From: a virus
IMG/VR virus record: IMGVR_UViG_3300032092_000196
Coordinates: 1-27,011 of that record
Length of the DNA stretch: 27,011 bases
Direction: 5' to 3' (one strand)
Under the pieces are notes generated by a model. It did no database searches. It was not told the DNA's origin and saw nothing but the letters and a program-made list of their open reading frames with translations. Position 1 is the stretch's first letter, and each line of letters begins with the position of its first letter. Made by a program: the position numbers and the translations under genes. Of the stretch, positions 1 to 27,011 are shown in pieces.

Positions 1-1
1 G

Positions 2-1507
2 AGAAACTTTCAAAACAACAGATTTAATATTGTTCTTGCCTCTCGACAAATGGGTAAAACTGTAACTGCATCTATTTTCAATGCATGGTTTATTTGTTTT
101 AATGTTGATAAAAATACTCTACTTTTAGCGAACAAAGGAGAAACTACCAAAGAGATTATTGATAAGGCAAAAGTTGTAATTGAACATTTGCCATTCTTTA
201 TGAAACCAGGTATTATTAAATATGATGTTATGAACGTTCGTTGTGATAATGGTTGTCGTTTAGTAGGTCAGTCAACAACTGCAAAAGCAGGTATTGGTTT
301 TACCATTCATAACTTATACTTAGATGAGTTTGCCCACATCCATCCAAATATTGTGGACGTATTCTATGAAAACGTTTATCCAACATTATCATCTTCAAAA
401 ATTTCAAGAATCAATATTACTTCTACACCAAACGGATTTAATAAATTCTATGAAATTTGGGCAGCTGCGGTTGACGGAAAGAATGCATATACCCCAATAA
501 GAATTGACTGGTGGCAGCATCCAGAAAGAGATGAAGCATGGTATCAACGAGAGTTAAAGAACCTAGGTTCTGAGGAAGCTTTTAATAGACAATATGGTAA
601 TGAGTTTATTAGTTCATCTTCACTCCTATTATCCCCAGGATCTTTAGGTACGCTAAGAAAAAATGCTAAGAAATTTGTCTATCAAGATATTGAAGATTTT
701 GATAATATTCATATTGATGTAAAAGGATTTTTAGGTTTTAAACCAGGATTCGATCTTGAATCATGTAAAGATGAGAGCAAATATTGGCTATTTTCAGTCG
801 ATATTGCAGAAGGATCTGGTGGAGACTATTCTGTTATTAACGTATTTGAAGTAACACCAATGAGTAGAAAGGAGATCGAGGTTGCCACGAATCCAGGTGC
901 AATGTATGATTTCTTTAAGCTGAATCAAGTGGCCCTGTTCAAAAGTAATGAACACCCGATTGAAGATTTTTCAAAAATATTATATACTTTAGCAATTGAT
1001 ATTTTTAACGGAGAAAACGTAAAAATGCTAATTGAATTTAATACATACGGAACTATCTTATTAAAATATTTACAAACAGTGTTTCCTCAGAGAAATGATT
1101 TTGATGAAGATATGATTTTGAGGTTTAAACACAGACATGATTCTAGAGGACTAAAACCTGGAATTAGGTTGCGAGCAGATAATAAAGCTATTTTTTGTCA
1201 AAACTTTAAAAAGTTGATCGAATCAAATAGGATAAATATTAATGAAATAACTACCGTTAATGAAGCATCCTTATTTGGTACTAACAAAAGTGGTAATTAT
1301 TCTGCACAAATGGGACATGATGATTTAATTATGTCTTCAATTATTGCAACAGAGTTCTTTGGTACTACTGACTATGCTGATTATATCGAAGAGATGCTAG
1401 ATGTTATTGACGAAAACCTTCACGATTATATGGAAGAAGTTCTATACAAAGATAGTCAATCACAAGGAGATTTACAATACGACATCTATGACTTACTTGA
1501 CGGTTAA
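2..1507 (+). CDS. Large terminase subunit (T4 gp17-like), 5' partial
   Basis: This is the DNA-packaging motor: an ATPase that pumps DNA into the prohead joined to a nuclease that cuts the concatemer. The reading frame is open to the left edge of the window, and the Walker A motif SRQMGKT (nt 41-61) includes the first visible ATG at 50, so that ATG is internal and the true start lies upstream. Walker B is LYLDEFAHI (nt about 316-342), followed by the coupling motif TSTPNGFNKFYEIW. The C-terminal RNase H-fold nuclease shows FSVDIAEGSGGDYS, an IEFNTYG strand and GHDDLIMS, which supply the expected acidic metal ligands. The visible part is about 500 residues; T4 gp17 has 610, so roughly 100 N-terminal residues are missing. 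The gene lies directly upstream of sheath and tube, as in T4 (17-18-19). The identification is secure. Confidence 0.96.
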   Translation, partial: RNFQNNRFNIVLASRQMGKTVTASIFNAWFICFNVDKNTLLLANKGETTKEIIDKAKVVIEHLPFFMKPGIIKYDVMNVRCDNGCRLVGQSTTAKAGIGFTIHNLYLDEFAHIHPNIVDVFYENVYPTLSSSKISRINITSTPNGFNKFYEIWAAAVDGKNAYTPIRIDWWQHPERDEAWYQRELKNLGSEEAFNRQYGNEFISSSSLLLSPGSLGTLRKNAKKFVYQDIEDFDNIHIDVKGFLGFKPGFDLESCKDESKYWLFSVDIAEGSGGDYSVINVFEVTPMSRKEIEVATNPGAMYDFFKLNQVALFKSNEHPIEDFSKILYTLAIDIFNGENVKMLIEFNTYGTILLKYLQTVFPQRNDFDEDMILRFKHRHDSRGLKPGIRLRADNKAIFCQNFKKLIESNRININEITTVNEASLFGTNKSGNYSAQMGHDDLIMSSIIATEFFGTTDYADYIEEMLDVIDENLHDYMEEVLYKDSQSQGDLQYDIYDLLDG

Positions 1508-1524
1508 AATTAGAAATAGAAATA

Positions 1525-1532
1525 GATATATA
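1525..1532 (+). promoter_or_regulatory. Candidate late promoter octamer GATATATA (sheath)
   Basis: GATATATA followed by an A-rich stretch lies 28 nt before the sheath ATG. The same octamer with similar spacing precedes several other virion genes in the window. It resembles the T4 late promoter TATAAATA in position and composition. Its function is inferred. Confidence 0.6.
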
Positions 1533-1560
1533 GAATAAAGAAAAAAAGATCAAAATAAAC

Positions 1561-4128
1561 ATGGCACTAAGTCCTCAATTATTGCAATTCAAGAGTTCGG
1601 GTGTTTATCGTCTAGAATTCGATAAATCACAAACTACGAACTTTGCTACAGAGACTATCAGATTGGTAGTTGGTCACTCTAAAAAAGGTCCATACAATAC
1701 TCCAGTGTTTGTTGAGACAGTAGAAGATTTCAATGCGGTCTTCGGCGGTATCGACAGAAACCTAGAGAAGAAGGGTATGTTCTTCCACAGATCAGCACTT
1801 GCTGCTCTTACTAGAGGCCCAATCTTAGCCTTAAACTTATCAACATTCGAAGCTAGCGATGAAATCAGCTATGTTGCTCCAGTTACTACTGGTAGCGATC
1901 ATACTGCATTATCACTTTCAGGTAGCGATGAATATACTAAGTTTTTTAACACTGATAAATTCTGGTTCCCTAGTGATGAAGCTACTATTTCTACAATCGG
2001 TCAAAACGATGACAGAATTATTAACTTTATTAACATCAAACAAGAGCCAATTACTATTATCGTAAGAAAAGCACAGGATGTATCTACATTCGATATTACT
2101 GCTAGAGAATGGTATGGTGAAGGTAATGTACCTGAATTCTTAAATGAAAAAGATTACTTATCAGATTTCATGATTGATGTATTCGTATTTAAAGGCGAAT
2201 TCAATCCTGCTACTCTTGCAAATGATCCAATCTACGCAAATTATTTTAACGCAAAAGGTTTATTGAAAGGTCAATTAGACGCTTTCTCTAACCTAAGACA
2301 AGTTTCATTAATTGCCAACTACACTGGTTCATTAATCCCTAACTTCAAAGATCTTGAAGGTAGAAACTTATACATTGAAACAATCATTAACTCAGAAGCT
2401 AGAAGAACTGGTTTATTCTGTGCAGTTGATGAAGATGCAGTTACTAGCGATACTGGTACTAAAGTAGATTTAATTGGTCATACATTTGATAAAGATCAAA
2501 ACTATCAGTTACTTTCTTATATCGTTGACCAAGAATTAAATCCAACTGCTGGAACAACTGTAACTTTAACAAATCCTAACGTTTTAACTGTTAGTGGTTC
2601 AACTATGACTGTTGCACAAGATTTAACTTCATCTCTTGCAGTTGGTTCATTTATTGAAGCAGCTACTAGCGGTGAATATGTTGAAGTATTAAGCGTTGTT
2701 TTTGCAAGTGGTACTACAACAGTAACTTGCGATGGTGCAATTAAAACTTCATTAAATAACGCAACTAGCTTTAAGAAATATGCTATCACAACTGATAGAG
2801 TAATTCCTTATACTGGATCTGAATCAAACTTAGCCGGAAACGGTACAGTTACCGCAACATATGCAAACTTAGGTGGTGGTATTTTTACTTTTACTTATAG
2901 TGCTGCAATTTCAACTGTAACTCTTAAGAAAGGACACTATGTTCCTTCTGCTACTTCTGGTAGATTGGCTAAAATTAAATCAGTTACAAAATCTGTAGTT
3001 ACTTCTGGTGGTAATACAACCACAACAGTAACTGTAACAACTGATAATAACGTACCAAACACTTGGGGTGGTAGCTACCTAGTTTCTTTCGAAGAAGCTA
3101 CTTCAGTATACAAACCATTCGTTATTGCTAAAGCAACTATTGGTGATAAAACAATAACCGATTCTTTAAACGCAATCGTAGGAACTAACTTATTCAATGC
3201 GTTAGCTGACAAAGATTTAATTCTTTACAGATATATTGTTGATACTTTCGGTTCATTTGATACTGTTGATGGTATTCAAAACAAGAAAGAATTAGCTTAT
3301 CTTGCTCACGAGAGACAAAATGCTTCTGCAATCTTAAATGCACCAACCGTAGCTGATTTCAAAAAATCAACTAATCCATCTTTCACAGATGCTGATGGAG
3401 CATTTAGCGTAGAATACTTAAAAGATGGTGGAAACTTGGATAAAAATCCAACTGCATTCTATACTTTACCTTCAATCGCTGATGGTGCAAACTACGGATT
3501 TTATTATGGTCCAGGTTTAACAGTTAGAGAAAATGGTAAAGATATTGTTATCCCACCCGCAGCATACGTATCTAATAACTACATTGATAAATATTCAACT
3601 GCATTACCTTGGTCAATTATTGCTGGTCCAAGAAGAGGAGTTGTATCTGGAACTGGAGTTGTTGGAGTTGAATATGCATTCGATAAAACTGATAGAGACG
3701 TATTAGAACCATTTGGTATTAACCCAATCGTATTCCAAAGAGGTGTAGGTTTAACAATTCTTGGTAATAAAACTGCGCAACAGTCAATTAAATCAGCGCT
3801 TTCTTCTGCTCACGTAAGAGAAGTATTGATTTATATCCAAGAAGGTTTAGCTAACATTCTAAAAGGATACGTATTTGAATTCAATACAGCTCAAACTAGA
3901 CTTGAAATCAAAACTTTAGCTGATGCATTTATGGAATCAGTTAAAGCTGATCAAGGTGTATATGACTTCAAAAACATTATTGACCAAACAAATAATACAA
4001 ATGAAGTTATTGACAACAACATCGGTATCTTAGATACTTTTGTTGAACCAGTTAAAGGTCTTGAAATCGTTGTTCACAGAACTACAGTATTAAATACTGG
4101 CGAAATTCAAACTGGAAACTTCAGCTAA
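1561..4128 (+). CDS. Contractile tail sheath protein (T4 gp18-like), with large insert
   Basis: This subunit forms the contractile tube around the tail. The N-terminal segment (SSGVYRLEFDKSQ, then LVVGHSKKGPYNTP and a FGGIDRNLEKKGMFF region) and the C-terminal segment (REVLIYIQEGLANILKGYVF, EVIDNNIGILDTFVEPVKG) have the typical sheath layout: both ends of the chain form the conserved core that meshes neighbouring subunits. At 855 residues it exceeds T4 gp18 (659). The extra length fits a Thr/Val/Ser-rich, beta-looking stretch at about residues 325-520, probably an outward-facing decoration domain. It is followed at once by the tube gene, each with its own late-type octamer. The start ATG follows an A-rich leader with no strong ribosome binding site. 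The family assignment is firm; the role of the insert is inferred. Confidence 0.93.
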   Translation: MALSPQLLQFKSSGVYRLEFDKSQTTNFATETIRLVVGHSKKGPYNTPVFVETVEDFNAVFGGIDRNLEKKGMFFHRSALAALTRGPILALNLSTFEASDEISYVAPVTTGSDHTALSLSGSDEYTKFFNTDKFWFPSDEATISTIGQNDDRIINFINIKQEPITIIVRKAQDVSTFDITAREWYGEGNVPEFLNEKDYLSDFMIDVFVFKGEFNPATLANDPIYANYFNAKGLLKGQLDAFSNLRQVSLIANYTGSLIPNFKDLEGRNLYIETIINSEARRTGLFCAVDEDAVTSDTGTKVDLIGHTFDKDQNYQLLSYIVDQELNPTAGTTVTLTNPNVLTVSGSTMTVAQDLTSSLAVGSFIEAATSGEYVEVLSVVFASGTTTVTCDGAIKTSLNNATSFKKYAITTDRVIPYTGSESNLAGNGTVTATYANLGGGIFTFTYSAAISTVTLKKGHYVPSATSGRLAKIKSVTKSVVTSGGNTTTTVTVTTDNNVPNTWGGSYLVSFEEATSVYKPFVIAKATIGDKTITDSLNAIVGTNLFNALADKDLILYRYIVDTFGSFDTVDGIQNKKELAYLAHERQNASAILNAPTVADFKKSTNPSFTDADGAFSVEYLKDGGNLDKNPTAFYTLPSIADGANYGFYYGPGLTVRENGKDIVIPPAAYVSNNYIDKYSTALPWSIIAGPRRGVVSGTGVVGVEYAFDKTDRDVLEPFGINPIVFQRGVGLTILGNKTAQQSIKSALSSAHVREVLIYIQEGLANILKGYVFEFNTAQTRLEIKTLADAFMESVKADQGVYDFKNIIDQTNNTNEVIDNNIGILDTFVEPVKGLEIVVHRTTVLNTGEIQTGNFS

Positions 4129-4134
4129 AAAATA

Positions 4135-4142
4135 GATATATA
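4135..4142 (+). promoter_or_regulatory. Candidate late promoter octamer GATATATA (tube)
   Basis: GATATATA followed by AAAAAAATAAAT lies 19 nt before the tube ATG. It shares the flanking AATA with the copy before the sheath gene, which suggests a conserved element rather than random AT-rich sequence. Confidence 0.6.
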
Positions 4143-4161
4143 AAAAAATAAATAAACGACA

Positions 4162-4716
4162 ATGGCACTACCACATTATTCACAAGACCAGACTAGTAGA
4201 AAAGGTTCACAATGGGAACCGGTACAGTCGAACCTCTTTGAGGTGACAGTTATTCCTCCAGCTGGTGTAAAAGGTGCTCCACTGCTTTTACAACACGTAA
4301 ACAGTATTGGCGGTTTGGATCTATATAAAGAAGTTTCTGAAGTTACACAAAAGTATAAGTTCGCTACACGTTCTTATGCTGGTATGCCAGATAACACATC
4401 ATTAGATGTTAATATCAACTTCTCTTTGAACTTAAATGATTCAAATCAAGCTTACCTTTACAAAACCATGAGAGAATGGTATAATTTACAATACGATCCT
4501 CAAACTGGTTTAATGGGTCTTAAGAAAGACTACACTGGAACAATTATTATCGTTCAGTTCAATAGAGCTGGAGATATTTACAGAACAATTACATTAGAAG
4601 ATTGCTTCATTAAATCAGGTTTACCATTTACAAATGAGTTAAACTATGAAACAACTGACCCAGCTCAGTTAGAAGTTACTTGGAGATGTGATGCTTTCAA
4701 AGAAGTATTAGCTTAA
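4162..4716 (+). CDS. Tail tube protein (T4 gp19-like)
   Basis: This is the major inner tube subunit through which DNA passes. It has 184 residues, against 163 for T4 gp19. The sequence follows the tube-fold pattern: an N-terminal region leading into SNLFEVTVIPP, a central loop with SYAGMPDNTSLDVNINFSL, the helix YLYKTMREWYNLQYD, then GTIIIVQFNRAGDIYRTITL and the closing strand LEVTWRCDAF. It sits directly after the sheath gene, the order found in T4 and most contractile-tailed phages, and is followed by a strong hairpin terminator, consistent with a separate abundant transcript. The call rests on both sequence pattern and position. Confidence 0.93.
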   Translation: MALPHYSQDQTSRKGSQWEPVQSNLFEVTVIPPAGVKGAPLLLQHVNSIGGLDLYKEVSEVTQKYKFATRSYAGMPDNTSLDVNINFSLNLNDSNQAYLYKTMREWYNLQYDPQTGLMGLKKDYTGTIIIVQFNRAGDIYRTITLEDCFIKSGLPFTNELNYETTDPAQLEVTWRCDAFKEVLA

Positions 4717-4728
4717 TTTTTTAATAAG

Positions 4729-4757
4729 AGGGATGGCGAGAGTCATCCCTTCTTTTT
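4729..4757 (+). terminator. Rho-independent terminator after tail tube gene
   Basis: A perfect 7-bp stem, AGGGATG (4729-4735) with CATCCCT (4744-4750), has an 8-nt loop and is followed by TCTTTTT. It lies 12 nt after the tube stop codon and just before the next late-type octamer, so it separates two transcription units. Confidence 0.85.
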
Positions 4758-4763
4758 GCAACG

Positions 4764-4771
4764 AATATATA
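4764..4771 (+). promoter_or_regulatory. Candidate late promoter octamer AATATATA (RHH gene)
   Basis: AATATATA, preceded by G in GAATATATAA, lies 18 nt before the ATG at 4790 and directly after a terminator, where a new promoter would be expected. Confidence 0.5.
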
Positions 4772-4789
4772 ATATGTTATTAAAATACT

Positions 4790-5008
4790 ATGTCAACTAA
4801 ATTAACCAGAAAACTTCAAGTCCTTCTCACGGATGAAGAAGTTCAAGACTTAAATGTCATCATCTTAAATGATGCCATTGAAAATGGTCAACGACCTATG
4901 TCCGTTTCTGCTTTTATTAGAGAATTAATAAGAAAAGAAATTGATCGTCGACCAACTGAAATAAAAACATGGGACAAAGATCGCGTAAAACATTTAAAAT
5001 CAAAGTAA
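4790..5008 (+). CDS. Small ribbon-helix-helix-like protein
   Basis: This 72-residue protein has the outline of a ribbon-helix-helix (Arc/CopG/MetJ type) DNA-binding domain: a basic N-terminal strand (LTRKLQVLLT), a first helix (EEVQDLNVIILNDAIENG) and a second helix beginning MSVSAFIRELIRKEID. The SVSAFIRELI segment resembles the second helix of CopG-like proteins. The C-terminal 20 residues are charged. It lies between the tube and hub genes with its own terminator and octamer upstream, and the next gene starts 3 nt after it. It could be a transcriptional regulator made late in infection, or a small tail-assembly protein with a coincidental pattern. No catalytic motifs are seen. Confidence 0.6.
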   Translation: MSTKLTRKLQVLLTDEEVQDLNVIILNDAIENGQRPMSVSAFIRELIRKEIDRRPTEIKTWDKDRVKHLKSK

Positions 5009-5011
5009 TTT

Positions 5012-5971
5012 ATGAGCACAAAAAAGAATCAAGAAAACGAAGAGTTCAACATGGAAGAACAATATCGTAAAATGGTAGAAGAGAAAGAATCTAACAAGGA
5101 AGAGAGAATCGACTTGGGAAGAGTAGACATGGACCGCTATGCAAATCAAAAGGCACAAGATCCAGATTTACATTTAGGGTTTCATTCAGTTGATATATCT
5201 GCATTGCCTTCAGGCGGTAGATTTTATCCAAGTGATGCTAAAATGGCTATTAGATCTGCACAAGTTGCTGAAGTTAGACATTTTTCAACCATCGATGAGA
5301 GTAATCTTTTAGATATTGAAGATAAATTAAACCACATTGTAAAGAATTGCACTAGGTTCACTTCAGGCACGAAAGTGTTATCATATAAAGATATTCTAGA
5401 AGAAGATCGTATTTATATCTTATTATCAATCCGTGATTTAACTTTTCCAGATCCAGAAACTAAATTAACTGTTAAAGCTTCAGCAAAAGATGGAGAAGAA
5501 TTTGAAGCTGAAATTAACGCTCGTTATTTTCAACTTTCTAGAGTTCCTGAAGAAATTGAAAAGTATTATGATGATGAAAAAAGAGCTTTTGCAATTCAAA
5601 CTAGAAGCTTTGGAACTATTTACATGAAACCACCATCAATTGGTGTTATGGAATCTGTGACTAACTATATTAAAGTTCGTCAAGTTGAAAAGAAACCATG
5701 GGATCAATCATATCTACAAATCCTTCCATATATTACATTAGATTGGAGAGGATTTAATGATGAAAAAATCTTTAAAGGCGAAGTTGAATTTCATAGTTGG
5801 AATACAACTAAATATTCATTAATATATCGTTTAGCTGAAAAAATGAAAATTGGGGTACGTCCAGAAATGTTGGTACCACACGGGGATGAGGAGGTCCTCG
5901 TACCCATTGGCTTTCGTGATGGGATCAAATCTCTTTTCGTTGTTCAAGATATCGCTTCAGAACTTCTTTAA
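5012..5971 (+). CDS. Baseplate hub / tail-assembly protein (T4 gp26/gp51-like), zero-frame part
   Basis: This 319-residue protein has an acidic N-terminus (to about residue 50) followed by a domain whose pattern matches the T4 gp26/gp51 baseplate family: ALPSGGRFYPSDAKMAIRS, then a segment with E/D-rich helices, and DILEEDRIYILLSIRDLTFP. In T4 these proteins help to assemble the central hub. The gene lies between tail tube and tape measure, the usual place of tail-assembly chaperones in other tailed phages. It ends ASELL-stop at 5969-5971, while the +1 frame is open across this point and continues with chaperone-like sequence. The natural product may therefore be longer through +1 frameshifting. 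The family call is by pattern only. Confidence 0.75.
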   Translation: MSTKKNQENEEFNMEEQYRKMVEEKESNKEERIDLGRVDMDRYANQKAQDPDLHLGFHSVDISALPSGGRFYPSDAKMAIRSAQVAEVRHFSTIDESNLLDIEDKLNHIVKNCTRFTSGTKVLSYKDILEEDRIYILLSIRDLTFPDPETKLTVKASAKDGEEFEAEINARYFQLSRVPEEIEKYYDDEKRAFAIQTRSFGTIYMKPPSIGVMESVTNYIKVRQVEKKPWDQSYLQILPYITLDWRGFNDEKIFKGEVEFHSWNTTKYSLIYRLAEKMKIGVRPEMLVPHGDEEVLVPIGFRDGIKSLFVVQDIASELL

Positions 5972-5972
5972 G
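5966..5972 (+). other. Candidate +1 programmed frameshift site CTT-TAA-G
   Basis: The zero frame reads CTT CTT TAA G. A leucyl-tRNA on the last CTT (5966-5968) could slip one base onto TTT and continue at AAG (5970), avoiding the stop. This is the same arrangement as the CUU-UGA-C site of bacterial prfB. No strong Shine-Dalgarno-like stimulator is visible upstream. The downstream frame then reads without interruption to 6221. Confidence 0.5.
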
Positions 5973-5987
5973 ACGAAATTCTATCTT

Positions 5988-6221
5988 ATGTACCATTTAC
6001 ATACTCAACCATCGGAGATCGATAAGTTAGAGTATTATGAATTTTGGTATATTGTTAAAGATTTGGCTGACTTTATTAAGAAACAAAATGACGGTCAGAA
6101 AGGTCAAGAAGAAGAGGCTTATGGTAAATATGGAGATCCTTCTAAAATAGCAAAATCAAAAATGCCTAATATGAAGACGCCATCATTTAAAACCCCTAGC
6201 TTCAAGACACCTAAGTTTTAA
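5988..6221 (+). CDS. C-terminal extension or separate small tail-assembly protein
   Basis: Read from the ATG at 5988 this gives 77 residues: MYHLHTQPSEIDKLEYYEFW, then IVKDLADFIKK, a charged linker, and a C-terminal tail with the repeated motif KTPSFKTPSFKTPKF. If ribosomes shift +1 at CTT-TAA, the frame begins at 5970 and adds KTKFYL before this Met, giving a fused product of about 400 residues with the upstream hub protein. Helices of the type YLxxHLH...EIDxLEYYEFW occur at the C-termini of phage hub and tail-chaperone proteins, which favours a fusion. There is no convincing ribosome binding site before 5988. The tape-measure gene follows 36 nt later. I am confident that this is coding and less so about how it is expressed. 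Confidence 0.75.
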   Translation: MYHLHTQPSEIDKLEYYEFWYIVKDLADFIKKQNDGQKGQEEEAYGKYGDPSKIAKSKMPNMKTPSFKTPSFKTPKF

Positions 6222-6225
6222 CAAG

Positions 6226-6233
6226 GATATATA
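6226..6233 (+). promoter_or_regulatory. Candidate late promoter octamer GATATATA (tape measure)
   Basis: GATATATA followed by GTAAAAAATAG lies 24 nt before the TTG at 6258. This spacing matches that of the sheath and tube octamers and supports the TTG as the start of the downstream gene. Confidence 0.55.
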
Positions 6234-6257
6234 GTAAAAAATAGTTTTGATTCTGTT

Positions 6258-9200
6258 TTGAACATTTTTAAAAGTGCCTTTGAAAGGCTTTCGATAGAAA
6301 ATCAACAACAATTAGTAGCATCTGCCCAGGTAACATCAATAGCTGTTTCCCCGGGCGGTGCTCTTTTTGGTAAAGTTGAGGAGATGGTAAAACTGTTAAA
6401 GCAAATTGCAGTTAACACTGCTGCTTCTGCAAAAGGAGGCGGCGGAGGAGGCGGCGGAGGTCTAGGAATTGGAAATGCAATTGCATTAAAAATCGTTGGC
6501 GGAAAAGGTTTAGAAGGAATCGGTAAAGGATTAGCAGCAATCGTTGAGGCTATCGAATCAATGAAAAGCACTTCTAAAGAATTTAAAGATAAAGCAGAAG
6601 CCTTAGTATTAACAATAGATGCTCTATCAAAAATAGGTCCAGCAATTCTTAAATTTGCTGGTTACCTATTCTTAGCAACACCACTTTTAGTAGTTGGTGC
6701 GCTAGCCGCTCCATTATTTGGATTATCATTATTTATTATCACTAAAGTTTTACAAATGGCATCCGCTCCATTGTCGGATCCAAAAACACAACAAGCATTA
6801 ATTGCAATGGGTGATGTGGCAAAGGCCATTCTACTTTTAGGAGTTGCATTAGTACTTGCAACCGTTTTATATCCAGCCGGAATATCTGCATTACCATATA
6901 TTGTTTTAACATTATTAGCATTAGGTGGCGTATTTTGGTTATTAGATAAGATGAACATTGAAAAATCAATGAAACAAGTTTCAATTGGTTTAATGTTTGC
7001 TGCGGGAGCTATCGTTCTATTAGGCGTAGCATTTTTATTAGTTGATACAATGATGCAAGCAATGGACGATCCTGCTATAACCTTACTAATGGTAATGGGA
7101 ATGGTTGTCGGAGTAGCATTGGTTATGTACTTGGCTGGTAAATTTGCTAAAGAAATATTTTTAGGAAGTTTAGTTATGATTGTTGCTGCAATTCCAATTA
7201 TTTTACTAGGAGTTGCTGTTGCAATATTTGCTGAATCTATTACACCGGATGAAGCTGGATGGATAACAATCGGTCAGATCGGTGCATTAGTTACTGGAGT
7301 AGGTCTTGTTATGGGACTTGCTGGCGCCGCTTCAGGATTTATTCTTGCTGGTGCCGCCGCAATGATTGTTGCTGGTATAGCATTATTACTTGTTTCAGTG
7401 GGCGCTGCGGCTATGGCTAAACTATTTAATGACACAGATATGAGTAAAATGCTCGGAGATTCTGGTCATGAAACTGAAGGATTCCTTGGTTTTGGTGCAG
7501 GAAGAATGATGAGTAATATGGAATGGTTATTATTATCTATTGCTCGTTCATTTACACTTAGTCCTGTAAATATCGCATCAATGTACGCTACCGCACCCGC
7601 AATGGTTATGGTTGGAGTTGCATTAGCAACAGTTGCTTATGGTATTAAAAAAGTACAAGGTTTAAATATTGATTATGATGTTTTACCAGATCAAATTGGT
7701 AAATTAGTTACAGTTTTAGCTGGAGCTTTTGGCGCAATTGGTGAAAGATTTCCAGGAGGTAGAAAAAGTGTTTTAAGCCGTATTTTTGGAGGTGGATCTC
7801 AATCTGCTGTAGCCGATGGTATTGATGCGGTATTAGGAATGGGAGATGCTTTATCTTCAATTGCACAAGGCGTGCAAGCAATGGCTGACCTAAAGTTTCC
7901 AATTTATACAGGAACTAAAATTACAGGTTATTTTACACTATCTAGTGACACGTTTAAAAAGGTTAATGATAATATCAATTTAATTGTAAATTCACTAAGT
8001 ACAACCTTTGGTGAATTAGGACTTAAATATCCAGGTGGTAAGAAAACCTTCTTACAAGGAGTTTTTGGAGGTGGATCTCAATCTCCAGTCGCCGACGGTA
8101 TTGCCGCGGTAATGGGAATGGGAGATGTATTAACTTCAATTGCCGGTGGAGTACAATCAATGGCTGATCTTAAGTTTCCAATTTATGAAGGAACTAAAAT
8201 TGTTGGTTATAATACTCTAGATTCTGGAGCATTTGATAGATTAAAAGAAAATATTAGAAATATTGTTGGTTCTCTAGCAGATGTATTTGGTGAAATTGGT
8301 TTAGAATACCCTGGAGGTACGAAAAGTTTCATGAACATGATTTTTGGTGGAGGAGGTAATGCAGTTACTGATGGTATTGGTGCAGTTCAAGGTATGGGTG
8401 CTGCAGTTGCTGAAATTGCCAAAGGAGTTCAAGCAATGGCTGACCTTAAAATTCCAATCTACAAAGATGGAAAAATTGTTGGTTATGAATCAATGGGAGC
8501 CGATGCAATTACTAAAGTAACTCAAAATATTCGTCAACTTGTTATTAGTTTGACTGGAACTATGGGTGAGATTGGTAATAATCCAGATGCTCAAAATGAC
8601 TGGGGTTGGTTTGGTTCTTCTAAAATCGAAGATGGTGTTGAAATTGTAACAAGTTTCGCAGAACCAATTTTAAAAATTGCACAAGCTGCAAAAACATTTA
8701 TGGAAGTAAATGTTGATCCGGCTGCTTTAACTGGAAAAATTCAAGGAATTATTAGCGGTATGACAACTGCTCTTTCTGCAGCTGGAGAAGATGCTGAACA
8801 ACAAGAAAGTTTTGTTCTTGTTTTAGGAGATGTTGCTAAGAAACTTGAAGAAATTGGAAAGAATATTGATCCATGGGTTAAATTTGTTGACAACTTTAAG
8901 AAGTATGTTGATGATATGGGTCGATTAAAAGATACATTAAATGCATTTGATAAAGTTAACTTGAAATTTACAAGTGATATGTTCCAAGGTTTAGCATATC
9001 TTTCAGGTTATAAAGGTCGCGGTTCAGTTGACCAAATGAGTAAAGCTCTCAATGATTCAATTAAGCATCTTGCTGATATGATTGAAGAATTTAAGAATAA
9101 AGTTTCAACTCCACCAGCACCAACCGGAACACCAGCACCCGCAGGTACTACAGCACCGGCTCCTGGTAAATCTACAACACCAGGTCCGGCAGGAAAACCT

Positions 9201-9290
9201 GCTCCAGTTGATAATAAACCTGGAATTACATTATCTCAACTAAGAACATTACTAGAAAGTGTTACTATCAATGTTAGAGATGATAATTAA
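6258..9290 (+). CDS. Tape measure protein
   Basis: This 1010-residue protein follows the hub/chaperone genes, the standard position of the tape measure, which sets tail length and is ejected ahead of the DNA. In order it shows an N-terminal helix region, a run of nine glycines (residues 60-68), a long hydrophobic stretch (about 130-390) with several possible membrane-spanning helices, three 93-residue tandem repeats (about 480-765), a helical region, and a Pro/Thr/Ala-rich linker (about 950-990) before a short C-terminal domain. There is no in-frame ATG after the previous stop. The TTG at 6258 fits the octamer spacing and is used here; an ATG at 6384 would delete 42 plausible residues. The function is inferred from position, length and composition. 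Confidence 0.8.
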   Translation: MNIFKSAFERLSIENQQQLVASAQVTSIAVSPGGALFGKVEEMVKLLKQIAVNTAASAKGGGGGGGGGLGIGNAIALKIVGGKGLEGIGKGLAAIVEAIESMKSTSKEFKDKAEALVLTIDALSKIGPAILKFAGYLFLATPLLVVGALAAPLFGLSLFIITKVLQMASAPLSDPKTQQALIAMGDVAKAILLLGVALVLATVLYPAGISALPYIVLTLLALGGVFWLLDKMNIEKSMKQVSIGLMFAAGAIVLLGVAFLLVDTMMQAMDDPAITLLMVMGMVVGVALVMYLAGKFAKEIFLGSLVMIVAAIPIILLGVAVAIFAESITPDEAGWITIGQIGALVTGVGLVMGLAGAASGFILAGAAAMIVAGIALLLVSVGAAAMAKLFNDTDMSKMLGDSGHETEGFLGFGAGRMMSNMEWLLLSIARSFTLSPVNIASMYATAPAMVMVGVALATVAYGIKKVQGLNIDYDVLPDQIGKLVTVLAGAFGAIGERFPGGRKSVLSRIFGGGSQSAVADGIDAVLGMGDALSSIAQGVQAMADLKFPIYTGTKITGYFTLSSDTFKKVNDNINLIVNSLSTTFGELGLKYPGGKKTFLQGVFGGGSQSPVADGIAAVMGMGDVLTSIAGGVQSMADLKFPIYEGTKIVGYNTLDSGAFDRLKENIRNIVGSLADVFGEIGLEYPGGTKSFMNMIFGGGGNAVTDGIGAVQGMGAAVAEIAKGVQAMADLKIPIYKDGKIVGYESMGADAITKVTQNIRQLVISLTGTMGEIGNNPDAQNDWGWFGSSKIEDGVEIVTSFAEPILKIAQAAKTFMEVNVDPAALTGKIQGIISGMTTALSAAGEDAEQQESFVLVLGDVAKKLEEIGKNIDPWVKFVDNFKKYVDDMGRLKDTLNAFDKVNLKFTSDMFQGLAYLSGYKGRGSVDQMSKALNDSIKHLADMIEEFKNKVSTPPAPTGTPAPAGTTAPAPGKSTTPGPAGKPAPVDNKPGITLSQLRTLLESVTINVRDDN
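7752..8588 (+). repeat. Three tandem 93-codon repeats in tape measure gene
   Basis: Units begin at the conserved PGG codons at 7752, 8031 and 8310, exactly 279 nt apart. Each contains (F/Y)PGG, GGG, (V/A)xDGI, GMG, an A-rich GVQ(A/S)MADLK segment, PIY and GY. The repeats have diverged in DNA sequence but keep exact length, so they are old and under selection. A fourth, degenerate unit may follow. Confidence 0.85.
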
Positions 9291-9317
9291 TTTTTGAAAC
9301 AATCCTTATTTAATAGT

Positions 9318-9325
9318 TATAAATA
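9318..9325 (+). promoter_or_regulatory. TATAAATA, T4-late-type octamer before tRNA
   Basis: This exact T4 late promoter octamer ends 6 nt before the first base of the tRNA, which would place the transcription start near the mature 5' end. The phage's own late-type motif appears to be (G/A)ATATATA, so this match may be chance. Confidence 0.3.
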
Positions 9326-9331
9326 ATACTT

Positions 9332-9421
9332 GGAGAGGTGGCAGAGCGGTTGAACGCGGCGGTCTTGAAAACCGTTTTACTCGAAAGGGTAACGGGGGTT
9401 CGAATCCCTCCCTCTCCGCCA
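9332..9421 (+). tRNA. tRNA-Ser (anticodon TGA)
   Basis: The 7-bp acceptor stem GGAGAGG (9332-9338) pairs with CCTCTCC (9411-9417), followed by G and an encoded CCA (9419-9421). The anticodon loop CTTGAAA has TGA at 9366-9368 and reads serine UCA (and UCG/UCU by wobble). A long variable arm (TACTCGAAAGGGTA) and the T-loop GGTTCGAATCC are typical of tRNA-Ser. The 90-nt length fits a class II tRNA. Confidence 0.96.
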
Positions 9422-9510
9422 AGTGGTGCCTACACTTGAGGCCTTGAGTCAATAATGGCTTTAGAACTGTCTATGGCAGTAAAAAGGTTTTAAAATAAAG
9501 GAAAAATCAC

Positions 9511-10311
9511 ATGAATAACAACACAAAAATGGCAGCAATTGCTGTCAAAAACAACCGATTAAAAACATACAAGACATCTTCTGATTTAGAGCTTGTATAT
9601 CTAAAAGATGGAGATGAGTTTCAAATTGAACTCTTTAATCCAAGACCAACTCCAGTTCTTGCAAAAATTTGGATGAATGATAAACTAATTTCTGAAAGCG
9701 GATTAGTTATTCAACCAGGACAAAGATTCTTTTTAGAGCGTTACATTGACACAAATAATAAGTTTGTATTTAAAACTTATTCGGTCGATGGAACACACGA
9801 AGAAGTTATTAAAGCCATTGAAAATAATGGAGCAGTAACCGTTATCTTCTATCCTGAAAAAATCAAAGCAAATTCTGATCTTTGGAAAAATCCAAGTTGG
9901 AGAGAATGGAACTTAAATCAACCAGTCGTTCAACCAAATACTATTCAGCCATACTGGACAACTGATTTTAGATATAGTGGAACTGCACCAAGTTTTAATA
10001 CAACTATAACAACATCAAATAATGCATATTATTCATCAACTTCCGCTATTGCCGGATCTGTGTCATATACTAATAATGCAAATTTTGAGACTGGTAGAGT
10101 TGAAAAAGGCGGAAAAACTGACCAATATTTTACAGAAGTAAATATGGAATTTGAAAACTTTCCATGTCAAACTGTTAAAATGAAGATTATGGCTGAATCT
10201 AATAAACCAGTCGAAGTTTTAGATATTCGAAATTATTGTTCTAATTGTGGAACTAGAATGAAGAAACAAACTTGGAAATTTTGCCCAAATTGTGGGACTA
10301 AAATAGACTAA
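9511..10311 (+). CDS. Protein of unknown function with C-terminal zinc ribbon
   Basis: This 266-residue protein ends with a four-cysteine zinc ribbon, CSNCG - about 13 residues - CPNCG (residues about 244-263). The N-terminal half (VYLKDGDEFQIELFNPRPTP, KIWMNDKLI, LVIQPGQRFFLERYID, FVFKTYSV) looks like a compact beta-sandwich. The middle is rich in Thr, Ser and Asn and probably extended. I have no secure function. The beta domain plus zinc ribbon might act in protein-protein contact in or on the virion, but this is a guess. An AAAGGAAAAA sequence before the ATG may be a ribosome binding site. The gene stands alone between a tRNA and a strong terminator. Confidence 0.85.
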   Translation: MNNNTKMAAIAVKNNRLKTYKTSSDLELVYLKDGDEFQIELFNPRPTPVLAKIWMNDKLISESGLVIQPGQRFFLERYIDTNNKFVFKTYSVDGTHEEVIKAIENNGAVTVIFYPEKIKANSDLWKNPSWREWNLNQPVVQPNTIQPYWTTDFRYSGTAPSFNTTITTSNNAYYSSTSAIAGSVSYTNNANFETGRVEKGGKTDQYFTEVNMEFENFPCQTVKMKIMAESNKPVEVLDIRNYCSNCGTRMKKQTWKFCPNCGTKID

Positions 10312-10333
10312 ATTTTACCGTAGGCATCACATT

Positions 10334-10361
10334 AAAAAAGCTCTCGAAAGAGAGCTTTTTT
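10334..10361. terminator. Bidirectional terminator between convergent genes
   Basis: The perfect 12-bp inverted repeat AAAAAAGCTCTC (10334-10345), loop GAAA, GAGAGCTTTTTT (10350-10361) gives a T-run on both strands. It lies between the + strand zinc-ribbon gene and a small - strand gene and can end both transcripts. Confidence 0.92.
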
Positions 10362-10365
10362 GACC

Positions 10366-10497
10366 TTAGCGACCTTGGCCACGATAATTCTTTTCTTTCT
10401 TATCGTGTTTGTTTTTCTTTTTTGCGAATCTACCGCGCTTTCTTTTACCAAAGCTGACTTTCATAGAAACACTAGCACTCTTTGAAGATTTTGCCAT
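10366..10497 (-). CDS. Small, very basic 43-residue protein, opposite strand
   Basis: On the - strand an ATG (complement of 10495-10497) opens a 43-residue frame ending at 10366. The protein begins MAKSSKSASVSMKVSFGKRK and ends KKEKNYRGQGR, with about 40% Lys plus Arg. Such short lysine-rich proteins with a YRGQGR-like end are familiar from other phages, to my recollection, but I know no function; nucleic-acid binding is possible from charge alone. It is the only - strand gene I can support in the window. The two-way terminator starts 5 nt after its stop, and the 100 bp upstream is a divergent promoter region shared with the metallophosphoesterase gene, all of which supports real expression. 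Confidence 0.72.
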   Translation of the reverse strand: MAKSSKSASVSMKVSFGKRKRGRFAKKKNKHDKKEKNYRGQGR

Positions 10498-10561
10498 ACT
10501 AAATTGGGATTTATTTTGTTAGACAATCTATTTATTTTAAAAGTACTCTAAAAATAAACAT

Positions 10562-10592
10562 TTTGTCGATATTCAATATAATTTTATGATAT
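10562..10592 (+). promoter_or_regulatory. Candidate Bacteroidota-type promoter for metallophosphoesterase gene
   Basis: TTTG (10562-10565) and TATGATAT (from 10585) are 19 nt apart, matching the spacing of the Bacteroidota consensus (TTTG, TAnnTTTG), though the second box is imperfect. It lies just upstream of the ATG at 10602 in a divergent intergenic region. Confidence 0.4.
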
Positions 10593-10601
10593 AAACAAAT
10601 T

Positions 10602-11324
10602 ATGCGTATAACTCTAATTTCAGATACTCACACTAAGCATGATGAACTTATGTGGGATAAAACAGATCTTCCAGGTGGAGATCTATTAATTCATGCTGGA
10701 GACTTAATGAATTCTGGCAGATATCGAAATGATATTACAGAATTTTGTAAATGGTTTGATGGATTAAATCAGTATGACCATAAAGTGTTTATTGCGGGAA
10801 ATCATGATAGAATGTTTGAAGACCTTCCGGAAGCAGCAATGCAAATTGTAAATTCTTACAAGTGGATCGATTATTTACAAGATGATTGGCTTATTGTTGG
10901 AGATAGAGATGCACATGACCCAAATGTAGAAACTGCTAAAATTTATGGTTCTCCATGGCAGCCTGAATTCTACAATTGGGCATTTAATTTACCTAGAATG
11001 GGCGAAGAATTGGAAGCAAAATGGTCGGCTATTCCAGATGATACTGATATTCTAATAACACATGGACCGGCTCAAGGTCATTTAGATACTAGTGGACCTC
11101 CATATAATGAACCACTTTTAGGTTGTGAATTGTTAGCTGCTCGCATTGAAGAGATTAAACCAAAAATTCATGTATGTGGTCATATTCATGGGGGTTATGG
11201 ATATAAGTTTCATAATGGAACCCACTTCTTTAATGCTTCAATTTTAAATGAAAGATATGAGTATGTTAATAAACCAGTTACATTTGATTGGAATCCAGAA
11301 ACTAATGAAATAATATTCATATAA
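10602..11324 (+). CDS. Calcineurin-like metallophosphoesterase
   Basis: This is a hydrolase of phosphate mono- or diesters using two metal ions. All motifs of the family are present: SDTH (residues 7-10), GD (33-34), GNHD (66-69), THGP (153-156) and GHIH (193-196). The overall shape (240 residues, GNHDRMFE, GPAQGHLD) is closest to the small MPPED/UPF0046-type phosphodiesterases, so a nucleotide or nucleic-acid phosphodiester is a likely substrate. The substrate cannot be read from sequence. Its stop codon overlaps the next ATG (TAATG), which suggests translational coupling. The active site appears complete, unlike the second family member at 21415. Confidence 0.92.
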   Translation: MRITLISDTHTKHDELMWDKTDLPGGDLLIHAGDLMNSGRYRNDITEFCKWFDGLNQYDHKVFIAGNHDRMFEDLPEAAMQIVNSYKWIDYLQDDWLIVGDRDAHDPNVETAKIYGSPWQPEFYNWAFNLPRMGEELEAKWSAIPDDTDILITHGPAQGHLDTSGPPYNEPLLGCELLAARIEEIKPKIHVCGHIHGGYGYKFHNGTHFFNASILNERYEYVNKPVTFDWNPETNEIIFI

Positions 11325-11824
11325 TGGGAACAAATTATTATAGAATACCAAAGGTTGATGAGGTTAGATCTCGCCAAGTTCGTTTGATTAAAAGAGTTGA
11401 AGATCTGGATCCAATGGATCCATCTGCTGTAGAACGTAATTTTGCTACAATTCCACATGGCGATTGGGAATATATGACACCATGGGATGAATTTATAAAT
11501 GGAATGAATATCCATCTTGGTAAACGTTCAATGGGTTGGAAATTTTGCTGGAATTTTAATGGCAATAGATTCTACAGCAATAAAGAAGAATTACTTAAAT
11601 TTATTAGATCTGGTCGGGTTGTTAACGAATATGGCGAGCTACAAGATATTGAAGAGTTTATTGAAATGGCATTAAATTGGGGACAACCAGATGGAGCAAT
11701 TTTTAATCAAGATTACGAAAATCAAATGGTTAAAGAGCATCCTAATTATTGGAGACATGGAAAAGATCATTATGATTTAGAAGTTGATGGATTAAGAGTT
11801 TCAACAGCAACGGATTTTTGTTAA
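11324..11824 (+). CDS. Conserved phage protein of unknown function (MGTNYY type)
   Basis: This 166-residue protein starts MGTNYYRIPK and contains HLGKRSMGWKFCW (about residues 64-76), a pattern I recognise from small phage and bacterial proteins that begin MGTNYY and carry HIGKSSxGW. No function is established for that family to my knowledge. The remainder is acidic with several Trp and Asp residues. It begins within the stop codon of the metallophosphoesterase gene (TAATG) and is probably translated with it. It has no signal peptide and no membrane segment. Confidence 0.85.
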   Translation: MGTNYYRIPKVDEVRSRQVRLIKRVEDLDPMDPSAVERNFATIPHGDWEYMTPWDEFINGMNIHLGKRSMGWKFCWNFNGNRFYSNKEELLKFIRSGRVVNEYGELQDIEEFIEMALNWGQPDGAIFNQDYENQMVKEHPNYWRHGKDHYDLEVDGLRVSTATDFC

Positions 11825-11836
11825 TAAAATAAAATT

Positions 11837-12472
11837 ATGGAAGTTAAATTTGCAGACAGTTTTGCTAAATCAATAGAAAAACTAATTAAAGACAATCGAT
11901 GGTATAATAAAGCATGGTCTTGGATTCGTCGAGATGTTCCTCACTTTTGGAAAAATGTTTGGAAATTTAGAGATGCTCTATCTAAACATTATTGGTGGGA
12001 CTATAATGGAACCTTAAAATTTATGGAAATTGCAATTAATGATATTGCAACTAATATTGAGGTAAAAGGTCTAGAGATTGATGAATCTAGACTAAAGAAG
12101 GTTGCTGCAATGAAACGCGCTGTTGAAATTTTGAAACATATCAGTGAAGATAGTTACATTGAAATGGCTGAAGCTGAATATGGAGAATTAATTCATCATG
12201 AGTGGGAATTTGAAGATGTTCCAGATCAACCAGGATTCAGTCAATTAATTGATAAAGAGACTCCAGCTGAAAAGAAGCACAATAGAAAGGTTTATAATTA
12301 CTCTACAAAACTTGAAGAACAAGAATGGAAAGAGCTTTGGAAACTTTTAGAAGGCCAAGATCATAATAAGTACAAAAAATTAGTAAAAGGATTACCACCA
12401 GAAGAGAGAAGAAAAGATGACCATTGGAACAATTGGTTTGATGGTAGCGGTCTTAAAGGATGGTGGGATTAA
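11837..12472 (+). CDS. Trp-rich conserved hypothetical protein
   Basis: This 211-residue protein is very rich in Trp, Lys and Glu, for example WYNKAWSWIRRDVPHFWKNV near residue 25, then a helix with WDYNGTLKFMEIAI and a C-terminal region with paired Trp. It appears mostly helical and has no transmembrane segment. Proteins with this WDY-type helical pattern are common as unknowns in large phages. It is followed after 1 nt by the glycosyltransferase gene, so the two are likely co-translated. No function can be assigned. Confidence 0.82.
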   Translation: MEVKFADSFAKSIEKLIKDNRWYNKAWSWIRRDVPHFWKNVWKFRDALSKHYWWDYNGTLKFMEIAINDIATNIEVKGLEIDESRLKKVAAMKRAVEILKHISEDSYIEMAEAEYGELIHHEWEFEDVPDQPGFSQLIDKETPAEKKHNRKVYNYSTKLEEQEWKELWKLLEGQDHNKYKKLVKGLPPEERRKDDHWNNWFDGSGLKGWWD

Positions 12473-12473
12473 T

Positions 12474-13202
12474 ATGTCAATAAACAATTCTAATATAACT
12501 TTTGTTTTAACAAGCTGCGGGCGTCTAGATCTTTTAGAACAGACGCTTGACAGCTTTTTTAAGTATAATACTTATTCAATAGATAAGTTTATTATAACTG
12601 AAGACTCTGGAGATGAAGAGGTATTCAAGGCGTGTGATCTACTTAATCGGAAGTATGATAATAAGTTAACATTCATCTATAATAAGAATAAACTAGGTCA
12701 AAGCCGATCAATTGATCAGGCTTATGCAACTATCACAACACCGTATGTTTTCCATTGCGAAGATGATTGGCAATTTTATGCTAGTGGTTTTATCGAAAAA
12801 TCAATTCAACTTTTAAAAGCTAGACCTGAAGTTTTACAAGCCTGGATTCGACCAAAAACTGATGGTATTTTAAATAAGATTTCACCCGAAGTTTTTTGGG
12901 CTGGTTCAATTCCATTTCGAGCAGTTCAACCTGCAAGTTTTTATACTGGTAAAGTATTAGAGAATGGAGACAAAGAAACAGTTATTAATTATATGGGTTT
13001 TTCATATAATCCAGGAGTTAAGAGAATGTCTGATTATTTTAAATTAGGATCTGGTGGATATTCTCAATTTGGAAAAGAGCATCTGGTTGACCATTATTAT
13101 CGAGACCTAGGCTATAAAGTTATTAGTATGACCATGACCGACGCTGATGGATATGTTAAACACATTGGATGGGAACGTCGGGTTGAGAACACTGTCCTGT
13201 GA
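12474..13202 (+). CDS. Family 2 glycosyltransferase
   Basis: This enzyme of about 242 residues probably transfers a sugar from a nucleotide donor. It shows the GT-A fold: an N-terminal strand with SCGRLDLLEQTLDSFF, an EDSGD segment, NKLGQSRSIDQAY, and the metal-binding cluster HCEDDW (about residue 97) in the usual DxD position. A frame-open ATG at 12417 lies inside the previous gene; the ATG at 12474, 1 nt after that gene's stop, gives a start that leads straight into the first strand (NITFVLTSC) and is preferred. The acceptor could be phage DNA, a virion protein or a host surface glycan. Nothing nearby decides which. Confidence 0.88.
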   Translation: MSINNSNITFVLTSCGRLDLLEQTLDSFFKYNTYSIDKFIITEDSGDEEVFKACDLLNRKYDNKLTFIYNKNKLGQSRSIDQAYATITTPYVFHCEDDWQFYASGFIEKSIQLLKARPEVLQAWIRPKTDGILNKISPEVFWAGSIPFRAVQPASFYTGKVLENGDKETVINYMGFSYNPGVKRMSDYFKLGSGGYSQFGKEHLVDHYYRDLGYKVISMTMTDADGYVKHIGWERRVENTVL

Positions 13203-13207
13203 AACAT

Positions 13208-13228
13208 TTTATAGAAACCTTCTATAAA
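13208..13228. repeat. Perfect hairpin between glycosyltransferase and membrane-protein genes
   Basis: TTTATAGAA (13208-13216), ACC, TTCTATAAA (13220-13228) is a 9-bp perfect inverted repeat 6 nt after a stop codon. It has no T-run, so it is a weak terminator at best; an operator or mRNA end is also possible. Its right arm contains TATAAATT, 19 nt before the ATG at 13250, the same spacing as the late-type octamers. Confidence 0.5.
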
Positions 13229-13249
13229 TTATACATTTAATCTTTAAAA

Positions 13250-13495
13250 ATGAAGTATTCAAAATTATTTACAAGCATCCTAGTTATGGTTGCAGTTGTA
13301 GTGTTAATGCAACCTGTGAAAAATCAAATTGCAAACTTAATGAATATGAATTCTGATTTGGCCTATTTTGGACCAATCTTAGGAATTGCAGTATTTATGG
13401 TAGGCGGTTTTGTTTTCGGATGGAATGCATCAACATGTATTAAAGAATTTAAAAAAGTATGGCAGAACAAAGAGACTGGTGGCAAGAACGCCTAG
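13250..13495 (+). CDS. Small membrane protein upstream of SPFH protein
   Basis: This 81-residue protein has two hydrophobic helices (about residues 9-24 and 41-60) joined by a short polar loop, and a charged C-terminal tail (IKEFKKVWQNKE). Its last 37 nt overlap the start of the SPFH gene in another frame, a tight arrangement that points to coupled translation and possibly to partners in the same membrane complex. No family is recognised. Confidence 0.75.
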   Translation: MKYSKLFTSILVMVAVVVLMQPVKNQIANLMNMNSDLAYFGPILGIAVFMVGGFVFGWNASTCIKEFKKVWQNKETGGKNA

Positions 13496-14385
13496 AAAAA
13501 GAAAAACAAGAAAAATTAAATCAACAATTAAAATTAAAAAGTATGTTTAGAAAAATCGCAATTGGAGTAGTAGCATTTTTTGTGCTAATCACAATGTTTA
13601 TGTCATGTGAACGTATTGACGCTGGTCATGTGGGTGTAAAAGTTAATCTTTACGGGAGCGGTAAAGGAGTTGATGGAGTTACAGAATGTACCGGATGGGT
13701 ATTCTATAATCCTGTAACAACTAAAATATATGAATTCCCTACTTATATTCAACATAAAGAATATAAGAAAACTGAAGATGTTGACAATTCATTTGTTGTA
13801 AACTCTAAAGACGGTAGTGAATTCCAAGTTTCACCAATTATGAACTATTCGGTTCAACGTGAAAAGGTACCTGCAATCTTTGCTAAATACCGTAGATCTT
13901 TGCCAGAAATTGAAGAAGGTTTCTTAAAGACCGCAGTATATGATGCATTCCGTCTAGCTACTAATAAATATACAGCCGATGAATTAATCTCAAATCGTGC
14001 AGTATTTGAAGTAGAAGTACGTAAATTATTAGAAAGTCAGTTACTTAAAGAAGGTTTTATTATTAATCAATTCACATCAAACCTAATTTATCCTGAAACA
14101 TTTAAGAAATCTATTGAAGCTAAAAATAATGCAGTTCAGTCAGCATTACGAGCAGAAAATGAAGTTAAAACAGCTGAAGCACAAGCTAAAATTAAAATTG
14201 CAACTGCAAATGGTAATGCCCAAGCAATGTTAACTGCTGCAAAAGCTGAAGCTGAAGCAAATAGTTTAAAACAGAAAACTATTACGCCAATGTTACTTCA
14301 ATTAGAGTGGATTAATAAGTGGAATGGTAAACTACCTGAAACAATGTTAGGTGATAAAACTAACGCAATGATTGGTATTAAGTAA
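13459..14385 (+). CDS. SPFH/prohibitin-like (Band 7) membrane protein
   Basis: This 308-residue protein has a basic, charged N-terminus, one transmembrane helix (about residues 32-48, ending FMSC), then a Band 7 domain beginning ERIDAGHVGVKVNLYGSGKG, and a C-terminal coiled, Ala/Glu/Lys-rich helix (AENEVKTAEAQAKIKIATA onward) that ends LPETMLGDKTNAM. This is the prohibitin/HflK layout: large ring assemblies that organise membranes and control proteases such as FtsH. In a phage it might protect phage proteins or alter the host membrane; that is inference. The Cys after the helix gives only a poor lipobox match. A strong terminator follows 30 nt later, so this gene ends its operon. Confidence 0.88.
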   Translation: MAEQRDWWQERLEKEKQEKLNQQLKLKSMFRKIAIGVVAFFVLITMFMSCERIDAGHVGVKVNLYGSGKGVDGVTECTGWVFYNPVTTKIYEFPTYIQHKEYKKTEDVDNSFVVNSKDGSEFQVSPIMNYSVQREKVPAIFAKYRRSLPEIEEGFLKTAVYDAFRLATNKYTADELISNRAVFEVEVRKLLESQLLKEGFIINQFTSNLIYPETFKKSIEAKNNAVQSALRAENEVKTAEAQAKIKIATANGNAQAMLTAAKAEAEANSLKQKTITPMLLQLEWINKWNGKLPETMLGDKTNAMIGIK

Positions 14386-14415
14386 AAATTGTTAATAACT
14401 TTTTTGAAAATAATT

Positions 14416-14445
14416 AACTCGACATTTTTTTATGTCGAGTTTTTT
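14416..14445 (+). terminator. Terminator hairpin abutting an early-type promoter
   Basis: AACTCGACAT (14416-14425) pairs perfectly with ATGTCGAGTT (14432-14441), followed by TTTTT. It ends the SPFH operon. The promoter of the next operon begins within its T-rich part. Confidence 0.88.
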
Positions 14446-14463
14446 GTTTATATTTACATATCA
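14426..14463 (+). promoter_or_regulatory. Early-type promoter, copy 1
   Basis: TATATTTA (14449-14456) lies inside the conserved block TTGTTTATATTTACATATCA (14444-14463), shared exactly with three other sites in the window. The -33 position (14426-14429, TTTT) falls in the loop of the terminator hairpin. It serves the gene at 14476. Confidence 0.65.
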
Positions 14464-14475
14464 AATTAATCAAAT

Positions 14476-14745
14476 ATGACACACAAAGAATTTAAATTAG
14501 TAGTTAAGAAAGAAATCCTTGAATCTGCTGGATATGAAAGACAAGCAGCAAAATATAAAGTAGGAGATACAATGATTGTTAATGAGACTATATTCGAGCG
14601 CATTCGTACTGGTGAACGTGTAGAAAGACCTACCTTCGAAGGGCGCATAACCTTTGATAAGTATAACTTTGAAAATGAAGTTGAAGTCACTTCTGTCACT
14701 GTTGAGTATGAGACCCGTAAATTAGGACAACGTAAAAACAAATAA
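14476..14745 (+). CDS. Hypothetical protein, 89 residues
   Basis: This is a small charged protein with a helical N-terminus (HKEFKLVVKKEILESAGYER) and a beta-rich C-terminal half (VGDTMIVNETIFERI, then VTSVTVEYETRKLG). No family is recognised. It is the first gene after an early-type promoter and is followed 1 nt later by the CCA-adding-enzyme homologue, so both are likely on one early transcript. An antisense frame of similar length overlaps it; the + frame is preferred because of the promoter, the leader and the spacing to the next gene. Confidence 0.75.
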   Translation: MTHKEFKLVVKKEILESAGYERQAAKYKVGDTMIVNETIFERIRTGERVERPTFEGRITFDKYNFENEVEVTSVTVEYETRKLGQRKNK

Positions 14746-14746
14746 C

Positions 14747-15487
14747 ATGCCACAAATATTTAAAGTCGGAGGTTGCGTAAGAGATGCTCTAATGGGATTA
14801 GAGTCTAAAGATATTGATTTTACATTTGTCTTAGATAATTTAGACAGAACTGTAGAAGAAGGATTCCAAATTATGTCAGATTGGTTGACTCATAAAGAAT
14901 TTACAATCTTTTTGAGTACACCTGATTGTTTTACAATTAGAGCTAAATTTCCAAAGGGTCATGAAAATGAAGGTTTGGTTGCAGATTTTGTTTTAGCTCG
15001 TAAAGAAGTTGGATATGTAGAAGGAACTCGTCGTCCAATCTTAGAACTTGGAACTCTTGAAGATGACCTTTTACGTCGAGATTTTACATTGAATGCGATT
15101 GCTGAAGATGAGCATGGAAATTTAATTGATCCATTTGGCGGTCAAGCTGATTTAGCTAAAAGAATTTTAAGAACTCCTCTACCTGCTGAACAAACAATGA
15201 TGGACGATCCTCTTCGTATTATGCGAGCCCTAAGGTTTAAAATCACCAAAGGCTTTAGTATTTCTGATGAGATTTGGTTGGCTATGATGCAAAAAGACAT
15301 TCTTGATAAGTTAAGAACTACTGTTAGTGCTGAGAGGATCCGTGAAGAAGTTTTTAAGATGATGGCACATGATACTCCAGCTACAATAAGATTGTTACAT
15401 TTAGTTGACTCTAAATCAATTCCAGGATTTTTAGATTTGGTTTTTGATCGAGGTTTATGGTTAAAACCAACATTCGAAAAATGTTAA
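14747..15487 (+). CDS. Short CCA-adding enzyme / poly(A) polymerase-type nucleotidyltransferase
   Basis: Class II tRNA nucleotidyltransferases add or repair the CCA end of tRNAs. The catalytic core is complete: GGCVRD (residues 8-13), the metal-binding pair in DID (22-24), a third carboxylate in VADF (80), RRDFTLNAIA (110-119), DPLRIMRALRF (154-164) and ERIREE (196-201). Bacterial enzymes are usually about 400 residues or more; this one has 246 and stops just after the neck region, so the body and tail domains that hold the tRNA are missing or much reduced. The frame ends naturally, and the stop lies inside a promoter-associated repeat. It may repair tRNA ends during infection or modify other RNA; the specificity (CCA or poly(A)) cannot be told from sequence. 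Confidence 0.9.
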   Translation: MPQIFKVGGCVRDALMGLESKDIDFTFVLDNLDRTVEEGFQIMSDWLTHKEFTIFLSTPDCFTIRAKFPKGHENEGLVADFVLARKEVGYVEGTRRPILELGTLEDDLLRRDFTLNAIAEDEHGNLIDPFGGQADLAKRILRTPLPAEQTMMDDPLRIMRALRFKITKGFSISDEIWLAMMQKDILDKLRTTVSAERIREEVFKMMAHDTPATIRLLHLVDSKSIPGFLDLVFDRGLWLKPTFEKC

Positions 15488-15571
15488 TAACTATGTTAAT
15501 AACTTTTTTGAAAAAAAGTGAAAAAAGTTTTACCGTTTAGAGAAAATTGTTTATATTTACATATCATTAAT
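15481..15571 (+). repeat. 91-nt regulatory repeat, copy A
   Basis: This segment aligns without gaps to 21951-22041, with 84 of 91 positions identical by eye count. It holds two GTTAATAACT 10-mers 12 nt apart, a GTGAAAAAAGTTTTACC segment, and an early-type promoter at its right end. It begins inside the last codons of the upstream gene. Confidence 0.85.
15529..15566 (+). promoter_or_regulatory. Early-type promoter, copy 2
   Basis: TTTA (15529-15532), 19 nt, TATATTTA (15552-15559): this is the Bacteroidota TTTG-N19-TAnnTTTG pattern with A for G at both ends. The shared block TTGTTTATATTTACATATCA occupies 15547-15566. It serves the gene at 15587. Confidence 0.72.
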
Positions 15572-15586
15572 TAAAACAATAACAAA

Positions 15587-15805
15587 ATGAAAAAGAAAAT
15601 CACATTAGAAGCTCTAGTTAAAGCAACCAAAGGAATGAATCCTGTCGAGTTTGAAGCATATTGCGAAGAAAATAATATTTCTATCGAATGGTTAGATGTA
15701 ACCATTACAAATTTTAATGATGGCGTTTATAATGTTGTTCTATCAGATTTTAATGATGCAAATGTATTTGCAATGGATGGTGAAGCTGTTGAAATTGAAT
15801 TTTAA
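15587..15805 (+). CDS. Hypothetical acidic protein, 72 residues
   Basis: This is a small acidic protein with a helical N-terminus (LEALVKATKGMNPVEFEAYC) and a beta-rich, Asp/Asn-rich C-terminal half. No family is recognised. It is the first gene after the second early-type promoter, with the A-rich leader AAAACAATAACAAA before the ATG. Its strong acidity would suit a small inhibitor or mimic protein, but there is no direct evidence for that. Confidence 0.75.
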   Translation: MKKKITLEALVKATKGMNPVEFEAYCEENNISIEWLDVTITNFNDGVYNVVLSDFNDANVFAMDGEAVEIEF

Positions 15806-15821
15806 TTTAAAATAATAATAT

Positions 15822-16118
15822 ATGAAAGTTTTTGAACAAATCGAAGTAGTAAAAAATGTTGTTAAAGAATACATGGAACAAGACCATGAAGTCAAGTTTA
15901 GATTCTCAGAGGACCAATTAGCTCATATTGAAGATATTGCAACTTCAATTCTATGTACTAAATGGAAGATTGGTTATGAAGGTGGTAGTTTCGTCCAAGC
16001 TGTAGTTGAAAACAATTTAATGCAGGCTATGGGTCGAGCAGATTCAACTAATCAAATGGCTCTTCCATTCTATTGCCGATTGATGTATAATGTTGGTAAA
16101 CCTACAATTTTATCATAA
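15822..16118 (+). CDS. Hypothetical protein, 98 residues
   Basis: This is a helical protein with no transmembrane segment and no recognised motif; the visible segments are FEQIEVVKNVVKEYMEQ, FSEDQLAHIEDIATSILC and a C-terminal CRLMYNVGK. Its stop codon overlaps the start of the next small gene (TAATG), the start of a chain of coupled short genes (16118, 16258, 16352) in the early-type operon. Confidence 0.78.
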   Translation: MKVFEQIEVVKNVVKEYMEQDHEVKFRFSEDQLAHIEDIATSILCTKWKIGYEGGSFVQAVVENNLMQAMGRADSTNQMALPFYCRLMYNVGKPTILS

Positions 16119-16258
16119 TGAAAATTATTTATATGGAGCCGACAATTATTTTGATCGCTCAACAGAATCAAGAATTTGCGCAGAAATTAGTCCAATCCGG
16201 CCAAATTAAGCAAGTTAATGGACTAAATTATTTGGTAATCGAACAAAACGAAGAATAA
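16118..16258 (+). CDS. Microprotein, 46 residues
   Basis: This short frame starts in the stop codon of the gene before it (TAATG) and ends in the start codon of the gene after it (TAATG). It encodes a hydrophobic N-terminus (MKIIYMEPTIILIAQQ), a QEFAQKLVQSGQIKQVNG segment and an acidic end. Perfect coupling at both ends makes real translation likely. No family is recognised. Confidence 0.68.
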   Translation: MKIIYMEPTIILIAQQNQEFAQKLVQSGQIKQVNGLNYLVIEQNEE

Positions 16259-16350
16259 TGAAAAATTGGATTAAAGAAAATTGGACAGTAATATTTGTTA
16301 TACTGTGGTTTATTGTGATTGGTATTTTTGCAACTTATATTTCAGACTAA
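16258..16350 (+). CDS. Single-pass membrane microprotein, 30 residues
   Basis: The frame starts in TAATG at 16258 and encodes a basic, Trp-containing N-terminus (MKNWIKENW) followed by one hydrophobic helix (TVIFVILWFIVIGIFATYI) and SD at the end. The next gene starts 1 nt after its stop. The layout is that of a short holin-like or membrane-perturbing peptide or of a small regulatory membrane peptide; nothing distinguishes these. Confidence 0.66.
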   Translation: MKNWIKENWTVIFVILWFIVIGIFATYISD

Positions 16351-16351
16351 T

Positions 16352-16777
16352 ATGGGAGCACTAGAAAAAATGATAGACTTTATAAATAGTCCCGAAGGAG
16401 AAAAGGCTATGGAAGAATATTTCCATAAATTATATGAGAGTGAAAAAATCAAAATTGAACGAGCAAATAAACTATTACAAAGATACGGAGTTTGCGATGA
16501 TTCAACATTTGATTATCTAATGCTTGATATTCTAGAAAAGCAGAAAAAGTATGATGATATACATTGGGCAACTTATACTGATCGACCTCTTCATATTTTA
16601 AATCTAATGTGGGAACTTGCATCTCTTGAAGGAACTGAAATTGAACCATTAGATGGTTTAACTGAAAACTTTCCATCGATGGTATACGATTATTATGGTT
16701 ATCAATTTGCAATCACACATGGACAAGGTTCAGTGTTAAGTGTATATCGTCAAAAAGAACTAAGATATAGGAGTTAA
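16352..16777 (+). CDS. Hypothetical protein, 141 residues
   Basis: The frame is open further upstream to a TTG at 16319, but that part lies inside the membrane microprotein gene; the ATG at 16352, 1 nt after that gene's stop, is chosen. The protein is acidic and mainly helical at the N-terminus (LEKMIDFINSPEGEKAMEEY, then ERANKLLQRYG), with aromatic-rich middle and end segments (YDYYGYQFAITHGQG). There is no known motif. AGGAG near its end serves the next gene as a ribosome binding site. Confidence 0.78.
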   Translation: MGALEKMIDFINSPEGEKAMEEYFHKLYESEKIKIERANKLLQRYGVCDDSTFDYLMLDILEKQKKYDDIHWATYTDRPLHILNLMWELASLEGTEIEPLDGLTENFPSMVYDYYGYQFAITHGQGSVLSVYRQKELRYRS

Positions 16778-16778
16778 T

Positions 16779-17171
16779 ATGAAAAAGATTAAAGAATTTT
16801 TAGATAGAATGGACGAGAAGTTTGAAAAAACAGATTGGACATTTTTATGGAATGTGATTTTTCCGTTCTCAATGCTATTTAAAAGAAAGAAAAAACAGAC
16901 AAATGACATTGGAGGACAGATTATTCATGTTCCAACACAAACCTTATGGTTTAAAGTTCAGAAAGATATTAGTCAATTTCAAAAACTGTATGGAGAATCT
17001 GCCGATATTGGAATGTCAATGGAAATGATTAAAAAAGCCATGGTCAATGAGTTGATGGAGCAGATTGCCAAATCCGGTGCTGTTGAATTTAAATCATATA
17101 AACAGGTAGGAGGTAATTATTTTGACACGCAGATTTTAGAAGCTGAAATTCGTATAGTAAAGAAAAAATAA
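16779..17171 (+). CDS. Hypothetical protein, 130 residues
   Basis: This 130-residue protein has a charged N-terminal helix, a short hydrophobic stretch (TFLWNVIFPFSMLF, about residues 24-37) followed by KRKKK, and a C-terminal soluble domain. The hydrophobic patch plus basic cluster suggests membrane association, though the segment is short for a full span. One of the clearer Shine-Dalgarno sequences in the window, AGGAG (16769-16773), precedes the ATG. No family is recognised. Confidence 0.76.
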   Translation: MKKIKEFLDRMDEKFEKTDWTFLWNVIFPFSMLFKRKKKQTNDIGGQIIHVPTQTLWFKVQKDISQFQKLYGESADIGMSMEMIKKAMVNELMEQIAKSGAVEFKSYKQVGGNYFDTQILEAEIRIVKKK

Positions 17172-17181
17172 AAAATAAAAA

Positions 17182-17490
17182 ATGATAAAAAGAATCAAAA
17201 CAAAAAGATTTAAGGCAAATTTCGTCTTAAGACATAGATGGGAAAAAGGTGATACACTGTCAAATTACACCGCATCCCGAATGAAAAATGAATGGGAACT
17301 TGGAATTTGGGCAAAACAATATGATGTAGTTGGGCCAGTTCGAAAAGGAAAATCTAGTCAAGATACCATTAAAAAAACATTTACTGCTAAAAATCATGTT
17401 AAGTGTTACATGTTTGGTATTAATTTAATTGTTTGCAAAATGTGGGTTGATTTTAGTTTTAAACCTACTTTTGGAATAGATGTAAAATAA
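17182..17490 (+). CDS. Hypothetical basic protein, 102 residues
   Basis: This is a basic protein (many Lys and Arg, especially in residues 1-17, MIKRIKTKRFKANFVLRHR) with a central EWELGIWAKQYDVVGP segment and a beta-looking end. It closes the operon that starts at 15587: a new early-type promoter lies in the following 70 nt. No motif is recognised. The charge could suit nucleic-acid binding, which is only a guess. Confidence 0.75.
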   Translation: MIKRIKTKRFKANFVLRHRWEKGDTLSNYTASRMKNEWELGIWAKQYDVVGPVRKGKSSQDTIKKTFTAKNHVKCYMFGINLIVCKMWVDFSFKPTFGIDVK

Positions 17491-17502
17491 TTTATAAAAA
17501 GT

Positions 17503-17540
17503 TTTTCCGTTTGAATTTTTTTGTTTATATTTACATATCA
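17503..17540 (+). promoter_or_regulatory. Early-type promoter, copy 3
   Basis: GTTTTTCCGTTT (17501-17512) and TATATTTA (17526-17533) lie in the block TTGTTTATATTTACATATCA (17521-17540). The -33 box at 19-nt spacing reads TTTT. It lacks the upstream GTTAATAACT repeats seen at copies 2 and 4. It serves the operon from 17561. Confidence 0.68.
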
Positions 17541-17560
17541 TTAATCAAAACAACAATAAC

Positions 17561-17905
17561 ATGAATAAAGCACAAACTCTTAGATTATTTGAAGTAACTA
17601 GTCAACGTCAAGCCGATAATGGAACTGTATGTTTTTATGACCCAATCGCAAATTGTGATTATATGAGTTATGAAAGTGGTTATGTTCGTCGTAAATATTC
17701 AGCAAGAAATTGGCGAGGTAATATTGTAAATACAGTTTACCAGTTAAACAAAACCAGACAAGTTCCAGTATCTGGAATTGATTATTATGGAAATCATTTT
17801 ACCTCTACAAAAACAGAGCGTATTTTAGAAATGGATCCTGAAGCTCGTATGGAAATTATTTATCGTGCTGCTACAAATTATCGTAGAACCCTAGGTAAAA
17901 TTTAA
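17561..17905 (+). CDS. Hypothetical protein, 114 residues
   Basis: This is a basic, Tyr/Arg/Asn-rich protein (VRRKYSARNWRGNIVNTVYQ in the middle; YRAATNYRRTLGKI at the end). No family is recognised. It is the first gene after an early-type promoter, and its stop codon overlaps the ATG of the endonuclease V-like gene (TAATG), so the two are coupled. Confidence 0.77.
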   Translation: MNKAQTLRLFEVTSQRQADNGTVCFYDPIANCDYMSYESGYVRRKYSARNWRGNIVNTVYQLNKTRQVPVSGIDYYGNHFTSTKTERILEMDPEARMEIIYRAATNYRRTLGKI

Positions 17906-18342
17906 TGACAAGAATTAATGCAACCATACCTCCAGCATCTTTATGCGATCAACATTTAGTTGCTGAATATCGTGAAATTCTGAGGACAACTACACTTGCA
18001 ACTAATAAACCAGTTGATAAGTCAAAGTTGCCTCAGACTTTTACACTAGGTACAGGCCATGTTAAATTCTTCTACGATAAGTTAAAATATATTCACCTCA
18101 GGTTCAATAGTTTACGACAGGAGCTAATAAATCGAGGTTATGATGTTTCTATTGAGTGGGACGATGGCCGAGTCAGTGGTCACCTATCACTCTATAATGA
18201 TTGGTATGGAACACCAGAAGCAAATCAACTAGTTATTGACCGAATCTATGAACGAGCTCTAACTATGAAAAAAATTACTCTGTACGGTAAACAAATTACG
18301 GCTGACGAATATAAATTAATATTGGTAAATTATGAACAATAA
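17905..18342 (+). CDS. denV: Pyrimidine-dimer DNA glycosylase (T4 endonuclease V-like)
   Basis: The T4 enzyme removes UV-induced pyrimidine dimers and nicks the strand. The first 24 residues follow the T4 sequence closely: MTRIN, then DQHLVAEYREI. In T4 the N-terminal amine of Thr2 attacks the sugar and Glu23 is catalytic; here Thr2 and Arg3 are kept, and the Arg-Glu pair is at 23-24 because of one extra residue. The second conserved segment is FTLGTGHVKFFYDKLKYI (about residues 45-62), followed by RQELINRGYDV. At 145 residues it is close to T4 (138). The C-terminus diverges: the aromatic WYKYYG end that contacts DNA in T4 is not seen, replaced by a segment ending KLILVNYEQ. Substrate preference may thus differ. 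Confidence 0.9.
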   Translation: MTRINATIPPASLCDQHLVAEYREILRTTTLATNKPVDKSKLPQTFTLGTGHVKFFYDKLKYIHLRFNSLRQELINRGYDVSIEWDDGRVSGHLSLYNDWYGTPEANQLVIDRIYERALTMKKITLYGKQITADEYKLILVNYEQ

Positions 18343-18736
18343 TTATATGACTAATGAGGAATTTGATAAATTCCTAGAAAGTATTGGAGGATTAGAGAAT
18401 GGATTCTTTGCAGATCGTCCAAAAATCATGAGCCATGGTATTTGTGGTTGTGGTAATGGTTGGTATGGGATTATCAAACGTTTGATTGAAGATCTAATTG
18501 AACTTGGTTGGAACAAACAAATTTGCCAAATTAAAGAAAAGTTTGGTGGATTAAGATTCTATATTAATACTGGAAACGAAGAAATTTGGCAGCGTATTAA
18601 ATTAGCCGAAGATGCTTCATATATTACATGTGAAACTTGCGGAGAGCCAGGCCAACTGCGAAGTGGAGGTTGGATGCAAACACTGTGTGATGAACATGCT
18701 GGCGATAGACCAGTTTTTAAAGGATATGAATTTTAA
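18332..18736 (+). CDS. Conserved hypothetical protein with zinc-binding C-terminus
   Basis: This 134-residue protein overlaps the end of the previous gene by 11 nt. It contains CGCGNGWYGIIKRLIEDLI, then QIKEKFGGLRFYINTG and a C-terminal Cys/His cluster (CETCG, later LCDEH) that could hold zinc. I recognise this combination (KEKFGGLRFY plus CExCG and a late CxxH) as a widespread unknown phage protein. It probably acts as a small soluble zinc protein; no function is known to me. Confidence 0.84.
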   Translation: MNNNYMTNEEFDKFLESIGGLENGFFADRPKIMSHGICGCGNGWYGIIKRLIEDLIELGWNKQICQIKEKFGGLRFYINTGNEEIWQRIKLAEDASYITCETCGEPGQLRSGGWMQTLCDEHAGDRPVFKGYEF

Positions 18737-18739
18737 TAT

Positions 18740-18937
18740 ATGGATATTTTTTTATTTTATATTTTCTGCGGATTATTTCTTAACATCATCGTAGATATTT
18801 TAGTTTCTTTTTTAGGTCAAACTGGACCAAATGCCGAATATCTAAGATTGACAAACTTTGAAAGAATAATTGTCTTGTTAATTTGGCCGTTTGCCGTGTT
18901 ATATGTTATTGTTGGAATGATAAATCCTAGAAAATAA
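18740..18937 (+). CDS. Small two-helix membrane protein, 65 residues
   Basis: It has two hydrophobic helices: residues about 3-25 (IFLFYIFCGLFLNIIVDILV) and about 44-61 (IIVLLIWPFAVLYVIVGM), joined by a polar loop, with a basic C-terminus (NPRK). Its stop overlaps the next ATG (TAATG). No family is recognised. Confidence 0.74.
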   Translation: MDIFLFYIFCGLFLNIIVDILVSFLGQTGPNAEYLRLTNFERIIVLLIWPFAVLYVIVGMINPRK

Positions 18938-19803
18938 TGCCAGAATTAGCAGAACTTAGACTAACCGCAGATTATATTAACCAAGAGGCTCAAAACAGAG
19001 TTTTCTATAGTGTTAAAAAGAATCCAGTGCATAAGGGTAAAGAAGTTGAAATTCAATTTCGAGGTTTTACTATTTCAGCCGAAAGCCGCGGTAAAGAATT
19101 GATGTTAACTTTAACTCAATTCAATTCATCTCATCAGGTTAAGTTATTAATGACAATGGGAATGTCTGGTTATTTTAAGTGGGTAGATGTTGGAGTTCTT
19201 TCAAAACACTCTCATTTACGCTTTCAATCTGAAAATGGATCTCTTGATTTTGTTGATGTTCGTCGATTTGGTAAATGGAAACTTGCAGAAGATTGGTCTG
19301 AAGACCGTGGTCCAGATCCAACTCAACAATTTCAAGATTTTGTCCGAAACATTAAGAATAATCTACATAAAAAAGATTTTGATAAACCAATTTGTGAGGT
19401 TCTAATGAATCAAAAATGGTTTAATGGAATTGGTAATTATCTTAGAGCTGAAATTCTCTACCGAGCCGATATTAATCCATTTATGTCAGCAAGAGAAGCT
19501 TTAACTAAACATAATAGTATTTTTAGTCTTTGTAGAACTATCCCAGAAACAGCATACATGCTTGGTGGAGGAGAACTAAAGGATTGGAAGAACCCATTTC
19601 AGTTTGACACAATAGAAGATGTCAAACTTGGCTGGGAAGAATTTATGAAGTGTTATGGAAAACCTGGAATGTCAACAATGATCGATAATAATGGAAAGGG
19701 AAGAAGGTTTTGGTATGATCCAAAATGGAATTATGGCGAGGATCAAGATTGGTGTCATTATAGTGGCATGCCAAGCCCAACTGCATATTTGAAACAAAAA
19801 TAA
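18937..19803 (+). CDS. Fpg/Nei-type DNA glycosylase with zincless finger
   Basis: These enzymes remove oxidised bases and cut the abasic site. The N-terminus MPELAEL provides the catalytic Pro2 and Glu3, which require Met removal and fix the start. Further family residues are the RGKEL lysine (53), the DVRRFGKW arginines (109-110) and the helix-two-turn-helix NQKWFNGIGNYLRAEILY (158-175). The usual C-terminal four-cysteine zinc finger is absent; instead GRRFWYDPKW (255-264) resembles the zincless finger of NEIL1-like and viral relatives. Length (288) is normal. With the endonuclease V-like gene, this gives the phage two base-excision enzymes in one operon. It overlaps the previous gene by one base. 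Confidence 0.92.
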   Translation: MPELAELRLTADYINQEAQNRVFYSVKKNPVHKGKEVEIQFRGFTISAESRGKELMLTLTQFNSSHQVKLLMTMGMSGYFKWVDVGVLSKHSHLRFQSENGSLDFVDVRRFGKWKLAEDWSEDRGPDPTQQFQDFVRNIKNNLHKKDFDKPICEVLMNQKWFNGIGNYLRAEILYRADINPFMSAREALTKHNSIFSLCRTIPETAYMLGGGELKDWKNPFQFDTIEDVKLGWEEFMKCYGKPGMSTMIDNNGKGRRFWYDPKWNYGEDQDWCHYSGMPSPTAYLKQK

Positions 19804-19822
19804 ATTAAAGAATATAATAAGT

Positions 19823-20302
19823 ATGGATAGTAAGATCGTATTAGTTGGTAAAGCTGCGTCAGGCAAAGACCATTTCCGTAAAGTTTTAATAGATAGAGGT
19901 TTTAAATATGGTGTTTCTCACACTACTCGACCACCTAGGGTTGGAGAAGTTGATGGATCTGATTATCATTTTACCACTGTAGAAAAGTTCAAGGAGATGA
20001 TTGCTAATGATGAATTCGTTGAATGGCAAGAGTTTGTAGGATTCTATTATGGTATTCACAAAGATGAATTTGAGCGTTGTGATGCTATGATTTTAAATGT
20101 TGAAGGTCTAGCAATGTTATCTGAAGAATATCGTAAAAGATGCTGGGTTGTCTATTTAGATATTCCATTCGAAGTTCGTGCTGAGCGTCTTTCTCAACGC
20201 GGAGATACACATGATCCATGGGAACGTCGAATCGAAGCCGATGAAAAACAGTATGAAGGTTTTACAAACTTCGACTGCCGAATCACAAATCCAAATTTCT
20301 AA
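19823..20302 (+). CDS. Guanylate kinase-like nucleotide kinase
   Basis: It probably phosphorylates (d)GMP to supply nucleotides for phage DNA. The P-loop GKAASGKD (residues 9-16) has GKD in place of the usual GKS/T, as T4 dNMP kinase also has. The GMP-binding region SHTTRPPRVGEVDGSDYHF (about 32-50) is almost standard for guanylate kinases, followed by a FVEWQEFVGFYYG segment and a lid with RLSQRGD. At 159 residues it is shorter than bacterial Gmk (about 200), lacking part of the C-terminal helix. The stop codon overlaps the late-type octamer of the next gene. Confidence 0.9.
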   Translation: MDSKIVLVGKAASGKDHFRKVLIDRGFKYGVSHTTRPPRVGEVDGSDYHFTTVEKFKEMIANDEFVEWQEFVGFYYGIHKDEFERCDAMILNVEGLAMLSEEYRKRCWVVYLDIPFEVRAERLSQRGDTHDPWERRIEADEKQYEGFTNFDCRITNPNF

Positions 20303-20308
20303 TATATA
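20301..20308 (+). promoter_or_regulatory. Candidate late promoter octamer AATATATA (coiled-coil gene)
   Basis: AATATATA overlaps the kinase stop codon and lies 19 nt before the ATG at 20328, the same spacing as at the tail tube gene. It would give the three following genes late expression inside a region otherwise of early type. Confidence 0.5.
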
Positions 20309-20327
20309 AAATACAAATACAAAAACA

Positions 20328-20894
20328 ATGGCAAAAGCAAAAAAGAATCAAGAAAGCATTGAAGATTTAAAAAACCTTCGCAACGAACTAGAAAAGAAAG
20401 TTGCTGATATGCAAACTGAATTAGCTCAAAAAGAATATTCTGTCGATTTTGAGAATTCTACAAACATCAATAAAGTTTTAAAACACCTAAACGATGATGT
20501 TGCATGGAATACTAAAAATGCTGCATTGCTTGTAAATCTTTCAGATAATTTAAAAGTTGAAAAACAGAGAATTAATCATGAGGTTGCAACCGCAAAGCAA
20601 GAAAAGAAAGAATATGATAAATCTTTAGAATCAATCGTTTATTTAAAAACTATTGATCTGAATACTCTTTATCAGTCTCTATTAGGTGTACAGAGCACAG
20701 GTATTGAATCTGCTCGTAATTACATAAAATTATTAACCAACATTGGTGCACAGATTTCTGATGCAATGCGTTCTATGGCTGAAGAGAATAAGAAAATTCA
20801 AGCCCTTCATGGTGAATTAGCCGATTTAGACAAGCGTATTGTAGAATTTGGCACACCAGTTGAAGATGAATTAGTCAATGAAACTAGCAAGTAA
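20328..20894 (+). CDS. Coiled-coil protein, 188 residues
   Basis: The N-terminal third is a heptad-patterned helix (SIEDLKNLRNELEKKVADMQ onward), and a second helical bundle extends from about residue 85 to 175. The middle (LSDNLKVEKQRINHEVATAK) is also helical, and the C-terminal tail is acidic. There are no catalytic motifs. It overlaps the next gene, a putative nuclease, by 17 nt and is preceded by a late-type octamer. It could be a structural or scaffolding protein, or a partner of the nuclease. No family is recognised. Confidence 0.8.
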   Translation: MAKAKKNQESIEDLKNLRNELEKKVADMQTELAQKEYSVDFENSTNINKVLKHLNDDVAWNTKNAALLVNLSDNLKVEKQRINHEVATAKQEKKEYDKSLESIVYLKTIDLNTLYQSLLGVQSTGIESARNYIKLLTNIGAQISDAMRSMAEENKKIQALHGELADLDKRIVEFGTPVEDELVNETSK

Positions 20895-21414
20895 ATCCAA
20901 GAATAGAATTGAATTAGTTGATATTATTTCCGAAGGCATCTCTACCAAAGATGTCTTCGGAACTATTAATTATAAAAAACAGTCTGAAGATAAAATTAAA
21001 CAATTTATCTACCCACATGTTGTCGATTCTCTTGGTAAATGGATAGCTGAAAAGAAAGATATGGATCTTTCTCTAGCTAAAGAAAAGGCCAAAACCCTTC
21101 TAAAATGGGAAGGTAACATAAATACCACAGTACATAATATGGTATTTATGGGAACCAATAATCGACCAGATATGAGTATTGAATATGGTGGAATTAAAAT
21201 TGCTGTTGAAATTAAAAGAGGAGATCGAGGATCTGATTTAAGAGCTGGTTTTGGTCAAAGCCTAGTTTATTCAACAGTTTATGATTTTATTATCTATATG
21301 TTTATAGATTGTTCAGATGATGGTAGAATTAAAAACGCTAGAACAGGAATCTCAGAAGAAAAGTTTTTAGAAAACTTATGGGATAACTTTAATATAAAAT
21401 TTATAGTAGTTTAG
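20878..21414 (+). CDS. Putative PD-(D/E)XK-fold nuclease
   Basis: This 178-residue protein carries the residues expected of a PD-(D/E)XK nuclease: Asp98 in RPDMSIEYGG, then a strand with Glu111-Ile-Lys113 (VEIKRGD), a Gln at 127 and Tyr at 131 (GFGQSLVY) as in many members, and a following strand YDFIIYMFIDC. The N-terminal part (IISEGISTKDVFG; KQSEDKIKQFIYPHVVD) is helical and of unknown role. The fold is inferred from motif spacing alone. Possible roles are attack on host DNA, processing of phage DNA or defence against other DNA. It overlaps the coiled-coil gene and ends directly at the ATG of the phosphoesterase-like gene, so the three form one translational unit. Confidence 0.75.
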   Translation: MKLASKSKNRIELVDIISEGISTKDVFGTINYKKQSEDKIKQFIYPHVVDSLGKWIAEKKDMDLSLAKEKAKTLLKWEGNINTTVHNMVFMGTNNRPDMSIEYGGIKIAVEIKRGDRGSDLRAGFGQSLVYSTVYDFIIYMFIDCSDDGRIKNARTGISEEKFLENLWDNFNIKFIVV

Positions 21415-21939
21415 ATGCAAAAATTATTTTTTACAGCAAATCAACAGTTTGGTCGTCCAAGCGCAATTAAAGAATTTGATCGCCCTTTTGAAGATGTCAA
21501 TACGATGAACCAAGCACTGATCAATACTTGGAACTCAACGGTCGATAAAGAAGACATTGTTTATGTTCTTGGCAATTTTGCTTGGGATCCAACAACAGCT
21601 GAAGATATTCTTAAAAAATTGAATGGAACCATTATTCTAGTTCCAGGTGAGCATGATGCTGCTATTCTTGATTTAAATAAAAGACGAGTTTTGCCAAAAC
21701 ATTGTGCAATCGTCGAACCTCTATTCAGTTCTCCTACTGAAAAATTAGCCATATCTTATTGGCCTTTGGCTGAATGGCCTTTTAAAAATAAAGGGTATTA
21801 CCATTTCTTTGGTTATCCTGGTAAGAAATATAAAACTGACCATAAGAAACGGTTAGTTAATGTTGCATGCGATTATTGGGGATATAAACCAAAATCTTTT
21901 GATTCGATTATGGGTCTTTTCAAAGATATTGAAAGTTAA
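21415..21939 (+). CDS. Metallophosphoesterase-like protein with lost active site
   Basis: The backbone pattern matches small phage metallophosphoesterases of the type FTSDTHFGH...MNExLIxNWN...LGDF...LNGxxxLIxGNHD. Here the same framework is plain (FFTANQQFGR, MNQALINTWN, VLGNFAW, LNGTIILVPGEHD, YWPLAEWP), but the metal ligands are changed: Asp to Asn9, His to Gln11, His to Arg14, GD to Gly-Asn54, GNHD to GEHD (Asn to Glu79), the late His to Tyr115, and GHxH to GYPG (133-136). The frame is intact with no stop or shift, which argues for a kept non-catalytic role such as binding or regulation. Length (174) is normal. The fold assignment is firm; inactivity is inferred. Confidence 0.85.
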   Translation: MQKLFFTANQQFGRPSAIKEFDRPFEDVNTMNQALINTWNSTVDKEDIVYVLGNFAWDPTTAEDILKKLNGTIILVPGEHDAAILDLNKRRVLPKHCAIVEPLFSSPTEKLAISYWPLAEWPFKNKGYYHFFGYPGKKYKTDHKKRLVNVACDYWGYKPKSFDSIMGLFKDIES

Positions 21940-21950
21940 CTACTTATGAA

Positions 21951-22041
21951 ATGTTAATAACTTTGTTAATAACTTTTTTAAAAAAAAGTGAAAAAAGTTT
22001 TACCATTTGAGAAAAATTGTTTATATTTACATATCATTAAT
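21951..22041 (+). repeat. 91-nt regulatory repeat, copy B
   Basis: This segment matches 15481-15571 without gaps (seven differences counted by eye). It contains GTTAATAACT at 21953-21962 and 21965-21974, and the promoter block at its right end. It lies between the dead phosphoesterase gene and the sigma factor gene. Confidence 0.85.
21999..22036 (+). promoter_or_regulatory. Early-type promoter, copy 4 (sigma factor gene)
   Basis: TTTA (21999-22002), 19 nt, TATATTTA (22022-22029), with TTGTTTATATTTACATATCA at 22017-22036. It is the same as copy 2 at both boxes and drives the sigma factor gene. Confidence 0.72.
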
Positions 22042-22059
22042 CGTTAAAACAAATCATAT

Positions 22060-22680
22060 ATGTCTAAAGCAAATTACAGAGAACTTACCGAAAATTATCT
22101 AGAAACTCGTTCTGAAGCAGATTTCACTGCATTGTATCGTAAAGTTAAACCAGGTCTTAGATCTTACATTTCTAAAATTGTAAAAGATTCTGAAGCAGCA
22201 GATGATATTTTAGTTAATACATTGACTAAAATGTGGACCAAAATCGATCAGTATGATCCACAGTATCAAATCACGACTTGGTTATATCGAATTGCATTTA
22301 ACGAATGTCTTGGTTATATCAATGAGCGTAATAAGAAAACATCATTAACACGTCTTGAAGAATATGGTATGGAAGTTAATGACGGCGGAAGCGTTATGAT
22401 TGAAACTATTGGTTCTCTTGTTGATGATTTAGATTTTAAAACTGAAATCGATTTTCTTGAAGAAGATAACGAACTTCAAGCCCGCTATGATAATTGTATT
22501 CGTGCAATGGAGAAATTAAAACCAATTTATCGTGAAATCGTAGTTGACCGTTTGATTAACAAAATCAAATATGAAGACCTTGCAGTTAAATACAACTTGC
22601 CGTTACAAACTATTAAAAACCGTATCCGTCGTGGAAAATCACTCATCGCTGAGTCCGTTGGAGGCAGAAAAGAAAACTAA
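22060..22680 (+). CDS. ECF-type RNA polymerase sigma factor
   Basis: This 206-residue protein has the two-domain layout of ECF sigma factors. Region 2 spans about residues 20-90, with EAADDILVNTLTKMWTKIDQ, then ITTWLYRIAFNECLGYINER, where core binding and -10 recognition take place. An acidic linker (about 100-145) leads to region 4 (about 148-200), with MEKLKPIYREIVVDRLI and the helix-turn-helix YEDLAVKYNLPLQTIKNRI. It is probably the phage's late or middle sigma factor, the counterpart of T4 gp55, and could recognise the (G/A)ATATATA octamer. That link is inference. Its own promoter is of the early, host-like type, as a cascade would require. Confidence 0.92.
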   Translation: MSKANYRELTENYLETRSEADFTALYRKVKPGLRSYISKIVKDSEAADDILVNTLTKMWTKIDQYDPQYQITTWLYRIAFNECLGYINERNKKTSLTRLEEYGMEVNDGGSVMIETIGSLVDDLDFKTEIDFLEEDNELQARYDNCIRAMEKLKPIYREIVVDRLINKIKYEDLAVKYNLPLQTIKNRIRRGKSLIAESVGGRKEN

Positions 22681-22739
22681 TTGGATCTTTTGTTATTGGG
22701 ACGAACCAACATGGATCAAAGAAGAAAATCACGAATACT

Positions 22740-22970
22740 ATGGAAGAAAAAACCAAACCACCGGTAGTAGTAGTTTACAGAGTTTCGGAGAGAGCGAAGA
22801 CCCACAAAATGATAGTTTTTACAAATCATTTAGTCGATGATATTATCTCAACAAATAAACGTAAACCATTACTACCTTATGAGTACGTGTTTGATGAAGT
22901 TTGTGTAGGATCAAGCTGTATTGCTTACTACAAGAAAAAGTATAAGATTAAGAACCATGAAACCGCGTAA
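22740..22970 (+). CDS. Hypothetical protein, 76 residues
   Basis: This is a basic protein with a hydrophobic N-terminal strand (PPVVVVYRVSERAKTHKMIV) and a segment VFDEVCVGSSCIAYYKKKYK at the end. It begins 59 nt after the sigma stop and overlaps the following small gene by 14 nt. A competing frame runs through the first half (open from 22571), but the present frame has the better start position and coupling. No family is recognised. Confidence 0.62.
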   Translation: MEEKTKPPVVVVYRVSERAKTHKMIVFTNHLVDDIISTNKRKPLLPYEYVFDEVCVGSSCIAYYKKKYKIKNHETA

Positions 22971-23106
22971 AGATTTTAATTTTGACAATGATTGGCAAGA
23001 TGAACCCCAATCAAATGATAATAAAAACAAAGTTAAAAAAATGAAAGATAACTTTGGAAAAAACAACAAAAAATTTAACAAACCCCGAAGAGGAAATAAA
23101 AGATAA
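22957..23106 (+). CDS. Small Lys/Asn-rich protein, 49 residues
   Basis: The ATG at 22957 overlaps the end of the preceding gene; the frame is open upstream to a TTG at 22921, but that part lies inside the preceding gene and is left out. The protein is low in complexity: MKPRKDFNFDNDWQDEPQSN, then a Lys/Asn-rich region ending KPRRGNKR. It is probably disordered, with an acidic start and a very basic end. A late-type octamer follows 25 nt after its stop. The function is unknown. Confidence 0.6.
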   Translation: MKPRKDFNFDNDWQDEPQSNDNKNKVKKMKDNFGKNNKKFNKPRRGNKR

Positions 23107-23131
23107 TTTTAGAAACACTAGTTGTTTTTAA

Positions 23132-23139
23132 AATATATA
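23132..23139 (+). promoter_or_regulatory. Candidate late promoter octamer AATATATA (fibre gene)
   Basis: AATATATA followed by AAAGAAAAG lies 21 nt before the ATG at 23161. It lies inside the upstream extension of the fibre frame (to a TTG at 23122), which argues for the ATG as the true start. Confidence 0.55.
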
Positions 23140-23160
23140 AAAGAAAAGATTCGGGTTGTA

Positions 23161-25035
23161 ATGCCAAATAAATTTAAAAGAAACAAGACAGGATCAGAGC
23201 CTAATTCTATTTTTAAAGGTAACTGGGCAATCGATACAACTCCAAATAATATAGGAGATGGTCCAAGTTCGGTAACCGGTTTCTATAACGGCGCTGATAT
23301 ACCGTCCGGTGGATATACAATATATGGACCAGATGGAGTTTTTCGCGCAGCAAACGATACACAACTACTTGGTAAACTTAATGCTCTAGGCGCTAATTCA
23401 CCTAGTGCTACTGCTGCATTAAATTGGGCAGTAGACCAATCTGGTGTTGCTGTGTTAAATAGTTCAATTGAAAATATAGTCACAGACGGATTAATATTAA
23501 ATCTTGATGCTGAACATGTTTCTAGTTTTGTTGACAATAAACCAACCACGAACTTAATTCCGAACCCAACAATCAACGCGTATCCTACGGTTGGAAATGG
23601 ATGGGGTACATATAATACTAATCAATATTGTGGAAATAATGGATGTGCTGTATATTGGGATATTCCTGCAATTGCATCAGTATCTGATAATATAGTTACA
23701 ACCGTAAGCGCTCATCAAATTAGATCTTTTGATGTGATTAATCCTCAATCATCAGGCGGAGGATTGTCCGGAGGTACTCAATATTTAGCTAAAAAAATCT
23801 CAGATACTAAATTTAGTTTACATGAATATAATGGTTCACAAGATGGATCTCAAGGATATTTAAATCCAGCTACCGGAAGATTTAAAGTACATGATTCATT
23901 TTGGTTAGACCAACGAGTTTCTGTTAATGCTTCTGGATTTCCAACCAAATGGTGGGGATATCCTCATCAGCCTAATTCAGCTTTAGTTAAAGAGATTATA
24001 TCAGGTGGATTTAATGTAGCTGGACATCCAGTAACTGATTGTGTTCGTCTACATTTTTTTAGATCAGATGCAACGGATGGAATGTCTTATGGTGTAGATG
24101 CTTCAGTAACTATTGGAGTTCCAGTTACAACTTCATTTTGGGTAAGAGCTGCATCTCCTAGCGCGGTTGGTCAATATATTGCATTTCAACACTACAATTA
24201 TCAAGGTCCTGCTGGAGCCAGTGGATTCTATATGAATGCATATACTGGTGCACAGGGAGAATGGGTAAGATGCAGTTTTACTTTTACTCCAACACATAAC
24301 GTGCTTATTTCATATTGGTTTCCATCTACCGGAGATATGAAAATAGATGTTGCTAATATTCAAATCGAACAGCAACCTTCAATAACCCCATTTGTTGCCG
24401 GCTCAAGATCGCAAAATGCGGTATGGTATGATTTAAGCGGAGGTGGTCACCATGCTAATTTATACAATGGCGCTAGATTTGGGTTAACAGCAGGAGTAAA
24501 ATCAGTAATTTGCGATGGTATTGATGACTGGATTGGAAATACTACTCTACCTGGAGGACATTCTGATTTTACATTAGAATTGGCATTCTATCATAATGGA
24601 CTAGACCAAGGAAGTTCTTATGGAATTTTATCTATGGGAGCCAATGGTAATTATGGTCCTATGTTTTATTGTCATAATAGTTGTATGGGTTCTCATTATT
24701 TTCCAGGAAGTCCAAGTGGAGATTATCCAGGCGGAATGGGCTATTGGGAAAACAATACATGGAATCTTTTTACATGGGTTTTTACAAATACTACAGGTAC
24801 CAGCGGATCATTAAAAACATACCGAAATGGAGTTTATATTGATGGTAATCCAAACTTTGATTTTCATAATAGCGGTATGGGCCGCGGAAGTAATGGATTT
24901 GGATTAAGTACATATAGCGGAGGAAGCGCTGTGTATAAAGGATCTTTTTCACAATTTAGAGTTTATAGAAAAGCACTAAAAGAGGATGAAATATTACAAA
25001 ATTTTAATGCCTGCAGAAGCAGATACGGTTTATAA
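23161..25035 (+). CDS. Lectin-domain fibre or capsid-surface adhesin
   Basis: This protein of about 624 residues probably lies on the virion surface and binds carbohydrate. The N-terminal 100 residues (MPNKFKRNKTGSEPNSIFKG; FYNGADIPSGGYTIYG) look like an attachment region. A concanavalin/LamG-like lectin begins with DGLILNLDAEH (about residue 130), is interrupted by about 270 residues, then resumes with VWYDLSGGGHHANLYNGARF, a CDGIDDWIG segment, FTLELAFYHN, and a closing FSQFRVYRKALKEDEILQNF. The interrupting part begins TNLIPNPT and contains a second jelly-roll-like carbohydrate-binding segment with aromatic residues. The ATG at 23161 is preferred over the TTG at 23122 because of the octamer. 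The host receptor cannot be told. Confidence 0.83.
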   Translation: MPNKFKRNKTGSEPNSIFKGNWAIDTTPNNIGDGPSSVTGFYNGADIPSGGYTIYGPDGVFRAANDTQLLGKLNALGANSPSATAALNWAVDQSGVAVLNSSIENIVTDGLILNLDAEHVSSFVDNKPTTNLIPNPTINAYPTVGNGWGTYNTNQYCGNNGCAVYWDIPAIASVSDNIVTTVSAHQIRSFDVINPQSSGGGLSGGTQYLAKKISDTKFSLHEYNGSQDGSQGYLNPATGRFKVHDSFWLDQRVSVNASGFPTKWWGYPHQPNSALVKEIISGGFNVAGHPVTDCVRLHFFRSDATDGMSYGVDASVTIGVPVTTSFWVRAASPSAVGQYIAFQHYNYQGPAGASGFYMNAYTGAQGEWVRCSFTFTPTHNVLISYWFPSTGDMKIDVANIQIEQQPSITPFVAGSRSQNAVWYDLSGGGHHANLYNGARFGLTAGVKSVICDGIDDWIGNTTLPGGHSDFTLELAFYHNGLDQGSSYGILSMGANGNYGPMFYCHNSCMGSHYFPGSPSGDYPGGMGYWENNTWNLFTWVFTNTTGTSGSLKTYRNGVYIDGNPNFDFHNSGMGRGSNGFGLSTYSGGSAVYKGSFSQFRVYRKALKEDEILQNFNACRSRYGL

Positions 25036-25049
25036 AATAATAATTCAAT

Positions 25050-25409
25050 ATGGAAAGTAGACAATACATGGTTTTTAATATCAGCGAAGTTGAATTAATT
25101 AATTTTGATGAAGTATTACAAACTTCGGCTGAAACACTTAGAAAATCTAATGATAATACCAAAGCGTTTGTAAAATGGGAAGGTAGAATAGTTTCTGATT
25201 CTGTCGATCCATCATTAAATCGACCAGCACTAGATGAAAATGGACAAATAGTAGAAATAGAATCTGAAATTTTGGTTGAATTAAACATAGAACCTTATAT
25301 TCCAGATAGTATTAAAGCTCTTACAACCAAAGAAGGTCCATACACTCATACCGAAATTATTGAAATGCTCGCAGGTCCTGAATGGGATGATCCGAATCCT
25401 ATAACATAA
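25050..25409 (+). CDS. Conserved phage protein downstream of fibre gene
   Basis: This 119-residue protein begins MESRQYMVFNISEVELINFD, then EVLQTSAETLRKS, FVKWEG and near the end TKEGPYTHTEIIEMLAGPEW. I recognise this layout (VLETSxxTxRKS...FVKWxG...LTTKEGPYTHxEIxxxLxxPEW) from many large phages, where it accompanies fibre or structural genes; no function is known to me. A second Met at residue 7 is an alternative start. It is soluble and acidic, and follows the fibre gene after 14 nt on the same transcript. Confidence 0.84.
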   Translation: MESRQYMVFNISEVELINFDEVLQTSAETLRKSNDNTKAFVKWEGRIVSDSVDPSLNRPALDENGQIVEIESEILVELNIEPYIPDSIKALTTKEGPYTHTEIIEMLAGPEWDDPNPIT

Positions 25410-25423
25410 TTTTTTTAAAAAAG

Positions 25424-25456
25424 TTTGAAACAATAATTTAAACGTTAGTATAATTA
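25424..25456 (+). promoter_or_regulatory. Candidate promoter for DUF2828 gene
   Basis: TTTG (25424-25427) and TATAATTA (25449-25456) are 21 nt apart, resembling the Bacteroidota promoter but with longer spacing. The tandem 9-mer TTAGTATAA (25445 and 25454) overlaps the second box and could be an operator. The block differs from the four early-type promoters. Confidence 0.42.
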
Positions 25457-25478
25457 GTATAATTTAACAAACGTAATT

Positions 25479-26918
25479 ATGAAATTTGTAGACGCTTTAA
25501 GACAAGAAGACATGCTTACTGAAAATGGTATGGCAACCAACTCAACATCATTGAATGCTTGTGTTGACTTATTTTTTAATGTTGGTGCAATGCGTGGCCA
25601 AGACAAATCACGCTTGATTTCTAATTTTTCTAAAGCGTTTAACGAAGATCCTAAACGCGCTATGAAGATTCTCTTCTGGGCTCGTGATGTTCGCGGTGGT
25701 GCTGGAGAGCGTCAAATCTTCCGCGATGTTATGGAATATTTGGCTGAAAACCATGATTTGGCTCTTAAACCAAATCTTCATTTGGTGGCTGAATTTGGCC
25801 GTTGGGATGACCTTCTAATACTTGTAGGCTCACGTTTAGAAAAGGATGCATTATCATTAATCCAAGCAGCAATTGGATCTGGTAATGGTCTATGTGCTAA
25901 GTGGATGCCACGTAAAGGTACAAATGCTGAAAAGTTGCGTAACTTTATGGGTATGTCTCCAAAACAATACCGTAAAACATTGGTTAATTTAACTAGTGTT
26001 GTTGAAACCAAAATGTGTGCTAAAGATTGGGACACAATTGAATTTGGTAAAATTCCATCTCTTGCATCAGCTCGCTACCAAAAAGCCTTTGGTCGAAATG
26101 CATTCGAGAAATATTCAGCATATATCCAATCTTTACAGAAAGGAGAGGCAAAAATTAATGCCGGAGCTGTATATCCTTATGATATTACTAAGTCATTAAA
26201 AATGGGTAACTGGCAAGTTGCTAATGAACAATGGAAAGCTCTTCCAAATTACATGGAAGGCTCTAATGAAATGTTGTTGCCTTTGGTTGACGTTTCAGGT
26301 TCAATGGAAACTGCCGCAGGAAATAATAAGAATGTAACTTGTATGGATGTTGCAATCTCATTAGGTCTTTATATTTCTGAAAGAAATGAAGGAGCCTTTA
26401 AAGATGCATTCATCACATTCTCAAGTAATCCACAGTTACAAGTATTAAGTGGTTCATTAAAAGATCGCTACACACAGATGGCAAGTTCCGATTGGGGTAT
26501 GTCAACGAATCTTGAGGCGGCTTTTAAGCTGATTTTAAATCAGGCCACTAAACATAAGTTGTCTCAAAATGAGATGCCAACCAAACTTTTAATCTTATCA
26601 GATATGGAGTTTAATGCGGCGACAAATTCACGAGGCGGATGGTACGGTAGAGATGAAAAAACAGAATGGAATCCAACCGCGTTCCAAATGATTGAAACCA
26701 TGTATGCTGAAGCTGGTTATAAAATGCCACAAATTGTATTTTGGAATATTCAATCTAGAAATGGAGGAGTTCCAGTTAAATTCGATCAACAGGGTACAGC
26801 ATTAGTTTCTGGTTTCTCACCAGCTATCATGACCTCATTGATTAAGGGTGAAATCACTTCACCACAACAAATCATGGATCAAACAATCTTGGGAGAGAGA
26901 TACTCTCAAATTGTTTAG
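25479..26918 (+). CDS. DUF2828 protein: Ro/TROVE-like helical domain plus vWA domain
   Basis: This 479-residue protein has an N-terminal helical-repeat part with WARDVRGGAGERQIFRDVM (about residues 67-85), LVAEFGRWDDLL, then VVETKMCAKDWDTIEFGKIP and GEAKINAGAVYPYDIT. These are hallmarks, as I know them, of DUF2828 proteins, which resemble Ro60/TROVE proteins. The C-terminal von Willebrand A domain has a full MIDAS: DVSGS (Asp271, Ser273, Ser275), the Thr of GMSTNLEAA and the Asp of LILSDMEF. Ro proteins form rings that bind misfolded or small Y RNAs. RNA binding here is inferred from kinship. It has its own promoter-like region, and a late-type octamer with an inverted repeat follows its stop. 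Confidence 0.88.
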   Translation: MKFVDALRQEDMLTENGMATNSTSLNACVDLFFNVGAMRGQDKSRLISNFSKAFNEDPKRAMKILFWARDVRGGAGERQIFRDVMEYLAENHDLALKPNLHLVAEFGRWDDLLILVGSRLEKDALSLIQAAIGSGNGLCAKWMPRKGTNAEKLRNFMGMSPKQYRKTLVNLTSVVETKMCAKDWDTIEFGKIPSLASARYQKAFGRNAFEKYSAYIQSLQKGEAKINAGAVYPYDITKSLKMGNWQVANEQWKALPNYMEGSNEMLLPLVDVSGSMETAAGNNKNVTCMDVAISLGLYISERNEGAFKDAFITFSSNPQLQVLSGSLKDRYTQMASSDWGMSTNLEAAFKLILNQATKHKLSQNEMPTKLLILSDMEFNAATNSRGGWYGRDEKTEWNPTAFQMIETMYAEAGYKMPQIVFWNIQSRNGGVPVKFDQQGTALVSGFSPAIMTSLIKGEITSPQQIMDQTILGERYSQIV

Positions 26919-26925
26919 ATATATA
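26918..26925 (+). promoter_or_regulatory. Candidate late promoter octamer GATATATA at window end
   Basis: GATATATA begins on the last base of the DUF2828 stop codon and is followed by AAGAAATTGG. By analogy with T4, transcription would start near 26931, just before the 5' arm of an inverted repeat. Confidence 0.5.
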
Positions 26926-26932
26926 AAGAAAT

Positions 26933-26991
26933 TGGTTCCTTACAGCAAATTTTTAAGCTCAACAATTATTACGCTATAAGAAATGGAACCA
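26933..26991 (+). repeat. Long-range inverted repeat, possible small RNA or leader
   Basis: TGGTTCC (26933-26939) pairs with GGAACCA (26985-26991) across a 45-nt loop. This 7-bp closing stem starts where a transcript from the octamer should begin. It might be a structured small RNA next to the Ro-like gene, or the leader of a gene starting at the ATG at 26983 (MEPGGSVLQ, cut by the window end). The right part is missing, so neither can be decided. Confidence 0.35.
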
Positions 26992-27011
26992 GGTGGATCG
27001 GTACTGCAAAA

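Follow-up and report, generated by a model that had tools for sequence, protein, structure and literature searches.

In the window analysed here (the whole 27,011-nucleotide stretch, positions 1 to 27,011 of IMG/VR virus record IMGVR_UViG_3300032092_000196), an open frame of 319 codons on the plus strand (5012–5971) terminates in GAA CTT CTT TAA, and the +1 frame, open from approximately −122 nt relative to this stop and with its first listed start at 5850, continues to position 6221. Past the 0-frame stop the +1 frame reads KTKFYLMYHLHTQPSEIDKLEYYEF..., and a fusion of the 0-frame N-terminal part with this extension comprises 402 amino acids. The arrangement raises the question of whether a single gene yields two proteins and, if so, where ribosomes change frame. 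The first-pass annotation had described the stop after CTT CTT and the open +1 frame correctly, and had proposed that the two are joined by a stop-driven slip at CTT-TAA, as in prfB. Sequence comparison makes it probable that two proteins with one N-terminal part are produced, in the manner of lambda gpG and gpGT, by a +1 slip at UUU_CGU.

The window starts with a terminase-like ORF (assigned from position and sequence reading), and a tail sheath gene occupies 1561–4128. The upstream neighbour of the gene under study encodes a tail tube protein (4162–4716, plus strand; phrog_45, E = 1e-7; phrog_3629, E = 1e-6). Its downstream neighbour, on the same strand, is an ORF of 1,010 amino acids (6258–9290) with a TTG start, long hydrophobic stretches and a match to the tail protein family phrog_788 (1e-4), which from its size and position is likely to encode the tape measure protein. 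These flanks bear out the earlier placement of the gene between tail tube and tape measure, the location also occupied by lambda G/GT. A small ORF between the tail tube gene and the frameshifted gene (4790–5008) has a weak ribbon-helix-helix match (PF01402, E = 0.028, below the cut-off).

An IMG/VR scan returned 309 loci encoding the 0-frame protein, of which the best 80 were used. A further 31 GenBank records are mostly Bacteroidota phages (Prevotella Lak, Chryseobacterium MA9V, Flavobacterium MaF61 and Tenacibaculum PTm1/PTm5/pT24), plus Sphingomonas phage PAU and uncultured phage genomes of 462–735 kb, and two more scans contributed 7 and 64 loci. A scan seeded with MA9V found no loci, and no relatives were found in bacterial genome contigs with the query used. 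In total, 162 relatives with identities down to ~21% were parsed; the sequences are akin, and counts among them are not counts of independent events. All 162 carry a conserved extension in the +1 frame, and none was found in the −1 or 0 frame. This supports the proposal of a conserved +1 frameshift joining the two frames, and sequencing error and chance are excluded as explanations. A lone metagenome contig, taken alone, could hold an indel, but the same break recurs across 162 sequences, contigs as well as complete cultured genomes, and is accompanied by strong dual coding; a sequencing error or decayed gene, already refuted by these relatives, has a negligible probability.

Evidence that both frames are translated upstream of the stop comes from a codon-level analysis of 37, then 33, non-redundant sequences, in which 0-frame synonymous differences nearly vanish over the last 11–15 codons. 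Within the overlap (5916–5968, plus strand; RDGIKSLFVVQDIASELL in the 0 frame, VMGSNLFSLFKISLQNFF in the +1 frame), third codon positions are fixed and first positions are variable, with most first-position changes being synonymous in the +1 frame (checked by eye). This pattern therefore indicates that the +1 frame is translated before the 0-frame stop, and it is found independently in a megaphage clade whose proteins are only ~25–30% identical to that of the window. Across most of the overlap, synonymous O/E is 0.00–0.15 for the window clade and 0.00–0.36 for the megaphage clade; outside it, comparably low values are confined to the elements GAGGAGGTC and TTT_C described below. In simulations that kept the 0-frame protein and redrew synonymous codons, +1 amino acid identity over the overlap was 0.419 (s.d. 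0.016) for the window clade, compared with 0.816 observed (z ~24), and 0.435 for the megaphage clade, compared with 0.877 observed (z 34). The corresponding upstream controls gave z values of 1.0 and 4.4, the latter because shared ancestry inflates z. No +1 stop occurs in the overlap in any of 29 relatives, as opposed to a mean of 15 of 29 in the simulations (minimum 8). The +1 frame is thus under protein-level selection and translated from ~18 codons upstream of the 0-frame stop. Among 25 divergent members, Ser-Leu is invariant in this frame and F-S-L-[F/I] is near-invariant; ISLQNFFK is a peptide encoded upstream of the window's 0-frame stop in the +1 frame only.

The position of the shift is bounded on both sides. 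On the 5′ side, 11 of 33 non-redundant sequences have a +1-frame stop 1–4 codons ahead of the shifted TTC; on the 3′ side, the limit is set by the onset of dual coding. TTT_C lies between the two. Because +1 selection precedes the stop and the +1 frame opens just 5′ of TTT, the shift was mapped to TTT_CGT (5912–5917), the proposed site TTT_C itself being 5912–5915 (plus strand) within GGC TTT CGT (5909–5917). TTT_C is present at this site, 54 nt 5′ of the 0-frame stop, in 160 of 162 relatives, the exceptions being MA9V-2 and LR756504; in PTm1 it is found six codons further upstream. The next codon is CGT/CGC, CCC, CCA, CCT, CAA or CGA across loci. Where it specifies arginine it is CGN in 22 of 22 cases, whereas AGA/AGG make up 80% of arginine codons elsewhere in these genes. 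Window-gene usage per 1,000 codons is 7.5 for CGT, 0.7 for CCC and 18.8 for AGA, values that describe usage and not decoding speed. In MA9V-2 (L084), TTT_C is found instead further downstream, at ATT TTT CTA.

A P-site UUU followed by C is also the core of the influenza A PA-X +1 frameshift at UCC UUU CGU (PMC8310308), in which UUU slips to UUC and with which the UUU CGU of the window is identical; PA-X differs in its eukaryotic host, its lack of an SD-like element and its unrelated gene. As judged from these patterns, the shift is a +1 slippage at UUU_C as in PA-X, and not a stop-driven event of the prfB type. The slip of the ribosome at TTT_C, its efficiency, its +1 (not −2) direction and the exact junction are what we infer. 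Most ribosomes would read 5012–5971 to give the 319-residue, gp26-like short form. A fraction would slip +1 at UUU_CGU, peptidyl-tRNA-Phe re-pairing from UUU to UUC during slow decoding of the next codon, and would go on to complete a 402-residue long form with a gp51-like, T-like helical extension (5916–6221, plus strand; 101 amino acids after the shift, then TAA). The predicted junction peptide in a window-like phage is ...EEVLVPIGFVMGSNLFSLFK.

Near the gene end, strong constraint is otherwise seen only at GAG GAG GTC (5888–5896, plus strand; synonymous O/E 0.02). This SD-like element, GAGGAGGTC (AGGAGGT), ends 15 nt before the shift codon and is proposed to act as a stimulator. Its two glutamate positions use GAG in 56 of 56 Glu codons in the window clade, compared with 22% elsewhere in family genes, and likewise in 56 of 56 in the megaphage clade, compared with 25% elsewhere. 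In 127 of the 160 TTT_C loci, exactly 17 nt separate the end of GGAGG from TTT, and GAGGTC occurs at the same distance (15 nt) in PAU, LR756500 and LR756501. GGAGG would thus be part of the signal, probably through pairing with 16S rRNA that slows the ribosome. In Bacteroidota hosts, ribosomes hide the anti-SD and rarely use SD sequences for initiation. Against such a stimulatory role stands the 17-nt spacing, which exceeds the 3-nt distance in prfB and from which a +1 shift is not expected under mechanical models. RNAalifold detected no conserved RNA structure around the shift site. In MA9V-2, within codons −32 to −10 before its 0-frame stop at 5853, GAGAC replaces GGAGG. The Chryseobacterium host group has an altered anti-SD, UCUCA (PMC8710568), to which GAGA in MA9V-2 is complementary; as a lead from one case, the SD-like element may track the host anti-SD.

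The stop-driven alternative, a prfB-like slip of tRNA-Leu at CTT-TAA (5966–5971, the 0-frame terminator), fits the two frames, and in the window clade CTT TAA is invariant and is preceded in many members by GGAGAA just upstream. Yet this conservation arises because both frames constrain those bases, and between clades the codon before the stop varies (CTT, ATT, GAA, AAA, TTT, TCT, TTA or GAG), GAA and GAG being unable to re-pair in +1; the stop itself is TAA in most relatives and TGA in PTm1. In place of the GGA of GGAGAA, the window and other members have TCA, GAC, GAA or ACA. Such a slip would, moreover, predict no +1 selection before the stop, precisely where z values of 24–34 are seen. In prfB (RF2), AGGGGG is followed after 3 nt by CTTTGAC (PMC12421855), so that CTT slips with an in-frame TGA in the A site; spacing and context at CTT-TAA are unlike this, and the conserved signal is instead TTT_C, with no adjacent stop and with TTT 17 nt from GGAGG or 15 nt from GAGGTC. 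What is shared with prfB is the +1 direction, an upstream SD-like sequence and the host phylum, prfB frameshifting being known from Flavobacterium johnsoniae (PMC8710568). CTT-TAA with GGAGAA as its SD had been favoured by the first 47 loci and was abandoned in the light of distant relatives and the codon-position patterns; we now regard it as very improbable. The first-pass annotation had called for an alignment of relatives to see whether the frame overlap and CTT-TAA are conserved: the former is, the latter is not between clades.

Slippage at UUU_C must also be weighed against a separate overlapping gene with its own start in the overlap, the extension then being a free small protein made by termination–reinitiation or internal initiation. 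Candidate starts can be named in several groups: most of the window clade has GTG at −53/−50 nt, the megaphage clade has ATG at −26 nt, MaF61 has ATG at −8 and −5, and in PAU an SD with ATG follows the stop. Deposited annotations also contain small separate ORFs, but no start is conserved among relatives and none lies nearby in Lak, LR756500, L097 or LR756501. In addition, constraint in the megaphage clade starts upstream of the ATG (codons −21 to −13), the GTG of the window clade arises from R-D/P-G codons and is lost where those change, and the annotated starts in MA9V, PAU and PTm1 leave out some of the extension together with the conserved FSL motif; a separate gene is accordingly quite unlikely. 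It is likewise unlikely, if less so, that the same frame is reached by −2 slippage, which phage Mu uses (PMC5009743), or by a +1 shift at one of the other codons from −20 to −12. In most of these sequence contexts a tRNA-Phe moved back by 2 nt could not pair again, and TTT_C with its upstream GGAGG is the better conserved element. NTT TTC at codons −12/−11, which is also conserved, was considered as a shift site and rejected: L095, L097 and Lak have CTA, TTA and ATA in place of NTT, and both the +1 constraint and TTT_C lie further upstream.

The assignment to a T4 gp26/gp51-type gene made in the first-pass annotation is supported by family profiles. The window 0-frame protein itself matched only phrog_36717 (E = 2e-23) and did not reach PF12322 (T4_baseplate), for which the relative from PAU scored 33.9 bits (curated cut-off 24.5); 7 of 34 family members match PF12322/phrog_150 at E up to 0.1, phrog_150 being annotated 'baseplate hub'. 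Of 25 extensions, 16 hit phrog_634 ('baseplate hub assembly catalyst'), the lowest E being 9.3e-8 and that of the window 2.9e-3, and the window match begins inside the overlap, upstream of the 0-frame stop; when the whole record behind L003 is searched, the phrog_634 place is recovered at 2.8e-5. Both T4 proteins, gp26 and gp51, are members of PF12322/phrog_150, and the C-terminal part represented by phrog_634 is found in gp51 (residues 147–246, 1e-23) but not in gp26. By profile, then, the shared N-terminal part falls into the T4 gp26/gp51 family (T4_baseplate) and the extension into the gp51 C-terminal family; direct hhalign of the fusion alignment against the single T4 gp26 and gp51 sequences was not significant. 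A confident AlphaFold2 model of the 402-residue fusion (pLDDT 84.6) contains long helices at 315–329 and 341–373, in the extension. Among viral structures it best matches other members of the family and, after these, T4-like baseplate hub assembly proteins; solved structures gave no significant match by sequence or fold.

The likeness to lambda G/GT (Xu 2004; reviewed in PMC5009743) extends from gene position to a shared N-terminal part, short and long products, and a C-terminal extension from an overlapping frame, the conserved overlap and change of frame being present here in 162 of 162 relatives with dual-coding z values of 24–34. It differs in that the usual −1 heptamer is replaced by a +1 shift at UUU_C and an SD-like element some way upstream, and in that the protein belongs to the T4_baseplate family, the likeness to gpG being one of layout. 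By position and logic, the short, gp26-like form is likely to correspond to G and the long, gp51-like form to GT. Made at a set ratio, the two forms would act like gpG and gpGT, both binding the tape measure and the long form recruiting the tail tube; this chaperone function is suggested by analogy. Frameshifted tail chaperones set the protein ratio for tails of the right length.

The G-T frameshift is described as conserved in long-tailed phages 'except T4', with −1, −2 and +1 shifts all known (Atkins et al. 2016, PMC5009743). In T4, gp26 and gp51 are of the same families but are two separate paralogous genes for which no frameshift is needed; since T4 thus has both forms as separate genes, its exception may be secondary. 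We compared 88 T4-like loci, comprising Syn9 (L172, 5500–9500) and 87 others (L173–L261) from cyanophages, KVP40, Delftia phiW-14, Sinorhizobium phiM19, Cronobacter LPCS28 and environmental contigs. At the gp26 stop of these loci the longest overlapping extension is in the −1 frame, gp51-like where read, and a canonical slippery heptamer, T_TTT_TTC (mostly) or T_TTT_TTT, lies near the stop in 87 of 88. The gene pair is the same and its extension lies in an overlapping frame here as well, and in cyanophages the pair also precedes a long gene resembling a tape measure gene, with the order unchanged; in the cyanophage/KVP40 type, however, the extension is in the −1 frame and T_TTT_TTC immediately precedes the stop. 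An apparently unannotated −1 frameshift at the gp26/gp51 junction is therefore predicted from sequence for cyanophage-type T4 relatives. In deposited records, the annotated gp51 is a short separate ORF, often with a truncated start.

We lean slightly towards the view that the T4 group is no exception and that an ancestral gp26/gp51 gene was frameshifted, with cyanophages using −1 at U_UUU_UUC, Bacteroidota phages +1 at UUU_C with GGAGG, and T4 a duplication instead. A search of the open-access literature found no paper on a gp26/gp51 frameshift. If the frameshift interpretation holds, T4 gp26 and gp51 would represent the short and the long form of the chaperone, a testable role so far only proposed, and phages of Bacteroidota would possess a deeply conserved +1 shift signal; the truncated annotation of the long form could be corrected in many phage genomes. 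The family, made up of large viruses of Bacteroidota, appears to use a trick that had been considered absent from T4-group phages.

Two features lie downstream of the extension stop, ahead of the tape measure gene. GATATATAG, which resembles a T4 late promoter, is conserved there (6226–6234 in the window; also in L026, L047 and others), and several relatives carry a hairpin resembling an intrinsic terminator. The tape measure gene may therefore be a separate transcription unit. No ATG lies near the start of the 6258 ORF, and relatives have ATG, GTG or TTG at the matching place.
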